From: Desulfobacteraceae bacterium
GTDB lineage: Bacteria; Desulfobacterota; Desulfobacteria; Desulfobacterales; Desulfosarcinaceae
DNA: 64,000 bases
Direction: 5' to 3'
NCBI GenBank assembly: GCA_013003715.1
Contig: JABDIN010000065.1
Coordinates: forward strand, 62,001-126,000
The notes under the pieces are model-generated. The model had not been told where the DNA came from. It ran no database searches and worked only from the letters and a program-made list of their open reading frames with translations. Shown here in pieces: positions 1 to 64,000 of the stretch. Both the position numbers and the translations under genes were made by a program. Position 1 is the first letter of the stretch, and each line of letters opens with the position of its first letter.

Positions 1-1
1 C

Positions 2-1690
2 ATCGAACTCGGAAAACTGGGTATAACCACCATCATCGTGGATGATAAGGACAGGCTGGGTGGGAAACTGGTCTTGCAGACCCATAAGTTTTTCGGGTCC
101 GTGGAAGACTCCCATGCCGGCACCCGCGGGTTCGAGATCGCGGTCCTCCTCCAGCAGGAGATCGAAACATACAAATCGGTGCGGGTGTGGTTGAACGCCA
201 CCGTCATCGGCGTCTTTTCGGATGGTATCGTCGGTGTGGCCAGCAACGATGCCTATCGGAAAATACGGCCGGAGAAACTGCTGGTCGCCACCGGTGCCCG
301 GGAAAAGATGTTGTCATTTCCCGGTAATTCTCTGCCGGGTGTATATGGTGCCGGGGCGTTTCAAACCCTTGTGAACAGGGATTTGGTGAAATGTTCGAAG
401 AAAGTGCTCATCGTCGGCGGCGGCAATGTGGGATTGATTGCCGGCTATCATGCCATTCAAGCCGGCATCGAAGTCGTGGCCCTGATCGAGGCGATGCCCG
501 AGGTCGGCGGATACAAAGTGCACGCCGACAAGCTTGTACGCCTTGGGGTACCCATTTTGACCGGACATACGGTGGTATCCGTCCAGGGCAGCGATCATGT
601 CGAATCCGTAACCATTGCACAGCTTGATGCGAACTGGCAGGTGATCGAGAGGACGCACCGAACCTATGGGGTGGATACGGTATTGATCGCCGTGGGCCTG
701 GCCGAGGTCAATGAGTTTTTCATCAAGGCACGGTATTTCGGCATGGATGTTTTTGCCGCCGGGGATGCCCGGGAAATCGCCGAAGCATCGGCCGCCATGT
801 TTGCCGGGAAAATTGAAGGACTGAAGATCGCCAAGGCCTTGCAACGATATGATGGGGATATCCCCAGGGAATGGGATGAAAAAGCCGAGATACTGAAATC
901 CAAACCCGGCCGGATTACGGAGTCCCGCGTCCCCGAACGTGAAAGCGGGGTGTTCCCTGTTTTTCATTGCACCCAGGAGGTACCGTGCAACCCCTGCACA
1001 TCGGTGTGTCCGGAGAATGTGATCCGAACTGAAAAAGACCTTATCACGGGGCTTCCTTATGTGACCGATTATGAGCAATGCAAGGGATGCATGGCCTGTA
1101 TCGCCATCTGTCCGGGACTGGCGGCGACACTGGTCGACTATCGCAAAGATCCGGAGCAGCCGATGGTTACCCTTCCCTACGAAATCCGGAGAGACAAGGT
1201 GCGAAAGGGTCAACTTGTCTTGGTGACCGATGTGGATGGCGCATGGCTTGGGCGTTACCCGGTCGAACGTGTGATTGCCAACAAGAAGAAACATCCCGGA
1301 ACGCTTCTGGTGCAGGTACGGATGGCCCGTGAAGTGGCCAAGCGGGCCGTCGGTATCTGGGTGCAGGAAAAACAGACCGATCCCTCGAAAATATACGAGC
1401 AGGGGGCATTACCCGATGACGCCGTCATCTGCCGGTGTGAGCGTGTGACAGCCGGTGAAATCCGGTCGGCGATCAGAAACGGCGTCAAGGACATGAACCA
1501 GTTGAAGGCGTTGAATCGAGCGGGTATGGGGGCGTGTGGTTCTAAAACCTGCAGACCCATGATCTGGCGCATCTTCCAGGAGGAGGGCGTGGACCTTGGG
1601 GAGGTCACGGATCGGGTGGATCGACCCTTGTTCGTGGAGGTCCCGTTGGGTATTCTGGCCGGAATCCGGAGAGGTGATACGGATGCGTAA
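2..1690 (+). CDS. FAD/NAD oxidoreductase with 4Fe-4S and BFD-like [2Fe-2S] domains (5' partial)
   Basis: The reading frame is open to the left edge, so the N-terminus (first FAD-binding glycine motif) is missing. What remains holds a second Rossmann motif (VGGGNVG, about residue 140), a ferredoxin-like pair of cysteine clusters (CNPCTSVCP and CKGCMACIAICP, about residues 330-370) and a C-terminal BFD-type [2Fe-2S] domain (CRC near 480, then CGSKTC). This order matches the large subunits of opine/octopine oxidase, HcnB and sarcosine oxidase alpha-like dehydrogenases. Its stop overlaps the start of the next FAD oxidoreductase by 8 bases, as in those two-subunit enzymes. The likely role is moving electrons from the oxidation of an amine or amino acid to an acceptor; the substrate cannot be read from sequence. 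Confidence 0.85.
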   Translation: MELGKLGITTIIVDDKDRLGGKLVLQTHKFFGSVEDSHAGTRGFEIAVLLQQEIETYKSVRVWLNATVIGVFSDGIVGVASNDAYRKIRPEKLLVATGAREKMLSFPGNSLPGVYGAGAFQTLVNRDLVKCSKKVLIVGGGNVGLIAGYHAIQAGIEVVALIEAMPEVGGYKVHADKLVRLGVPILTGHTVVSVQGSDHVESVTIAQLDANWQVIERTHRTYGVDTVLIAVGLAEVNEFFIKARYFGMDVFAAGDAREIAEASAAMFAGKIEGLKIAKALQRYDGDIPREWDEKAEILKSKPGRITESRVPERESGVFPVFHCTQEVPCNPCTSVCPENVIRTEKDLITGLPYVTDYEQCKGCMACIAICPGLAATLVDYRKDPEQPMVTLPYEIRRDKVRKGQLVLVTDVDGAWLGRYPVERVIANKKKHPGTLLVQVRMAREVAKRAVGIWVQEKQTDPSKIYEQGALPDDAVICRCERVTAGEIRSAIRNGVKDMNQLKALNRAGMGACGSKTCRPMIWRIFQEEGVDLGEVTDRVDRPLFVEVPLGILAGIRRGDTDA

Positions 1691-2834
1691 TTATGATGTG
1701 ATCGTTGTGGGCGCCGGATCGCTGGGCGTTCCCACAGCAATGGCCCTCGGGGAAATGGGGATAAAAACCCTGGTGGTGGATAAGAAACCCTCCCCCGGAC
1801 AAGGTGAGAACAAACACGCCATCGGCGGGATCCGTGCCACCCATTCAGCACCGGCCAAGATTCTTGTGGGGTTGAGATCCCTTGAAATCTTTGCCCATTG
1901 GGCGCAAATCCATGGGGATGATATCGAGTGGATGCAGGGCGGCTATCTCTTCCCTGTTTATCGATCGGCAGAGGAAACCGCCCTGAAAGGGATTCTGCCA
2001 ATACAAAAACGGTTGGGACTCAATATCGACTTTTATGATGCGGACACAATATGCGACCTGGTGCCGGGTATCAATCCCCGCCGATTGGCCGGGGGTACGT
2101 TTTCGCCCGAGGACGGATCGGCTTCGCCGCTGCTCGCCATCAATGCATTTTACCGCAAGGCAATGGCGTTCGGTGTGGATTTTGCTTTCAATGAAGACGT
2201 GAAGTCGCTTAACATGAAAGACGGTAAAATCTGCGGCATCACCACGGATGGTGGTATTATAAACGCCCCGGTGGTCATTGATGCGGCCGGGGCGTATTCC
2301 ACGGCATTGTGTGAAACCGCCGGCATCGACGTTCCCGTAACCCCTGATTCCCATGAAGGGGCGATTACGGAACCGGTGGAAAGCTTTTTCAAATGCATGG
2401 TTGTCGATCTGAGGCCGGCGCCGGGATCGAAAAATTACTATTTCTATCAAAATTTGCACGGTCAGGTCGTCTGCTGTATCACGCCGGATCCGCCCATCGT
2501 GGGAACCGATAAGCGGGAAACCAGCGGTTTTCTGCCCCAGATCGGCGCACGGATGGTGGAATTGTTGCCCCGTTTGAAAAATATCAGGGTCAGGAGAGTG
2601 TGGAGAGGCCTTTACCCCATGAGTCCGGACGGATCACCCCTTGTCGGCTGGAATCGCAAGGCCCGGGGCCTGTTTCATGCCACCGGCATGTGCGGCCAGG
2701 GTTTCATGCTGGGACCGGGTATCGGTGAAGTTGTCGCCAGGATGGTAAACGATACCACCACCGATGACGACAACACCGTCATGGATGAGTTTTCGCCATA
2801 TCGTGAATTCGGCGGCCAGGAGGCATTGAAATAG
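1683..2834 (+). CDS. FAD-dependent oxidoreductase of the DAO family (opine oxidase/HcnC-like catalytic subunit)
   Basis: About 383 residues, starting MRNYDVIVVGAGSLG, a classical FAD-binding GxGxxG at the very N-terminus, which fixes the start at 1683 although the frame runs further upstream. A GAGAGG-like ribosome site precedes it. The C-terminus has the DAO-family pattern LYPMSPDGSPLVG followed by ATGMCGQGFMLGPG. The family oxidises secondary amines, D-amino acids, glycine or opines with FAD. It overlaps the preceding Fe-S/FAD subunit gene by 8 bases, so the two are very probably translationally coupled subunits of one amine dehydrogenase. The next gene is an aldehyde:ferredoxin oxidoreductase, so the product could be an aldehyde or 2-oxo acid; that link is inference. 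Confidence 0.85.
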   Translation: MRNYDVIVVGAGSLGVPTAMALGEMGIKTLVVDKKPSPGQGENKHAIGGIRATHSAPAKILVGLRSLEIFAHWAQIHGDDIEWMQGGYLFPVYRSAEETALKGILPIQKRLGLNIDFYDADTICDLVPGINPRRLAGGTFSPEDGSASPLLAINAFYRKAMAFGVDFAFNEDVKSLNMKDGKICGITTDGGIINAPVVIDAAGAYSTALCETAGIDVPVTPDSHEGAITEPVESFFKCMVVDLRPAPGSKNYYFYQNLHGQVVCCITPDPPIVGTDKRETSGFLPQIGARMVELLPRLKNIRVRRVWRGLYPMSPDGSPLVGWNRKARGLFHATGMCGQGFMLGPGIGEVVARMVNDTTTDDDNTVMDEFSPYREFGGQEALK

Positions 2835-2935
2835 GTGACTGAACAATCTACCGGTTTATTCGGGTCCTTCAACCAATTAACCATCTCCGAATGGACAATA
2901 ACTGAAAAACAGACCTTACAATAAGGAGTGATCGT

Positions 2936-5074
2936 ATGGGTGAATTATCCGTCAAAGAAATAATGACATTTGATTATGTGCGTCCGGAAATAGACAAGGG
3001 ATATGCTAACCAGACCCTGTGTGTGGACCTGTCGTCCGCACAGGTCACCTTAAAACCGGTGTCGGAAAAGATGAAGGAAGTCTTCATCGGTGGTAGGGGG
3101 TTTGATCTGTGGCTGCTATGGAACGCCGTGAATGCAAGTACGAAATGGAATGATCCTGAAAATGCCATTTGTATCGCCTCCGGCCCCATGGGTGGGACAC
3201 CGGCTTATCCCGGATCGGGTAAAAGCATTGTCACCACCATATCACCAACCACCGGATCGGTGATGGATTCCAATGTCGGCGGGTATTTCGGCCCTTACTT
3301 GAAATATTCGGGTTTTGATGCCCTTGAGCTCGTGGGGAAAAGTGCCGGTAACACCGTGGTGTTCATCGATGGTGTGGATCAGAACGTCAAGATATTCGAA
3401 TTCGACGATCTGACCGATGATTCATACGCCCTGTCCGAAATCCTGACCGATTATTTCAGTGGCGGCAAAAAGGCGGAGGTCTCTGTGGTTTCCACCGGCC
3501 CCGGCGCGAAACACAGTTTGTTGGGATGTCTGAATTTTTCCTGGTATGATGCCAAGCGAAAACGGGCACGCTATAAACAAGCCGGCCGGGGCGGCATCGG
3601 TACCGTATTCGCGGACAAAGGAATCAAGGCCGTGGTTGCCCGATGGAACCAGGTGTCGCTGGCCACCAATAACCCGGCGGATAAGGATGCGTTAAAGGCG
3701 GTGGCCAGGCTGCATTCCCGGGAAATAGTGGAACTGGATCCGAAGCAGAATGAGATGGCCAAGATCGGAACCACTCACCTGGTGCCGATTATGAACGATT
3801 TTGATTTGCTGCCCACCAATAATTTCAAATACGGTCGTCATCCCAGTGCACCGGCCATCGGCCGTGAAGTGTATGCAAGTCTTTTTGATCCGGGATTTGA
3901 CGGTTGCTGGAAGGGCTGCACCGTTGCCTGTGCCCACGGTGTCAAGGATTTTGTGCCGGTGAGCGGGCCATACAAGGGAAAGAAGGTGTTCGTCGACGGC
4001 CCGGAATATGAAACCATTGCAGGCTGTGGCTCCAACCTCGGGATATTCGATCCCCTGACCATTATTGAATTCAATTTTTATTGCGACACCTATGGCGTGG
4101 ACACCATTTCCGTGGGTACCGGCATGGCCTTTGTCATGGAATGTTTTGAAATGGGGCTGATAGATTCCACGCACACCGGCGGATTGGAATTGTTCTTCGG
4201 TAACCGGATCGATGCCTTGGCGCTGCTCCACCAGATGGCCGGGGGTGAGGGCTTCGGAGCTATATTCGGCCAGGGAATTCGGCGGATGAAGGCCATTTTT
4301 GCCGAACAATTCGGTGCGGACCGCGCCATCATGGAAGACATCGGTATGGAAGCCAAGGGGCTCGAGTTTTCCGAGTACATGACCAAGGAATCCCTGGCAC
4401 AGCAGGGGGGATACGGTATGGCCCTGAAAGGTCCCCAGCATGATGAAGCCTGGTTGATCTTCCTGGACATGGTGCATAATTTCATGCCCACCTTCGAGCA
4501 GAAAGCCGAAGCCCTGCATTGGTTTCCCATGTTCAGGACCTGGTTCGGCCTTTGCGGATTGTGCAAATTGCCGTGGAACGATATCGTACCCGAGGACAAT
4601 AAGGATACGCTGGAACCCGCCAAGGTCATGAAACATGTCAATTGGTATGCGGACTATTTTACAGCGGTTACCGGACGCCAGGCGAAACCCGAGGACCTGA
4701 TCACCATGAGTGAGGCGGTTTATAATTTCCAGCGGATTTTCAACCTGCGGTTGGGGTATGGCAGAAGAGACCATGATACCATACCGTATCGCAGCATGGG
4801 GCCGGTCACCGTTGATGAATATGAATCACGAAGCAAGCGTTACGACAAGCAGCTTCAGGAAACCTACGGTGTGAATATCGATGGCATGGACAGTGTTGGA
4901 AAGGTGGCCGCTCTCCGGAAATTCCGGGAGGCGCAATACGAAAAATTAAAAGATGCCGTTTACGAGCGAAGGGGATGGACAGCAAATGGTATCCCTACCC
5001 TCAATACCGTCAAACGCCTCGGGATTGACTTCCCCGAAGTGCTCAGTGTTCTGGAAGAAAACGGAGTGGCCTGA
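2936..5074 (+). CDS. aor: Aldehyde:ferredoxin oxidoreductase (tungsten/molybdenum pterin family)
   Basis: A 712-residue protein of the AOR family, which oxidises aldehydes to carboxylic acids with ferredoxin using a bis-pterin tungsten (or Mo) site and one [4Fe-4S] cluster. The N-terminal domain carries the family's GGRGFD and GPMGGTPAYPGSGK segments. Three cluster cysteines are seen as CWKGCTVAC (about residue 325) and the distal one in FGLCGLCKLPWN (about residue 540). It is somewhat longer than archaeal AOR (about 605), with extra N- and C-terminal stretches. A good ribosome site (AAGGAG) lies just upstream of ATG 2936. A MoaD-like gene follows after 3 bases, a common partner for pterin biosynthesis. 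The two amine-oxidase-like genes before it suggest an amino-acid or amine-derived aldehyde as substrate (inference). Confidence 0.93.
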   Translation: MGELSVKEIMTFDYVRPEIDKGYANQTLCVDLSSAQVTLKPVSEKMKEVFIGGRGFDLWLLWNAVNASTKWNDPENAICIASGPMGGTPAYPGSGKSIVTTISPTTGSVMDSNVGGYFGPYLKYSGFDALELVGKSAGNTVVFIDGVDQNVKIFEFDDLTDDSYALSEILTDYFSGGKKAEVSVVSTGPGAKHSLLGCLNFSWYDAKRKRARYKQAGRGGIGTVFADKGIKAVVARWNQVSLATNNPADKDALKAVARLHSREIVELDPKQNEMAKIGTTHLVPIMNDFDLLPTNNFKYGRHPSAPAIGREVYASLFDPGFDGCWKGCTVACAHGVKDFVPVSGPYKGKKVFVDGPEYETIAGCGSNLGIFDPLTIIEFNFYCDTYGVDTISVGTGMAFVMECFEMGLIDSTHTGGLELFFGNRIDALALLHQMAGGEGFGAIFGQGIRRMKAIFAEQFGADRAIMEDIGMEAKGLEFSEYMTKESLAQQGGYGMALKGPQHDEAWLIFLDMVHNFMPTFEQKAEALHWFPMFRTWFGLCGLCKLPWNDIVPEDNKDTLEPAKVMKHVNWYADYFTAVTGRQAKPEDLITMSEAVYNFQRIFNLRLGYGRRDHDTIPYRSMGPVTVDEYESRSKRYDKQLQETYGVNIDGMDSVGKVAALRKFREAQYEKLKDAVYERRGWTANGIPTLNTVKRLGIDFPEVLSVLEENGVA

Positions 5075-5077
5075 TCC

Positions 5078-5275
5078 ATGATCGACATCGGCAACCGAAC
5101 CGTGAACTGGCATGAAGGGATGACCCTCGGCGATCTGTTAAAAGACCTGCCGGAAGGCAAGGACTGCGCCGTGATCCGGCTCAACGGGCGGCTTGTCTCC
5201 CGGCCGAATTTCGATAAGACCCGTGTCCCGGACCAAGCGGAAATAGTGCTGATACCTATGATCGCGGGTGGATAA
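5078..5275 (+). CDS. MoaD/ThiS-family sulfur carrier protein
   Basis: A 65-residue beta-grasp protein ending in IAGG; the C-terminal Gly-Gly is the site that is adenylated and thiocarboxylated in MoaD and ThiS proteins. The gene begins 3 bases after the stop of the AOR gene, so it is co-transcribed and probably coupled to it. MoaD-like genes next to AOR genes are common and are thought to supply sulfur for the dithiolene of the tungsto/molybdopterin cofactor. No moaE lies in the window. ThiS is the alternative, but the neighbour favours a pterin role. Confidence 0.85.
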   Translation: MIDIGNRTVNWHEGMTLGDLLKDLPEGKDCAVIRLNGRLVSRPNFDKTRVPDQAEIVLIPMIAGG

Positions 5276-5376
5276 ACCGGTTTTTGCCCATGGTCCGGTC
5301 CCCGCAAGGCATGGTGGTGTGATTGAGTGTGCCGGATCACGGCGGGCTCTTCTCTATCGCAGAATTACATGTTCGA

Positions 5377-5422
5377 ATTGCCGCCCCCACGGATTACCGA
5401 TCCACCGGGGCGGCAATTTTGT
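5377..5422 (+). terminator. Intrinsic terminator after the AOR operon
   Basis: A perfect 12-bp inverted repeat (AATTGCCGCCCC at 5377-5388 with GGGGCGGCAATT at 5408-5419), a 19-base loop, and a TTTTG tail. It lies about 100 bases downstream of the MoaD-like gene and ends the plus-strand unit. The stem is symmetrical, but no gene approaches from the other side. Confidence 0.8.
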
Positions 5423-5507
5423 TTGTGGCACCTCTTTTGCATATTGAAATTCTCTATATTTTACACGGAATTTGCGGTCGGGATACCATGCAATTCATCG
5501 AAAAGCC

Positions 5508-5556
5508 TTGACTTATAAACGAATATATACTTAATTTTCGTAAATATACTTATAAT
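5508..5556 (+). promoter_or_regulatory. Possible sigma-70 promoter region for the yggT-divIVA unit
   Basis: The stretch from about 5500 to 5640 is very A+T-rich compared with its surroundings. It contains TTGACT (5508-5513) and, 17 bases on, TTAATT (5531-5536), plus a perfect TATAAT at 5551-5556 without a good -35 box. The terminator at 5377 lies just upstream, so a new promoter is expected here. Which box is used cannot be decided. Nothing else is seen between 5423 and 5639. Confidence 0.4.
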
Positions 5557-5639
5557 AGTAGCTATTTAGCGACATCTCTCACAACATTGATCATACGTTT
5601 CACAGATGACCAGTGATGGTTCATAAAGGATTTTAATAT

Positions 5640-5939
5640 ATGTATGCCCTAGGCTATTTGTTGGTGGCACTGGCGAAGGTGATCGACTGGGTTCTGGTGT
5701 TCGTCCTGATTGTTGTTTTCGCAAGAGTTGTCCTCTCCTGGGTAAATCCGGATCCGTTCAATCCCATCGTTCGTTTTATCAACAACGTCACCGAACCGAT
5801 TCTCTATCCGATCCGTACCAAATTGCCGCTGAATTTCGGCGGATTGGATCTTTCTCCCATCATCGTATTTCTCGGTGTTATGTTTCTTAGGTCCTTTTTG
5901 GTGAAGACCCTCCTCACCGCCGGCTATCGTTTAATCTAA
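5640..5939 (+). CDS. YggT/YlmG family membrane protein
   Basis: A 99-residue integral membrane protein of the YggT family: a hydrophobic segment at residues 12-30, the family pattern VLSWVNPDPFNPIVRF, then EPILYPIR and a second hydrophobic segment near residues 72-92. YggT (E. coli) and YlmG (Gram-positive bacteria, plastids) are linked to membrane organisation, division or nucleoid distribution. ATG 5640 begins directly after an A+T-rich region. The next gene, 20 bases downstream, encodes a DivIVA-domain protein, the same pairing as in the ylm-divIVA cluster of Firmicutes, so a role at the cell envelope or division site is likely. Confidence 0.9.
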   Translation: MYALGYLLVALAKVIDWVLVFVLIVVFARVVLSWVNPDPFNPIVRFINNVTEPILYPIRTKLPLNFGGLDLSPIIVFLGVMFLRSFLVKTLLTAGYRLI

Positions 5940-5959
5940 CTCTGGTAATAGGTGATACA

Positions 5960-6463
5960 ATGAAAATGACACCTCTTGATATTCAGCAGCAACAATTCAA
6001 GGTTAAATTCAGAGGGTTTGACATTCGGGAGGTCGATCTTTTCCTTGAAAAGGCCGCCGATGCATTTTCCGCCGTTCAGGCGGAGAACCAGATGCTGCAC
6101 GAAGAGACGCGGCGGTTGAAAATGGAGCGGCAGGGGTACAAAGAACGGGAGGAAACCTTCAAACGCGCCATGCTGAATTCTCAGAAAGTTTTGGAACAGA
6201 TGAAGGAAAATGCGCGTAAATCCGCTGAGATCATTATCGCCGATGCGGAAGTGAGGGCGGAAAAGATCCTGAACCGTTCACATAACCGGTTGTCCCAACT
6301 CCATGAGGATATCGCTGAGCTTAAACGACAGCGGATTCAGATCGAAGTTCAGATTCATTCGGTTCTGGAAGCCCACACCAAGTTGCTGGAAATGAGCAAG
6401 GACGGCATGGATACGCTGGATATGGAAGATGATAAAATCAAACTGCTGAATCACAAGGGATGA
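5960..6463 (+). CDS. DivIVA domain-containing coiled-coil protein
   Basis: A 167-residue protein. The N-terminal motif MTPLDIQQQQFKVKFRGFD, followed by EVDLFLEKAA, is the DivIVA membrane-binding signature. The rest is predicted coiled coil (residues about 35-150, rich in E, K, R and Q with heptad spacing), interrupted by an alanine-rich stretch. DivIVA proteins sense negatively curved membrane at poles and septa. The length equals that of short DivIVA/GpsB-like homologues. It follows yggT by 20 bases, so both are probably one operon. The 295 bases after it hold no gene; an 8-bp hairpin (6615-6633) without a T-run is all I see there. Confidence 0.88.
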   Translation: MKMTPLDIQQQQFKVKFRGFDIREVDLFLEKAADAFSAVQAENQMLHEETRRLKMERQGYKEREETFKRAMLNSQKVLEQMKENARKSAEIIIADAEVRAEKILNRSHNRLSQLHEDIAELKRQRIQIEVQIHSVLEAHTKLLEMSKDGMDTLDMEDDKIKLLNHKG

Positions 6464-6758
6464 TGCCGTCGCCTTGATGGCAATTGATCCGCCATTGGCA
6501 TAACGGGTGCACGGCAGCCGGATATGCCAGTAAATACGCGACTTGATTTTCGCACCACCGGAAGATTCGAACCCTTAAGAACATTTTAAAACGGCCGATA
6601 TAGTCTAAGAAATTGAAATGGTGAAACCGTTTCAAGATAGATAAGAATAGTTGCGGTCGTTTTACGTTTCCACCAGATCTGCTTCCACATGAGAAACGGC
6701 GTATCAATATAAAATTACCGTGACCTCGATCACCCAACACGTATCCGGAGACCTCTAA

Positions 6759-7841
6759 ATGGCAAAAATTGATGCTTTTTTCAAGCTGATGCACGAACAC
6801 GGCGCATCCGACCTTCATCTGGCAGCCGGACAACCGCCTGCGCTCAGAATCCATGGCGACATCGAACGTATCAAGTATAAAGTCCTGAATAGCGATGATT
6901 TACGAAGCATGCTCTATGAGATCTGCACCGAGGATAAAATAAAAGTATTTGAAGAAACCGGTGATATCGACTTCGGGTATGAAATTCCGGGATTGGCACG
7001 ATACAGGGCCAATTTTTTTATGCAGAAAAATGGTGTGGCGGCCGTGTTTCGTGAAATTCCGAGCCAGATCATGACGGCCGAACAATTGGGGCTGCCGCCG
7101 GTTATCACCAAACTCGCCACCCTTCCCCGGGGACTGGTTCTCGTGACCGGCCCCACCGGCAGCGGAAAATCCACTACACTGGCATCCGTTATTGACGTGG
7201 CCAACCGGGCGCGGACCGATCATATCATCACCGTGGAGGACCCTATCGAGTTTGTTCATAAGAGCCGCGGTTGTATTGTCAATCACCGGGAAGTCGGGCT
7301 GCACACGCGATCCTTCAGCAATGCGCTTCGGGGCGCCCTTCGCGAGGATCCGGATATCATCCTGGTGGGGGAAATGCGGGATCTTGAAACCATCTCTTTG
7401 GCCATTGAAGCGGCCTCCACCGGCCACCTGGTGTTTTCAACGCTCCATACCACCAGCGCGCCCAAGACGGTTGATCGAATCATCGAGGTGTTCCCCGCCG
7501 GCGAACAAGCACAGATCAGGTCGACGCTTGCCGACGGTATTCGTGCCGTGATATCACAGACATTGTTCAAGCGGATCGACAAAAGGGGCAGGGTGCCGGC
7601 CCTTGAAATACTCATCGCGACCCCGGCCGTGCGTAATCTCATCCGGGAGGGCAAGTCCCACCAGATACCCTCGATGGTCCAGACCGGGAAGAAATATGGT
7701 ATGCAGTTGCTTGATGATGCCATCATGGAGTTGTATAATAAAGGTAAAATCAGTGCCGACGATGCATACACCAAAGCCAACGATAAGTCGCGTTTCAGGC
7801 CGTTGTTGAAAACACCGCCCACGGATTTTACGGAGGCATAA
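6759..7841 (+). CDS. pilT: Type IV pilus retraction ATPase PilT
   Basis: A 360-residue secretion ATPase of the PilT family. The N-terminal PAS-like domain has the family's HGASDLHLAAGQPP. The core holds Walker A GPTGSGKST (about residue 132), the Asp box ITVEDPIE, Walker B ILVGEMRD and the His box STLHTTSA. The C-terminus keeps the PilT-type AIRNLIREGK-like stretch (here AVRNLIREGKSHQIPS). The enzyme depolymerises type IV pili at the inner membrane, driving twitching. A second PilT-type gene begins one base after its stop, so they are an operon; the two could be PilT and PilU. No pilin or assembly gene is in the window. Confidence 0.95.
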   Translation: MAKIDAFFKLMHEHGASDLHLAAGQPPALRIHGDIERIKYKVLNSDDLRSMLYEICTEDKIKVFEETGDIDFGYEIPGLARYRANFFMQKNGVAAVFREIPSQIMTAEQLGLPPVITKLATLPRGLVLVTGPTGSGKSTTLASVIDVANRARTDHIITVEDPIEFVHKSRGCIVNHREVGLHTRSFSNALRGALREDPDIILVGEMRDLETISLAIEAASTGHLVFSTLHTTSAPKTVDRIIEVFPAGEQAQIRSTLADGIRAVISQTLFKRIDKRGRVPALEILIATPAVRNLIREGKSHQIPSMVQTGKKYGMQLLDDAIMELYNKGKISADDAYTKANDKSRFRPLLKTPPTDFTEA

Positions 7842-7842
7842 T

Positions 7843-9009
7843 ATGAAAAAGCAGGAGATCGATCATATCCTGACCCGGATGCTGGACTCCCACAGCAATG
7901 TATCCGATCTGAATTTCACCGTGGGCAAACCTTTCCAGGTGGAAAGCTCAGGTCAACTGGTGCCGGTTGACATTCAACCCCATATCAAGGAGATGACACC
8001 ATTTCAAACCGAAGCTTTCGCGTTGAATCTCATCAACCAGGACCGGCGGCTCACCGAAAATCTGATCAAAACGGGATCATGCGATTTGTCCTACTCGCTG
8101 CCGGGCAAGGCCAGGTTCAGGGTGAACATCTTTTCACAAACCGGTAAATATTCCATCGTCTGCCGGCGTCTGGAATCCAAAGTCCCGACTATAAAGGACA
8201 TGAAACTGCCGGAATCCTTTTTCCAAATCTCCGAGGAGTTGAACGGTATCGTCTTTTTCACCGGGGCGACCGGAACCGGTAAATCGACGTCGCTGGCTGC
8301 CATTTTGGAGGAGGTCAACGAAAACAAGTCCGTTCATGTGGTGACGCTGGAGGATCCGATTGAGTACCAGCATCCCCATAAAAAATCGACGTTCAACCAG
8401 AGAGAGCTGGGCAGTGATTTTGATAACTTTGCAAATGGATTGCGGGCTGCCCTGCGTCAGGCACCTAAAGTCATCCTGGTTGGGGAGATGCGTGACCGTG
8501 AAACTGTGGAAATCGGCCTGACCGCTGCCGAAACAGGCCATCTTGTATTTACCACCCTGCATACCGTGGATGCCGGACAGACCATCAACCGTGTGCTGGG
8601 TATGTTCGGCATCGAAGAGGAAAAACAGATACGTATCCGGTTGGCCGATACGGTTCGGTGGGTGGTGAGTCAACGATTGCTACCCAAAATCGGTGGTGGC
8701 CGGGTTGCCGCCTTTGAAGTACTCCGGACCAATATCCGGGTGAAGGACGTCATATTGAATGGAGAAGCCGAAGGGAAAACCTATCCCGATATCATGCAGG
8801 CCGGTAAACCATTCGGAATGACCACCTTTGATGATTACATCGTTGGTCTCTACGAGCAAGGCCTCATCACCCAGGAGACGGCCATGTCATACGCCAGTCA
8901 TAAAGGAATAGCCGGCCGTGGTATAGATTCGGTCAAGTCCTCCAGGGGTGAAGCAACTACGGATATTGCCGATCTTGAAATCGATAGAGAATACGAAAAG
9001 AGCAACTGA
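7843..9009 (+). CDS. Second PilT/PilU-type ATPase
   Basis: A 388-residue paralogue of the preceding gene with the same domain order. Walker A is GATGTGKST (about residue 143), followed by VTLEDPIEYQH, Walker B ILVGEMRD and His box TTLHTVDA. The C-terminus is more divergent and ends in an extra tail of about 35 residues (GIDSVKSS to DREYEKSN) rich in charged residues. Such tails are typical of PilU-like accessory retraction ATPases. It lies one base after pilT and 26 bases before a zinc-ribbon protein gene, suggesting one transcript. PilU is the best guess, but similarity to characterised PilU cannot be measured here. Confidence 0.9.
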   Translation: MKKQEIDHILTRMLDSHSNVSDLNFTVGKPFQVESSGQLVPVDIQPHIKEMTPFQTEAFALNLINQDRRLTENLIKTGSCDLSYSLPGKARFRVNIFSQTGKYSIVCRRLESKVPTIKDMKLPESFFQISEELNGIVFFTGATGTGKSTSLAAILEEVNENKSVHVVTLEDPIEYQHPHKKSTFNQRELGSDFDNFANGLRAALRQAPKVILVGEMRDRETVEIGLTAAETGHLVFTTLHTVDAGQTINRVLGMFGIEEEKQIRIRLADTVRWVVSQRLLPKIGGGRVAAFEVLRTNIRVKDVILNGEAEGKTYPDIMQAGKPFGMTTFDDYIVGLYEQGLITQETAMSYASHKGIAGRGIDSVKSSRGEATTDIADLEIDREYEKSN

Positions 9010-9035
9010 AGCCAAGGAAAACCGGAAGACAAACT

Positions 9036-9689
9036 ATGGAAATTATCTGTCAGAACTGCGGTAGCAAGTTTAATGTCCCGGATGAAAAAGTCCCGGAGGG
9101 TAAGACGACAACCTTTAAGTGCCCTAAATGTAAAGGGCGCATAAACGCCAAGCGTCCCGAATCCGCCAAAAAAGGCGCGTCCGCACCAACCGATGATTTT
9201 TTCGGATTTGATGAGAATGAGGATGAGGATTTTTCCGATTCCGGTGATCGTCCCTTTGACTTTGTTGAGGATGAAGGGAAAACGGCCATGATTTGTGAGC
9301 CCGACCCTGAGATAAGGGATCAGGTCCGCACGGTGCTTGAGATTTTGGAATACCATATCGTTGAGCCTGTGGACAGCCGCCAGGCATTGAAAAAGCTGCG
9401 TTACCAGTATTTTAACCTGGTGGTGTTAAACGAAAATTACAATACCCGGAATCCGGATGCCAATGGTCTTCTCATTTTTTTGGAACGTCTGGATATCACT
9501 ATGCGCAGAAGCATTTTCGTGTGCTTGTTAAGCAATCGATTCCGAACAATGGATAATATGGCCGCATTCCAAAAAAGTGTGAACATTATTGTGAATACCA
9601 GTAATATCAATGATCTGGATAAGATATTACGGCGTGGACTTGCGGATTATGACCTTTTCTACCGTGTAATCAAAGAATTCCTGCCATAG
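9036..9689 (+). CDS. Zinc-ribbon protein with degenerate response-receiver domain
   Basis: 217 residues. The N-terminus is an MJ0042-type zinc finger (CQNCGSKF then CPKCKGRI, residues 5-34), the kind found at the start of many delta-proteobacterial regulators. A charged acidic linker (35-80) follows, then a domain whose pattern resembles a receiver: AMICEPDPEIRDQVRTVLE (beta1-alpha1 with acidic residues) and LVVLNENYN where the phosphorylatable Asp is expected. That position reads Asn, so it may be a non-phosphorylated pseudo-receiver. It follows the two PilT ATPases closely and may regulate or scaffold the pilus motor; this is inference. Function otherwise unknown. Confidence 0.75.
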   Translation: MEIICQNCGSKFNVPDEKVPEGKTTTFKCPKCKGRINAKRPESAKKGASAPTDDFFGFDENEDEDFSDSGDRPFDFVEDEGKTAMICEPDPEIRDQVRTVLEILEYHIVEPVDSRQALKKLRYQYFNLVVLNENYNTRNPDANGLLIFLERLDITMRRSIFVCLLSNRFRTMDNMAAFQKSVNIIVNTSNINDLDKILRRGLADYDLFYRVIKEFLP

Positions 9690-9713
9690 GCGCGCACTGC
9701 CGATCGGTGTATC

Positions 9714-9869
9714 ATGAACGGGAAACCCTATACCTGCAAGGCGTATCGTGAGGAAATGATACTCGTCGGATTGCGTAAAAGGCTCAACGACGATGGGTTG
9801 ACCGAAGCGGAAAAAGCCTCGATTAAATCGGAAATCAAAGCGTTGGAAAAGAAAATGGGACTCGATTAG
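9714..9869 (+). CDS. Small conserved-type hypothetical protein (51 aa)
   Basis: ATG 9714 to TAG 9869 encodes 51 residues: an N-terminal MNGKPYTCKAYREEMI followed by a highly charged helix (LRKRLNDDGLTEAEKASIKSEI and so on). The composition and amphipathic helix are protein-like, and it sits 24 bases after the pseudo-receiver gene in the same direction. I recall small proteins with a similar YTCKAYREEM start in other Desulfobacterota, but cannot verify this. A partial ribosome site is present (GATCGG). Function unknown; it may be the last gene of the pilT operon. Confidence 0.65.
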   Translation: MNGKPYTCKAYREEMILVGLRKRLNDDGLTEAEKASIKSEIKALEKKMGLD

Positions 9870-9939
9870 ATTGATGTCGATACCCCGGATCCAACTTTAA
9901 GCATGAGTTCGCACAACGGAATGAACAATTATCCGGCAA

Positions 9940-9975
9940 GCGGCTCAATGGGAGAAACGCCAGCCCCCCCCTTTA
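9940..9975. repeat. Short repeat, first copy (GCGGCTCAATGGGA family)
   Basis: The segment GCGGCTCAATGGGA, then an A-rich and a C-rich stretch ending CTTTAT, recurs at about 15711-15747 in the same orientation. It lies in the gap downstream of coaX. Both copies sit just outside gene ends, as REP-like or relic mobile sequences often do. Confidence 0.5.
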
Positions 9976-9993
9976 TGTCCATCCACTTGTTGA

Positions 9994-10764
9994 TCAATCC
10001 GCCAGCATACTGCTGATAAGCCTCAATCCTTCCAAGGTCAGGGAGGACTCTACAGCCTCAATACTTTTACAGACCCCGCTCATGAGCGGTGCCAGTCCGC
10101 CAGTGGCGATCACCGCCGGCACCGGGTCCATTTCGGCTTTCATTCGTTCCACGATACCGTCCACCAGGCCCGCATAACCATAGATAATGCCGGATTTTAT
10201 ACAATCCTGCGTGTTCTTGCCGATAACGCGGTCAGGTGGCTCGAATATCTCCACACGGGGAAGCTTTGATGCGTGGTGAAACAAGGCTTCCGACGCAATC
10301 ATGATACCCGGGCTGATGACACCCCCTAAATAGCTGCCATCCCCGGCAATGGTGTCAAAGGTGGTGGCAGTGCCGAAATCAATGACAATCAAGCTCTTTT
10401 TGTATTTTTGGTAGGCGCCGACGGCGTTCACAATCCGGTCCGCTCCCACTTCTTCCGGATTGTCGATGAGGATCTTCATCCCTTTGTAGGACTTGGCATT
10501 CACCCAATGTGGAGGACGTCCCAAATACCTGCGGCAATAGGCGTCGAGAATGGTGACCATGGGGGGCACCACCGAAGAGATGATGATTTTGTCAATCACC
10601 CGGGGCTCCACCCGACCAACCCTGAACAGGTTGGTCACCAGTACATTGAATTCATCTTCCGTGGTGTTGCGTTCCGTACGGATACGCCAGTCGGTGACGA
10701 GTTTCTCGTCTTGATAGATGCCGATAACCGTATTTGTATTTCCCACATCAATAACCAACAGCAT
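9994..10764 (-). CDS. coaX: Type III pantothenate kinase
   Basis: 256 residues, catalysing ATP-dependent phosphorylation of pantothenate, the first step of coenzyme A synthesis. The ASKHA-fold phosphate loops are visible: DVGNTNTVIG at residue 5, VIDFGTATTFD near 125 and GGVISPG near 148; GATP-site ATGGLAP is near 217. The start at 10764 gives the usual MLLVIDVGNTN N-terminus; a GGAAGGGAAA ribosome site stands before it, whereas the longer frame adds 12 atypical residues. CoaX enzymes need a monovalent cation and are not feedback inhibited by CoA. It is the last gene of the minus-strand series tilS-ftsH-folP-coaX, 75 bases after folP. Confidence 0.95.
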   Translation of the reverse strand: MLLVIDVGNTNTVIGIYQDEKLVTDWRIRTERNTTEDEFNVLVTNLFRVGRVEPRVIDKIIISSVVPPMVTILDAYCRRYLGRPPHWVNAKSYKGMKILIDNPEEVGADRIVNAVGAYQKYKKSLIVIDFGTATTFDTIAGDGSYLGGVISPGIMIASEALFHHASKLPRVEIFEPPDRVIGKNTQDCIKSGIIYGYAGLVDGIVERMKAEMDPVPAVIATGGLAPLMSGVCKSIEAVESSLTLEGLRLISSMLAD

Positions 10765-10839
10765 GTAGATTTCCCTTCCGCCTCGCTGAGAATATTGCAT
10801 GCGTCATCCGCCTTGACATTAATCGGCCGCACTTTTTAT

Positions 10840-11709
10840 TCACATTGAAAGCATTTTATCTATGATTTTAGCCGTGATGCGGGTCTCGGCCACATCATGA
10901 ATCCGTACGATATGGGCGCCATTTAAAATGGCGGCGGCCACCGTTGCCTGTGTGCCGGTTTTTACCATCGGTGACATGGGATCGATGTCCTCCTTGTCAT
11001 GGGTTTTCAGACAATTTCGAATAAAGGCTTTCCGTGAGGACCCGACAAGGACCGGCGCGTCAAAAGCGGCCAGACGATTCAAATGACGAAGGAGTTTGAA
11101 ATTATGGTCAAAGGTTTTCCCGAACCCGATGCCCGGATCAATGATGATCTTTGATTTGTTGACACCGTTTTTAATGGCCCGGTCTATGGCATCGGCGAAA
11201 AATTGAGAGATATCACCGAGTAAATCATCATATTCGGGGGTCACCTGCATATCTTTCGGTGTTCCCTTCATGTGCATGAGGATCAGGGGGACCTGATGTT
11301 TTGCGGCCATCCCGGCCATCTGTTCATCCATTCGCAGCGCACTGATATCGTTGATGATGGAGGCACCTGCCGCCAATGCCGCATCGGCGACGGCTGATTT
11401 GGTGGTATCAATGGATATGGGAATGGGAATGCGGTCCGACAGGAGACGAATGACGGGGATGACCCGGTCCAACTCTTCATCCGGCGTGACCGGGTTCGAG
11501 AACGGGCGTGTGGATTCTCCGCCGATATCGATAATATCCGCACCCTGGCGGTAAAGCGTTTCACCCTGCGCGGCGGCGGACTCTGTTGAAAAGAAACGGC
11601 CACCATCGGAGAATGAATCCGGAGTTACATTCACAACCCCCATGATGGCTGTTTTCGCCCCCAGCGACAGTGCATGGGAGCCCCATTCAATATGATATGT
11701 CTTTCTCAT
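10840..11709 (-). CDS. folP: Dihydropteroate synthase
   Basis: 289 residues. It joins 4-aminobenzoate to dihydropterin pyrophosphate in folate synthesis. Signature elements are NVTPDSFSDGG (residues about 25-35), DIGGESTRP (about 62), DTTKSAVA (about 100), LMHMKGTP (about 146) and DPGIGFGKT (about 192). The start at ATG 11709 is chosen because the family N-terminus fits and it lies 4 bases after the ftsH stop; the longer open frame would run far into ftsH. The ftsH-folP order is widely conserved in bacteria, which supports both calls. Confidence 0.95.
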   Translation of the reverse strand: MRKTYHIEWGSHALSLGAKTAIMGVVNVTPDSFSDGGRFFSTESAAAQGETLYRQGADIIDIGGESTRPFSNPVTPDEELDRVIPVIRLLSDRIPIPISIDTTKSAVADAALAAGASIINDISALRMDEQMAGMAAKHQVPLILMHMKGTPKDMQVTPEYDDLLGDISQFFADAIDRAIKNGVNKSKIIIDPGIGFGKTFDHNFKLLRHLNRLAAFDAPVLVGSSRKAFIRNCLKTHDKEDIDPMSPMVKTGTQATVAAAILNGAHIVRIHDVAETRITAKIIDKMLSM

Positions 11710-11713
11710 GAAT

Positions 11714-13651
11714 TCAGTTCTGCGGGGGGTCCCCTTCCGGATCCGGACCAGTATCGTTTTCGGCAACCTCAACTGCCGGGTTTTTTTTATTCCCAGCCGG
11801 TTCAGCCGGTTCTTCAATATCCGAATCCATATCATCCCCGGTTCGATCGGGAAGCTCGACTTCAGGATTCATGGACCGGATCATCTCGTCCAATTCCGCG
11901 CCCAATACGGTTTCATCTTCCAGGAGCATTTCGGACAATTTGTGCAGCATATCCATGTGCTCAGTGAGCACCTCTTTTGCTTTTTGGTAGGCATCATTGA
12001 CGAGTCTGCTGATTTCCCCGTCAATTTTTTGGGCGGTTTCTTCGGAATAATCCCGGTGTTGGGCGATTTCTCTTCCCAGAAAAACCTGTTCCTCGCCTTT
12101 GGCATAGGAAAGGGGGCCCATCTTTTCACTCATCCCCCAGCTGCGTATCATCTGCTGGGCAAGGTCCGTGGCTGTTTTAATGTCGTTGGACGCGCCTGTA
12201 CTGATGCGGTTGAACACAAGTTCTTCGGCCGCTCGTCCTCCCATGGCCACGGCGAGCTGACTTTCCAGTTGATCTTTGTACCTGAAATCTCTCTCTTCCG
12301 GTAAAAACCAGGTGACACCGGCTGCCCTGCCCCTGGGTATAATCGTAATTTTGTTGATGGCGTCCGCTCCCGGCAGAAAACGTCCCACCAGCGCATGCCC
12401 GGCTTCATGGAAGGCTGTGGTTTTGCGGTCTTCCTCCCTGATCACTTTTGATTTTCTTTCGAGGCCCATAAAAACCTTGTCCTTGGCTTCCTCGAAGTCG
12501 AACATATCCACCTTTTCCTTGTTCCTTTTTGCCGCCAGCAACGCGGCTTCATTTACCAGATTTTCCAGATCTGCGCCGGAAAAACCAGGCGTTCCTTTGG
12601 CAAGAACTGTCGTATTCACGTCATCCGAAATCGGGGTCCGTTTCATATGGACCTGTAATATTTTCTTTCTGCCCCGTATATCCGGCAGGGATACGACCAC
12701 CTGGCGGTCAAATCTACCGGGCCGCAACAGCGCCGGATCCAAAACATCCGGTCTGTTGGTGGCGGAAATCAGGATAACCCCTTCGTTGGACTCGAAACCG
12801 TCCATTTCCACGAGCAACTGGTTCAATGTCTGTTCCCGTTCGTCATGACCACCACCCAAACCGGCTCCCCGATGGCGGCCAACGGCGTCTATCTCATCGA
12901 TGAAAATGATGCAGGGCGCATTTTTCTTTCCTTGGACAAACAAATCCCGGACCCGCGAGGCACCGACACCCACAAACATCTCGACGAAGTCGGAACCGCT
13001 GATGCTGAAGAAAGGTACACCGGCTTCTCCGGCGATGGCACGTGCCAGCAGTGTTTTACCGGTACCCGGAGGACCCATGAGCAGGACACCCTTGGGGATC
13101 CGCCCGCCAAGACGGGTGAATTTGCGCGGGTTTTTAAGGAAATCCACTATTTCACCAAGCTCCTCCTTGGCTTCATCGATACCGGCGACATCCTCGAAGG
13201 TGACCTTCTCCTGCTGGTCGGTCATGAGCCGTGCGCGGCTTTTACCGAAGGAGAGGGCTTTACCGCCACCGCTTTGCATCTGGCGCATAAAGAAGATCCA
13301 TACGCCGATGAGAACAATCATGGGAAACCAGGACACCAAAACAGACATATACCAGGGGTTTTCCGTCGGGGGTTTGGCGGAAATCATTATGCCCTTGGAC
13401 CGCAAAATTTTAATTAAATCAAGATCTTGGGGCGCAAAAACCTTGAACCGTTTTTGGTCGGAATCGAGGACATTGAGTTCCTGGCCCTGAATAACCACTT
13501 CTGCAATCCGTTCACTGTCCACCATCGCTAAAAACTCGGAATAGCTGATATTTGATTCCGCTAAATGCTGTGTATTGAACAAATTATATAAAAAAATCAT
13601 CATCAGCGTGATGACCAGCCAGAGCGCCAGGTTTTTATAAAAAGGATTCAA
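11714..13651 (-). CDS. ftsH: ATP-dependent zinc metalloprotease FtsH
   Basis: 645 residues, a membrane-bound hexameric AAA+ protease that degrades misfolded membrane proteins and short-lived regulators. Two transmembrane segments (residues about 8-26 and 105-125) flank a small periplasmic domain. The AAA module has Walker A GPPGTGKT (about 195), Walker [12 protein letters not shown] and the pore motif MFVGVG. The zinc site HEAGH is near residue 418. The C-terminal tail is acidic, rich in D, E and P (ending DPEGDPPQN), a little longer than in E. coli. The gene lies 114 bases after tilS and 4 bases before folP. Confidence 0.97.
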
Positions 13652-13765
13652 ACGAGAGACCTCCTGTATGGTATGCGAACATTGGTTAGAGCCTGGTTTT
13701 TTGTGTTGTTTTGGAAAAAGTGCCCGATGCCGGTAAAAGTGAAAAAAAGCGTTAGGCTATATTAA

Positions 13766-15232
13766 TCATTCTGGTTGATTAGGCAAGGAAATTTGCACTT
13801 TGAGAATTCGTTTGGTCACCGTGTCGATTTTCACATGGTCCGCGATCCGGTGACCCATGATCCAGATGATTCTGCCGGCACTCAGCAATACGGTCGACTC
13901 CCATCTCAGGTGACTGGGAATTTTCTCATTGATAAAAAATTTTTTTATCTTTTGCGTCCCGTGCATGCCCAGCGGTTGAATTCGATCGCCGTGTGCAACC
14001 TTCCTGATTTTTAATGGAAACACTATCTTGTCCATATCAAAAAACGCTATGTTCTGTCCAGCCTTGGAAATCTCGGGAATGGAACTGCCCGGTATTTCGG
14101 TCAACACCGCCACCCTGCCACCCGACCCCACCGGTATGGCGCCGGTGTCGACATCCGTCACCAGAATGTTAATGGACCAGGTATCCGTAGGTTTATTCCG
14201 CGTCCGGGCATGGGTTCGGTTTTCAATGAAGACCGCGTCTCCCCGCCGTCCGGCCAGTATTCGATCCGGCAGGTGTATTCGCTTTTCGGAAGTCGCTGTT
14301 TCGGCAAGATGGATAACATCATCAATATGTGCCAGGGTAATCCGGCGCAGGTCGCCTTTCACGGCCTTGATCGCACGGCGAATCACGCGTCGCCGGACTG
14401 CCGGATGCGCGTTGATCAGTTCTTTCAAATCCAGGTCGATGATATTTTTATGTTGCCGCAGGACCAAATTTGAAAATACCGGTGAAATGGTCTCCTCGAT
14501 CCATTTCTCCTCCAGGCCGATTATCCCGGAAACCCGGTTGAGCGTCGCGGAGATATTCGGGTTGAATTCATCTCGTAGAAAAGGCAGCAGTTTATGCCTG
14601 ATTTTATTTCGACTGAAGCGAAGATCGGTGTTGGATGAATCGGATACAAAGGGGAGATTGGCGGCGTGAATGAATTTTGCGATCTCCGCACGTCGGAGTT
14701 TAATCAACGGACGGACAATCATACCGTTCCTTACGGGTGGTATTCCGGACAAACCCAGGGATCCGCTGCCGCGGATCAGGTTCATGAGCATGAGCTCCGC
14801 GTTGTCATCCGCATGATGGGCCGTTGCGATTTTGGTATATCCATATGTTTCGGCCGTTATTTCCATCTGTTGATAGCGAATTCGGCGTGCGGCTTCTTCG
14901 AGGGATAGTCCTGCGTGTTGCCGGTACGATTTGACATCCGATTCGTCCAGGTGGAAACGGACCGGTAGCGGATCGGTGAGCCGGGCCACAAAATCCGCGT
15001 CCCTTTGGGATTCTTTTCCCCGTAAACCATGATTCAGATGGTAGACACCGATCACCCGGCCATACGCCGGTGAAAGCGCCAGCAGGGCATGAAGCAGCGA
15101 GACGGAATCCATTCCCCCTGAAACACCGATGAGTATCCGGTCATCCGGAGACAGCATATCATGGCCGGTAATGGTGGTGCGGACGGATTCGATGAATTGT
15201 CGTCTATAAAAGCTTTTTGGCAATGGTGGCAT
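13766..15232 (-). CDS. tilS: tRNA(Ile)-lysidine synthase
   Basis: 488 residues. It attaches lysine to C34 of the CAU-anticodon tRNA-Ile so that it reads AUA. The N-type ATP pyrophosphatase loop is GVSGGMDSVSLL (residues about 34-45), followed by HLNHGLRGKES. The middle region has HHADDNAELMLMNLIRGSG. The C-terminal TilS_C-type part (DRIQPLGMHGTQKIKKFF, near 425) is present, so this is the long form. Its start overlaps the end of the upstream lipoprotein gene by 29 bases; a later Met (residue 26) could also start but would cut into the domain edge. tilS before ftsH is a common order. Confidence 0.93.
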   Translation of the reverse strand: MPPLPKSFYRRQFIESVRTTITGHDMLSPDDRILIGVSGGMDSVSLLHALLALSPAYGRVIGVYHLNHGLRGKESQRDADFVARLTDPLPVRFHLDESDVKSYRQHAGLSLEEAARRIRYQQMEITAETYGYTKIATAHHADDNAELMLMNLIRGSGSLGLSGIPPVRNGMIVRPLIKLRRAEIAKFIHAANLPFVSDSSNTDLRFSRNKIRHKLLPFLRDEFNPNISATLNRVSGIIGLEEKWIEETISPVFSNLVLRQHKNIIDLDLKELINAHPAVRRRVIRRAIKAVKGDLRRITLAHIDDVIHLAETATSEKRIHLPDRILAGRRGDAVFIENRTHARTRNKPTDTWSINILVTDVDTGAIPVGSGGRVAVLTEIPGSSIPEISKAGQNIAFFDMDKIVFPLKIRKVAHGDRIQPLGMHGTQKIKKFFINEKIPSHLRWESTVLLSAGRIIWIMGHRIADHVKIDTVTKRILKVQISLPNQPE

Positions 15233-15599
15233 GTATTAGTTCGGATACTTGCTTATCCCAAAGACCGACGACCCCCGATCTTACAGAAACTTCCGTATGG
15301 TCGATACTGACGAATTTCACCTTCACGGTCACGGGGGTATTGTCGTTTCGTCTGGCCCGGATAACCGCTTTTCCGGAATCGGGTCCTTTTTTTTCGTCGA
15401 TCTGAATTTTCAATTCGTGCAAACTGTCGGCGGCGGCTACCATCGTCTCCTGGAAAGGAGCAGGATATGAGCGTACCAATTCCCCTTTAATATAGGTATA
15501 AACACCGGTACCCGCACCGGCACCCGCAACGACAGCCACACAGCCGGTTAATCCAAAAAACAATCCTATTATCAACAATAAACCGATATCTTTTTTCAT
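15204..15599 (-). CDS. DUF3568-like lipoprotein
   Basis: 131 residues beginning MKKDIGLLLIIGLFFGLTGCV: a signal peptide with lipobox LTGC, so it should be a lipid-anchored envelope protein. The mature part starts with a small Gly/Ala stretch (AVVAGAGAGTGVYTYIKGEL), and ends with VRSGVVGLWDKQVSELIHATI, a pattern I associate with DUF3568. ATG 15599 is chosen because GAGGTG lies 5 bases before it; a GTG two codons earlier is possible. Function unknown. It overlaps the start of tilS by 29 bases and may be co-transcribed with it. Confidence 0.78.
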   Translation of the reverse strand: MKKDIGLLLIIGLFFGLTGCVAVVAGAGAGTGVYTYIKGELVRSYPAPFQETMVAAADSLHELKIQIDEKKGPDSGKAVIRARRNDNTPVTVKVKFVSIDHTEVSVRSGVVGLWDKQVSELIHATIAKKLL

Positions 15600-15710
15600 T
15601 GTCACCTCATTGCCCGCGCGCGGCGGGCTAAATTACTGAAATGTGTAACCTGTTCAATTGGGTAACTTACTATGTGATGGACACGGTATTGTCAATTGTA
15701 TTTCAATGCG

Positions 15711-15747
15711 CGGCTCAATGGGAAAAACCCCCTGACCCCTCACTTTA
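15711..15747. repeat. Short repeat, second copy (GCGGCTCAATGGGA family)
   Basis: The same GCGGCTCAATGGGA core as at 9940, followed by an A-run, a C-rich part and CTTTAT. It adjoins the longer dispersed repeat that starts at 15770, so both may belong to one degraded element. Confidence 0.5.
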
Positions 15748-15769
15748 TTGATAAAAAGATCCTAAAGAA

Positions 15770-15858
15770 AGATAGAATACCTTCATTTGAAATTTGAGCT
15801 TTGTCATTTGACAGTACATTACCTGTTTTATCGGACACGAATCCCACCCTATCATTTT
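15770..15858 (-). repeat. Dispersed ~90-bp repeat, copy A
   Basis: Read on the minus strand this matches 40119-40217 over nearly its full length: AAAATGATAGGG, then TCGTGTCCGAT, ACAGGTAATG, TCAAATGACAAAGCTCAAA and AATGAAGGTATTCTATCT are shared in the same order, with a short insertion or deletion in the middle. No open reading frame is present. It lies in the non-coding stretch between the DUF3568 gene and the SRP RNA. Confidence 0.8.
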
Positions 15859-15894
15859 AACATGCGCTATCCCACGTTACCCACCAGTTTATCC

Positions 15895-15924
15895 TTGAAA
15901 TCGGGAAGGTATCTGGTGTAAAGC
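15895..15924 (+). promoter_or_regulatory. ffs: Likely promoter of the SRP RNA gene
   Basis: TTGAAA (15895-15900) and TAAAGC (15919-15924, preceded by TG as in an extended -10) are separated by 18 bases. The predicted start point falls about 7 bases on, exactly where the SRP RNA 5' strand begins (15932). Confidence 0.5.
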
Positions 15925-15931
15925 ATATGCC

Positions 15932-16181
15932 GGTTGTGCTAGGTGGGGAGCTAGCGGTGCCCTTTACCCGAAATCCGCTTTATGCGGGGCTGAATTCCCT
16001 CCTGAGGGTTGTCCCTATATTTCATCTGTCATACTGACCGGTCGCCGAGCAACAAACGGTCGCGAACCTCGTCAGGTCCGGAAGGAAGCAGCGATAAGTG
16101 ATGCGGTTTGTGTCTCGGATCGATCCCGGTCAATGTATTGTCGGTGAAAACGTGGGATTTTTCGATGGAGGGTGCACAACC
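15932..16181 (+). ncRNA. ffs: Signal recognition particle RNA, long bacterial form
   Basis: The S-domain tip GGTCCGGAAGGAAGCAGC at about 16075-16092 is the near-invariant SRP54-binding helix 8 sequence. The 5' part (GTGCTAGGTGGGGAGCTAG, then GGTGCCC and the GGGGCTGAATTCC stretch) is like the Alu-type 5' domain seen in Gram-positive and delta-proteobacterial SRP RNAs. The ends close the molecule: GGTTGTGC at 15932 pairs with GCACAACC ending at 16181. The total of about 250 nt is far longer than the 114-nt E. coli 4.5S RNA. It works with Ffh in co-translational targeting of membrane proteins. Confidence 0.92.
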
Positions 16182-16460
16182 AAAAGATCATATGGGAAGA
16201 CCCTTGCGGCATCAGTCACAAGAATTATTATTTTCGTCCCTGCCACAATGTAACCAACCTGCCACCAATCCAATATATCTTTCTTGACAATAAACCATCT
16301 TGAATTATTTTTTGTAAAACTTTTGCAGTATCTGCCATATTTTAAATCTTTTCAGGCACTAATAGGAATGGTTCCTAAGATAGTTCTCGCGCAAATAAAT
16401 ATTAGCCATCAACCAGTGACACGATATCTGTGAAACCGGGCAACAGGAGAAGCACTTTAC

Positions 16461-17081
16461 ATGGGAGAGAAGAAGCCAGTTAAGATCGAAAAGGACGAAC
16501 TCGTGGATAAGACGGCAGGTGACGCGTCTTCCACGGAAGTTCCAATTGAAGCGGCCACCGAACCAGCGGCGGGCAAAGCAACGGATGATGGCGACAGTAT
16601 AGAACAGAAGCTTGAGACAGCGCAAAATGAAGCCCGGGAAAACTATGATAGATTGCTGAGAGTCTCGGCTGAATTTGAGAATTATAAGAAACGGACCAAT
16701 CGTGAAGTCAGTGATTTTAAGCGGTATGCCAATGAGTCTCTTATCAGAGATTTGTTGAGCGTCGTTGATAATCTGGAAAGGGCCATCGAGTCCGCCAAAC
16801 AAGATATTTCAGAGGAGGGGGCGTTGGTTGAAGGGGTTGAAATGACCCTTTCCGAGGTAGTTAAGATTTTCGAAAAACACAGTGTAAAACCGATAGAATC
16901 CCTCGGAGAAGAGTTTGATCCGTGTTTCCACCAGGCAATGATGCAGGAAGAAGTGACGGATAAGCCGAACAATATTGTGCTTAAAGAGCTTCAAAAAGGA
17001 TATTTAATTCACGATCGATTACTGAGACCCGCCATGGTTGTCGTATCCAAATCCAACAATGAAGCGACTAATGATAATTAA
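16461..17081 (+). CDS. grpE: Nucleotide exchange factor GrpE
   Basis: 206 residues. The first 60 are acidic and low in complexity, followed by a long coiled coil and the GrpE head. Family patterns are DRLLRVSAEFENYKKR (about 62-77), LLSVVDNLERAI (about 98) and EEFDPCFHQAMMQE (about 152). It promotes ADP release from DnaK. It lies 52 bases upstream of dnaK. Upstream, TTGACA at 16284-16289 is a possible -35 box with only a poor -10; I see no CIRCE element and no hrcA gene, so heat regulation is probably by sigma-32 or another system. 16182-16460 holds no gene. Confidence 0.95.
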   Translation: MGEKKPVKIEKDELVDKTAGDASSTEVPIEAATEPAAGKATDDGDSIEQKLETAQNEARENYDRLLRVSAEFENYKKRTNREVSDFKRYANESLIRDLLSVVDNLERAIESAKQDISEEGALVEGVEMTLSEVVKIFEKHSVKPIESLGEEFDPCFHQAMMQEEVTDKPNNIVLKELQKGYLIHDRLLRPAMVVVSKSNNEATNDN

Positions 17082-17133
17082 ATAGACGTAAAGTGAATAG
17101 ATATTCTTTTACAATGGTTAAGGAGGATAGCAA

Positions 17134-19065
17134 ATGGGAAAGATAATCGGAATCGACCTCGGCACCACCAATTCCTGCGTTGCAATTATGGAAGGTGGGG
17201 ATGCGAAAGTAATTACCAATCCCGAAGGCGGCAGAACGACGCCTTCAATTGTCGCGGTTACGGAGGGTGGTGAGCGTGTGGTGGGTCAGGTTGCGAAACG
17301 GCAGGCCATAACAAACCCTGAGAACACGGTATTCGGCGTTAAACGCCTGATCGGTAGAAAATTCGAGTCAAAAGAGGTTCAAAGCGACATCAAGATCCTC
17401 CCTTATAAAATCGAACGTGCGGACAATGGTGATGTTCGAATCAATTTGAGGGGAAAACAATACAGTCCGGCTGAGGTTTCCTCATTTATTCTGTCGAATA
17501 TTAAAAAAACCGCCGAGGAATATCTTGGCGAAACCATTACCGATGCAGTGGTTACCGTACCGGCTTACTTTAACGACAGCCAGCGGCAGGCCACCAAGGA
17601 TGCCGGTAAAATTGCAGGATTGAACGTCCTGAGAATAATAAATGAACCGACTGCGGCGTCCCTGGCATACGGATTGGACAAAAAGAGTGAAGAAAAGATC
17701 GCCGTTTTTGACTTAGGCGGTGGTACCTTCGACATTTCCATCCTGGAAATCGGTGAAGGTGTTTTTGAAGTTAAAGCCACCAATGGCGACACCCACCTGG
17801 GTGGAGAAGATTTTGATCTGCACATTATTGATTTTTTGGCGGATGAATTCAAGAAAGATCAGGGAATTGATATCCGTAGTGACAAAATGGCGCTCCAGCG
17901 GCTTAAAGAGGCGGCTGAAAAAGCCAAGATGGAATTGTCGACCTCAATGGAGACCGACGTCAATTTGCCGTTTATAACCGCAGATGCAAGCGGTCCCAAA
18001 CATCTGAATATCAAGATGACACGATCCAAACTCGAAGGTCTGGTCGCTGACCTGCTGGACAAGCTGGAGAATCCCTGCAGGGTCGCGCTGAAGGATGCCG
18101 GGTTGAGCTCCAATGAGATTAATGAGGTGATTCTGGTGGGCGGTATGACAAGAATGCCCGCGGTTCAGGAAAGAGTAAAGAAGATTTTCAACAAGGAACC
18201 ACACAAAGGTGTGAACCCCGACGAGGTGGTCGCGCTGGGTGCCGCCATCCAGGGTGGCGTTTTAAAAGGTGACGTCAAGGATGTATTGCTCCTGGATGTA
18301 ACCCCCCTGTCCCTGGGGATCGAAACCCTGGGAGGTGTAATGACCAAATTGATTGAAAAAAATACCACCATTCCCTCCCGAAAAAGCCAGGTTTTCTCCA
18401 CAGCCGCCGATAACCAGCCGGCAGTGTCGATTCACGTTCTCCAAGGCGAGAGGGAGATGGCCGCCAACAATAAAACACTGGGAAGATTTGAACTGGTCGG
18501 CATCCCACCGGCACCCAGGGGCATCCCCCAGATCGAGGTTACATTTGATATTGATGCCAATGGTATCGTGAATGTGTCCGCAAAAGATACAGCCACCGGT
18601 AAAGAACAATCTATCCAGCTCACCGCATCCAGCGGCATGACCCAGGAAGAAATAGAGGCGGCGGTCAAAGATGCGGAGATGCATTCCGATGACGACAAGA
18701 AAAAGAAAACTCTGGTGGAGGCGAGAAATCAGGCGGATACGTTGATCTATACCACCGAGAAATCCATCAAGGACCTGGGCGAAAAAGTGGACAGCGAAAC
18801 CAAGACCAAAATCGAAGCCGCCATAGGGCCCTTGAAAAAAGCCATGGAAGGCGACGATGCGGAAGAAATCAAGCGGCTGAGTGAGGAATTGACCCAGGCA
18901 TCGCACAAGCTGGCCGAAGCCATGTACCAGCAGGCGTCTCAAGCCGGCGGCCAACCTGGTGCCGAGGGGGGGGCGGGACCTGAAGCCGATACAGGCGCGG
19001 ATAACCCCGCAGACGAGGATGTTGTCGATGCCGATTTCGAGGAAGTAAAGGAAGATAAGAAATAA
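17134..19065 (+). CDS. dnaK: Molecular chaperone DnaK (Hsp70)
   Basis: 643 residues, the full Hsp70 length. The ATPase domain opens with [16 protein letters not shown] and carries [13 protein letters not shown] (about 193) and [14 protein letters not shown] (about 330). The linker [13 protein letters not shown] precedes the substrate-binding domain with its lid helices. The C-terminus is the Gly/Ala-rich tail ending in [15 protein letters not shown], a typical DnaK end. AAGGAGG lies 7-8 bases before ATG 17134. It forms an operon with grpE and is followed by a strong terminator; dnaJ is not adjacent. Confidence 0.98.
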
Positions 19066-19093
19066 ACTGTCCTTCCCGCTCTATTTCGTTAAA

Positions 19094-19139
19094 AAAAGGC
19101 CCTGCAGAATTGTTCTGCAGGGCCTTTTCACTTTTTTGC
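19094..19139 (+). terminator. Strong intrinsic terminator after dnaK
   Basis: A perfect 16-bp inverted repeat (AAAAGGCCCTGCAGAA / TTCTGCAGGGCCTTTT) with a 3-base loop, followed by a T-rich tail ending TTTTTT. It lies 28 bases after the dnaK stop. The A-run on its left side could let it work for the opposite strand too. Confidence 0.93.
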
Positions 19140-19188
19140 AGTGATTCAATACGCACCATACCCGAAGCTGGATATCGACGGGCCGTTG

Positions 19189-19533
19189 CTATAGGAGTCC
19201 TCTGGATGCAGCGGCGGTCGTCGCCTGCGTTAATGCGCTGATCGTATCCGTTGCCAGTTCGACTGTTTTGGCAACTTTTTCAATTTTGTCGACCTGGTTT
19301 CGGGTCCGGTTGTTCAAGGCGGCCAGCTTCGTTGACTTCTCCGTAAGCTTTGCGATGTCGGTGTATAATGTATTCATGACGAGGTATGTATCTAAATCCC
19401 GCAGGCATACGGATAGGTCGTCCAGCAGTGTTCGCTCCGTTGTGGTGAGTCCCGGCCCATCCAATGCCTCGGTAACGGCGTCTTCGGCATCGCGAACGAC
19501 TTTGATGGGGTCTGTCTTTTCAGTGTCAGCCAT
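19189..19533 (-). CDS. Hypothetical helical protein (114 aa)
   Basis: 114 residues without signal peptide or membrane segment. The sequence is alpha-helical and rich in T, A, L, D and E, with repeated TxxA patterns near the C-terminus (TDTISALTQATTAAAS). I recognise no family. It starts 19 bases after the stop of a lipoprotein gene in the same direction, so the two are probably an operon and may act together at the envelope; with no signal it should stay in the cytoplasm. A ribosome site (GGAGAT) precedes the ATG. Confidence 0.65.
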   Translation of the reverse strand: MADTEKTDPIKVVRDAEDAVTEALDGPGLTTTERTLLDDLSVCLRDLDTYLVMNTLYTDIAKLTEKSTKLAALNNRTRNQVDKIEKVAKTVELATDTISALTQATTAAASRGLL

Positions 19534-19552
19534 GTTCGATCTCCATTGCGAT

Positions 19553-20515
19553 TTATTTGTTTACGGATTTTCCAACCTTTCGGGCCTTGTCAACTTCATC
19601 CTTCAACGTGTTGATCTCTTCGATGGCGTATTTCAGATCTTTTCGAGTGCGCGTGTTCTCGACAAGTTTACGATGGGCTTTTTTATAGATCCGGGCAGCG
19701 GCAATAACATGGTCCGCGAGTATAATCGTATCTCTTGTCCGTTTCAAGTCTTCATATACGAATGCAATTGTACACACACTCAGTTTTTTATAATGATTGG
19801 CAACCGATCTGAATTCTCTTCCCAAAAAATTTTTCTCGTAATTCAGGAGTGCGGGCTTTAATGCAGTGGTCACTATCCCTTCCACATCAGCCATCAGCTT
19901 ATGAACCAGGGGGTCGGCGGCCTCCACCGTATCCCTCAGTATCGAAACTTGTTTATGGCGCAAATAGATCCCCCCGGCCGATCTGGCGGTCTTGGCAATG
20001 AGTCCCCCTTTTTTTTCGATGGGTTCACGATGTGTGAAAATCTCGTTATATTCATCGGTGGCCTTGTCCAGGGACTTGCCGAGCTTTTCGGTGCTGTCGC
20101 TTAAATCATCTCCGAACTCTTCCGATATCAGGGCGGTCAGCACCTGCGAATATGCGGTCAGCACGGAAAGAGCGGCATCCAATTGTTTGCCGATCTTGTT
20201 GAACCCGGTCTCCAATTCATATGCATGCCCGATCTCCTCCCAGACTTTTATCGCCTCGCCGGTATCCATGCTCCCGTCTTCGCCGGTTTTCCCGAAGCTT
20301 TTATTGCTGATGGCCAATAGTTTGTTGTTGCGCAACAAAACACCGTAGGATTCCGCCAGAGCCCCGGGAAGTGATGTATACTGTTCGCTGGCTTTGGTAA
20401 ATCTTTCAACCTCCCTGACCTGTGATTTGCTCAACACGGCACATCCGTATAGATTGAGGATGAGAAGGAGGACGAGCAGATATTTAGGGTTTATACGTAT
20501 TGAATTCGAGTTCAT
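19553..20515 (-). CDS. Hypothetical lipoprotein (320 aa)
   Basis: Starts MNSNSIRINPKYLLVLLLILNL and has lipobox LYGC at about residue 25, so it is a predicted lipoprotein. A second Met six codons upstream is also possible. The mature part is almost entirely alpha-helical with many charged residues and no recognised domain; stretches such as LSDSTEKLGKSLDKATDEY look like helical bundle or coiled coil. No membrane span beyond the signal. It is followed after 19 bases by the 114-residue protein. Function unknown; a structural or peptidoglycan-associated role would fit but is not shown. Confidence 0.7.
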   Translation of the reverse strand: MNSNSIRINPKYLLVLLLILNLYGCAVLSKSQVREVERFTKASEQYTSLPGALAESYGVLLRNNKLLAISNKSFGKTGEDGSMDTGEAIKVWEEIGHAYELETGFNKIGKQLDAALSVLTAYSQVLTALISEEFGDDLSDSTEKLGKSLDKATDEYNEIFTHREPIEKKGGLIAKTARSAGGIYLRHKQVSILRDTVEAADPLVHKLMADVEGIVTTALKPALLNYEKNFLGREFRSVANHYKKLSVCTIAFVYEDLKRTRDTIILADHVIAAARIYKKAHRKLVENTRTRKDLKYAIEEINTLKDEVDKARKVGKSVNK

Positions 20516-20660
20516 GCTTCTCCTTTTTTTCAACCGCCTATTGTGAAAAATGCATCTATAAAAATCATGAGTGTAGTCTTGTATATCGCTTCAGTTCCGA
20601 ATCCAGGGCTCGAACAGCCTTCCACTACCGGTCGTTGTCATTTGGAACCCGATATGCTCA

Positions 20661-22376
20661 TTACATCCTCCCAGACCGGAATATGGAGATGATCAGCCAT
20701 ATGCCGAGGATCGTGGCGATGGTGTAGCCGGTGAGTCCAAGGAGGCCGGGCAGGGAGATGCTCTCGAAAATCCATAATTTCATGTCCGCTTTCATGACAT
20801 GGTTGGAGGTGTTGAGAATCAGTGCTCCGGCAATGGTGGAGGCTGAAATAATGATGCCCACGATCAACCGGTTGATACCTTTTTCGAACTTTTTCTCCAC
20901 GTTTTCGAAACCACCATGGCGAATCTCCACACGGTGGCGGCCGCCGGCGGTGCGCTTCAGTATGTCATGCACGAGCTTTGGAAATGTTTTCATTCGAAGA
21001 CCGAAACTGCGGGCTTCACTGCCGATGCTGCGATAAATTTTCTGGGCTTCGTATCCCTGTTTCAATAATTTTTGGGCATACGGCCGGGTGACTTCCAGGA
21101 GACCCGCATCGCTGCCGAGTATTTTGCCCAGGGCCTCGGTCTGGATGAACGTCTTCAGCAGCAGCAGGATATTGCGGGGGAGATGGAGTTTGTATTTATA
21201 GATGAGCTGCATGATTTGTTCATAAACATCCTTGACGGAAATGGTTTGAAGACTTCGGCCGTAAAATGGCTCACTGATGTCCTTCAAATCGGCTCTGAAA
21301 TTCATCAGATCCATCCGGTCTTCATCCAGGATGCCGGCATCCTGCAGGGCATCGATGACCATCGTGTAGTCATGTTCGGCGAATCCAAGGAAGAGATAGG
21401 CGATCTGTCTCATCGCCTCTTCGTCCAGATACCCGGTAATGCCGAAATCCACCAGCGCCACTTGCCCGCTTTCGGTCACGATGGTATTCGCCGGGTGCGG
21501 GTCGGCATGGAAGAAGCCGAACTCCATGAGCTGGCGGGAAAAAGATCTCAACCCGATCATCGCAATCTCTTTGGGATCGATGTCAAGGGCACGGATTTTC
21601 TCTACTTCATCCATTTTGACGCCGGAAATGAAATCCATGGTCAGAATTGATTTTGTCGTAAATTCCCAATACACTTTTGGAATACGGATTTCATCCACAT
21701 CGTCAAAATTGGCCGTAAACCGTTCAATGTTCCCTGCCTCGGTGAGCATGTCGAGTTCTCTGAAGATGGTCCGCTCAAACTCTTTAACGATATTCATGGC
21801 ACCGATCATCCTTCCGAATTCAAAGGCTTTTTCGATCTTCTCGGCAAAATAATACATGAGACGGATATCATCCTGAATGGTTTTCACGATCCCGGGGCGT
21901 ATGATCTTGACGGCGACGGTCTCTCCGGTGAAGAGTTCCGCCTTGTGCACCTGCGCCACTGAAGCTGCGGCCATCGCTTCTTGAGAAAATGTATAATATG
22001 CCTCGTCAATGGTCATCTTCAGCTCTTTCTCGATCTGGGGGCGGATGACATTGAGAGGCAGCGGTTCCACCTGGTCCTGGAGCTTTTTCAGTTCTTCGAT
22101 ATATTCAGCGGGTAAAACATCAGCCCGGATACTCATGAGCTGGCCCAGTTTGATGAAACTCGGCCCTAACTCTTCCAATGCCAGACGCAGGCGTTGTGCG
22201 GAAGGGTAGCCTGATTTTGTGTCCGCTGGTACAGAGCGTCGTGTTTTCCTGCCGGTTTTCGTGCGGCCCATCATCCGTTCCGCGACATTGCCCAGACCAT
22301 GGCGGATCAGAACTCTCGTGATTTTTGAAATTCTGCCGATTCCTCTGATTCGCGCCATCTTGCTTAAAGCGGACAT
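20661..22376 (-). CDS. ABC1/AarF/UbiB-family atypical kinase
   Basis: 571 residues. It has the UbiB motif KLGQLMSIRADVLP (about 77-90), the A-rich nucleotide loop AAASVAQVH (about 135), EFERTIFRELDM, HADPHPAN (about 292) and the metal-binding DFG-type VDFGITGYL. Two hydrophobic helices at the C-terminus (about 515-565) anchor it to the membrane, as in UbiB. Family members are unorthodox kinases/ATPases that support ubiquinone or lipid homeostasis. In an anaerobe the partner quinone would more likely be menaquinone. It is a single gene, transcribed divergently from the hutC-like gene. Confidence 0.9.
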   Translation of the reverse strand: MSALSKMARIRGIGRISKITRVLIRHGLGNVAERMMGRTKTGRKTRRSVPADTKSGYPSAQRLRLALEELGPSFIKLGQLMSIRADVLPAEYIEELKKLQDQVEPLPLNVIRPQIEKELKMTIDEAYYTFSQEAMAAASVAQVHKAELFTGETVAVKIIRPGIVKTIQDDIRLMYYFAEKIEKAFEFGRMIGAMNIVKEFERTIFRELDMLTEAGNIERFTANFDDVDEIRIPKVYWEFTTKSILTMDFISGVKMDEVEKIRALDIDPKEIAMIGLRSFSRQLMEFGFFHADPHPANTIVTESGQVALVDFGITGYLDEEAMRQIAYLFLGFAEHDYTMVIDALQDAGILDEDRMDLMNFRADLKDISEPFYGRSLQTISVKDVYEQIMQLIYKYKLHLPRNILLLLKTFIQTEALGKILGSDAGLLEVTRPYAQKLLKQGYEAQKIYRSIGSEARSFGLRMKTFPKLVHDILKRTAGGRHRVEIRHGGFENVEKKFEKGINRLIVGIIISASTIAGALILNTSNHVMKADMKLWIFESISLPGLLGLTGYTIATILGIWLIISIFRSGRM

Positions 22377-22515
22377 GATTGGTATTTTCCTGTTATTTGC
22401 TGAAGGTTATGGGCTGCCGCCGGATGACGATATGGCGTGGGGATCGGTCAACATCAATTTGTAATTCATAACAGATTATTCGTGGAATATCAAAATTTCA
22501 AATATGAAAGCACAA

Positions 22516-22544
22516 TTGACATAATTCCAAATATTCCGTAACTT
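22516..22544 (+). promoter_or_regulatory. Possible promoter for the hutC-like gene
   Basis: A consensus TTGACA (22516-22521) is followed after 17 bases by TAACTT (22539-22544). A second TTGACA starts at 22543 but lacks a good -10. It lies in the divergent gap between the UbiB-like gene and the GntR gene. No palindrome like the known HutC operators is apparent. Confidence 0.4.
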
Positions 22545-22637
22545 GACAGACACTCGGTATCCACATTAGCCCGTTAATGCTTTTTTCAACGTGAAATTAC
22601 ACCACTGCCCGGATATTGGCAATGGTTGAGAATCTAA

Positions 22638-23408
22638 ATGCATAAGAATCAATACCATATGGGTGCCAATCAAAGTCCCGTACCACTTTACCAGCAAGTC
22701 AAAAATTATATTGAATCGCGGATTCAGGAGGGGACCTTTCGGCCTGATGAACGTATCCCCTCTGAAAACGAATTGGTGGCATTACTCGGGATTTCAAGGA
22801 TGACCATCAATCGGGCGCTCCGTGAACTCACGGCGGACGGCAAACTCGTTCGCACCCAGGGTGTCGGTACTTTCGTCGCCAGGCCCAAAGCCCAGAGTGC
22901 TTTGGTGGATATTAAAAGCATCGCCCAGGAGATCCGGGAAAGGGGCGGGCGGCATAGTTGCAGGGTTTTCCTGTTGCGGGAAGAAACCGCCGAGCCTGAT
23001 ATGGCGGCTGCCATGGGGCTGGACCAGGGTGCCCGGGTATTCCATTCTATCCTGGTGCACCGGGACGGTGATGTGGCCATGCAACTCGCCGAGCGATTCG
23101 TGAATCCGAAGCTTGCACCGGATTATCTGAAACAGGATTTTACGCGCATTACGCCGGCTGAGTATCTTCTGGCGGTGGCACCGGTATCCGAAGCCGAGCA
23201 TGTGATAGAAGCCGTATTGCCGGATGACCAGGCCCGGCAATTGCTGGCCATTGGTAAATACGAACCCTGTCTGGTACTGTATCGAAAAATATGGGCGGGC
23301 AATTGCCTGGCCACCAGCAACCGTTTTGTATATCCCGGATCACGCTACCGGATCGGTGGCCGATTTTCACCCGCTACTGTCACTCCGGACCCGGCAACCA
23401 TCGGGTGA
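22638..23408 (+). CDS. hutC: GntR-family regulator of the HutC type (UTRA domain)
   Basis: 256 residues. The N-terminal winged helix is typical GntR (PLYQQVKNYIESRI, RIPSENELVALLGISRMTINRAL, VGTFVARPK; residues about 15-85). The rest is a UTRA ligand-binding domain with HutC-like blocks: QSALVDIKSIAQEI, RVFHSILVH, ERFVNPKLAPDYLKQDF, TPAEYLLAVAP and the end PGSRYRIGGRF. HutC represses histidine utilisation genes and responds to urocanate. No hut gene is adjacent, so its target here is uncertain; the following acyl-CoA dehydrogenase could be one. The subfamily call is based on the match of these blocks. Confidence 0.83.
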   Translation: MHKNQYHMGANQSPVPLYQQVKNYIESRIQEGTFRPDERIPSENELVALLGISRMTINRALRELTADGKLVRTQGVGTFVARPKAQSALVDIKSIAQEIRERGGRHSCRVFLLREETAEPDMAAAMGLDQGARVFHSILVHRDGDVAMQLAERFVNPKLAPDYLKQDFTRITPAEYLLAVAPVSEAEHVIEAVLPDDQARQLLAIGKYEPCLVLYRKIWAGNCLATSNRFVYPGSRYRIGGRFSPATVTPDPATIG

Positions 23409-23519
23409 CAGATTTGATTACGCGCCTTGGCGGGCGGAGGGTTTGTGAAGTGGGATAATGCGACAGCACCGTAGATTCAATCGTCATGTTCTGTAAACGC
23501 CTTACATCAAGGAGGGAAA

Positions 23520-24671
23520 ATGGATTTTCATCTTTCCACTGAACAGGAAATTCTCCGTGATTCCGTTCGGAGTTTCGCGGAGGCGGAAATTAAACACAAG
23601 GCGTCGGAATTGGATAAGAATGAAGAGTTTTCCTACGACACCATGCAAAAAATGGCCGAGTTGGGTCTTTTTGGTGTTTTTGTCTCCGAGAAATACGGGG
23701 GCCAGGGGATGGACTATCAATCGTATATTATCGCGGTCGAGGAACTGGCCCGTGTGGATGGTTCACATGCAGCGACGGTGGCGGCGGAGAATTCACTGGG
23801 GATCGGGCCGATATATTATTTCGGCAGCGAGGAACAGAAGCGTCTATACCTTCCGAAACTTTGCATAGGGGAGACCCTGTGGGGATTCGGATTGACCGAA
23901 GCCAATGCCGGTTCGGATGCGGCCAACTCAAAAACAACGGCTGTGCTGGATGGAAACCAATGGGTCATAAACGGCAGTAAAATTTTTATCACCAATGCAT
24001 CCACCGACATCAGTGCGGGCGTGACGGTGCTGTGCAGAACCGGCACACGGGAGGACGGCCGGCCCGAACTCTCCTGTATACTTGTGGAGACCGGCACACC
24101 GGGATACAAAGCCAGCCCGATGCATGGCAAGATGATGTGGCGTTCATCCAACACTAGTGAATTGTATTTCGAGGATTGCCGGGTACCGGCGGAAAACCTT
24201 CTGGGACCCCGCGGCAACGGATTTCATCAAATGATGGAGACACTGGACGGCGGGCGGTTATCCATTGCGGCAATGGGCCTGGGCGGTGCCCAGGGATGTT
24301 ATGAAATGGCCCTGAAATACAGCCGTGAAAGAGAACAATTCAACCGGCCCATCTCCCGGTTTCAGGTCAACGCCTTCAAGCTGGCTGACATGGCACTGGA
24401 GATTGAAACGGCGCGTCTCTTGTTGTATAAAGCCTGCTGGCTGAGGGATAGTGGCCTCTCATTTTCAAAAATAGCCGCCATGGCCAAATTGCATTGTTCA
24501 GAGGTGATGCACAATTGCGCCAATCATGCGGTTCAGCTCCATGGCGGGTATGGATTAATGCAGGAGTTCGATGTGGAGCGGTTCTACAGAGACCAGAAAC
24601 TACTGGAAATCGGTGAGGGTACCTCAGAAGTACAACGGTTGGTAATTGCCCGGCATATCGGCGCGCTCTGA
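23520..24671 (+). CDS. Acyl-CoA dehydrogenase
   Basis: 383 residues, the normal length for soluble acyl-CoA dehydrogenases, FAD enzymes that make the 2,3-enoyl-CoA. Visible are the FAD/substrate pattern FGLTEANAGSDAAN (about 125), the signature MHGKMMWRSSNTSELYFEDCRVP and the C-terminal LHGGYGLMQEFDVERFYRDQKLLEIGEGTSE block. The Glu of the EGTSE motif is the catalytic base in short-chain and glutaryl-type members. A strong AAGGAGG precedes the ATG. It lies between a HutC-like regulator and an XRE-cupin regulator, with no electron-transfer flavoprotein genes next to it. Chain specificity is not readable. Confidence 0.93.
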   Translation: MDFHLSTEQEILRDSVRSFAEAEIKHKASELDKNEEFSYDTMQKMAELGLFGVFVSEKYGGQGMDYQSYIIAVEELARVDGSHAATVAAENSLGIGPIYYFGSEEQKRLYLPKLCIGETLWGFGLTEANAGSDAANSKTTAVLDGNQWVINGSKIFITNASTDISAGVTVLCRTGTREDGRPELSCILVETGTPGYKASPMHGKMMWRSSNTSELYFEDCRVPAENLLGPRGNGFHQMMETLDGGRLSIAAMGLGGAQGCYEMALKYSREREQFNRPISRFQVNAFKLADMALEIETARLLLYKACWLRDSGLSFSKIAAMAKLHCSEVMHNCANHAVQLHGGYGLMQEFDVERFYRDQKLLEIGEGTSEVQRLVIARHIGAL

Positions 24672-24698
24672 AAGAGAATATCAAAAGGAGGTAAATCA

Positions 24699-25337
24699 AT
24701 GGACAACAAAAACGGAATCCCCCATATAAATGTGGATTATTTTGAGGATTTGACCGGTACCATAAAACCATCGCCTGCTGAAAATATCGAGGAGATCGGT
24801 GACCGGATTCAAAGCATCCGGAGAGAAAAGGGTTTGAGCCTGCCGGAATTGTCGAATCTGACCGGGTTTGATGTCGAAATGTTATCGAATATCGAGTCCA
24901 ATAAGATCCAGCCTCAGCTTGGCGCCCTGATAAAACTGTCAAAGGCACTGGATAGTGCTTTCGGGCGGATTGTCTCCGGTCAGGCGGATAAAATATACTC
25001 CATAACCCGAAAAGGCGAACAACACATCATCTCCCGTTCAACCTCCGATCAAGGGGATAAGCAGGTATACACCTACATGAGCCTTGCTCCGGATGTCAAG
25101 GGCCGGCATATGGAAGCACTCATGGTTCGGCTGGATGAAAACCCGGATAAAGAGATGTCCGTGCATGAAGGCGAGGAGTTTATCTACGTTCTCAATGGTA
25201 CGGCGACTTGTGTGATAGGTGCGGATTCATTTGAATTAAATTCCGGGGACTCCGTATATTACTTGTCGACCACACCGCATTCAATTTCCGCAAAAAAAGG
25301 TTCGGCTTCGATCCTGGCGGTCCTTTATGAAGGATAG
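24699..25337 (+). CDS. XRE-family regulator with C-terminal cupin
   Basis: 212 residues. A helix-turn-helix of the XRE type spans about 30-85 (IGDRIQSIRREKGLSLPELSNLTGF...LSNIESNKIQPQL). A cupin domain follows (about 125-205) with the VHEGEEFIYVLNGTA and ELNSGDSVYYLSTTPHSI motifs that hold a small-molecule or metal site. This architecture is common in regulators of amino-acid, polyamine or fatty-acid metabolism. It follows the acyl-CoA dehydrogenase by 27 bases with an AAGGAGG ribosome site, so both are likely one operon. Its 3' end overlaps the convergent ABC permease gene by 13 bases. Confidence 0.88.
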   Translation: MDNKNGIPHINVDYFEDLTGTIKPSPAENIEEIGDRIQSIRREKGLSLPELSNLTGFDVEMLSNIESNKIQPQLGALIKLSKALDSAFGRIVSGQADKIYSITRKGEQHIISRSTSDQGDKQVYTYMSLAPDVKGRHMEALMVRLDENPDKEMSVHEGEEFIYVLNGTATCVIGADSFELNSGDSVYYLSTTPHSISAKKGSASILAVLYEG

Positions 25338-27019
25338 GAGACGGCAAGCCGTTTCTCACCGAATCGCATCGGCACCAGTATGGCGGTCATATTGATCAGA
25401 AAGGCGAGGGAGAATGAACCGATATTCCACGCCTTCTGAGCACCGCCCAGCGCGTGATGCCTTATGTCCGCCATAAAGATATTATATACCGGTCCTGCTT
25501 CCAGCAGCAGGACCGCCGTAATCAGACCGGCGCTCAATGTCATAAATACCAGCCCGCCGTAGCTGGTGAGGGATTGGGCGGGATTCTCCGATTTGAAATT
25601 CGGATAAGCCGCCCCCAGTCCAATGCTCAATGCCACCACCGCCGGTACCATAAAAAAGATGGTCACCACCGACAACACCATCATAAACGGTGTTACTTTC
25701 AGCAAGATATTCGTCGTTACGATCAGGATTTCCGTTAAAACAAGCAACGGGGTGAAATAGATTACAAACTTCACCCACATATACTGGCGAAGGGTTATCG
25801 GTGAAGACCTGACAATCCAGAATGCCTCGTTTTCATTGCTGATCGCCGGATAAGCAAAACGACCCGCGATGGCCGTCAGCACAAATGCCGCCAGCCCCAC
25901 GTTTAAAAACGAGAGCAGGTTTTGCATATACAAGGTCCCGATGGGTGATTTTTCCACGGGCAGCACTTTAAAGTTATAGATGTATATAATGATCAGCGCC
26001 CCGATGAGAAAAATTTGGGACCATTGGGTCTGATCCCTGATGAAGGTCTTGATTTCCTTGAATACAAATGCCCGGATCGGAGTGGATGACGTGTATCGGA
26101 GTAGTATACCGGAGTTCTTGAATTTGAACAGACGGGGATTGGCGGACTGGGATTTTGAAAATCCGCGATAGTACAGGAAACGCGCCGTGACCAGGTTGGC
26201 AAACACCAAAAACCCGGCGAATGTGAACAGCAGGCCCAAGTGGATCAACGCACCGGCCGGATTTCCGTTGAGGGATGCCTTCAACGCATCAAAGGCCCAT
26301 GTACTCGGAATGAATGGTGATGTGGGTGTCTGCATGGCTTGAAAATAAGTCAGGACGGTGACAAAGACATCCGGGTCCACCAGGCGCTCGGGTCTGAGCA
26401 TTCGAAAAGCCAGAAACAAAACAATAAATACGCACAGACCCAATAGAACGAATAAACTACGGATACGATTGGCCGGAATGATAATCACGGCCAACATCAC
26501 CACCAGGGCGCTGATGCCGGAGGCGATGATGGACAGGAAACCTAGTATCAGCATCAATTGGGCATAATATGAATACCCGCTGTTGAAAACGATGCCGTAA
26601 GATATAAAAAACGGGAGTGAGTAGACGATGACCATCCAGGCGCTGTCCATTGTGCTTTCGATCCATCGTGCAAAAAAGAGTTGGTCGCTCGGCACGGGCA
26701 TGGCGTGAACCAGGTGTAAATCCTTGCTTAAATAGAGTTTTGACAGCGCTGTCAGGATGCTGCTGAATATCAGCATGGAAAAAAGCGTGACCAGTATCAT
26801 GGAAAACAATTTATATAAGAGCAGTTCTCCCAGTGTTTCGATACTGTTGAAATAGCGGAGTGCGCGGAGGGAAATCATGAATAATCCTCCCCAGAACAGT
26901 CCGCCGATGGCGCCGATGATCCCCAGTTTGAACAGCCGCGGCCAGAATCCGGATCGCTGTTGTGTCAATCGCCGCAACGAATAGATCCGCGGTCTTATCA
27001 ATGTGAAAAAAGAGATCAT
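25325..27019 (-). CDS. ABC exporter membrane protein
   Basis: 564 residues with about a dozen hydrophobic segments: near 30-55, 70-95, 125-160, 165-190, 195-215, 260-280, 340-355, 375-395, 415-480, 490-515 and 530-550. It resembles the large 'putative ABC exporter' permeases that pair with single-domain ATPases. Its ATG overlaps the stop of the ATPase gene by 4 bases (ATGA), a sign of coupling. The substrate is unknown; the transglutaminase-like protein encoded upstream in the same operon hints at a surface- or peptide-related cargo, which is inference. Confidence 0.82.
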   Translation of the reverse strand: MISFFTLIRPRIYSLRRLTQQRSGFWPRLFKLGIIGAIGGLFWGGLFMISLRALRYFNSIETLGELLLYKLFSMILVTLFSMLIFSSILTALSKLYLSKDLHLVHAMPVPSDQLFFARWIESTMDSAWMVIVYSLPFFISYGIVFNSGYSYYAQLMLILGFLSIIASGISALVVMLAVIIIPANRIRSLFVLLGLCVFIVLFLAFRMLRPERLVDPDVFVTVLTYFQAMQTPTSPFIPSTWAFDALKASLNGNPAGALIHLGLLFTFAGFLVFANLVTARFLYYRGFSKSQSANPRLFKFKNSGILLRYTSSTPIRAFVFKEIKTFIRDQTQWSQIFLIGALIIIYIYNFKVLPVEKSPIGTLYMQNLLSFLNVGLAAFVLTAIAGRFAYPAISNENEAFWIVRSSPITLRQYMWVKFVIYFTPLLVLTEILIVTTNILLKVTPFMMVLSVVTIFFMVPAVVALSIGLGAAYPNFKSENPAQSLTSYGGLVFMTLSAGLITAVLLLEAGPVYNIFMADIRHHALGGAQKAWNIGSFSLAFLINMTAILVPMRFGEKRLAVSYPS

Positions 27020-27738
27020 TTTTCAATCAGTCTCAAAAAAACCTGTTCCAATCCCGCATTGTCGATGCACGCCATTTGCTTGAGCTCATCGGGTGTTCCG
27101 ATGGCGATTACCTTCCCCTTATGGATAACACCGATCCGGTCGCAAATATCTTCGGCAACCGCCAGGGTATGGGTGGACATGAAAATGGTGGTCCCGGCGG
27201 CGGCCAACCGCCTGAACAAGTTTTTAACCAGCACGATTGCGGCCGGGTCCAAACCCACCATGGGTTCATCCACGATGATCACCCTGGGATCATGCAGCAA
27301 GGCCGCCGCCATAATCAATCGTTGTTTCATGCCATGGGAATACGATTCGATCAACTCGTCCCCCCATTCCGATAATGAGAACAGTTCCAAACCGCGGTTT
27401 GCCTGTTCCCGGAACCGGTTATGATCGATGCGATACAGGTCCGCCGTAAACTGCATGAATTCCATGCCGGTGAGTTTTTCGTACAGATACGGTCGATCCG
27501 GGATAAACCCGATGCATTGTTTCGCCTTTACCGGTTGGTCGATCATGTCGATACCGCAAATTCGAATTCGGCCGTTGGTGGGGCTGAGCAGACCGCCCAT
27601 CATTTTGATGGTTGTGGTTTTCCCCGCACCATTGGGTCCGATGAATCCGAACAGCTCACCTTCAGGTATGATTAGATTCAGATCGGCCACCGCCACCGTG
27701 TGAGTATATTTTTTGGTCAGTTGAAAGAGTTCAATCAT
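27016..27738 (-). CDS. ABC transporter ATP-binding protein
   Basis: 240 residues. Walker A GPNGAGKTTTIK (residues about 35-46), Q-loop near GFIPDRPYLYE, a signature motif in the variant form SYSHGMKQR (about 134), Walker B VIIVDEPMVGLDP and the H-loop MSTHTLAVAE are all intact. The pattern is that of ABC-2/drug-exporter type ATPases (CcmA-like). It overlaps its permease by 4 bases and the transglutaminase-like gene by 8 bases, so the three are one operon. It should energise export, with substrate unknown. Confidence 0.93.
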   Translation of the reverse strand: MIELFQLTKKYTHTVAVADLNLIIPEGELFGFIGPNGAGKTTTIKMMGGLLSPTNGRIRICGIDMIDQPVKAKQCIGFIPDRPYLYEKLTGMEFMQFTADLYRIDHNRFREQANRGLELFSLSEWGDELIESYSHGMKQRLIMAAALLHDPRVIIVDEPMVGLDPAAIVLVKNLFRRLAAAGTTIFMSTHTLAVAEDICDRIGVIHKGKVIAIGTPDELKQMACIDNAGLEQVFLRLIEK

Positions 27739-29215
27739 AATCGATAATCTTGAGTTTTACGTTTCCGATCATCCGGAGCAGATCAAGGTGGCCGTCCTCA
27801 TTTCCACTGGACAAGCGCACATGCGTGACATCCGCCGGTATTTGGTCGAGCGCCGTATCCACGGCCAGCCAATCTCCGACATACACCATGTTCCACGCAT
27901 GGTAGTAGAAACGGCCCTTCATGTAGACGATGCCGGTTTCCACCCTGGCCGGGATGTTTGCCGCCCTGGCCATGGCAGCCATCAGCATGGCATGTTCATT
28001 ACAATCCCCCTGCCGGTTTTTCAACGTGGAAATGGCATCCGGTAGTGACAATACCGGTTTTTTTTCGATATTGTCCTTGATCCATTGCATCAGTTTCTCC
28101 ACTTTGCCGAGCGGTGTGTCATCGGCGTCCGTGGTTTGCCGGACCACTTCCTGCAACAATGGGTGATTGGATTGAATAAACGGTGTCGATTCAAGCCAAA
28201 CCTTCATTTCAGGCGCAAAAGAATTTTCAGCCACTGGGATCGAACGGATGGCGGAAAGCATTTCCAGGTCGATGGTGATGATGTCCCCCTGCAGGGATTG
28301 CCTCTCGTTGGTTACGCTTTGTTCGTCCAACTCAACGCCGTCTATTTTAACCACCAGGCGGGACAGTGAGTTGACCGGTTGGGTGATGGGATCAACGGCA
28401 ATGGACGCTATTTGCGTCAGATCTTCAGAGGCCTTGATGTTGTGGCCGGACAAGGCGCGGTTTCGCGTGGTTTTTTCCAGCGTCATTCCCAGAAGTCCCT
28501 GTTCTTTGATGACCTCCCCGGTTCCCGATATCCAGGCAAACTGACGCAACCCTTTGACATCGATGGCAATTTTAGTCGCCGGGGTGGGGACCTCGGCAAT
28601 GTCCACAATTTCATCTCCGAGAACCGTTGCCGTGAACGGTATGTGGGTCATGGCGGAGGGATCGAATAATCGGCCAGTCAGTGCGTTTGACGGTTGGAGC
28701 CCTTTGGCCATCAAGGCATCGGCCAACCCGGCGGAAAAAAAGACCCTCTCATCTATCTCGAGGGTTGTTGTTTTCTCGACACCCGCTGTCCGGGTGATCA
28801 TGTCAAGGCGGTTTTCCGTCATTTTTCCGGTGGCCTCAAACTCAAACAGACCACTGGATATCTTCGTACCGAATGAGGCCAGTGAAAAATCGGCATTCAG
28901 CTGACCAGTGGATCTCATGGTCAGATCCCGGACCATCTCCATGATGGTGAACCTGAAAAATAGGGATTGGTCTACTTCATATCCCATTGAATTCTTATTG
29001 AATATGGTATGGGCATATCCGATCGTTCGTCCGAATTGTTTGATGGCCATCCATTGTTCCCTTGCTGAAAAATCCGCATCGGTGACCGAAATGGATGATG
29101 TGTCCGAGAGGTTTACCGACGGTTTATGCCCGATGCGGATGGTCAGTAAACCGATAAATGCAACACCGAAACATAAACCCGCTGCAATCACCATCACGAT
29201 TTTTTTATCCCGCAT
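27731..29215 (-). CDS. Membrane-anchored transglutaminase-like protein
   Basis: 494 residues. An N-terminal hydrophobic segment (residues about 4-24) acts as signal or anchor. The C-terminal third is a transglutaminase-like fold with Cys in RQGDCNEHAMLMAAMARAANIPAR (about 405), His in FYYHAWNMVYVGDWLAVDTALDQ and the following Asp, the complete Cys-His-Asp set of papain-like transglutaminase/protease homologues. The middle part is unassigned beta-rich sequence. ATG 29215 is chosen as AGGGAG lies 8 bases before it. It starts the operon and is coupled by overlap to the ABC ATPase. It probably acts outside the cytoplasmic membrane. Confidence 0.82.
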   Translation of the reverse strand: MRDKKIVMVIAAGLCFGVAFIGLLTIRIGHKPSVNLSDTSSISVTDADFSAREQWMAIKQFGRTIGYAHTIFNKNSMGYEVDQSLFFRFTIMEMVRDLTMRSTGQLNADFSLASFGTKISSGLFEFEATGKMTENRLDMITRTAGVEKTTTLEIDERVFFSAGLADALMAKGLQPSNALTGRLFDPSAMTHIPFTATVLGDEIVDIAEVPTPATKIAIDVKGLRQFAWISGTGEVIKEQGLLGMTLEKTTRNRALSGHNIKASEDLTQIASIAVDPITQPVNSLSRLVVKIDGVELDEQSVTNERQSLQGDIITIDLEMLSAIRSIPVAENSFAPEMKVWLESTPFIQSNHPLLQEVVRQTTDADDTPLGKVEKLMQWIKDNIEKKPVLSLPDAISTLKNRQGDCNEHAMLMAAMARAANIPARVETGIVYMKGRFYYHAWNMVYVGDWLAVDTALDQIPADVTHVRLSSGNEDGHLDLLRMIGNVKLKIIDYD

Positions 29216-29408
29216 ATGAAAACTCCCTGTAATCGTCCGCACACCTGGAAATCGGGTGCCGCTGAGGCCCTGATGCCGGTATACCCGTAGGTATATGATA
29301 GTGGATTTTATGGTTTTGTAAACAGGTCATTCAGATTCTCGTGGCCTTTCCTTGCAGGGGGAATGTTACTCAAAAGAGGCGTCGGGGAAGGCTGCAGTAT
29401 CCGCCCAT

Positions 29409-29442
29409 TCCGGGATTTGACGGGTTCAAACCCCGGAATATT
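29409..29442 (-). other. Hairpin downstream of the secreted FN3 gene
   Basis: ATTCCGGG and CCCGGAAT pair over 8 bases with a 17-base loop. There is no T-run on either side, so a Rho-independent role is doubtful. The rest of 29216-29503 shows nothing I recognise. Confidence 0.3.
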
Positions 29443-29503
29443 CTGATATTATGGGAAAAATGTTATGTGGGCAGGGGAAAAAGAGACAAGCATTTGATGC
29501 GTC

Positions 29504-30805
29504 TCATAAGAGGGCACCAACGAAGCAGCCGTTGCCACCGGATGCGCCGGTGCCTGATGAGCCGCCGTTGCTCAAGGAGTTGATGATGGTGGTTTGCCGG
29601 TAACCAAAGCTCACCAGATGTACGATTGTACCGTTTTCCAACCCGTCGGCATCCCCATATCCGCCATCCCTGACCTGGATGTCAATGGTTTGCTGATCCT
29701 GGGAAAACCAGGCATGATCAGCGTTGTCCGTTCCCCGGCTGGACTGACCATAATCCCAAATACCTTCAGTGACCGGGGGAACACTCAGGTGAACCGTTAT
29801 CTCGGTATGGTCTCCGGGGTGTGTCGTGGTGACTTTAAACGCAATGACCTCCTGGGGAAAGGTGCCTGGCTCTACCCTGGCCCGGGCATCCGCCCAGGCG
29901 GTATCCACCGCATTTATCGCAGTGGTGTTCGCCGCATAGCGCACGCTGATGCCGATTTGGGCATCTCCGGTTTTCGTCATCATGCTTTTTATGTGGGATT
30001 CCTCATTGTCCGGAATACCAGACCCATCCAGATCGGATTGATCGGTGACCACCCTGTCATCGGGAACACCATCTCCATCGACGTCGTTTTCGGGCTGTGC
30101 CGTGGTGAAATGGGCGGGTTCCGACCAACCGGACCAGGCGCCGGCCGTATTCTGGTGCCGTGTCGACCAATAATAGCCGGAGCTGCAATCTAAAATCAGG
30201 GCGGGCACGGTGGTGGCCGTGAGATCGTCAGTGGAGAAGCGGTTCAACACGCAGACATTATCGTCGGTGCGGAATAATCGCCATTGCGCATGGCTTTGCG
30301 TATCCGTGGCATCCGGATCGGAGAATTCACTCGTTTCCAGGATCGGCGATAACCCCGTTTCAGTATAATAGACGGGGAAAACGGATCTGGGGGAATTTGG
30401 TGGATTCGCATCCGACGACCCCTCAAGCTCTTCGCCACCTGTAAAGTAATGGATTTCATTTGAATTGCCGCTTTCCGCACCATTGGTTCCCACAGCACGC
30501 ACCACGAAAAAGTATGAGACATTCTCTTTCAGAAAATGGTCCGAGGTCGATTTTTCACGGGTTATCGTGCAGGAGGCAAGGTCGCCTTCCCAGGCCGGGT
30601 CGTCGTAGTCATAAGCCTCTCCCTCCCGGTGACAGAACACACGGTATCCCTTTACGTTGCTGTCCTTGGATTCGTTCCATGCCAGGGTCACGCTGACATC
30701 CGCATAGACCTGCGCGGATAGTGCGCCCGTGATGATGAATGAAAAAAGTATCAGAAAAAAACCAGAAGATATACGGCTGGAGTGACAATTGTTCGGTTTG
30801 CACAT
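29504..30805 (-). CDS. Secreted protein with fibronectin type III-like domain
   Basis: 433 residues. A signal peptide (hydrophobic stretch at about 13-36, cut likely after AQVYA) is followed by an FN3-like domain (VSVTLAWNESKDSNVKGYRVFC to SYFFVVRAVGTNGAESGNSNEI). A further Trp/Tyr-rich beta domain comes next, then a calcium-binding-like acidic segment (DVDGDGVPDD, DLDGSGIPDNEE). The C-terminus is Ser/Gly-rich and ends GGNGCFVGALL, which looks like a shortened form of the GGGCFIATA-type tail found in Desulfobacterota exported proteins. The start is uncertain: MCKPNN at 30805 or an ATG 14 codons earlier. Likely a cell-surface protein; no enzyme motif seen. Confidence 0.75.
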   Translation of the reverse strand: MCKPNNCHSSRISSGFFLILFSFIITGALSAQVYADVSVTLAWNESKDSNVKGYRVFCHREGEAYDYDDPAWEGDLASCTITREKSTSDHFLKENVSYFFVVRAVGTNGAESGNSNEIHYFTGGEELEGSSDANPPNSPRSVFPVYYTETGLSPILETSEFSDPDATDTQSHAQWRLFRTDDNVCVLNRFSTDDLTATTVPALILDCSSGYYWSTRHQNTAGAWSGWSEPAHFTTAQPENDVDGDGVPDDRVVTDQSDLDGSGIPDNEESHIKSMMTKTGDAQIGISVRYAANTTAINAVDTAWADARARVEPGTFPQEVIAFKVTTTHPGDHTEITVHLSVPPVTEGIWDYGQSSRGTDNADHAWFSQDQQTIDIQVRDGGYGDADGLENGTIVHLVSFGYRQTTIINSLSNGGSSGTGASGGNGCFVGALL

Positions 30806-30976
30806 AGTGATTTTGTCCCATGATGAGCGGTAAAATCCCGAGGGCATGAACAGGTGAACATTAGCGGTGATATAGAATCGACTGAACGAGGATCTAACGC
30901 GTATTAATTGTGTGATTGTATCTGCAGTGGACCCGATCCTCTTCCAAAATCGTGGTTCTTTGCAGGGGGTTAACGG

Positions 30977-31207
30977 TTATATTCGGTTCCGCCGGGCGGG
31001 CAGATTCCTGGAAGTCCGTTTTCTGCTGAACAATTCTTTCAGTTTGCGCCTGTCCCAGCCGGATCGGCGATCGGGCAGGTAATATGAATACGTATAGCGT
31101 CGTTGCTCAAAGAGCAGCCTGCGGTCCTCTTTATCGGAATTTGTAGCATCATCGATTTTTTTCATACCCAGTATTATCCTTTTTTGGGCGTGGAATTTCG
31201 GCATCAT
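30977..31207 (-). CDS. Small basic hypothetical protein (76 aa)
   Basis: 76 residues, strongly basic (many Arg). The core EQRRYTYSYYLPDRRSGWDRRK is the kind of sequence found in small hypothetical proteins of Desulfobacterota, often near PilZ or two-component genes; I cannot verify the family. No signal or membrane segment. The true start may be the internal Met at residue 15 (MKKIDDATNSD). It lies alone between the FN3 protein gene and a divergent histidine kinase gene. Function unknown. Confidence 0.6.
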   Translation of the reverse strand: MMPKFHAQKRIILGMKKIDDATNSDKEDRRLLFEQRRYTYSYYLPDRRSGWDRRKLKELFSRKRTSRNLPARRNRI

Positions 31208-31534
31208 CGGCTAAGACGTTTCGATACCGAAAAGCAACAGTCATGCCACGGCATTTAACTTCCCAATATCAAAAAAGATATGGTTTTATGGTGTGAATAG
31301 TCGTATCACCCCGCGAACCTTTTTTGCCCACCGGGTTACAATTATTGCCGGTCCATGGGGTGAATTGATTTGTGCGTCATTCTTTGCTATTTACCGGGCC
31401 ACAAGGAAACAAACGATGAATTCCGAGATATTTGTCTTGTTTGCGGTAGGGGTAAGTGCCATAACCGCATCATCGGGCCGGGTTCCGGCAAAGGCCTGTT
31501 GCCACGATACAAAATGATAGGGTAAAACGATTTT
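31208..31534. other. Intergenic region with a possible 33-codon ORF
   Basis: This 327-base gap upstream of the histidine kinase holds one weak candidate: ATG 31416 to TGA 31517 on the plus strand, 33 codons, with AAGGA 8 bases before it and a hydrophobic N-terminus (EIFVLFAVGVSAITA). Shortly after it the 12-mer AAAATGATAGGG occurs (31511-31522), which is also in the dispersed repeat at 15770 and 40119. No promoter stands out. Confidence 0.3.
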
Positions 31535-33022
31535 ATGAGAATCACAATGAATCCGGGATATGGCATCACCAGTAAAATGCTCATTTGGTTCTTGATCGTT
31601 GTATCCATGTTCTATGCAACGATACTGGTCCTCTATGTCCATATTCAGCAGGCGGTCCAGATTTCCGGAAGTATTACCAACAAGAACTATACCATTTCCT
31701 CAAGCTCACGGAAAATGACCGAAAATCTGCTGGCAATGGAGGAAAATGAAAAAAAATACAGGTTACTGAAAAAAAAGGATTATCTTCAATTTTTTTCCGC
31801 CGCGCAAACGACATTTGAAGAAAATCTGGTGGAGATTCTCCAACTCAGGTCCAAGGGTGTCATTATCTCAAAGGAATGGGATGATATCTATGAAGCCTAC
31901 CGCCAGTTTCCGTCGGCCGCTGAAATGAACCTTAAGGTCGAACGGGCGGAATCCGATGAAACCCTCTTGGCTGGATTCGGCATTCCGGAAAAGTTGATTG
32001 ACGAGTTGATCGTAAAGATATCCTCGGCGCGACTGCAAAATGAAAAGGAGATGTTGCAGAGTACCCAGGAACTGAACCGCCGTGGCCGAATCTCCGCCCA
32101 ACAGGGAATGATCGGACTTGGGATAACGAGCGTTGTAGGGTTGATCGGGATCATTTTTCTGGCCTATTCCATGATTCGTCCGTTAAAAGAGTTGATCAAC
32201 GGCATCAGATCCATTTCCAAAGACCGTCACAGCAACCCCATACAGGTTCGATCCAAGGATGAATTCGGTGAATTGGCCGCGGCCTTCAATGATATGACGG
32301 CGCGGCTCAAGCAGGAAGAGCAGATGCGATCCGACTTCATATCCATGTTGAGCCATGAGATTCGCACCCCGTTGACATCCATCAGAGAGTCGGTCAGCAT
32401 GATCAGTGAAGAGGTGATGGGGCCGGTCAATAAGCGGCAGCATAAATTTCTTGAAATTGCCGGTTCGGAAATCGATCGAATATGTGATCTGTTGAACCAT
32501 TTAATGCAGGCATCCCGGTTGGAACCGGGCGCTCTCAAGGTCAGGGGTCGCCGTCTGGATACCTATGCGTTGGTCTCCACCTGCATTGAAAGCTTGAAGC
32601 CTGCCGCCGAGGTTAAAAATGTCACCATAAAACACGATATTCCAACGGATTTACCCAATGCATTCGGTGATAAAAAGCAGATTCAGCAGGTGCTGCTGAA
32701 CCTTATCGGCAACGCCGTTAAGTTTTCCGAGCTCAATGGGGAAATTATCGTACGCGTAACCGCCGACGATGAGATGAATTCGCTTATTTTCACTATTATG
32801 GACAGTGGTCCCGGCATTCTTGAAGAAGAGCTGGACTTATTATTCAACAAATACTATCGTGGTCAGAATGTTCGGGATCATATGGACGGCACCGGTCTCG
32901 GCCTTAGTATTGCCAAGAACATAGTTGAGGCCCATAATGGCACCATCTGGGTGTCCAGCCAGGTAGGCAAAGGCAGTGTTTTCGGGTTTTCATTGCCGAA
33001 AACGGAACGGCTCCTTCAATAA
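31535..33022 (+). CDS. Membrane sensor histidine kinase (QseE/GlrK-like)
   Basis: 495 residues. Two transmembrane segments (about 14-36 and 190-212) enclose a helical periplasmic sensor region. HAMP follows (about 212-265), then HisKA with the phosphorylated His in MLSHEIRTPLTS (about residue 273) and a HATPase domain with N box NLIGNAVKFS, G1 DSGPGI and G2 GTGLGLSIAKN. The lipoprotein gene and sigma-54 response regulator gene follow in order, the arrangement of E. coli qseE-qseG-qseF (glrK-glrR). That system controls envelope-related genes and small RNAs such as GlmY. The signal sensed here is unknown. Orthology is inferred from gene order. Confidence 0.9.
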   Translation: MRITMNPGYGITSKMLIWFLIVVSMFYATILVLYVHIQQAVQISGSITNKNYTISSSSRKMTENLLAMEENEKKYRLLKKKDYLQFFSAAQTTFEENLVEILQLRSKGVIISKEWDDIYEAYRQFPSAAEMNLKVERAESDETLLAGFGIPEKLIDELIVKISSARLQNEKEMLQSTQELNRRGRISAQQGMIGLGITSVVGLIGIIFLAYSMIRPLKELINGIRSISKDRHSNPIQVRSKDEFGELAAAFNDMTARLKQEEQMRSDFISMLSHEIRTPLTSIRESVSMISEEVMGPVNKRQHKFLEIAGSEIDRICDLLNHLMQASRLEPGALKVRGRRLDTYALVSTCIESLKPAAEVKNVTIKHDIPTDLPNAFGDKKQIQQVLLNLIGNAVKFSELNGEIIVRVTADDEMNSLIFTIMDSGPGILEEELDLLFNKYYRGQNVRDHMDGTGLGLSIAKNIVEAHNGTIWVSSQVGKGSVFGFSLPKTERLLQ

Positions 33023-33049
33023 ATCTTTCGGAATTGAGAGTTGAGCATA

Positions 33050-33745
33050 ATGAATGTGAGGAATACCCTTTTTAGAGCATTCGCTTATATTCCAAGGGCC
33101 GGCGGTCTTGTTTTTCTGGTCCTGTTAATTGGCGGGTGCTACTCGTTGCGGCATGCCAATGAAGATTTTCGGAACCGGATGTTCCATCTCTCCGAGATGG
33201 ATGTATTGCAAAAAGCCATTGATGCTTTCAAGAAGAATGACTTTCAGGAGGCAAAGAACGCATTCGCATCCTTGCATGCAAGCGCCAAGAGCGATTCCAT
33301 CAGACGCCAATCCTTATACGGATTAACCGTTACGCGATTGATGACGGCGAAATCCAGCACGGATTTTGACGAGGCCTATGAGCTGTGGCGGTCATGGGCC
33401 GCCATTGCACCCAGTGACAGCCTTTTTGAAGATCCGCGAATGCTTGAACCGATTCTTTTTTGTCGGTTTTTGACCCAATCGCTGCAGACAGATACCGGAT
33501 ATACCATCGAACCCTGCGCGGAAATTCCGGTGGAACCCATATGCGTGGATCATGAAGTTGAAATCAACAATCTACAGAGTAAAATGGCTGCGCTGATCGC
33601 CGAAATTGAGACCTTAAAAAAACAAAACCGGCAATTGGAGCTGAAAAACAGAGAAATGCAGGCCTTGAAAGATAAAATCAAGGCGCTCGAGGCCATTGAT
33701 CAAAACATTCAAAAGAAAAAAACAGAGATCGCCGCACCACAATGA
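33050..33745 (+). CDS. Lipoprotein with C-terminal coiled coil (QseG-like position)
   Basis: 231 residues. The N-terminal hydrophobic stretch (GGLVFLVLLIGGCYSL) carries a lipobox-like LIGGC at about residue 30. A middle helical region with TPR-like character (AIDAFKKNDFQEAKNAFASL) follows, and the C-terminal 60 residues are a Lys/Glu/Gln-rich coiled coil. ATG 33050 is preferred to the TTG three codons upstream because GAGAG stands 9 bases before it. Lying between the sensor and response regulator genes, with a 4-base overlap into the regulator (ATGA), it matches the QseG lipoprotein in position, which tunes QseE. Sequence similarity to QseG itself cannot be shown here. Confidence 0.78.
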   Translation: MNVRNTLFRAFAYIPRAGGLVFLVLLIGGCYSLRHANEDFRNRMFHLSEMDVLQKAIDAFKKNDFQEAKNAFASLHASAKSDSIRRQSLYGLTVTRLMTAKSSTDFDEAYELWRSWAAIAPSDSLFEDPRMLEPILFCRFLTQSLQTDTGYTIEPCAEIPVEPICVDHEVEINNLQSKMAALIAEIETLKKQNRQLELKNREMQALKDKIKALEAIDQNIQKKKTEIAAPQ

Positions 33746-35127
33746 ATGCAGATATAAAAAAGAGAAAATCATTACCCTCTATTATGATCGTCGACGATGA
33801 TCTGAAGATTCTGGAGGTCTTGGATGCCCGGTTGTCCTCCGCCGGATTTAAAATCCTGAAAGCTGCCGGCGCAACACAAGCGCTGAAGACGCTGGAGTCG
33901 GAGTCGGTGGATTTAATGATTTCCGATATGAAAATGCCCGACATGGGCGGCATGGAACTCCTTGAAAAGGCCCGGGCCACCTTGCCCAATCTGCCGGTGA
34001 TTTTTATTACGGCCTACGGTAACATTCCCGATGCGGTAAAAGCGGTAAAAGCCGGCGCCGTTGATTATCTCGCCAAACCGTTTGAAGGCCAGCAGTTGCT
34101 CAAGAAAATAAGAGCTACTTTGAAGAAGGCGGGTGTCGTCAACAGTCAGATTTACGCCTCACCGGTGATAGACGATATTAAAAACGCGAAGAGCGACAAC
34201 ATGCTCAAATTATACGATATTGTAAAAAAAGTGGCACCGAGCAATGTGAGCGTGTTGATTTTGGGGGAAAGCGGTGTGGGTAAGGAACGCATCGCCAGGC
34301 TGATTCACGAGTTGGGGCCGCGAAAAACCAAACCCTTTGTGGTTGTCGATTGTGGTTCCACACCGGCCGGGCTTTTGGAGAGCGAGCTGTTCGGCCATAT
34401 CAGAGGCTCTTTCACCCATGCCGTCAATGATAAAACCGGGCTGATTCAAACCGCGGACACCGGCACTCTGTTTCTCGACGAGATCGGGAACATCTCCCCC
34501 GAAATGCAGATCCGGCTTCTCCGTTTTATCGAGGACCGAAAAATCAGAAGGATCGGTGATATAAAGGAAAACCCGGTGGACTGCAGAATCATTGCGGCCA
34601 CCAATGCCGATTTGATCGAAGATATAAAAAACGGGCGATTCCGCGAGGATCTCTATTACCGGCTGCGGGTGGTCACACTGAATATCCCCAGGTTGAAAGA
34701 CCGGAAGGAGGATATTCCGCTTCTGGCCAGGCAATTTGTCGCGGATGCCTGTGAAATGCAGGGGATTGAACAGGTTGAACTGCCGCAAAAAACATTGGAT
34801 TGGCTGTGCGAATATCCCTGGCCGGGAAACATTCGTGAACTCAAAAACGCCGTTGAAGCCGGCATTGTGTTATGCCGTGACAGTGTGCTTAAACCCGGTG
34901 ACCTGCATTTGATCGGGCTTCCGGAGATGCCCGAATCGAATAACCCGGTTGATGCGGACGATACGTTTTCCCTCGAGGAAACGGAACGACTGGTCATCCT
35001 CAGGGCCTTGAAAAAGACAGGTGGTGTTCAAAAAGAGGCTGCCGAACTACTGGGCATCAGTCGCCGCGCCATTCATTATAAAATCAAGAAATATAGTATC
35101 GATTCCAGTCTGATGCGCAGGCAGTGA
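33742..35127 (+). CDS. Sigma-54-dependent response regulator with variant GAFTGA loop
   Basis: 461 residues in the NtrC order. The receiver (1-130) has the acidic pocket IVDDD and phospho-acceptor Asp in LMISDMKMP (about 62). The AAA+ domain has Walker A GESGVGKER (about 173) and Walker B GTLFLDEIG. A Fis-type helix-turn-helix closes it (GGVQKEAAELLGISRRAIHYKIKKY). The sigma-54 contact loop, normally GAFTGA, reads GSFTHA (34405-34422). The central F and T are kept but two positions differ. Either it works with a modified contact or it activates poorly. It overlaps the lipoprotein gene by 4 bases, as expected for a QseF/GlrR-like regulator. Confidence 0.92.
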   Translation: MNADIKKRKSLPSIMIVDDDLKILEVLDARLSSAGFKILKAAGATQALKTLESESVDLMISDMKMPDMGGMELLEKARATLPNLPVIFITAYGNIPDAVKAVKAGAVDYLAKPFEGQQLLKKIRATLKKAGVVNSQIYASPVIDDIKNAKSDNMLKLYDIVKKVAPSNVSVLILGESGVGKERIARLIHELGPRKTKPFVVVDCGSTPAGLLESELFGHIRGSFTHAVNDKTGLIQTADTGTLFLDEIGNISPEMQIRLLRFIEDRKIRRIGDIKENPVDCRIIAATNADLIEDIKNGRFREDLYYRLRVVTLNIPRLKDRKEDIPLLARQFVADACEMQGIEQVELPQKTLDWLCEYPWPGNIRELKNAVEAGIVLCRDSVLKPGDLHLIGLPEMPESNNPVDADDTFSLEETERLVILRALKKTGGVQKEAAELLGISRRAIHYKIKKYSIDSSLMRRQ

Positions 35128-35284
35128 CGTCAGCCCGCCGTCTGATCGTAAAAACTCCCCGACGCCTTGGTTATCTGTAACCCTTTTCCCTTCAACGTCT
35201 CCTCAGTTGTAGCGCTTCGGCTGTCCTATCATTTGAAAATTACTGGACAATTGTTAATTTACCACGTAAAAAAAAGGAAATTAC

Positions 35285-35374
35285 ATGGGCGAGATCTTTG
35301 TATTGATACTGATTGTGGGACTCTGGGTGCTGCTACAGGCGTATATCCTGCCAAAACTCGGCGTGTCCACCTGA
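35285..35374 (+). CDS. 29-residue single-span membrane protein
   Basis: ATG 35285 to TGA 35374 encodes MGEIFVLILIVGLWVLLQAY and then ILPKLGVST: one hydrophobic span of about 18 residues followed by a short basic tail. AAAGGAAA lies 6 bases before the ATG, a good ribosome site. I recall small proteins with a similar LQAYILPKLGV ending in other Desulfobacterota and Geobacter-like genomes, but cannot check this. It lies between the response regulator and the ECF sigma gene, in a gap otherwise without features. Function unknown. Confidence 0.6.
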   Translation: MGEIFVLILIVGLWVLLQAYILPKLGVST

Positions 35375-35411
35375 ATGCAAGATGCCTGTCAGGTGACCGG
35401 CAAAGACGGAA

Positions 35412-36023
35412 ATGATAAAAAATCCTGTAACAAGACAGATAAAGGATAATGACGGTGAACTGATCCGGGCGATCAATGATGGTAAAATTGATAAATTTCA
35501 GGATCTTGTAAAGCGTTATGAGCACAGGTTGTATAATTTCGGTCTTAAAATGTGTGGGAATGTACAGGATGCGGAAGATATGGTTCAGGATACCTTCCTG
35601 AATGTCTTCCGGTATCTGAAGGATTTCAGGTATGAAACTAAGTTCAAAAACTGGATGTACCGCATCGCCACCAGTACCTGTATTAAAAAACGGCGTAAAT
35701 CCAAATTCGCACCGGACAGAGAACTTTCTCTGGAAGAGTTTCTACCGAAAGATGAATCCGAGTTCAACACGGAGCTGCCTTTCTGGGCGGCCCAACCCTT
35801 GGATAAATTGTTAAATGCAGAGCTTGCCGGCCATTTGAAGAACGCGGTGGTGGATCTTCCCGAAAAATACCGGGTTGTCTTCGTCTTACGGGATATCGAA
35901 GGGTTCAGTACAGTTGAAACCGCTGAGATACTTAATTTATCCGCCGCCAATATCAAGGTCAGGCTTCACCGTGCCCGGCTGTTTCTGCGGGATCAACTGA
36001 AAGAGTACTTTAAAGATGAATAA
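35412..36023 (+). CDS. ECF-family RNA polymerase sigma factor
   Basis: 203 residues with region 2 (RYEHRLYNFGLKMCGNVQDAEDMVQDTFLNVFRYL, about 34-68) and region 4 (LPEKYRVVFVLRDIEGFSTVETAEILNLSAANIKVRLHRAR, about 145-187), the usual RpoE-like layout. An inserted acidic linker lies between them (KFAPDRELSLEEFLPK). The next gene, overlapping by 8 bases, encodes a zinc-binding anti-sigma-like protein, so this is a standard sigma/anti-sigma pair. The target promoters and signal are unknown. A repeat of its own promoter cannot be picked out confidently in the 37 bases before the gene. Confidence 0.92.
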   Translation: MIKNPVTRQIKDNDGELIRAINDGKIDKFQDLVKRYEHRLYNFGLKMCGNVQDAEDMVQDTFLNVFRYLKDFRYETKFKNWMYRIATSTCIKKRRKSKFAPDRELSLEEFLPKDESEFNTELPFWAAQPLDKLLNAELAGHLKNAVVDLPEKYRVVFVLRDIEGFSTVETAEILNLSAANIKVRLHRARLFLRDQLKEYFKDE

Positions 36024-36264
36024 CGAACCCCATGACCATGAAAAATGTCTGAAATTGTTTCGAAAGCTGTCGGAATACATAGACCGCGAACTGGATGACG
36101 CGAGCTGCAGGGAGGTCGAGCACCACATTTGCCAATGCGAACCCTGTCAGGCTTGCCTTGAAACCCTGAAAAAAACGATTGAGCTCTGCAAAAACATGGA
36201 TGACCAGCCGGTGCCGGCGGCCTTTTCAAGCAAGCTCCGTGGGTTGATCAGAAGCGTCACCTGA
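36016..36264 (+). CDS. Zinc-finger anti-sigma factor-like protein
   Basis: 82 residues, cytoplasmic (no membrane span). The core VEHHICQCEPCQACLETLKK holds the H-x3-C-x2-C pattern of the zf-HC2/ZAS anti-sigma fold, with the flanking helices KLFRKLSEYIDREL and TIELCKNMD. It overlaps the ECF sigma gene by 8 bases. Such small soluble ZAS proteins bind and block their sigma factor, often in a redox- or zinc-dependent way. No fused sensor domain is present, so the signal is either redox/metal or comes through another protein. Confidence 0.85.
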   Translation: MNNEPHDHEKCLKLFRKLSEYIDRELDDASCREVEHHICQCEPCQACLETLKKTIELCKNMDDQPVPAAFSSKLRGLIRSVT

Positions 36265-36287
36265 ACATGCGGTTTTTCCCGCGGCCC

Positions 36288-39266
36288 TTAAATCCGATTC
36301 AGTGTTAATGGATTTTTCACAAGCTTTTCATTTACGGCCTTGAGTTGTTCCTCTCCGGAAATCACCGCCACCGCTTTTTGCGCCTCCCCGGAATTGAAAT
36401 ATGTCGATGCCACTTCCACGACCCTGTCCCGGTTGGTTCCGAGAAGTCTTTTCTTGTAGTTCAACCGCGCCTCATCGCCCAGTGAAATGATCTGCCGGAA
36501 AAACGCTTTTCGCGCGGCAGGTCCCGGCGGGTCCGGTTTGTCGATTTCCGAACACACCTGAAGTATCGCTTCCTTGATATCTTCTTCATCGAATTTACCG
36601 GACGCCAGAAAATCCGTCGTACCATCATATGTATCCAATGTCATGGCGATATGGGGGTCCCTGTAGGACCCGAAACTGAATAGGCCGTCTTCGGGATTGT
36701 ATACGGCAAATCCACCATAGGCGCCGCCCTTTTCCCTGATTTCACGATGCAGATACAAGGATCGCAGCAGGCGTGAGATGACGGCCAGCACTGGCGCATC
36801 CTGATCCTCCATTCTCACGGTTTTGAATACCTGTGCCACAAATGAGACAGCCGTTGATGTACCCCAGCCCTCTCTGGGCATGTTTTCGCCGAAACGGATA
36901 TCCGGAGGTGCAAAACCGTTCCCGCCGCCTGCCTTCAAACCCGCCTGGATGGTTTCGGCTTGTTTGACCGCCCGCAACAGGTTTGTTTCGTCACCGATAA
37001 CCGCCATTTTAAAGTTATCCCGGTAAAACAACTGGTCTTTTATCTTTTTCAGATCGCTGCTGATATCGCCCAAAGTATCATCAGTAATGTCGCTGGTGAG
37101 CGCTTTGATCCTCAGCAGGTGGTGGACACCTCCCCAGGTTTCGCTCAATGCGTTGGCAGTCGAGAAGTTACGGGCGGCCAGCGACATGGCCAGCCGATGT
37201 CCGTTATGAACAATCATGGATTCCAGGCCGGCACGATATTCCAGCAGAAGCTGCCTTAGGCGGACGTGATCGGTGAATTTGCAATCCTCAATCAGATCCC
37301 GGATGATCTCCATCATTTTGTCCTGGTTACGCACCAGGCTTTTCCCGGTGAACGACAAAAATGCCAGGCATTGTCCGCTGTCGTCAAAACGGATCCTCGA
37401 GTTGGCCGCCAGCCCGATACCGCCGGTATATAAATCGATATCCCCGGCCAATTGCGCATAATCCCGATGCCGCGTTCCCATTTTGGTAAAGGCGTAGCTG
37501 AAGAACGGCACCAGCGGCAAGAGCCGGGCATCCACCGCACCGGAACCGGCAGCGGCACTGAAGTAAGTGATCCCGGATGTGGGTTGTTCGTAAGTCGTTA
37601 TCGTCGAATCGGCGGCACCTTCGGACGGTGTTACACAGTGAACCGTTGGGGGAATCTCGTCGAGACCCAGGGTAGGGAGGATGGAAACATCCTCGGTCTC
37701 ATCCTGCTGCTTTTGGAGCACAACAGCGTCCTTTTTTAATTTTGCCAGATCTGCCTCCGATAATGTCTCCCGAATGGCCGCCAGTTCTTTGGAAACCCGT
37801 TTTGCTTGTGTTTCCGCCAAGGTGTGATCGGGTTCGAGCAGGAAAAGGACCCGGTGTGGATTATCCAGAAAATACGTCTGGATAATACCTTCAAGATATG
37901 GCCCTTCGTCGATTTTTTTTCTCAACCGGTTGATATCGTCGTCAAATTTTAAAATTTTTTCCGGATCCACGCCATGGAGCCAACTGCCGCTGAATGTAAG
38001 CACCTGCCGGATGCCATACGGGTAAGGTGTGTTGGTGATCTCTTTTCGATGAAATTCGATCTGGTGCAGGGCCGATTCAATCATTTTTCTGTCGATGCCC
38101 TCCGTCGCCAGGCGGTTTAAAGCCCCGAAAACGATTTCCGAAATCGCTGGTGCCGATGTTTTTTCCACATCTTTCAGCCCACAGGAAAAAAAGGTGTCAC
38201 GGTTTTCGGCATCGAAACCAGTGGCATCGCACAGGGTGGTGCCCAGATTCGAATCCATCAATTCTTTCCGCATCGGAGAGGAGGCATTTCCCAGAAGCAC
38301 CTGTTCGAGAACCATCAGCGCCAAAACATCGGATTGCGCCATGATGTCCGCCGTCAACCATGCCAGACAGACCTGATATTTTTTTTTCGGGTCCTCGTTC
38401 CGGTCCAGCGGGTAGCTGTAGGATACGGTTTTCGGGGTGTCCCATCTCGGTTGCGGTGGTACATCCGTTTCAGGATCGATCTTTTTGAATTCCCGAAGCA
38501 CTTTTTTTTCGATAAAGGCCAGATGATCGGACAACGGCAAATTGCCATACGAGTAAAAATAAGAATTGCTGGGGTGGTAGTGACGCTGGTGGAAATTTTT
38601 CAATTGCGCATGGGTTAGGTTCGGGATAACGGCCGGGTCACCGCCGGAGTTATACTGGTATGTCGTGTCCGGATACAAGGCATTGAGCAGGGACCTGTTC
38701 ATCACCTGATCCGGCGATGACATGGCACCTTTCATTTCGTTGTAAACAACTCCCTTATATACCAGGGCGTCGTTGTTCTCCGCCGTTGATTCGATTTCAA
38801 GGCGGTGCCCCTCCTGTTTGAAGCTGAGGGCATCCAGATTGGGGAAAAAAGTCGCATCCAGGTACACGTCCAGGAGATTGTAAAAATCCGTTTTATTTTG
38901 GGTGGAAAATGGATACATGGTCCAGTCCGAAGATGTGAACGCATTCATAAAGGTGCTCAAACTTCTTTTTAACATGGAAAAAAACGGATCGCGTACCGGA
39001 TATTTGCGTGAACCGCACAAAACGGTATGTTCAAGGATGTGCGCCACGCCGGTGGAATCCTGCGGAACGGTTTTAAACATGACGCTGAATGTATTTTCGT
39101 GGTCCGGGCTGCTGATATGGGCATATTTCGCCCCGGTTGCCTCATGTTCCAGTGCATAGTAGATGGCGCTGGTCTCTTTCAGTGCCACTCTTTTTTCAAT
39201 CCGGAATCCAGACAGAACGTTTCCGGGGCGTAAACCGGGATTGTTAATATCTTCAAGCAGCGTCAT
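36288..39266 (-). CDS. M16-family metallopeptidase, presequence-protease (PreP) type
   Basis: About 992 residues: two M16 halves joined by a linker. The zinc site is the inverted motif HILEH (about residue 78) with the distal Glu in VVYNEMKGAMSSP, about 75 residues further. The length and the ending, with a PreP-like C-terminal domain, match PreP/Cym1, which cut oligopeptides inside a closed chamber. No signal peptide is visible, so it is cytoplasmic or periplasmic by another route. Start ATG 39266 follows a good AAAGGTGA site. Upstream on the minus strand the gap is A+T-rich (TATTATATAGG), a possible -10. It converges with the anti-sigma gene. Confidence 0.92.
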   Translation of the reverse strand: MTLLEDINNPGLRPGNVLSGFRIEKRVALKETSAIYYALEHEATGAKYAHISSPDHENTFSVMFKTVPQDSTGVAHILEHTVLCGSRKYPVRDPFFSMLKRSLSTFMNAFTSSDWTMYPFSTQNKTDFYNLLDVYLDATFFPNLDALSFKQEGHRLEIESTAENNDALVYKGVVYNEMKGAMSSPDQVMNRSLLNALYPDTTYQYNSGGDPAVIPNLTHAQLKNFHQRHYHPSNSYFYSYGNLPLSDHLAFIEKKVLREFKKIDPETDVPPQPRWDTPKTVSYSYPLDRNEDPKKKYQVCLAWLTADIMAQSDVLALMVLEQVLLGNASSPMRKELMDSNLGTTLCDATGFDAENRDTFFSCGLKDVEKTSAPAISEIVFGALNRLATEGIDRKMIESALHQIEFHRKEITNTPYPYGIRQVLTFSGSWLHGVDPEKILKFDDDINRLRKKIDEGPYLEGIIQTYFLDNPHRVLFLLEPDHTLAETQAKRVSKELAAIRETLSEADLAKLKKDAVVLQKQQDETEDVSILPTLGLDEIPPTVHCVTPSEGAADSTITTYEQPTSGITYFSAAAGSGAVDARLLPLVPFFSYAFTKMGTRHRDYAQLAGDIDLYTGGIGLAANSRIRFDDSGQCLAFLSFTGKSLVRNQDKMMEIIRDLIEDCKFTDHVRLRQLLLEYRAGLESMIVHNGHRLAMSLAARNFSTANALSETWGGVHHLLRIKALTSDITDDTLGDISSDLKKIKDQLFYRDNFKMAVIGDETNLLRAVKQAETIQAGLKAGGGNGFAPPDIRFGENMPREGWGTSTAVSFVAQVFKTVRMEDQDAPVLAVISRLLRSLYLHREIREKGGAYGGFAVYNPEDGLFSFGSYRDPHIAMTLDTYDGTTDFLASGKFDEEDIKEAILQVCSEIDKPDPPGPAARKAFFRQIISLGDEARLNYKKRLLGTNRDRVVEVASTYFNSGEAQKAVAVISGEEQLKAVNEKLVKNPLTLNRI

Positions 39267-39581
39267 ATCGGTCACCTTTACTTTTTGAATATTCGGATAA
39301 GCGTTACAGAAGCCTTGCAACGCGTCGGGCCGGAATTCATTTTTCCACCGGGAAGGTTAAACTCCCCGATTTTTAATATGCCTATATAATATGCATTATT
39401 CATATGGTCACAATGGGAAAAATCCTTTCTGCTCCGGTACACGTTAGACGTGTGCAATACTTGTGTGAGCGGGCGGGAATCAAACGTCCGGTAGGCGTTT
39501 ATATAATCTGATTGAATAGGGTGAAATCCCGTACCGGTTCAGGTCCTGGGAAACCACACCTGCAATTTGGCCGAATCGGGA
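39267..39581. other. Intergenic region, upstream of the M16 gene
   Basis: 315 bases between the M16 start and the end of a small minus-strand gene. The left part is A+T-rich around 39374-39405 and likely holds the M16 promoter. The right part, around 39520, has GGGTGAAATCCCG, which looks like a piece of a structured RNA but has no matching partner helices. I see no gene. Confidence 0.4.
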
Positions 39582-39974
39582 TCAATCGGTGACCGTATAT
39601 TTGCCCCGGCTGATGCGCTGAATCTTACCGATGCTGTTGAGCCTGTAAATGATATTTCGCAGTTTTTTATCACCGAAACCGGTGCGTTCCTGAATTTCTT
39701 TGATGCCGGCGCCATTGTTAAATCGTCCGATGGTCTCCAGCACGAGGTCCGATGCCGTTGCGGCGGATTTGACGCCGACATCCTGAGGTTTCTGCCCGCC
39801 GCGTACCGGGGCGGATCTTCTCCTGGCCAGCTGCAGGGATCGGATGGTTTTTTCCATTCTGTCAATTCGCTTCAATAACCGATCGACATCCTTTGTGGTC
39901 GGGATTTTATGGTGTTGCATAAAATGCTTCACCATCGCATCGAAACTGACTGATTTCCCCTTTTTTTTCGCCAT
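39582..39974 (-). CDS. Putative DNA-binding protein with coiled coil and winged-helix-like end
   Basis: 130 residues. The start (MAKKKGKSVSFDAMVKHFM) is basic, a heptad region follows (residues about 27-50, RLLKRIDRMEKTIRSLQL), and the C-terminal part (SDLVLETIGRFNNGAGIKEIQERTGFGDKKLRNIIYRLNSIGKIQRISRGKYTV) reads like a winged helix-turn-helix with a wing ending in a Gly-Lys-Tyr. A nucleoid-associated or transcription role is plausible. I do not recognise a named family. Single gene, minus strand, upstream of a repeat-rich gap. Confidence 0.62.
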   Translation of the reverse strand: MAKKKGKSVSFDAMVKHFMQHHKIPTTKDVDRLLKRIDRMEKTIRSLQLARRRSAPVRGGQKPQDVGVKSAATASDLVLETIGRFNNGAGIKEIQERTGFGDKKLRNIIYRLNSIGKIQRISRGKYTVTD

Positions 39975-40524
39975 GTCGCCTCCATGGGTGGCTTCAAAAA
40001 GTGTTGTGATCTGTTGTGATCTATGGTGGGACCGGTGGAAGAAAATATGGTGTATCCCTATTGAATCACAGTGAAAAAGTCAAGCTAAAGCCGCTGGTGA
40101 GACAGGGCTGACACCTGTAAAATGATAGGGTTGGAATCGTGTCCGATGACAACAGGCAATGTCACAGGTAATGTCAAATGACAAAGCTCAAATTTTAAAT
40201 GAAGGTATTCTATCTGTTTTAATAACCGCTTATGAAGATAAAGTGGAGATTAGACGATAGCATTCCACCCTTTGGCATTTGGATTTTGTCATTTGACATT
40301 ATAACCGTGCCTTGTATCAACGCATGAACAATTATTTTTAAAGTATCCGATGTCATGCCACATTTAGATGCGATTTCCCCGGGACGCCGGCCGGGGCGAA
40401 GACACCATTTTGTGTAATACTGTTGTCATGGATTTCGCTCATATGGTATGTGGATCTACCATCATGCTGCTGGGATGCGGCCGACCGATATATGGACAGA
40501 CTTATCTTACCCGGGAGATGCCAT
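39975..40524. other. Non-coding, repeat-bearing region upstream of the nucleoside phosphorylase
   Basis: A 550-base gap between divergent genes. It holds repeat copy B (40119-40217) and, at about 40281-40306, a further piece (TTTGTCATTTGACATT) in opposite orientation to the matching piece of copy B. Between them is a non-coding stretch; 40376-40404 contains an imperfect G+C-rich palindrome (CCCCGG / CCGGGG). The plus-strand promoter for the salvage operon should lie after 40310, but no clear -10/-35 pair is seen. Confidence 0.5.
40119..40217 (+). repeat. Dispersed ~100-bp repeat, copy B
   Basis: Matches the reverse complement of 15770-15858 in order: AAAATGATAGGG, TCGTGTCCGAT, ACAGGTAATG, TCAAATGACAAAGCTCAAA, AATGAAGGTATTCTATCT. 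Copy B contains about 12 extra bases (GACAACAGGCAATGTC region) that partly duplicate its own ACAGGTAATGTC. No reading frame. It is probably a relic or non-autonomous mobile sequence. Confidence 0.8.
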
Positions 40525-41346
40525 ATGGCGACATACGCGGATCGAGTTGAAGAAACGATATCCTATCTAAAAAACCGGCTGGGGGCCTCTCCCCAAGTCG
40601 GCCTTTTAACCGGCACCGGTCTTGGAGAGGTGATTGGCGGGTTTGAGGAGATCTGGGCAATGAATTATGAGGAAATCCCTCATCTCCCGGTTTCCACGGT
40701 TCAGAGTCATGCCGGCAGGCTGGTCTGCGGCCGGCTTTCCGGCAAAACCGTGCTGGCGCTCCAGGGGCGATTCCATCTGTATGAGGGATACTCACCCCTG
40801 GAGGTAACCTTTCCTGTTCGTCTCATGGCCGGCATCGGCATCGATACCTTGATTCTCTCAAATGCCGCCGGCGGTTTCAATCCGGCGTTCGCGCCCGGTG
40901 ATCTCATGATCATTAATGATCACATCAATCTGACCGGAGAGAACCCCTTACTCGGACCCAACCCGGACGATTGGGGTCCGCGGTTTCCGGATATGAGCCG
41001 AGCATATGACCCCGGATTAATCGAGAAAACCATACTGGCGGGCCGACAGGAAGGGGTGGGACTTCAACGTGGTGTCTATGCCGGATTGAAAGGCCCTTCC
41101 CTTGAAACCCCGGCGGAGATAAGATATCTCCGATCCATCGGCGCGGATGCCGTCGGCTTTTCCACCGTCATGGAAACCATCGCCGGCGTGCATGCGGGCA
41201 TGCATGTGCTGGGGATCTCCACCATCACCAATACAGCTGATCCGGATCATCCAAAACCCGCCGATCTGGATGAGATCATTGAAACCGCCAATGCCGCAGC
41301 GCCGTCGCTGGCGGCGCTCATCGCAGGGGTTCTCGGGCAACTATGA
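40525..41346 (+). CDS. Purine nucleoside phosphorylase (PNP/MTAP family)
   Basis: 273 residues, starting MATYADRVEETISYL at ATG 40525, with GGGAG 8 bases before. The enzyme splits purine nucleosides with phosphate to base and ribose-1-phosphate. Family motifs are TGTGLGEV (about 25), QGRFHLYEGYSP (about 75), SNAAGGFNP (about 112) and ITNTADP (about 237). In the base-binding loop it reads GFSTVMETIAG where usual PNPs have GMSTVPEVI-like sequence. Downstream are two MTA/adenosine-type deaminases and adenine deaminase, so the operon converts adenosine-type nucleosides to bases. Inosine, deoxyinosine or methylthioinosine are likely substrates. Confidence 0.9.
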   Translation: MATYADRVEETISYLKNRLGASPQVGLLTGTGLGEVIGGFEEIWAMNYEEIPHLPVSTVQSHAGRLVCGRLSGKTVLALQGRFHLYEGYSPLEVTFPVRLMAGIGIDTLILSNAAGGFNPAFAPGDLMIINDHINLTGENPLLGPNPDDWGPRFPDMSRAYDPGLIEKTILAGRQEGVGLQRGVYAGLKGPSLETPAEIRYLRSIGADAVGFSTVMETIAGVHAGMHVLGISTITNTADPDHPKPADLDEIIETANAAAPSLAALIAGVLGQL

Positions 41347-41378
41347 GCTTATCCTGAAATGCACTGGGGTTATGTAAT

Positions 41379-42686
41379 ATGAAAAAACATGCGGATATTC
41401 TGGTAGAAAATGGCATCGTGATCACTATGGATGAGGACAATTCGATGATCACCGATGGCGCGGTGGCTGTTGTGGGCGATGTCATCGAAAAAATCGGCGG
41501 CACTGATGACTTCACCGAATGGGATGCCGACAACAGAATAGATGCCAAGGGTGGTATTATCCTGCCGGGATTGATCAATACGCATACCCATGCAGCTATG
41601 ACCTTATTCCGGGGGTTGGCCGATGATCTGCCGTTGATGGCCTGGCTGAACGATCACATTTTCCCTGCGGAAGCCAAGCTGGCAGCGGACCATGTGTGCA
41701 GCGGCGCCTATCTGGCCTGTGCCGAGATGATACTTTCCGGCACGACATGCTTCTGTGATATGTACCTTTTTGAAGATGCCGTGGCTGAAGCTGCTCACCA
41801 GGCCTTCATCCGCGCCGTGGTGGGGGAAGTGCTATTCGATTTCCCCTCTCCCAATTACGGTTCCTGGGAAAATGGATTGGCCTATTCAAAACAGTTGATG
41901 GATAAGTGGCGGGATGACCGTCTGATCACCATTGCCGTGGAGCCCCATTCTCCGTACCTGTGTGCGCCGGCACTCCTGAAGGGTGCGGCTGAACTCGCCC
42001 ATGACAACGACGCACCGCTGGTGATTCACCTGTCCGAAACCCGCGCCGAAGTCGATGGGTTATTAAAGAAAGTGAAAAAGACCCCCGTGGCGCATCTGGC
42101 CGATCTCGGGTTTTTATCCTCCCGGCTCATCGCCGCGCACTGTGTGGTTCTCAGTCCGGCGGATATTGATCTGCTGAAAATTCATGATGTCAAGGTGTCC
42201 CATAATCCCGAGAGCAATATGAAACTGGCTTCCGGTATTGCACCGATCCCCGAACTGCTCGACGCCGGCGTATGCGTGGGATTGGGAACCGACGGCTGTT
42301 CCAGCAACAACAATCTCGATCTTTTCTGTGAAATGGATATGGCGGCCAAACTGCACAAGGTGAACCGTTTGGACCCCACCGTGGTGGATGCGCGATCCGC
42401 ATTGAAGATGGCCACCATCGATGCCGCACGCGTGCTGGGGCTGGATCACATGATCGGTTCGCTGGAACCGGGCAAAAAGGCTGATATCATCGTCGTGGAC
42501 ACCCGGAAACCGCATCTGACCCCCATGTACAATCCGGTTTCCCATCTGGTGTACGCCGCTTCAGGGGCCGATGTCTCCCATGCAATTATCGACGGCCGGT
42601 TGGTCATGGACAATCGCGAGCTGCTGGTCATCGATGCGGAAAAAGCCATGGCCGATGTCAGATCCATTGTGGGGGCGGGGCAATGA
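41379..42686 (+). CDS. mtaD: MtaD-type amidohydrolase (5-methylthioadenosine/S-adenosylhomocysteine deaminase family)
   Basis: 435 residues of the amidohydrolase superfamily. Metal ligands are the HTH pair in NTHTHAAMTLFRGLADDLPL (about 67), His in VIHLSETRAEVD (about 214), His in AAHCVVLSP (about 249) and Asp in GLGTDGCSSNNNLDLF (about 305). The MtaD family deaminates 5'-methylthioadenosine, S-adenosylhomocysteine or 5'-deoxyadenosine to the inosine analogues. It lies 32 bases after the phosphorylase gene. A close paralogue follows, so the two may differ in substrate (for example MTA versus adenosine or guanine). Confidence 0.87.
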   Translation: MKKHADILVENGIVITMDEDNSMITDGAVAVVGDVIEKIGGTDDFTEWDADNRIDAKGGIILPGLINTHTHAAMTLFRGLADDLPLMAWLNDHIFPAEAKLAADHVCSGAYLACAEMILSGTTCFCDMYLFEDAVAEAAHQAFIRAVVGEVLFDFPSPNYGSWENGLAYSKQLMDKWRDDRLITIAVEPHSPYLCAPALLKGAAELAHDNDAPLVIHLSETRAEVDGLLKKVKKTPVAHLADLGFLSSRLIAAHCVVLSPADIDLLKIHDVKVSHNPESNMKLASGIAPIPELLDAGVCVGLGTDGCSSNNNLDLFCEMDMAAKLHKVNRLDPTVVDARSALKMATIDAARVLGLDHMIGSLEPGKKADIIVVDTRKPHLTPMYNPVSHLVYAASGADVSHAIIDGRLVMDNRELLVIDAEKAMADVRSIVGAGQ

Positions 42687-42735
42687 AAAATCACAGGGCG
42701 AAATATCCGGCTCAAAACGACACACGGTTAATGCC

Positions 42736-44067
42736 ATGAATGAATTCGATACCCTCATACATAACGGCGTTGTTGTCACCGTAAACCCGGAGAATCAGAT
42801 CATTCCGGACGGGATGTTGGGTATATCAGGGGATAAAATCGCCCTTGTGACGCAGCGTGAGGAGAATGTGCCGCTGCCCCGGGCGCTGAACCGTATAGAC
42901 GCCCGGGGTGGTATAATCCTGCCGGGTCTGGTGAACACCCACACCCATCTGCCGATGTCGTTGTTTCGCGGGCTGGCTGACGACCTGCCGCTGGAGGTGT
43001 GGCTCAACGAGCATATTTTTCCGGCCGAAGCCGAACATATACACCCCGAGTCGGTGAGAATCGGCACCCTCCTGTCATGCGTGGAACTGCTGCTGGCCGG
43101 AACCACCACCTGCTGCGACGGCTATTTCCTGGAAGACCAAGTGGCCGCGGCCGTTGCCGAAACCGGGATACGCGCCGTTTTGGGGCAAGGGGTTGTCGAC
43201 TTTCCGGCACCGGGTGTTCCCGATCCGGCGCTGAATGTATCCACCGCAGCAGGATTTGTGCGGAAGTGGTCAGGCCGCTGTGAAACCATCACACCATCGA
43301 TTTTCTGCCATTCCCCCTACACCTGCTGCCCTGACACCCTGGTGGCCGCTAAAGCCGCCGCAGCCGAGGCCGGCGTATTGTTTCAGATACATGCGGCGGA
43401 AACCCGCGGGGAAGCCGGCATGATCGTCGATCCGAAGGGATCGAGCCCCATCGCCCACCTCGATGAACTGGGCATCCTGGACCAACACACCCTGCTGGTG
43501 CATGCGGTGTGGGCCGATGACATGGATATTCATCGCCTGCAGCTCAGGCGTGCGTGCATCTCACATAATCCGGATAGTAACATGAAGCTGGCCGCGGGTG
43601 TCGCGCCGGTACCACAGTATCTGACGGCCGGCCTTTGTGTGGGATTGGGAACAGATGGTTGTGCCAGCAACAATAACCTGGATATGTTCCAGGAGATGGA
43701 CATGGCCGCCAAGCTGCATAAGGTTTATGCGCTGGACCCGGTGTTGATGCCCGCGGAAAGTGTACTGAGAATGGCTACGCTCAACGGCGCCAGGGCCATC
43801 GGGCTGGATTCGCTGACCGGATCACTGGAAACCGGGAAACTGGCCGATGTGGTGGTGGTCGATACCCGCTCAACCCATTTGACACCCATGTATCATCCCG
43901 TATCTCATCTGGTGTATGCGGCCTGTGGTTCCGATGTGCGCCATGTCTTTGTCGGGGGGCGGCATCTTGTAAGCAATGGTTCGGTGACAACCGTCGACAC
44001 CGGGTCCCTTCTTGACGCCGTCAACACTTTTTGCGACGGTATAACCACCCAAAGGTCAAATCCATGA
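42736..44067 (+). CDS. Second MtaD-type amidohydrolase
   Basis: 443 residues, paralogous to the preceding gene with the same metal motifs (NTHTHLPMSLFRGLADDLPL, FQIHAAETRGE, LLVHAVWADD, GLGTDGCASNNNLDMF). The start ATG 42736 gives the MNEFDTLIHNGVVVTVNPEN N-terminus that fits the family; the longer frame would run into the end of the first gene. It has its own ending, AVNTFCDGITTQRSNP. Its stop overlaps the adenine deaminase start by 4 bases (ATGA), so translation is coupled. Together with the first copy it probably broadens substrate range for nucleoside deamination. Confidence 0.87.
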   Translation: MNEFDTLIHNGVVVTVNPENQIIPDGMLGISGDKIALVTQREENVPLPRALNRIDARGGIILPGLVNTHTHLPMSLFRGLADDLPLEVWLNEHIFPAEAEHIHPESVRIGTLLSCVELLLAGTTTCCDGYFLEDQVAAAVAETGIRAVLGQGVVDFPAPGVPDPALNVSTAAGFVRKWSGRCETITPSIFCHSPYTCCPDTLVAAKAAAAEAGVLFQIHAAETRGEAGMIVDPKGSSPIAHLDELGILDQHTLLVHAVWADDMDIHRLQLRRACISHNPDSNMKLAAGVAPVPQYLTAGLCVGLGTDGCASNNNLDMFQEMDMAAKLHKVYALDPVLMPAESVLRMATLNGARAIGLDSLTGSLETGKLADVVVVDTRSTHLTPMYHPVSHLVYAACGSDVRHVFVGGRHLVSNGSVTTVDTGSLLDAVNTFCDGITTQRSNP

Positions 44068-45776
44068 ACATGAACCGAGTAATCCGCGCGGCCAGAGGCG
44101 ATGAACCAATGGATCTTCTGCTGAGAAACGTCCGGATGGTCAATGTCTTTTCCCGAAACGTCTCTCCGGTGCATATCGCGGTTTGCGATGGTGCCGTCGC
44201 CGGTTTCGGCGACTATGAGGCCCGGGAGACCGTCGATCTCAAGGATCGATATGTCGCACCGGGTTTTATCGATGCCCATGTGCACATCGAAAGCGCCATG
44301 GTCGGTGTATCCGAATTTGTGCGGGCGGTGGTGCCCAGCGGTACCACCACGGTGGTTGCCGACCCCCACGAGATCGCCAACGTACTCGGCGTTCCTGCCA
44401 TTGAATACATGATCCGGTCCGCAGCGGATCAACCCATGAATGTCAGGTACGCCCTGCCGTCCTGCGTTCCCGCTACACAGATGGAAAATGCCGGTGCGGT
44501 GCTGTCCGCGGCGGATCTTGAGCCGTTTCTCAGCCACGACAGCATCGTGGCGCTGGCCGAAGTGATGAATTATCCGGGCGTGATTTTTGAGGAACCGGAC
44601 CTTCTGCGGAAAATTCAGAACACCAAACATGCCCGTAAATCCATTGACGGCCATGCACCGGGCTTGATCGGTAAACAGCTTTATGCCTATCTGTCCGCCG
44701 GCATTGCCAGCGATCATGAGTGTACAACCGCCGACGAAGCGCTTAAGAAACTCAAGGCCGGCATGCACATCATGATTCGGGAGGGAACCTGTGCCCGCAA
44801 CCTGGACGCCTTGTTCCCCATCATCACTGAAAAAACCGCCCATCGTGTGATGTGGTGTACCGATGACCGCCATCCCCACGATTTAATAGACGAGGGACAT
44901 GTGGATGCCATTGTTCGCCGGGCCGTCACCATGGGTCTTGACCCGGTCCTGGCCATCCAGATCGCCACCCTGAACCCGGCCCGCTATTTCAGGATGGACG
45001 ATGTGGGCGCCCTTGCGCCGGGGTATCGGGCGGATATGATCGTGTTTTCGGATTTGCATGATCTCAGGGTGGAGCGTGTATACACCAATGGCCGGCTGGT
45101 GGCGGAAGGTGGTGCCATGTTGCCGCGGGTTAAAAAACCGGCACCGGTGGCCATACCCAAATCCATGAATGTGAAATCCATGTCACCGGATTTTTCGATT
45201 CCCGCCCGGGGCCGGCGGATCCGCGTCATCGATCTTGTGCCGGACCAGGTGGTGACCGGACAGATGATCACGGAAGCCAAACTGTCCGATGGCAGGGCTG
45301 TATCCGATATCCGGAGGGACATTCTCAAATTGGCCGTGGTCGAGCGGCATAAGGCCACGGGTAATGTCGGGCTGGGTTTCGTCAGAGGCTTTGGTTTGCG
45401 CGGTGGGGCGTTGGCTTCCAGCGTGGCCCACGATTCCCATAATATTATCATCATGGGTGCAAATGATGATGACATGGGCGTGGCCTGCCGTGCGGTGGTG
45501 GAGATGGGCGGCGGTTTTGCCGTGGCATCCGGTGGGCAGGTGACGGCAACACTCCCCCTGCCCATTGCCGGACTCATGTCCGAAGAACCGGTGACCATCG
45601 TCCGGAAGCAGATGGACCGGATCATTCATGCCGCCAAGGCTTTGGGGACACCGCTGTCCGACCCGTTCATGGCGCTGGGGTTTATCGCCCTCCCGGTGAT
45701 CCCTGAGCTGAAAATCACCGATCTCGGTCTGGTGGACGTCGCCTTGTTCAAGCCGGTGGCATTGTTCACCGACTGA
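44064..45776 (+). CDS. ade: Adenine deaminase
   Basis: 570 residues. It hydrolyses adenine to hypoxanthine and ammonia. Metal site motif HVHIESAM (about 81) and the downstream HDSHNIIIMGAND block are characteristic of the bacterial AdeC family; DPHEIANVLG and RPAPxxL-like stretches also fit. Length matches the ~580-residue enzyme. ATG 44064 overlaps the second MtaD gene stop by 4 bases, giving one operon of four salvage genes: PNP, two deaminases and AdeC. This would let the cell recover hypoxanthine from both nucleosides and free adenine. Confidence 0.95.
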   Translation: MNMNRVIRAARGDEPMDLLLRNVRMVNVFSRNVSPVHIAVCDGAVAGFGDYEARETVDLKDRYVAPGFIDAHVHIESAMVGVSEFVRAVVPSGTTTVVADPHEIANVLGVPAIEYMIRSAADQPMNVRYALPSCVPATQMENAGAVLSAADLEPFLSHDSIVALAEVMNYPGVIFEEPDLLRKIQNTKHARKSIDGHAPGLIGKQLYAYLSAGIASDHECTTADEALKKLKAGMHIMIREGTCARNLDALFPIITEKTAHRVMWCTDDRHPHDLIDEGHVDAIVRRAVTMGLDPVLAIQIATLNPARYFRMDDVGALAPGYRADMIVFSDLHDLRVERVYTNGRLVAEGGAMLPRVKKPAPVAIPKSMNVKSMSPDFSIPARGRRIRVIDLVPDQVVTGQMITEAKLSDGRAVSDIRRDILKLAVVERHKATGNVGLGFVRGFGLRGGALASSVAHDSHNIIIMGANDDDMGVACRAVVEMGGGFAVASGGQVTATLPLPIAGLMSEEPVTIVRKQMDRIIHAAKALGTPLSDPFMALGFIALPVIPELKITDLGLVDVALFKPVALFTD

Positions 45777-45836
45777 AATCAAGTCCACCAATGCGAATGA
45801 GTGGATTCAACCCTTACCGAAAGAAAATGAGGAAAA

Positions 45837-46310
45837 ATGACCGACCCGAAAGAGATGATTGTTTCCAAGGAGGATGCGGTTTTCTGGCTGGACGAAAATG
45901 GCCGGTGGCGGAATGCCCACGGCGAATTCAAACACCGAAAGATAATCAATCATTTTCACACTGCCATACAACGGGATGACAAAGGATATTATCTCTGCCA
46001 GACCCACGGTGATGTTTTGGAAAAGGTATATTTCCGCTATGAGGAGACGGCTCTATTCGTATTCGAGATTATTAAGGGAGACCCGGTTTCCCTGGTATTG
46101 AATACCCGGAAAAAAGTGCCGTTGGTGCCCGGAAAGCTTTTCACCCGGGATGATGCGCTGTATATGTCCCTGGGGGAGGAGATTGTCCGGTTTACGGATA
46201 AAAGTCTGTTGGCCCTGTCCCCGATGCTTGAAAATGTTGATGACCAGCTTTATATCTCTTTGGACAATAAACGATATAAAATCAATGAACTCAATGAGAT
46301 AAAGGATTAG
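45837..46310 (+). CDS. DUF1285-like hypothetical protein
   Basis: 157 residues, soluble, with a short N-terminal block ending in FWLDENGRWRNAHGEF, then beta-rich sequence (YYLCQTHGDVLEKVYFRYEETALFVFEI, LVLNTRKKVPL). I judge it to resemble DUF1285 proteins because of the 'xGRWxxxG' opening and the strand order; this is a weak recall. Function unknown. It follows the adenine deaminase gene by 60 bases with a poor ribosome site (GAGGAAAA), and it ends before the convergent pepT gene. Confidence 0.65.
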   Translation: MTDPKEMIVSKEDAVFWLDENGRWRNAHGEFKHRKIINHFHTAIQRDDKGYYLCQTHGDVLEKVYFRYEETALFVFEIIKGDPVSLVLNTRKKVPLVPGKLFTRDDALYMSLGEEIVRFTDKSLLALSPMLENVDDQLYISLDNKRYKINELNEIKD

Positions 46311-46453
46311 GGCGGTGCCCTCCCCCTTGTATCCCCAACCCCTCGTGTGTTTTTTTCAGGGATAGGTGTTGACGCCTATGCCGGTTCTACCTATCATCCG
46401 CGCTTAAATTCTTCGACCGGGCCTGAACCGGGGGTGACGCCGTTGTTGCCGCA

Positions 46454-47731
46454 TCAGGTGTGTTTGCCGTTGGTGTCATTCGCCCATAGACCGCAGAGCG
46501 CGACAATCACCTCGGTGGCCTTTTGCAACCCGAGTTCGGAGACCCACTCGGTTTTGGAATGCACCAGGGCACTGCCGGTGAAAATATTGGGGGTGGGCAT
46601 ACCCATGAAGGAGAGCCGGGCGCCGTCCGTTCCGCCGCGGATAGGTTTGCGCAATACGTCCAACCCCACCGACGCGATGGCTGCACCTGCCTTCTCCACC
46701 ACATCCGGATACTGATCCAGGATTTCAAACATGTTATTGTATTGATCCTTGATCTCTATGTCCATGCCAAGTCCTTCATATCGAAGGCGGTATGTATCGG
46801 CCATCCGCTCGAGCAATTCGATTCTTCTCTCGTTGTTTTTCCTTTCGAAATCCCGGATGATCAGTTTGAGTGTCGCCCGGGTTTCATCCCCGCTGATATC
46901 GAGCAGATGGAAAAAACCTTCCCTGTTTTCCGTATGTTCCGGTGTCTCATGCTCGGGCAGGTCGGCAAAATAGCGTGCGGCGATGGCCCCGGCATTGATC
47001 ATTTTATTTTTGGCATAACCGGGGTGTATGTTGCGGCCGTTGAATGTGATGACCGCTTCGAAGGCATCGAAGCATTCGATTTCCAGCTCACCCATCTCAC
47101 CGCCGTCCATGGTGTAACCGAACTTCCCCAGGCGATTCATATCGATGTTTGTTGTACCTTCACCGATCTCCTCGTCCGGTGTGAAAACGATACGAAGTTC
47201 CGGGTGCGCCAGTTCCTTGAATTTCTTGAATGTGGCCAGGGCGGCGGTTATCTCGGCGATACCGGCCTTGTCATCGGCACCCAGCAGGGTGTCCCCGCTG
47301 GCGGTAATGATGTTCTGTCCGATTAAACCGCTCAGTTCCGGTGAAATTTGAGGTGTGAGCCTGAGTGCTTCGTTCTTGTCGTATAAGATGTCGCCGCCAT
47401 CGTAGTTTTCATGGACCACCGGGACAATATCCTTGCCCGGTTCAGATGAAGAGGTGTCCATGTGTGCGCAGAATGTGATGGCCGGGACCTCGCCGGATGA
47501 TGCCGGGCGGGCCGGTAGCATGGCATAGACGAATCCGTGTTGATCCAGATCCACATCCTGCAGACCCAGGTCTTCAAGTTCCGTGACCAGGAGCCTGCCC
47601 AGGTCCAACTGGTTTTCCGATGAGGGATGTTTCCCTGACATTGGATCGGATGTGGTATCTATTTGCACATAGGTCAGAAAACGTCTTTTGGCTTCCTGTC
47701 TCATGAAGTCCTGAATTTCGGTCGTAAACAT
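46454..47731 (-). CDS. pepT: Peptidase T
   Basis: 425 residues of the M20B family, which removes the N-terminal residue from tripeptides. Zinc ligands lie in AHMDTSS (about 90), LLGADDKAGIAE (about 150) and VFTPDEEIGEGT (about 183, catalytic Glu), with MDGGEMGELEIECFDA and GRNIHPGYAK as further conserved blocks and VHSKTEWV near the C-terminus. Length matches E. coli PepT (408). It is the last gene of the minus-strand operon, 49 bases after carbamate kinase, where it would release amino acids for the ornithine/carbamoyl-phosphate genes upstream. Confidence 0.94.
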   Translation of the reverse strand: MFTTEIQDFMRQEAKRRFLTYVQIDTTSDPMSGKHPSSENQLDLGRLLVTELEDLGLQDVDLDQHGFVYAMLPARPASSGEVPAITFCAHMDTSSSEPGKDIVPVVHENYDGGDILYDKNEALRLTPQISPELSGLIGQNIITASGDTLLGADDKAGIAEITAALATFKKFKELAHPELRIVFTPDEEIGEGTTNIDMNRLGKFGYTMDGGEMGELEIECFDAFEAVITFNGRNIHPGYAKNKMINAGAIAARYFADLPEHETPEHTENREGFFHLLDISGDETRATLKLIIRDFERKNNERRIELLERMADTYRLRYEGLGMDIEIKDQYNNMFEILDQYPDVVEKAGAAIASVGLDVLRKPIRGGTDGARLSFMGMPTPNIFTGSALVHSKTEWVSELGLQKATEVIVALCGLWANDTNGKHT

Positions 47732-47780
47732 TAATCCTCCGATATATTAGTTAGCAGCAACCCTTAAGGCATTATCTGTC

Positions 47781-48713
47781 CTAAGGCACTATCTGTGTTC
47801 CCGCCTGCCCATCCACGGCGGATTCAATCTTGTCTATGGAGGTGATCGCGGCGCGTTTACCGCCCTTTTGAATGAAGCGGGCCAAGGCGTCCACCTTCGG
47901 CCCCATTGATCCGTCCGGGAAATGGCCTTCCGCCATATACTGATTCACCTGGGCAAGGGTCATTTCCCGCAGCAATTCCTGTTTCTGTGTGCCAAAATGA
48001 ATCATGGCACCGTCCACATCCGAGGCGATGAGGAAAATATCGGCGCCCACTTCTTCGGATAATTTGGCGCTGGCGAGATCCTTGTCGATGACCGCATCGA
48101 CGCCGCTGAACGCCCGGCCTTCACGAATGACCGGGATACCGCCGCCGCCACAGCAGATAACAATGAAGTCCTGCTCGATCAAGGTTTTGATTTCGCGTTT
48201 CTCCACAATGGTCAGTGGTTCCGGTGAGGCCACCACCCGTCTGAAGCCGTTGGCGGTTTCAACGGTCGGATAAGGCAGCTGTTCCGCCTGCGCCTTGGTA
48301 AAGACCGGACCAATGGGCTTTACGGGCTTCTTGAAGCCGGGGTCATTTTCATCCACCACCACATAGCTGATCAGTGTGATAAAGTGTTGGTTGGTATGGA
48401 TGCCCATCTCCATCAGCGCCGTGTCCAGCGAAGATTCAATCATATATCCGATCTGCCCCTGGGTTTGGGCCACCAGTATTTCCAGGGGAAGCGTGGGCAC
48501 CCCGGCGCAACCCTCTTGTTGCAGCAACAGGTTTCCCACCTGGGGCCCGTTTCCGTGGGTGATGATGATCCGGTATTTCCGGGACAGCCGGGCAATCTGG
48601 CGGACCGGTACTTTCAGATTTTCAAATTGCTCCCGCACATTTCCCTTCTGGCCTTTGCGGATGAGTGCATTGCCCCCCAGTGCGATGAGCAGGGTTTGCT
48701 TGTCGGTTTTCAT
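47781..48713 (-). CDS. arcC: Carbamate kinase
   Basis: 310 residues. It makes ATP from carbamoyl phosphate and ADP (or the reverse). The N-terminus LIALGGNALI (about 10), THGNGPQVGNLL (about 50) and the ending domain match ArcC. The start is ATG 48713, with GAGAGG 9 bases before; the longer frame begins at a TTG and is unlikely. The gene is preceded by two hairpins, the nearer with a T-run. It sits in an operon with ornithine carbamoyltransferase, so carbamoyl phosphate from citrulline breakdown would yield ATP. No arginine deiminase gene is visible. Confidence 0.95.
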   Translation of the reverse strand: MKTDKQTLLIALGGNALIRKGQKGNVREQFENLKVPVRQIARLSRKYRIIITHGNGPQVGNLLLQQEGCAGVPTLPLEILVAQTQGQIGYMIESSLDTALMEMGIHTNQHFITLISYVVVDENDPGFKKPVKPIGPVFTKAQAEQLPYPTVETANGFRRVVASPEPLTIVEKREIKTLIEQDFIVICCGGGGIPVIREGRAFSGVDAVIDKDLASAKLSEEVGADIFLIASDVDGAMIHFGTQKQELLREMTLAQVNQYMAEGHFPDGSMGPKVDALARFIQKGGKRAAITSIDKIESAVDGQAGTQIVP

Positions 48714-48734
48714 TGGTTTGTTACCTCTCAAATA

Positions 48735-48773
48735 AAAAACTGAATTTCCGGATCGTCGTGAGCCGGAAATTCA
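48735..48773 (-). terminator. Intrinsic terminator or attenuator between the GTPase-like gene and arcC
   Basis: An 11-bp perfect inverted repeat (TGAATTTCCGG / CCGGAAATTCA at 48741-48751 and 48763-48773), and on the minus strand a GTTTTTTATTT run directly after. The stem is bracketed by 11 loop bases. Position and orientation fit a partial terminator that would lower arcC-pepT expression relative to the upstream genes, or an end before an internal promoter. Confidence 0.65.
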
Positions 48774-48786
48774 GGTCAATCGCTCT

Positions 48787-48829
48787 GCCGTAATCAAAGG
48801 AGGTGATACCCGGATACCTTTGATACGGC
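48787..48829 (-). other. Second hairpin upstream of the terminator
   Basis: GCCGTAATCAAAGG and CCTTTGATACGGC pair over 13 positions with one bulged A and a 16-base loop (48801-48816). It lies about 20 bases after the stop of the GTPase-like gene and has no T-run. It may stabilise the mRNA end or be part of an antitermination structure with the next hairpin. Confidence 0.5.
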
Positions 48830-48849
48830 GGTTATTCAATACATGTCAA

Positions 48850-50175
48850 TCAGTTCGTGAGATTCTCCATTTTTTGTAGCAACAATTCCTCCAGAACCGG
48901 GCGGCTGCTGTCTTTATATTCGTATTTGACCCGTACCGTCGGTTTGTTGATCTTCAACAGCTTGGGCAGATCAATGGGTGTGGCGAACAACACCACATCA
49001 CAATCCACTGCGTTGATTGTATTTTCAAGGTCCCGTATCTGATCATCCCCATATCCCATTGCCGGCAGCACTGATTTCACGTGCGGGTATTTATCATAGG
49101 TCGATTTGATGGATCCGGCCGCATAGGGCAGGGGAGATATGATCTCTCCGGCACCGAATGTCCTGGCGGCAATCACACCGGCACCATATTCCATCTCTCC
49201 ATGGGTCAGGGTAGGGCCGTCTTCGACAATGAGCACCCGTTTGCCCTTTACCTGCCCGGGATCTTCAACGCTGACTTCGGATTCGGCCAGTACGATCATG
49301 GCTTTCTCGGCATGCTTTTCAATATTGGCGCGGACAATTTCGATTTGATCCCGGTCGGCGCTGTCCACCTTGTTGATCACGGCGATATCGGCCATTATCA
49401 TGTTGGTCTCGCCGGGGAAGTAGTTTAGTTCATGCCCGGCGCGATGCGGGTCAAAAATGACGATATGCACATCCGGGTAGAAGAACGGTGTATCGTTGTT
49501 GCCCCCGTCCCAGACAATGACATCGGCTTCTTTCTCCGCTTCCCTGAGGATTTTTTCATAATCCACGCCTGCATATACGACGATGTCTTGTGCCACCAGA
49601 GGTTCATACTCCTCCCTTTCTTCGATGGTGCATTTGTGCCGCTCAAAATCTTCATAGCTGGAAAAACGTTGTACAACCTGTTCGCGTAAATCACCATAGG
49701 GCATGGGATGACGGACCGCAACCACCTTTTTACCCATTTTTTTCAATATCTTGCACACCTGGCGGGTGGTCTGGGATTTACCGCAACCCGTCCTCACGGC
49801 GCAGACGGAAATGATCGGCTTGGTTGATCTGAGCATGGTGTAGGTGGCGCCGATAAGGATGAAATCCGCTCCTTTCGCCATGACCTTGGATGCCTTGTGC
49901 ATGACATCGCCATGGGGGACGTCACTATAGGAAAAGGCCACCAGATCCACCTTGTGTTGTTGAATGAGGTCCGACAGCTCTTCTTCCGGGCAAATTTTGA
50001 TACCGTCCGGGTAAAGCTCACCGGCCAGTTCAGGCGGGTACATCCGGCCGTCGATATCCGGAATTTGGGTTGCCGTCATGCCCACCACCTGGTAGCGGGG
50101 ATTATCCTTGAAATAGACGTTGAAATTATGAAAATCACGCCCGGCGGCACCCATTATGATGACTTTTTCAACCAT
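48850..50175 (-). CDS. COG2403-type GTPase-like protein (cyclic 2,3-diphosphoglycerate synthetase family)
   Basis: 441 residues. It begins with a Rossmann-like half (VEKVIIMGAAGRDFHNFNVYF) and contains a P-loop-like CAVRTGCGKSQTTRQVCKIL (about 126) and INKVDSAD (about 268), the NKxD guanine-specificity-type motif. The family includes archaeal cyclic 2,3-diphosphoglycerate synthetase, but most bacterial members have no proven reaction. It begins 16 bases after ornithine carbamoyltransferase (upstream) and precedes carbamate kinase, a neighbourhood I recall for this family. That suggests a link to carbamoyl phosphate or ornithine metabolism rather than diphosphoglycerate. Exact activity unknown. 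Confidence 0.82.
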   Translation of the reverse strand: MVEKVIIMGAAGRDFHNFNVYFKDNPRYQVVGMTATQIPDIDGRMYPPELAGELYPDGIKICPEEELSDLIQQHKVDLVAFSYSDVPHGDVMHKASKVMAKGADFILIGATYTMLRSTKPIISVCAVRTGCGKSQTTRQVCKILKKMGKKVVAVRHPMPYGDLREQVVQRFSSYEDFERHKCTIEEREEYEPLVAQDIVVYAGVDYEKILREAEKEADVIVWDGGNNDTPFFYPDVHIVIFDPHRAGHELNYFPGETNMIMADIAVINKVDSADRDQIEIVRANIEKHAEKAMIVLAESEVSVEDPGQVKGKRVLIVEDGPTLTHGEMEYGAGVIAARTFGAGEIISPLPYAAGSIKSTYDKYPHVKSVLPAMGYGDDQIRDLENTINAVDCDVVLFATPIDLPKLLKINKPTVRVKYEYKDSSRPVLEELLLQKMENLTN

Positions 50176-50191
50176 GATTGCTCCTTATTAT

Positions 50192-51127
<936 letters not shown>

Positions 51128-51190
51128 CTAATATTGAGTCGTTTGGTTCAGCAGACGATCCCGGATGAGACTGCTCTCACCGCTTATCTC

Positions 51191-52387
51191 TCATCCGATG
51201 ACGGTGGAGATTTTTTCCATGGCCCAGTCAATGTCCGCCTTTGTAATCACCAGGGGCGGCGCAAACCGGATCGTATCTTTGTGGGTTTCCTTGGCCAACA
51301 CACCTTGTTGCATGAGTTTTTCCGTATACTGCCTGGCACCGCCCGCTTCGGGTTTGAATTCCACGGCAATCATCAAGCCCTTACCGCGAATTTCTTTAAT
51401 ATGGGGATTCTTTAGCCCTTGTAAACTTGTTTTAAAATAGTCGCCCATTTCCGCGGCATTTTCGATCATGCCCTCATCGACCAGTACCTTGAGCGCCGTT
51501 CTGGCAATGGCGCAGGCCAACGGGTTGCCGCCGAAAGTACTGCCATGCTCGCCGGGGCGGAGTACGCCGAGGACTTCGCTGTTGGACAATACGGCGGACA
51601 CCGGGTAGAACCCACCGGACAACGCCTTGCCGATGAGGGTAATATCCGCTTCAATGCCCTCATGCGCTTCGGCCAGTAATTTCCCCGTACGACCCAGGCC
51701 GGTCTGGATTTCATCCAGAATCAGGACAACATTGTTGCGGGTGCAGATATCCCTGGCCGACCTGAGGTATCCGTTCGGCGGGATAATCACACCGGCCTCA
51801 CCCTGAATAGGTTCCACCATAAAACCGACGGTGTTGGGGGTGATGGTAGCCGCCAATGCATCCGCATCTCCATAGGGAATGATCTTGAATCCGGGTGTGA
51901 ACGGGCCGAATCCTTTTCGGGCGCCTTCGTCCGTACTAAAGCCGACAATGGTGATGGTCCGGCCATGAAAATTGTCCGCGCAGACGATAAGTTCCGCCTG
52001 GTTCTCAGGTACGCCTTTCACCTGGTATCCCCATTTCCGTACGGCCTTGATGACGGTTTCAACGGCTTCGGCACCGCTGTTCATGGGCAGCACCTTATGG
52101 GAATTGGTCAATTCGCATAACTCCTGATAAAACAGCGCCAGCTGGTTGTTGCGGAAGGCGCGTGACGTCAGGGTCAGTTTATTGACCTGTGCGGTGATCG
52201 TCTTCACTATTTCCGGGTGGCAATGCCCCTGGTTCACAGCGGAGTATGCGCTCAGGCAGTCCATATATCTTTTGCCCTCGACATCAAAAACCCATATGCC
52301 TTCCCCGCGCTCCAGCACCACATCCAGCGGTTTATAGTTATGGGCGCCCAATTGGTCTTCAAGTGCGATATAATCGTTGGTTTTCAT
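51191..52387 (-). CDS. rocD: Ornithine aminotransferase
   Basis: 398 residues, a class-III PLP aminotransferase. Family signatures are the N-terminal [16 protein letters not shown] (about 43), the cofactor-site [19 protein letters not shown] (about 104), [16 protein letters not shown] (about 213), and the PLP lysine in [17 protein letters not shown] (about 242), then [15 protein letters not shown]. These match RocD/OAT, which converts ornithine to glutamate-5-semialdehyde. ATG 52387 is chosen for its GGAGAAA site and because [12 protein letters not shown] is the usual N-terminus. It joins OTC in the operon, so ornithine could be routed both to citrulline and to glutamate. Confidence 0.92.
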
Positions 52388-52458
52388 GGTTTCTCCTTCG
52401 GTTACCTCATATAATTTAAGTTGTTTCATCTAAATGGATGCCGTTTACCGCTTTTTAC

Positions 52459-53208
52459 TTACCGCTTATGCAGCCGGCCGTCTGTTTTGTCGGCCATATG
52501 GCCTTTTTTCATGTATTCGTTGAACCGGCGGACATGAAACTGTGCCAGTTCCCTGGCTTTCTCCGCGTCCGCCTGCTCAACGGCCTCTACGATGCCGCAC
52601 ATGTGCTCGTGGTTCACCTCGAGAATATCCTTGCCGTTCAAGGCGACATATTCATACGATTCCAGTATGTTTTCATGAACCATCTGCAATACGGCCTTAA
52701 ACACCGGGTTTCCGGAAATTTCCGCAAGGGTCAGGTGGAATCCGATATCGATCCGGGCGAATTCTTTCCATTGGGACGCCCCTGCGTTGATGCAATCACC
52801 GGCTTCGGCTATAAATGCCTTCAGCCGGGCGAGATCGTCCCGGTTTGCCCTCTCCGCCGCGAAAGCCGCCACATTTCCCTCCACCACTTCCCGGAACTCG
52901 GCCAGGTGGTCGAAAGACACTTTTTGATACTGGATCAGGGTATTCAGGCTTTCGGTGATATGTGCCGTGGTCAGGTCTTTTATGACGGCCCCACCGCTCA
53001 CACCGAGTTTCATCTCGATGAGTCCTTCATGTTCGAGGATCCGCAAGGCTTCGCGAAGTGTGGCGCGACTGGTCTGAAATTGTTCGCCCAGATCGCGCTG
53101 GGAGGGGAGTTTGTCGCCGGGCTTTAATTGGCCGTTTAAAATGGCTTCTTTGATCTGATCCACAAGATCCTGAAATATACGGTTGGGTACGGCGGTTTTT
53201 TTAAACAT
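52459..53208 (-). CDS. GntR-family regulator (FadR/FCD type)
   Basis: 249 residues. The N-terminal winged helix contains GQLKPGDKLPSQRDLGEQFQTSRATLREALRILEHEGLIE (about 26-65). An all-helical FCD domain follows with metal-ligand-like residues (DIGFHLTLAEISGN, EHMCGIVEAVEQ). FCD regulators usually bind small organic acids. It is the first gene of the minus-strand operon and lies 48 bases from a 17-bp palindrome at 53256, making self-regulation and control of the downstream ornithine and carbamate genes likely. The effector is unknown; ornithine or a derivative is a guess. Confidence 0.92.
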   Translation of the reverse strand: MFKKTAVPNRIFQDLVDQIKEAILNGQLKPGDKLPSQRDLGEQFQTSRATLREALRILEHEGLIEMKLGVSGGAVIKDLTTAHITESLNTLIQYQKVSFDHLAEFREVVEGNVAAFAAERANRDDLARLKAFIAEAGDCINAGASQWKEFARIDIGFHLTLAEISGNPVFKAVLQMVHENILESYEYVALNGKDILEVNHEHMCGIVEAVEQADAEKARELAQFHVRRFNEYMKKGHMADKTDGRLHKR

Positions 53209-53255
53209 GTGATTTGAATGGGCGCTGATTGTTTCCGTGAATGTTAAATGTATTA

Positions 53256-53272
53256 TAATGGGTTACCCATTA
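53256..53272. promoter_or_regulatory. Palindromic operator, probable GntR site
   Basis: TAATGGGT and ACCCATTA flank one central T: a perfect 17-bp inverted repeat. It overlaps the likely -10 region of the minus-strand promoter before the GntR gene. FadR-type GntR regulators bind short palindromes of this kind, commonly with GGT...ACC arms. Binding here would block transcription of the operon. Confidence 0.7.
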
Positions 53273-53295
53273 GTATGTTTTAAAGATCCCGTCAA
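53267..53295 (-). promoter_or_regulatory. Probable promoter of the GntR-ornithine operon
   Basis: Read on the minus strand: TTGACG at 53290-53295, 17 bases, then TAATGG at 53267-53272. A TATAAT also occurs just downstream (53252-53257) but without a good -35. Either way the polymerase site overlaps the palindrome at 53256-53272. Confidence 0.5.
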
Positions 53296-53341
53296 GCATT
53301 TCCTGCATGTTTCTCACACGGAGAAACGGAAATCAGATCCC

Positions 53342-53548
53342 TCAGCCGCTGGGCTTGCAGGATGTCGGCGCACTGAATCCGCCGGAACCCGTGGGCACCC
53401 CCTGGGGGCGGATGCTGCCGGCGGACATTAGTTTGGTGACATTCGGTTTACAGCAGGTCGGACAGTGGGGGCTTGGGTCATCGGCGGACAAGGTGAGCTG
53501 CTCGAACTGACAATTACAATCGTTGCATTTGTATTCGTAAATGGGCAT
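53342..53548 (-). CDS. FmdB-family zinc-ribbon regulatory protein
   Basis: 68 residues. It begins MPIYEYKCNDCNCQFEQL, the fixed start of the FmdB family, with a second cysteine pair in HCPTCCKPN. It ends in a Gly/Ser/Pro-rich tail (PQGVPTGSGGFSAPTSC). FmdB-like proteins are small zinc-ribbon proteins found in many anaerobes; the family was named for a regulator of formamidase/amidase genes, but most members have no known role. It is transcribed on the minus strand, ending 133 bases from the GntR gene start. Confidence 0.85.
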   Translation of the reverse strand: MPIYEYKCNDCNCQFEQLTLSADDPSPHCPTCCKPNVTKLMSAGSIRPQGVPTGSGGFSAPTSCKPSG

Positions 53549-53646
53549 TTGGGGCTCCTTTTAAATTCTGAACGGGTAAAATTAATGCATGGCGCCCATC
53601 CCGTCAAGGTCCATTTTCTTGGGATCACCCTCCGGTATCCCCATGG

Positions 53647-54006
53647 TTAAAGGCTGATCACCGCCGCATCGCAGGAGAGATTGATCAATTCAGCGGCGGT
53701 GGACATCCGCGCACCGTCGATCAGATCGGACACTGCAATCTGCCTGGACTTGGCACAAGGCGTACAGACAAGGATCGGGACCTCATGTGCCTGCAGGTAG
53801 GCGATCAGGTCATCGGCAATGTCACCGGTGGCGGCTCTTAAATGGTCCGCTATTCCTTTTTTGCCCAGATACACGCCGTCATCCAGCAGAAAAACAATGG
53901 TGTTTTTACCTTCTTTCTGGGCAATGGTGGCCAGGTGGAAGGCCCGGGTGGAACGATTGGGGTTATCCGTGCCGCAGGACAATACGATGACGACATTGTT
54001 GGTCAT
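53647..54006 (-). CDS. DsrE/DsrF-family protein
   Basis: 119 residues. The N-terminus NVVIVLSCGTDNPNRSTRAFHLATIAQKEGKNTIVFLLDDGVYL is the DsrE-like fold (beta strand, helix, strand). A cysteine motif CTPCAKSR appears near residue 80, similar in place to the active cysteine of DsrE/TusD sulfur-transfer proteins. Family members carry sulfur or bind small ligands. It stands 98 bases downstream of fmdB's start on the same strand; a GGAGGAA precedes its ATG. In a sulfate reducer a sulfur-relay role fits, but no tus/dsr genes are near. Confidence 0.8.
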   Translation of the reverse strand: MTNNVVIVLSCGTDNPNRSTRAFHLATIAQKEGKNTIVFLLDDGVYLGKKGIADHLRAATGDIADDLIAYLQAHEVPILVCTPCAKSRQIAVSDLIDGARMSTAAELINLSCDAAVISL

Positions 54007-54118
54007 TTGAATTCCTCCTTAATCTTTTCGCCGTTTTGGGGTATGTTAGGGTAAAGTTCCAATGGGTTATCATCTGTAAAATGTAATGATATATTGTGCA
54101 CGGAAAGAGGATTAATCA

Positions 54119-55237
54119 ATGAAAGTCGACGGAAAAGATATCCGGCCCATCTGGTATGACAGCACAACGCAGATCGTACAGGTCATTGATCAACGACGAT
54201 TACCCCATGAATTCGCAGTGATGCCGCTCACGTCCGTGGACGACATCATCGTGGCCATCAAGGAACTGGCAGTACGCGGCGCACCGTTGATCGGGGTCAC
54301 CGGTGCTTATGGTGTGATGATTGCCGCCATGACGGCGGGAGACGGCCAGGACCGCAAAGAGATCATAGAACATGAATGCCTGCGGATCAAAGATGCCCGG
54401 CCAACAGCCGTGAATCTGGCCTGGGCCGTGGATCGAACCCTCTCCAAAACACTTGCCAAAGACGACGAGGCGGATCAAATCAAGGCCGCCTGTGACGAAG
54501 CGGACGCCATTTCCGAGGCGGAAGCGGAAAACTGCCGTCTGATCGGGGAACACGGCCTTCCCATTATTCAGGCCATCAGCGAAAAAAAGAGTGGGAAATC
54601 AGTTAATATTCTGACCCACTGCAATGCGGGTTGGCTGGCCTGTGTGGAATACGGGACGGCAACGGCCCCGATCTATACGGCATTTGACCGGGGGATCGAT
54701 GTGCATGTCTGGGTGGATGAAACCCGTCCGTTGAATCAGGGAAGCCGGCTGACCGCCTGGGAGTTGGGGAAACACGGCATCGACCATACCATCATCACCG
54801 ATAACGCCGGCGGCCATTTGATGCAGCACGGCTTGGTGGACCTGGTGATTACCGGAACGGACCGGACGACCTATTCCGGAGACGTGGCCAACAAGATAGG
54901 TACCTACCTGAAGGCCCTGGCGGCCAAGGATAATGGTATCCCGTTTTACGTGGCCCTGCCGTCAAGCACCTTTGATTGGGAGATCCGGGACGGTATAACG
55001 GATATTCCCATCGAGCTTCGGGATGCAGATGAAGTCCGCCGCGTCCAGGGGTTTTCCAACGGACAACTGACAACGGTGCTGGTGTCGCCGGCGGACAGCC
55101 ATGCCGCCAATTACGCCTTTGATGTCACGCCGGCGCGGCTGGTCACCGGATTTATCACCGAACGCGGTGTCTGCGGGGCGTCGGAATCCGAGGTGAAGGC
55201 GTTGTTTCCGGATTTATCCCCGGCGATCGCATCTTGA
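54119..55237 (+). CDS. mtnA: Methylthioribose-1-phosphate isomerase (MtnA/eIF2B-like)
   Basis: 372 residues. The N-terminal MtnA motif AIKELAVRGAPLIGVTGAYG (about 44-63), the cysteine block ILTHCNAGWLACVEYGTA (about 162) and DNAGGHLMQHG...VITGTDR (about 231-252; usually GADR in the family) support the call. The enzyme opens the ribose-1-phosphate ring in methionine salvage. In some bacteria close relatives act on 5-deoxyribose-1-phosphate. It is transcribed alone but, with the nucleoside phosphorylase and deaminases at 40.5-44 kb, could complete a salvage route. A siroheme decarboxylase gene follows 31 bases later. Confidence 0.88.
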   Translation: MKVDGKDIRPIWYDSTTQIVQVIDQRRLPHEFAVMPLTSVDDIIVAIKELAVRGAPLIGVTGAYGVMIAAMTAGDGQDRKEIIEHECLRIKDARPTAVNLAWAVDRTLSKTLAKDDEADQIKAACDEADAISEAEAENCRLIGEHGLPIIQAISEKKSGKSVNILTHCNAGWLACVEYGTATAPIYTAFDRGIDVHVWVDETRPLNQGSRLTAWELGKHGIDHTIITDNAGGHLMQHGLVDLVITGTDRTTYSGDVANKIGTYLKALAAKDNGIPFYVALPSSTFDWEIRDGITDIPIELRDADEVRRVQGFSNGQLTTVLVSPADSHAANYAFDVTPARLVTGFITERGVCGASESEVKALFPDLSPAIAS

Positions 55238-55268
55238 TTTTTTACCCTAAACTGCCTATACCATCGCC

Positions 55269-55745
55269 ATGCTTACTGAGTTGGAAGAAAAGATAGTCGC
55301 ATCGATTCAAGAGGATATGCCCATCGTCCACCGGCCGTACCTGGTCCTTGCCCGGCAGATAGGTGTCACTGAAGCGCAATACCTGGAAACCCTGCAATCT
55401 CTTTGCGACCGCGGGGTGATACGCCGGTTCGGGGTCACCATCCGTCACCAGAAGTCCGGATTCGGCGCCAATGCCATGACCGCATGGATCGTGGATGAGG
55501 ATCGCATCGAAACCGTCGGTGAAATCATGGCGTCATTCGTCGAAGTGTCTCATTGTTACCGGCGGAATCCCACCGGATCCTGGCCGTATAATCTTTACAC
55601 CATGATCCATGGCACCGATGAGGCCGACTGTATCGAAACCGCCGGAAAAATGTCCGAAAAAGCCGATGTCCGGACGTATCAATTGCTGTTCAGTCGGCGT
55701 GAACTGAAAAAGACTTCCATGAAATATTATCCGGACGCCATTTAG
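55269..55745 (+). CDS. Siroheme decarboxylase subunit (AhbA/AhbB, Lrp/AsnC fold)
   Basis: 158 residues. An AsnC-type helix-turn-helix region (residues about 5-60) is followed by the ligand-binding RAM-like domain with RRFGVTIRHQKSGFGANAMTAWIVDE and the diagnostic HCYRRNPTGSWPYNLYTMIHG block (about 93-113). This block is characteristic of siroheme decarboxylases, which remove two acetate carboxyls from siroheme on the alternative heme pathway of sulfate reducers. Usually AhbA and AhbB act as a pair; the partner is not in the window. The stop codon TAG forms the left end of a MITE-like repeat. Which subunit it is cannot be told. Confidence 0.85.
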   Translation: MLTELEEKIVASIQEDMPIVHRPYLVLARQIGVTEAQYLETLQSLCDRGVIRRFGVTIRHQKSGFGANAMTAWIVDEDRIETVGEIMASFVEVSHCYRRNPTGSWPYNLYTMIHGTDEADCIETAGKMSEKADVRTYQLLFSRRELKKTSMKYYPDAI

Positions 55746-55887
55746 TGTCCATCCATAAATGGCATCTTGCGGCTCATATCTGCGTTCTCGCGTTTTAGAA
55801 ATACTCGACGTAAGCCCATTACGACTGCGTTTTCTAAAACACTGCGGCCTTGATCTGGACCACAAGCTACCATCTCTGGATGGACAC
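55745..55887. repeat. MITE-like element with 11-bp terminal inverted repeats
   Basis: A 143-base stretch bounded by GTGTCCATCCA (55745-55755) and TGGATGGACAC (55877-55887), perfect complements. The inner arms also pair imperfectly along nearly the whole length, with a second pair TTTTAGAAA / TTTCTAAAA, so it can fold into one long hairpin. No coding capacity. The left end sits inside the stop codon of the siroheme decarboxylase gene. The flanks share the bases CATTT, a possible short target duplication. Confidence 0.78.
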
Positions 55888-55951
55888 CATTTGATATGCC
55901 GGAACTGTTTGTCCACTGACCTTCCGGCCAATCGGGTTAGGAGATCGTCCC

Positions 55952-57295
55952 CTGTCACGGCGCGATAAACTGCACATTCTGTTAGTCAATCCCTGGATTC
56001 ATGATTTCGCTGCGTATGATTTCTGGGCCAGGCCGCTTGGGTTATTGTCCCTGGGGGGATGGCTCGAGGCCCACGGCCTTCGTGTGTCCTATGTGGATTG
56101 TCTGGACCGTTTTCATCCCAACGCGCCACCGGTTGATCCGCTGAAACGCCACGGACGGGGGCCGTATCGAAAAACACCCATACCGAAACCGTCCGGTCTG
56201 GCGGAAGTGCCCCGGAATTTCTCCCGGTACGGCATTCTACCGGAATGGTTTGAATCCGATCTGATGCGCCTCGATGCTCCGGATCTGATTCTGGTCACCT
56301 CCATGATGACTTATTGGTACACCGGCGTGAAGGAGACCATCACGATGCTGCGTGGGGTTTTCGGCGATACCCCCATCGTCCTGGGCGGAATTTATGCGAG
56401 TCTCTGCCGTGAGCACGCACATCACCAGATGCCGGTGGATGATATCATTTCCGGTCCGGGAGAACCGGTGTTGCCGGACCTCTTACATCGGCACACCGGT
56501 CTCCGGCTGAACCCGAAGTTTTCGGCGTACGATCCGGATTCATGGCCCTTTCCGGCCTTCCATCTCCAGCGGACGATCAATTTCATCCCCCTGCTCACCA
56601 CCCGGGGCTGCCCGTATGCCTGTACCTATTGTGCATCATCATTTCTGAATGAAAAATGGTGGCGCCGGAAACCGGAAGGCGTTGTGGAGGAAATTCTGTA
56701 TTGGCACGCGGAACACAGGGTGCGGGACTTTGTATTGTATGATGATGCCCTGCTGACCGACGCCCGGCATCATATCGTCCCCATCCTGGAGGCCGTGATC
56801 CGGCGCGGGATCACGGTTCGGTTCCACACGCCGAATGCCGTCCATCTCCGGGAGATCACCCCCCGGGTGGCGCAACTGATGTTTGATGCCGGATTCAAGA
56901 CACTCCGGCTGGGGTTGGAAACCACTGCCTTTGAAACGCGCAATCGAATGGATCGAAAGGTCACTGAAGGGGAGTTCACGGCTGCAGTGCAATATTTAAT
57001 GCACGCCGGGTTCAGGACGGATCAGGTCGGCGCATATCTGCTGGCCGGGCTTCCCGGCCAGACCCCCGAAGCGGTGGAAGCGTCCATTGCCATGGTGAAA
57101 ACGACCGGCATCACCCCCGTCATTGCCCACTATACGCCTATCCCCCATACCGCCATGTGGCCTGAAGCGGTGGCTGCTTCCCCATATGATCTGGAGAACG
57201 AGCCCCTGTTTACCAACAATGCGCTGTTTCCCTGCCGGCGGGAAGGATTCTCATGGGACACCCTGGCACGGTTCAAACAATTGATAGCCGGATGA
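55952..57295 (+). CDS. B12-binding-type radical SAM protein with apparent CTG start
   Basis: About 447 residues from CTG 55952. The coding N-terminus (DKLHILLVNPW, then a B12-binding-like region to about residue 140 with IVLGGIYASL) continues upstream of any ATG, GTG or TTG in the frame. The only TTG (56045) would delete the conserved HILLVNPW and Rossmann start. AGGAG at 55939-55943 lies 8 bases before CTG 55952, ideal for initiation there. The radical SAM core has GCPYACTYCASSF (C-x3-C-x2-C, about 203), and later LGLETT and AYLLAGLPGQTPE. Substrate unknown. The MITE-like repeat ends 64 bases upstream. Confidence 0.8.
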   Translation: MSRRDKLHILLVNPWIHDFAAYDFWARPLGLLSLGGWLEAHGLRVSYVDCLDRFHPNAPPVDPLKRHGRGPYRKTPIPKPSGLAEVPRNFSRYGILPEWFESDLMRLDAPDLILVTSMMTYWYTGVKETITMLRGVFGDTPIVLGGIYASLCREHAHHQMPVDDIISGPGEPVLPDLLHRHTGLRLNPKFSAYDPDSWPFPAFHLQRTINFIPLLTTRGCPYACTYCASSFLNEKWWRRKPEGVVEEILYWHAEHRVRDFVLYDDALLTDARHHIVPILEAVIRRGITVRFHTPNAVHLREITPRVAQLMFDAGFKTLRLGLETTAFETRNRMDRKVTEGEFTAAVQYLMHAGFRTDQVGAYLLAGLPGQTPEAVEASIAMVKTTGITPVIAHYTPIPHTAMWPEAVAASPYDLENEPLFTNNALFPCRREGFSWDTLARFKQLIAG

Positions 57296-57456
57296 AAGGC
57301 AGGACTTGATAAGCGGGTGGCTGAACTATTTTTCTTTTTAATTTCCACAAGAACTATATATTGACCCCAAAGACGTCAGTGGTTGTATGATGATTTGATG
57401 TATACGGCATCAACGATTCATCACAATTCAGGTATGAACGGGCAGGGGAGGTGGTG

Positions 57457-57912
57457 ATGGGGCGGGACGACAAACCGATGCGCGATGGTGAGATGGTGCC
57501 GGAGATCACCAATAATTCAAAGGATATTGAATTTTTGGATGAAAAGGTATTTCAATACAACTTCTCCAAAATCGGGAAGTACGAATATCAGGATATTGCG
57601 TTTTGCATTCGTGATCCACAGGCAAACATCATCGGTGGCATATCCGGACACACCGGGTTGGGGTGGCTTTACATCCATGGATTGTGGATAGCTGAAAAAT
57701 TCCGGGGTGAGGGCTATGGTATTCGCTTGCTTGAAGCGGCAGAGAAAGAAGCGTTCGACAGAGGATGCCATAGCGCATATCTATATTCCTATGATTTTCA
57801 AGCCCCCTCATTTTATGAAAAAGCAGGGTACCGGCGCGTGGCAACGTTGCCGGATTTTCCAACTGGTCATCAAAAGGTCTATTTGACCAAACGATTACAG
57901 AATGACGTATAA
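57457..57912 (+). CDS. GNAT-family N-acetyltransferase
   Basis: About 151 residues. The acetyl-CoA-binding core is LGWLYIHGLWIAEKFRGEGYGIRLLEAAEKEAFDRGC (about 68-105), with the R/Q-x-x-G-x-G/A-like EKFRGEGYG loop; the C-terminal part FYEKAGYRRVATLPDFPTG is typical of the fold. Start is ATG 57457 (with GGGAGG before it); a GTG two codons earlier is equally possible. No partner gene gives a substrate; members acetylate proteins, amino sugars or antibiotics. It is preceded by an A+T-rich gap (57296-57450) that probably carries a promoter. Confidence 0.87.
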   Translation: MGRDDKPMRDGEMVPEITNNSKDIEFLDEKVFQYNFSKIGKYEYQDIAFCIRDPQANIIGGISGHTGLGWLYIHGLWIAEKFRGEGYGIRLLEAAEKEAFDRGCHSAYLYSYDFQAPSFYEKAGYRRVATLPDFPTGHQKVYLTKRLQNDV

Positions 57913-57931
57913 TTTTAACCCGGCAACTAAA

Positions 57932-57949
57932 TAGTGTTCATCCATAAAT
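57932..57949. repeat. Short remnant of the MITE-like repeat end
   Basis: TAGTGTTCATCCATAAAT differs by one base from the left end of the element at 55743-55760 (TAGTGTCCATCCATAAAT). The matching right end is not found nearby, so this is a truncated copy. Confidence 0.5.
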
Positions 57950-57998
57950 ACGACTTTTGTGTATATATCCGCCGGAGCAACAATACAGGGAGACCGTG

Positions 57999-59525
57999 AT
58001 GCGTATGGTATGCAGACTGTCCGTTCAAGGACACCGTTGGTTGTTTGTATGGATCTTTGTCATCCTGTTTTCGGTTGCCGGCTGCGGCGGTTCCGGGTCG
58101 GGCACATCAACCGGCAATACCACGCCACCGGGCACCGATCCGCCGTATCATGATGTCAACATTCCGGGGGCGGTGGAATGGCGGGCGGACGATTTTACGA
58201 GCGTCATCGACGTGGGGCCGGGACATGATGTTGCGTCGCCTTGTGACGTCCAATGGGCGGATATCAGTGAATCCACTCTCATCAGAATTTATTGGCGGTC
58301 AACGCCCTACCGGTGTAAATGGGTTGTTACCGCCATCGGCCGAGAGGATGCACCGGTGGTGATTACCGGTGTTCCGGACAATGGCCGGTTACCCGTCATC
58401 ACCGGTGATGATGCTGTCACCCCGGCCGGGCTTTATTATCTCAACGAGGACCGTTCCGTCCTGAAAGTGGGGAATTACACGGGGGCCGGGGATATGGATG
58501 TTCCTGCATTTGTTTTTATCGAAAATCTGGATATCCGAAGCGGCCGTCCCGCTTTTGATTTTACGGACCGGTATGGAGATCCCGCCTCCTATCGCTCCAA
58601 CGCCGCCGCCGTGCATATCGAGGAGGGTGATCACATCACCGTGCGGGGGTGTTACATCCATGACGCCGGAAACGGGATCTTCACCTCGCATTTGACCCGG
58701 GATATTCTGATCAGCGGAAATTATATTTATGACAATGGCATCGACAGCCGGATATACGAACACAACACCTATACCGAAAGCATGGGCATCGTGTATGAAT
58801 ATAATCGATTCGGTCCGTTGAGAACCAATTGTCCGGGCAACAACCTGAAGGACCGGTCCGCCGGAACCATCATCCGATACAATTGGATCGAAGGCGGAAA
58901 CCGTCAACTGGACCTTGTGGAGACCGAATACGAGACGTTCTTTAACGACCCGTCTTACGACGAAACGTTCGTTTACGGCAATATTCTCATTGAACCCGAC
59001 GGGGCCGGCAACAGCCAGATGATTCACTACGGCGGAGACGGGGATGACGATGCTTTTTACCGGCGGGGGGTCGTCTATCTCTACCACAACACCCTGGTGT
59101 CGACCCGGAGCGGAAATACCACGCTGATTCGCCTGTCCACCGATAATGTCACGGCGGATATCCGGAACAATATCGTTTATACGGTTGCGGGGGCCGGCCG
59201 TCTGGCGCTCACCAACGGCCACGGCATCATCCATTTGAACGGCAATTGGCTCTCCCGGGATTATCAATACAGCTTCGAGGCCGAGGTGCCTGATGTGCTG
59301 ACGGAAGCGGACAACATGACCGGCGACGACCCCGGCTTCCTGGATTTCAGTGCCCGGGAGTTCCAGCCGGCAAACAGTTCGCCGTGCATAGATACCGCCG
59401 TCGCCCTTACCGCTGCCGCCGCGGATTACCCGGTCGATATGTCATATGCCAAGCACCAGTCCGGTGATGACCGGGAGACAATCGGCAGCCGGCCGGATGT
59501 CGGGGCCTTCGAGTCCCCCGAGTAA
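57999..59525 (+). CDS. Predicted lipoprotein with right-handed beta-helix
   Basis: About 508 residues. Signal peptide with lipobox AGCGG (about residue 28) is followed by a Ser/Gly/Thr-rich linker. The body contains parallel beta-helix-type repeats: AAVHIEEGDHITVRGCYIHDAGNGIFTSHLTRDILISGNYIYDNG, then IIRYNWIEGG, VYGNILIEPDG and ADIRNNIVYTV. Such folds occur in pectate lyases and other polysaccharide-acting or surface proteins; catalytic residues of a lyase are not recognised. It ends with PDVGAFESPE, the usual end of beta-helix 'choice-of-anchor' proteins. ATG 57999 is preferred with GGGAGA ahead. Confidence 0.82.
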   Translation: MRMVCRLSVQGHRWLFVWIFVILFSVAGCGGSGSGTSTGNTTPPGTDPPYHDVNIPGAVEWRADDFTSVIDVGPGHDVASPCDVQWADISESTLIRIYWRSTPYRCKWVVTAIGREDAPVVITGVPDNGRLPVITGDDAVTPAGLYYLNEDRSVLKVGNYTGAGDMDVPAFVFIENLDIRSGRPAFDFTDRYGDPASYRSNAAAVHIEEGDHITVRGCYIHDAGNGIFTSHLTRDILISGNYIYDNGIDSRIYEHNTYTESMGIVYEYNRFGPLRTNCPGNNLKDRSAGTIIRYNWIEGGNRQLDLVETEYETFFNDPSYDETFVYGNILIEPDGAGNSQMIHYGGDGDDDAFYRRGVVYLYHNTLVSTRSGNTTLIRLSTDNVTADIRNNIVYTVAGAGRLALTNGHGIIHLNGNWLSRDYQYSFEAEVPDVLTEADNMTGDDPGFLDFSAREFQPANSSPCIDTAVALTAAAADYPVDMSYAKHQSGDDRETIGSRPDVGAFESPE

Positions 59526-59546
59526 GGCAAGTCGTTCGGAAACCGG

Positions 59547-60005
59547 TCATATCTGAAAATCCAACTTGGGATTGACCGGTTCAGTGGAGATGTAGGGGAC
59601 CAGCATCACGGCACAAGGCGCTTTTTCAAAAACCGTCATGGCCACGTAATCAAGACGACCCAGGCTCATACCCGGTGCCTGATGCGCCCCCAGCACGATC
59701 AGATCCGCATCGATTTCCGCCGCCTGTTTACAGATGGCCACCCCCGGGTCGGCCGGAAAACAATGAAAGGCGAATTTCGGTACGCCGGTGATCATCGGTG
59801 CGATCTCCGCCTCAAATTGGTGTTCGGCCGCCGCTATCAACTCACGGGATTTCGGGCTCTGCTTTTTCAATCCCGTATCCGCATAATCCAGCGCATTGAA
59901 TATATGAAGTTCTGCCTGTTGACTCCGGGCCAGCGCAATCGCCCGTTTCAGCGCAAGTTGGCTGGCGGTGGTAAACTTAAAAGCGGCTAATATGCAGTTG
60001 AACAT
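59547..60005 (-). CDS. Universal stress protein (UspA family)
   Basis: 152 residues. Start MFNCILAAFKFT at 60005 is chosen since GGAGG stands 8 bases before it; the longer frames start too close to the ribosome site. The ATP-binding-type loop of the family is LIVLGAHQAPGMSLGRLDYVAMTVFEKAPCAVMLVP (about 108-143), where the G-x2-G-x9-G(S/T) pattern of ATP binders is only partly met. Usp proteins respond to starvation and redox stress. It ends 21 bases from the convergent beta-helix gene. Confidence 0.88.
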   Translation of the reverse strand: MFNCILAAFKFTTASQLALKRAIALARSQQAELHIFNALDYADTGLKKQSPKSRELIAAAEHQFEAEIAPMITGVPKFAFHCFPADPGVAICKQAAEIDADLIVLGAHQAPGMSLGRLDYVAMTVFEKAPCAVMLVPYISTEPVNPKLDFQI

Positions 60006-60368
60006 TATCATTTCCTCCAATTCGATGACCATTACGATGTTTTAAGATAAGTCCTGTTTTCTGCGTCTGCATTGTTTGACAATATTGTCCAAATAGGATG
60101 TATTTCCGGCAAGGTAATAGTAATAAGCAGCAAGGTGATTGTAATAAGCAGCAAGGTGATTGTAAAAAGAGGTGAGTTGTGGGAAAACGAATTCAGCTGT
60201 GAAATCGCATGGTGCAGGACAATGTAATTGTTATCAGATAATATCCCGGATCGGCAAGCATCCGATGGGAGCCATACCGCCCGTAAAAATCCCGGGTAAA
60301 TGGTAATAATCGCTAACCGGCTGAATCATCAGCCAAAATAATCTAACGGAACAGCCCACGGGTACTAC
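60006..60368. other. Intergenic region with tandem repeat
   Basis: 363 bases between divergent genes (usp on the left, hisE on the right). It includes a threefold 21-bp repeat (60109-60171). TTGACA at 60076-60081 could be a -35 box for either side. Beyond the repeat I see no gene and no clear riboswitch. Confidence 0.4.
60109..60171. repeat. Three tandem copies of a 21-bp unit
   Basis: GCAAGGT(AATA/GATT)GTAATAAGCA is repeated directly at 60109-60129, 60130-60150 and 60151-60171, the second copy differing from the first at two or three bases and the third diverging at its end. Since 21 bp is two helical turns, the copies face the same side of the DNA, as tandem protein sites would. It lies 37 bases or more upstream of the hisE start region. 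Confidence 0.6.
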
Positions 60369-60632
60369 ATGAAAAGATTTGATGAATTGTTTCTGGAATT
60401 GAAACAAAAGATTGCCGCCAAGGATTCCGGTTCAGGGACCGTCCGGTTGGTGGCCAGGGGCAGGCATGAAATCGGTAAGAAAATAATTGAAGAGGCGGGT
60501 GAGGTTTGGATGGCCGCTGAATATGAGGGCCGCGAAAAAACCGCTGAAGAAATATCACAACTGCTGTATCATCTACAGGTCATGATGATTGCCTGTGATC
60601 TGGAGCTGGAGGATGTTTACCGGTATTTATAA
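60369..60632 (+). CDS. hisE: Phosphoribosyl-ATP pyrophosphohydrolase
   Basis: 87 residues, all-alpha, with the HisE signature [37 protein letters not shown] (about 37-72) carrying the Glu/Asp metal ligands of the MazG-like fold. It removes pyrophosphate from phosphoribosyl-ATP in histidine synthesis. It lies 47 bases before hisG; a hairpin overlaps its stop codon. The rest of the histidine pathway genes are not near. The ATG has no strong ribosome site, so expression may be low or from a leader. Confidence 0.9.
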
Positions 60633-60662
60633 ACAGCGCTGAACGAAAAAACGCTGTTTTTT
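60631..60662 (+). terminator. Weak intrinsic terminator/attenuator between hisE and hisG
   Basis: AAACAGCG (60631-60638) pairs with CGCTGTTT (60652-60659) with a 13-base A-rich loop and then TTT. It begins on the stop codon of hisE and ends 17 bases before hisG. It could lower hisG expression relative to hisE. Confidence 0.5.
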
Positions 60663-60679
60663 CCAAAGGGGAATAGGTT

Positions 60680-61528
60680 ATGTTACAGGTGGCTTTACCC
60701 AATAAAGGCGGATTGTCGGCGGAAGCGGTTCAACTGGTGAAAGAGGCCGGTTACAATTGCCGGCGGTACGGGCGCGAACTCGCTGTCCGCGACAGTGTCC
60801 ACGAAATTGAATTCATCTTTCTGAGACCACGGGACATTGCCGTCTATGTGAGTGAAGGTGTGCTGGCACTCGGCATTACCGGGAGGGATCTGGCCGTTGA
60901 CAGTCAATCCTCATTCGAGGAGCTACTGGAGCTGCGGTTCGGAAAATCCAGGTTTTTCTATGCGGTGCCCACAGACAGCGGTTTGACGCCCGCAGACCTG
61001 GGCGGCTTGCGCATCGCCACTTCGTATACCCATCTTGTTCAAAAGGACCTGGCGCGCAGGGGTATTTCCGCCGATGTCATCCGTCTCGATGGCGCCGTGG
61101 AAATCTCCATCCAGCTGGGTGTGGCCGATGCCATTGCCGATGTGGTGGAATCCGGCCGGACCATGTTCGAAGCCGGACTGAAGACCATCGGTGAGCCCAT
61201 TCTGGAGTCGGAGGCCCTGCTCATCTCCCGTCAAAAAGAGCTGTTGGCTGATGACAAAGTGAAAACCTTTGTGGAGCGGTTGAACGGTATCGTCGTGGCC
61301 AGGGAGTATGTGATGGTCGAGTATGATCTGCCCGAAAAAATGCTGGAAATGGCCTGCATGATAACTCCGGGTATCGAATCGCCCACCATTTCCCCCCTGT
61401 CGAAAAAAGGCTGGGTGGCGGTAAAATCCATGGCCAGAAAGCCGGACATCAACACGATCATGGATAAATTAACGGCCGTCAAGGCTAAAGGCATCATTGT
61501 GACGGACATCCGGACCTGCCGGATGTAA
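60680..61528 (+). CDS. hisG: ATP phosphoribosyltransferase (long form)
   Basis: 282 residues. It catalyses the first, feedback-regulated step of histidine synthesis. N-terminal ALPNKGGLSAEAVQL (about 4-19, usually NKGR), ALGITGRDLAVD (about 66) and the phosphoribosyl pyrophosphate-binding block GVADAIADVVESGRTMFEAGLK (about 145) are family features. The C-terminal ACT-like regulatory domain (about 210-282, ending KAKGIIVTDIRTCRM) makes it the long form inhibited by histidine. It follows hisE after a hairpin. Confidence 0.92.
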   Translation: MLQVALPNKGGLSAEAVQLVKEAGYNCRRYGRELAVRDSVHEIEFIFLRPRDIAVYVSEGVLALGITGRDLAVDSQSSFEELLELRFGKSRFFYAVPTDSGLTPADLGGLRIATSYTHLVQKDLARRGISADVIRLDGAVEISIQLGVADAIADVVESGRTMFEAGLKTIGEPILESEALLISRQKELLADDKVKTFVERLNGIVVAREYVMVEYDLPEKMLEMACMITPGIESPTISPLSKKGWVAVKSMARKPDINTIMDKLTAVKAKGIIVTDIRTCRM

Positions 61529-61616
61529 GGACAAGCGTAATCACGGCGTAGTCAGGATTTACAGGGGACGGACGTTTCACCTTCCCGCAATTCGCCGGTG
61601 AGAAAGGACGATTCAT

Positions 61617-62090
61617 ATGGCTATATATCTTGTCCAGCATGGGATGACCGTGCCAAAGGAAGCGGACCCCCGTCGCCCCCTGTCGGACGAGGGTAGAGAA
61701 GAGATCCTGTCCGTGGCGGAACACCTGAAAAAGATGGGCATTGCCGTCCCTCAAATATACCACAGCGGCAAAGCCAGGGCATCGGAAACCGCCCGGATTT
61801 TGTCCGATCGGATCGGCAACGGTGAAGTCCATGAGGTGACCGGGATGAATCCGATGGATGATGTGACCTTGTTCACTTCCAGTGTCCGGAACGACGCCAT
61901 GTACGTCGGACATCTGCCCCATATGGGGAAACTGGTGTCTTATCTGATCACCGGTGAGACGGAAAACAGTGTTGTCAGGTTCATATTCGGGGGGGTGGTC
62001 TGTGTTGAAAAAGACAGGCAGGGGTATCATGTCCAATGGTACCTGAGGCCATCCATGTGCACGGATCAACCCCATGGATCATCTGAATAG
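61617..62090 (+). CDS. SixA-like phosphohistidine phosphatase
   Basis: 157 residues of the histidine phosphatase (RHG) superfamily, with the catalytic His in VQHGMTVP (SixA group has QHG where most have RHG), then RPLSDEGREEI (about 23), the arginine in HSGKARASETARIL (about 50) and the second His in VGHLPHMGKLV (about 100). SixA removes phosphate from histidine phosphotransfer domains. No phosphotransfer protein is beside it, so the partner is unknown. It lies 88 bases after hisG with a GAGAAAGGA ribosome site. Confidence 0.83.
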   Translation: MAIYLVQHGMTVPKEADPRRPLSDEGREEILSVAEHLKKMGIAVPQIYHSGKARASETARILSDRIGNGEVHEVTGMNPMDDVTLFTSSVRNDAMYVGHLPHMGKLVSYLITGETENSVVRFIFGGVVCVEKDRQGYHVQWYLRPSMCTDQPHGSSE

Positions 62091-62200
62091 CCGTGTTTTC
62101 TTTTTATGGAGACCGAATACAAATATCAATGGCGAAGACCATACTGCCGGTGACACCGGTGTTGTGAAAATATGCGTGAAAATTAAAGGAGAGAGAAGAC

Positions 62201-62434
62201 ATGATAAAGCTACATAACAAGAACACCCGGGAATTGATTGGTGAGATCGATGAGGCGCAGCTTCAGTTTTTGATAGACGAACTCGTGGAAGAGGATGGCA
62301 CGGACCAGGATTACTATATAAACCGGGATCAATTGGATCAATTGGAGAAAAAAGGAGATCCGGTCCTCATCCGGATGTTGCGGGATGCGCTGGGTACAGA
62401 TGACGACATGGACATCATCTGGTCCAAATCATGA
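62201..62434 (+). CDS. Small acidic hypothetical protein (77 aa)
   Basis: 77 residues, acidic, with ITREL-type start (KLHNKNTRELIGEIDEAQLQFLIDELVEEDGTDQDYYINRD) and an amphipathic helix at the end (VLIRMLRDALGTDDDMDIIW). Similar small proteins occur in delta-proteobacteria, some wrongly annotated as galactosyldiacylglycerol synthase as I recall; no enzyme motif is present. An AAAGGAGAGAG ribosome site precedes the ATG. Function unknown. Confidence 0.72.
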   Translation: MIKLHNKNTRELIGEIDEAQLQFLIDELVEEDGTDQDYYINRDQLDQLEKKGDPVLIRMLRDALGTDDDMDIIWSKS

Positions 62435-62469
62435 ACCCATGATTTGCAGCCGGGGGAATCCAGGAATTC

Positions 62470-62499
62470 ACAGGCGGCGGCGATATGGCCGCCGCCTGT
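62470..62499. terminator. Perfect hairpin between convergent genes
   Basis: ACAGGCGGCGGC (62470-62481) pairs with GCCGCCGCCTGT (62488-62499) over 12 bases with a 6-base loop. There is no T-run on either strand, so termination would be poor without other factors. Its site between converging genes suggests it serves to separate their transcripts. Confidence 0.55.
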
Positions 62500-62576
62500 C
62501 CAATGAATGGCACCCCGGAGGTGACTATTCACGAGACGCTGAGTGCGATTTTTTAATGCCCTGCACCGCCAGGGAC

Positions 62577-63731
62577 CTACCAGAAGCGCCGGGCACTTTT
62601 TTTCTTCCCGTAGCCCATCACATCGTCTCCCCACAGGAACCATCGGTTGAGCCAGGGCAGGTTTTTGATTCCCCTCCGGACCAGATCGTGGAGTATCCCG
62701 GGGGGTTTGTTGAACGGGCAGACGCGGATGCAGACACTGCAATCCGTGCCGTTTTGCGCCCAGAAGGGGAGGCAGGTTTCGGCGTTGATATGCCAGATGT
62801 GAACCCCCTCACGGTTTGATATATTGTTGGGTGTCGAGTGGGGCGGGCCGAGCGGCAGGGAGCGGCTCGGGCATTTTTTGGCGCATTTTTCACAGATCAT
62901 GCAAAAATCCCACACCCCGAATTCAATGGGTTGATCCGGTATCAACGGCAGATCGGTCAGTATTTTGGCCAGGCGCACCCGGGGTCCGAACCCGGGGGTG
63001 ACCAGCAGGCCGTTCCTGGCCATTTCGCCGAGTCCGGCATCGATGGCGATGGGGATGCTCAGGGCCGTATCGTTGCCGCAGGGGATGGCCTGATAACCCA
63101 GTCCGCGGATAAATTGGGCCAGGAGTCCTGTGGTGAACGCCATTTTTGAATAGCCGAGGCCGGTGGCGGCGGAGGCCGGAGAGGCCGGTGCGCATCCCAC
63201 ACCCCCGTAGTCCATTTCAACGGCCACGGCAATGGCCCATTTGAAGGGTTCCGGAATTTGAAGGGCTTCGGATGTGCCGCCGTTGGGATCCTTTTTATAC
63301 GATTTTGAATAGAGCCAGCGCCGGTCTAGTTCACACATACCCACCAGGGATGCTCCAAAGAATGCCGCGGCGGACTTGATGTATGGCGTGATTTCTTCCG
63401 GGTGTTCGGCCGGGATCTTCAATCCCGATGGTACCCGGGGATAGTCGAACCGCCGAGTCCAATCCCAGGCATACACGCCATGGTTTCCGCTATTTGTGCC
63501 GTGGGCATAGTGTGATTCGAGATGCCATGCGGCGTTGACCAGGGCCTGGTCGTGAAGATCATAACCGGGCAAATTTTTAGGCGGGACCGTATCCATATAA
63601 AACCGTTGATAGAGGTCCTTAAAGGCCGGGTCCCAGAACGGGCGGTTGAACATTTCGTTTTTCTGGTCGAATCTTGTGATCGCGCCATCGATATATCGCG
63701 ACGCCCCTTCTTTAACAGCGCATGAAGTCAA
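62577..63731 (-). CDS. Reductive dehalogenase-like 4Fe-4S protein without Tat signal
   Basis: 384 residues from a TTG start (63731), which has AGGAG 9 bases before; the next in-frame ATG is 26 codons later. The C-terminal ferredoxin clusters are CMICEKCAKKCPS (about 281-293) and CSVCIRVCPF (about 334). The middle region (PCGNDTALSIPIAIDAGLGEMARNGLLVTPGFGPRVRLAKILTDLPL) matches the cobamide-binding core of reductive dehalogenases (RdhA), and VWDFCMICEKCAKKCP is the RdhA-type cluster. Unlike respiratory RdhA it has no twin-arginine signal and no RdhB anchor nearby, so it should act in the cytoplasm. Substrate unknown. Confidence 0.85.
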   Translation of the reverse strand: MTSCAVKEGASRYIDGAITRFDQKNEMFNRPFWDPAFKDLYQRFYMDTVPPKNLPGYDLHDQALVNAAWHLESHYAHGTNSGNHGVYAWDWTRRFDYPRVPSGLKIPAEHPEEITPYIKSAAAFFGASLVGMCELDRRWLYSKSYKKDPNGGTSEALQIPEPFKWAIAVAVEMDYGGVGCAPASPASAATGLGYSKMAFTTGLLAQFIRGLGYQAIPCGNDTALSIPIAIDAGLGEMARNGLLVTPGFGPRVRLAKILTDLPLIPDQPIEFGVWDFCMICEKCAKKCPSRSLPLGPPHSTPNNISNREGVHIWHINAETCLPFWAQNGTDCSVCIRVCPFNKPPGILHDLVRRGIKNLPWLNRWFLWGDDVMGYGKKKSARRFW

Positions 63732-63784
63732 ACTTGGATCTCTCCTGTTTGGATGTTATTGTAAGCTATGCATTTCAGGTAAAT

Positions 63785-64000
63785 CTACTCACATAATTCA
63801 AACAAGGCTGCCGCCCCCATGCCGCCGCCCACACACATGGATTCCACCCCGTATTTGACGCCCCGGGACTTCATATTGGCCAACAGGGTTGCACAGAGTT
63901 TGGCGCCGGTACACCCCAGGGGGTGACCCAGGGCAATGGCGCCGCCGTTGACATTGATGCGGTCCATATATTTGTCCAGACCCAGTTCGTTGATGCAATG
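63785..64000 (-). CDS. Thiolase, C-terminal part (partial)
   Basis: The frame is open past the right edge; only the last 71 or so residues are seen. They contain the thiolase C-terminal signatures [22 protein letters not shown] (catalytic His in GHPLG) and [19 protein letters not shown] (catalytic Cys in CVGGGMG). Thiolases cleave or form acetoacetyl-CoA/3-ketoacyl-CoA. The type (degradative or biosynthetic) cannot be read from this end. Its stop lies 54 bases upstream (minus direction) of the reductive-dehalogenase-like gene, so the two may be one operon. Confidence 0.93.

Follow-up and report, generated by a model that had tools for sequence, protein, structure and literature searches.

A 143-bp MITE at the 3' end of ahbB and its superfamily of elements with a shared hairpin core and probably exchanged ends

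Results

The locus at the 3' end of ahbB

The window analysed here is a stretch of 64,000 nucleotides from a Desulfobacteraceae bacterium (contig JABDIN010000065.1 of assembly GCA_013003715.1, positions 62,001 to 126,000), and all positions below refer to it. The open reading frame at 55269-55745 encodes AhbB, identified with model NF040707 at 183.8 bits against a cut-off of 125, and is directly followed by an imperfect palindrome of 143 bp (Table 1). The next gene rightward encodes a B12/radical-SAM protein (56045-57295). The original prediction had placed here a hairpin element with 11-bp perfect terminal inverted repeats (TIRs) that begins within the stop codon of the siroheme decarboxylase gene, at the G of TAG, and both its coordinates and the palindrome were confirmed. 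The TIRs read GTGTCCATCCA / TGGATGGACAC, and the inverted-repeat arms cover 36 nt each (55745-55780 and 55852-55887) with 78% complementarity. Folding gave z = -5.78 with RNA parameters; with DNA parameters the values were -4.68 for the + strand and -7.80 for the - strand, and in each of the three cases none of 200 shuffles was equally low.

The flanks had been described as sharing CATTT. This repeat is present; however, it is better read as an imperfect 6-bp duplication, CATTTA/CATTTG (5/6), because the duplication length of the family is 6 bp (see below). The element had also been credited with supplying part of the stop context of ahbB. This is true of the present sequence, in which TA comes from the target and G is base 1 of the element. 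However, when the insert was removed and either copy of the duplication was kept, the reconstructed empty site still encoded an AhbB of 158 aa, with TAA or TGA as the stop codon. As for a truncated end reported 2 kb away, the end at 57934 is real, but it is a lone class I end (GTGTTCATCCATAAAT; end classes are defined below), and a different short repeat (CGACTTTTGTGTATATATCCGCCGGAGCAACAATAC) follows it within 57934-57990. Elsewhere in the source genome, the latter repeat is found again at 82-86% (L035, L056, L033), and the 57934-57990 repeats lie just upstream of the start of a gene for a beta-helix-like protein (weak Pfam match).

That the hairpin lies directly 3' of the ahbB stop codon would suit a terminator or attenuator of ahbB, i.e. 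a conserved and immobile structural feature of the locus. However, no T-tract was found 3' of the hairpin (after 55887), and the element does not have the G+C-rich hairpin plus T run on the gene strand that characterizes intrinsic terminators. Furthermore, the same sequence is present at unrelated loci with duplications of its own, and the family has no orientation bias (both below). A conserved terminator of this locus is therefore a practically negligible explanation.

Table 1. Features of the ahbB locus in the window
Feature	Position	Strand	Remark
ahbB, siroheme decarboxylase subunit beta, 158 aa	55269..55745	+	NF040707
Left target-site duplication CATTTA	55739..55744	.	6-bp length taken from family statistics
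143-bp non-autonomous element, class I end type, full length	55745..55887	+	model R1, 137.1 bits, positions 1-142 of 142
Left terminal inverted repeat GTGTCCATCCA	55745..55755	+	11 bp, perfect
Conserved hairpin core, also in elements with other ends	55772..55860	+	about model positions 28-115
Core motif A, first copy (CTGCGTT)	55780..55786	+	outer asymmetric internal loop
Core motif B, first copy (ACTCGA here; family CCTCGA)	55803..55808	+	inner internal loop
Core motif A, second copy (ACTGCGTT here; family CCTGCGGT)	55824..55831	+	inner internal loop
Core motif B, second copy (CCTTGA)	55848..55853	+	outer internal loop
Right terminal inverted repeat	55877..55887	-	same sequence as left repeat, on - strand
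Right target-site duplication CATTTG	55888..55893	.	5/6 identical to left
Lone class I end GTGTTCATCCATAAAT	57934..57949	+	without partner end nearby

Copies, target-site duplications and spread

The source genome (G000) contains six full-length 143-bp copies at 94-100% identity, the window copy included; the five further copies, at 94-98%, came from the genome search that the original prediction had suggested. Besides these, there are a 142-bp relative with 71% identity, split copies of greater length and numerous fragments. Class I ends occurred 22 + 21 times in this genome (up to two mismatches), versus 0 + 2 times for the reversed pattern. At 124 end pairs from the retrieved loci, some of them spurious overlapping pairs, exact 6-bp duplications were found in 15 cases against 0.67 expected by flank swapping, and one-mismatch duplications in 27 against 4.66. 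The 6-bp duplications of the family are mostly TAnnTA.

Matches to the element at E ≤ 0.001 were obtained in 37 of 97 relatives. In Desulfobacteraceae bacterium CG2_30_51_40 (G097, evidently one genome with G198, as the contig coordinates are the same), 331 exact end decamers were counted, versus 2 for the reversed-pattern control; the prospect that no further copies exist is thereby removed. Within 148 kb of this genome there were 24 elements of exactly 142 bp, and the 23 with both flanks showed 14 exact and 6 one-mismatch 6-bp duplications. A scan of named genomes returned at least 120 matching stretches, and the 80 titles listed were nearly all those of Desulfobacteraceae, Desulfobacterales and Deltaproteobacteria MAGs, with a few outliers. 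Copy numbers are lower bounds, for at most eight candidates per genome were scored in the search of the 97 relatives and at most ten in the scan with covariance model R1 (see below). Length is nearly uniform: among 99 distinct elements of 130-156 bp, which form 26 clusters at 85% identity, 93 measured 141-143 bp. Sequence-similarity look-ups against records of plasmids and phages yielded no match.

These elements are short, lack a transposase gene, occur in several dispersed copies and have TIRs and a target duplication of fixed length, as bacterial MITEs do. Thus, the proposal of a non-autonomous transposable (MITE) family is borne out by further copies with their own 6-bp duplications at unrelated sites, and the evidence supports the window feature as a MITE and a member of a dispersed family of small transposable elements.

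Other sizes were also seen. In the source genome, two forms of 191-192 bp (C3:58343-58534, loci L007/L013, and C42:15993-16183, locus L008) have an extra stretch of 49 bp; the 143-bp form may be a deletion of this form, or the 191-192-bp form may be an insertion. In another genome (G043), elements of 187-189 bp (L131, L124, L133) have as one of their ends a whole palindrome of 37-38 bp, bounded by two end repeats; their opposite end reads GTTTCCATCC.

Palindromes of 22-47 bp, consisting of two ends and little else, were present in 23 of the 97 relatives, and the control matched none in any row. Among 49 palindromes of up to 60 bp, 7 had exact 6-bp duplications (0.33 expected) and 10 had one-mismatch duplications (1.65 expected). 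This excess, together with a 35-bp palindrome that occurs twice with identical interior at different sites in G000, could be taken to mean that these forms are independently mobile "minimal" elements. However, five of the seven tiny palindromes in G000 can be derived from a 143-bp copy by deletion, with 4-8 bp of junction homology, so that deletion after insertion accounts for them, and an element of only 22 bp could hardly be accommodated in a transposition complex that holds two ends. Independent mobility is therefore unlikely, and we read the tiny forms as in-place deletions after insertion. Several palindromes of 38 bp in G043, by contrast, resemble one end of the longer 187-189-bp elements.

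A conserved hairpin core

From 96 sequences, one representative per 90% cluster was aligned. The 31 sequences thus obtained fold into a single hairpin of 44 pairs, and compensatory double changes were observed in 30 of these. Paired cells amounted to 89.9%, versus 74.1% in shuffled alignments (0 of 500 as high) and at most 48.9% when slid; there were 217 double-change cells versus 83.5 in the shuffles. The covariance model built from these 31 divergent copies (R1) matched 96 of 297 genomes of the phylum, and almost all the matches listed span the full length of the model.

The conserved core is about 90 bp long, and its near-invariant runs sit in asymmetric internal loops. Averaged over all positions, the loops are no more conserved than the stems (1.07 versus 1.06 bits); loop conservation is concentrated in short runs at model positions 37-40, 57-61, 79-86 and 101-106. 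Two motifs recur, A (CTGCGTT, again as CCTGCGGTT) and B (CCTCGA, again as CCTTGA), and by our reading of the alignment A and B face each other on opposite strands of every loop, their order being mirrored. In 34 non-redundant cores, the first copies of A and B were found in 32 and 28, and the second copies in 26 (29 loosely) and 32, respectively. An integron-like GTTAGGC in some cores was also considered and dropped; by eye, this stretch varies between subfamilies.

Strong covariation of stems and near-invariant loops are also what a transcribed RNA hairpin would show if it were kept for a host function, as an mRNA stabiliser, terminator or regulator, and the elements do often lie near gene ends (median distance to 3' ends 25 bp, 43 of 71 within 50 bp). 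However, their orientation was unbiased. In the 75 of 84 cases that were classified, 20 elements ran with and 21 against tandem genes, 15 lay between convergent and 19 between divergent genes, and element-free gaps had a similar gene arrangement (87 tandem, 29 divergent, 23 convergent). G-U pairs were also not in excess, with 82 G-U versus 121 A-C cells outside two G-U-rich columns (61 versus 69 in the core); with both columns included, the counts were 190 and 131 in this alignment, which was fitted to the model. No relevant Rfam family was matched at E ≤ 1, the one exception being an irrelevant plant microRNA at 0.68, and the window hairpin has no T-tract. An RNA function of the core is thus quite improbable. 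Because there is no orientation preference, no G-U excess and no relevant Rfam match, we infer that the core probably acts at the DNA level rather than as a strand-specific RNA.

End classes and their probable exchange

The ends of the elements fall into three classes, each with its own duplication length. In class I (GTGTCCATCC, GTG..CC) the duplication is 6 bp and was exact in 15 of 34 elements (0.88 expected), in class II (GAGACCTTTG) it is 5 bp and was exact in 8 of 22 (0.00 expected), and in class III (GGnnACCTTGAAAA) it is 4 bp and was exact in 11 of 25 (0.96 expected). These numbers cover the automatically classed elements with complete flanks; three class II rows with a misplaced right boundary (L427, L411, L424) were not counted as duplications. 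Other lengths from 3 to 8 bp gave at most three cases in any end class. Total length was 141-144 bp in all three classes.

The same cores were found with different ends, as is plain in genomes distant from the source. Between classes I and II, core identity reached 0.93 with a TIR identity of 0.44-0.53, and between classes I and III it reached 91%, whereas the mean core identity within class I was 0.63. Pairwise alignments that were not fitted to the model agree with this. For example, a class III element (L442) and a class I element (L165) align without gaps over 141 bp, with a nearly identical interior and both ends unlike. In fact, a single contig (L287) carries two 141-bp elements that are identical at 103 of 113 inner positions and at 7 of 14 and 7 of 14 outer positions, and each has its own 6-bp duplication. 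Alignment A2 comprised 106 elements, 83 of them classed automatically (35 I, 23 II, 25 III) and 20 by eye; two "other" elements and a doubtful one were left out of the core tree, which has 103 rows. On this tree, built from 88 columns only and with an unsettled bootstrap, the end class changed 11 times, compared with a least possible number of 2 and a shuffled mean of 45.9; the bootstrap range for class I was 10-12, and when well-supported branches alone are counted, the number of changes required falls to 5 for class I, 4 for class III and 2 for class II. These elements form a modular MITE superfamily across the phylum, in which the core is the same and the ends and duplication length have most likely been exchanged repeatedly.

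Further end types were met singly, i.e. GAGTCTGTTG (L287), CAGGCTRCTGG (G012) and the GTAAAAAG type (L298, L095). The last belongs to palindromes matched by R1 at L298:1670-1814 and L095:3942-4070, which seem to represent another end class of the superfamily. In G012 (L415, 502-644) and G022 (L416), CAGGCTRCTGGCAAG ends were seen on a 143-bp element whose core resembles that of class I elements; copies of class I are present in G012 as well.

G is the first base of all three end types, which also have a common AAAA run at about positions 12-15, and the ends of classes II and III are alike in having ACCTT(T)GAAAAA. A single transposase family may therefore serve both class II and class III. These resemblances would also suit a single transposase family for all elements, whose ends and duplication length (4-6 bp) drifted together while the core was dragged along by descent. 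However, cores of different classes are closer to each other than most cores within class I, and pure drift by descent would not give the roughly 11 end-class changes on the core tree. In addition, the loops of the core stay asymmetric although the stems keep changing. Descent within one transposase family is therefore doubtful.

Search for a partner transposase

A transposase with the same terminal repeats was looked for and was not found. The models for IS1634 (NF033559) and ISNCY_2 (NF033594) were applied to 40 relatives each and revealed no partner, and the readable inverted ends around their matches (loci L181-L240) were all unlike those of the element; ISNCY was tried because its member ISDol1 presumably makes duplications of 6-7 bp. 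Convergent class I ends spaced 0.5-4 kb apart yielded only MITE pairs or chance sites in 903 kb of loci, and the outcome was alike in another set of 82 loci and in 148 kb of G097. Likewise, no partner was obtained by a DDE_Tnp_1 search in two genomes (G097, G000) or from convergent class Ib, II and III ends in 1.95 Mb, where one weak pair was seen. Six viral-contig matches to the class II end had, by eye, neither a partner end nor a transposase and are probably chance, and the core pattern had no match in viral contigs. A candidate autonomous element at L169 3421-5096 (also in L319) was rejected, as it contains two ordinary genes and no transposase. Its two half elements, both of the 3' type and facing inward, bracket genes which look ACT-domain-like and ketopantoate-reductase-like by eye; a composite or a chance arrangement is possible. 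MAG assemblies collapse multi-copy insertion sequences, so the failure to find a transposase is weak evidence.

Discussion

We consider it most likely, with a probability of roughly 0.8, that a MITE inserted at ahbB and that it comes from a phylum-wide superfamily with a kept core and exchanged ends and duplication lengths, moved most likely by several transposases. On this view, the GTGTCCATCC ends would have been recognised by a transposase that acted in trans and was probably of the DDE type. It would have placed the 143-bp element in a CATTTA-like site spanning the final codons of ahbB, with duplication of 6 bp and no change to the protein. Since it is the transposase that fixes the length of the duplication, the different lengths are most simply read to mean that elements sharing one core and a total length of about 142 bp are moved by several different transposases.

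How ends might be exchanged is suggested by the hairpin. Recombination inside two cores would change one end, and copying of one arm onto the other across the hairpin could then repair the second end. The same arm copying would keep the stems complementary. Asymmetric loops survive such copying, which argues for selection on the loops. The core may thus be kept as a DNA structure or as a paired protein-binding site, with A and B twice each, that aids transposition or tolerance of the element. A bolder proposal, which we offer as tentative and on balance unlikely, is that the core and not the ends is the lasting genetic unit. It would be a structure-coded DNA module of about 142 bp with the A/B pair twice in mirrored loops, and would recruit available transposases by exchanging both TIRs via the hairpin. 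The module itself would be recognised by a factor conserved in the phylum and encoded either by the host or by an element.

In its behaviour the element matches bacterial MITEs and is classed with them, and ERIC, Correia/NEMIS and RUP are its closest counterparts. REP/RAYT palindromes have no target-site duplication and depend on a hairpin-guided TnpA_REP; membership in this group is ruled out by the fixed-length duplications of the present elements. ERIC/IRU/RU-1 and Correia/NEMIS occur in other organisms and presumably have other end sequences. In the part of the source consulted, ERIC/IRU/RU-1 of enterobacteria and Correia/NEMIS of Neisseria are, like the present elements, dispersed sequences of about 100-200 bp with TIRs, target duplications and a long imperfect hairpin, whose partner transposase is mostly unknown and which have longer and shorter forms (PMC2229807). 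However, each is described there with one end type, whereas here one core has several end types and duplication lengths (PMC2229807). RUP of Streptococcus pneumoniae (107 bp) is likewise a MITE with TIRs and many intergenic copies, but according to the same portion of that source its proposed partner is IS630-Spn1 and its target TA, unlike the 6-, 5- and 4-bp duplications and the lack of a found partner here (PMC2229807). Thiomargarita nelsonii, also a sulfur-cycle bacterium, has high-copy MITEs for which the authors of that study found no parental IS in ISfinder; these have 10-bp and TATAG direct repeats, and the sections consulted describe no exchange of core and ends as seen here (PMC4853749). 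In rice, mPing and mPong demonstrate, as far as the consulted excerpt goes, that the internal MITE sequence and not the TIR alone sets transposition efficiency, and that chimeric combinations of ends and interior can be tested (PMC9921582). These eukaryotic elements differ from ours in that no conserved hairpin core across end classes appears in that excerpt (PMC9921582).

Among the titles and abstracts listed, the literature on MITEs and repeats of bacteria, Desulfobacter and D. autotrophicum, deltaproteobacteria, sulfate reducers and Desulfobacterota, and on chimeric bacterial MITEs, contained no description of this family, and text matches to the end decamers were unrelated by title among the matches listed. 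To that extent undescribed, the repeat is present in many genomes of sulfate reducers and related bacteria, and a single genome may hold as many as about 165 copies, as estimated by halving the 331 ends. The usual explanation of MITEs is internal deletion of a single parent insertion sequence, to whose ends they are tied. If the present reading is true, a non-autonomous element can outlive its transposases and switch between them. Two questions would then become testable, namely which parts other than the ends a bacterial MITE requires, and by what route such elements pass from one mobilising enzyme to another.
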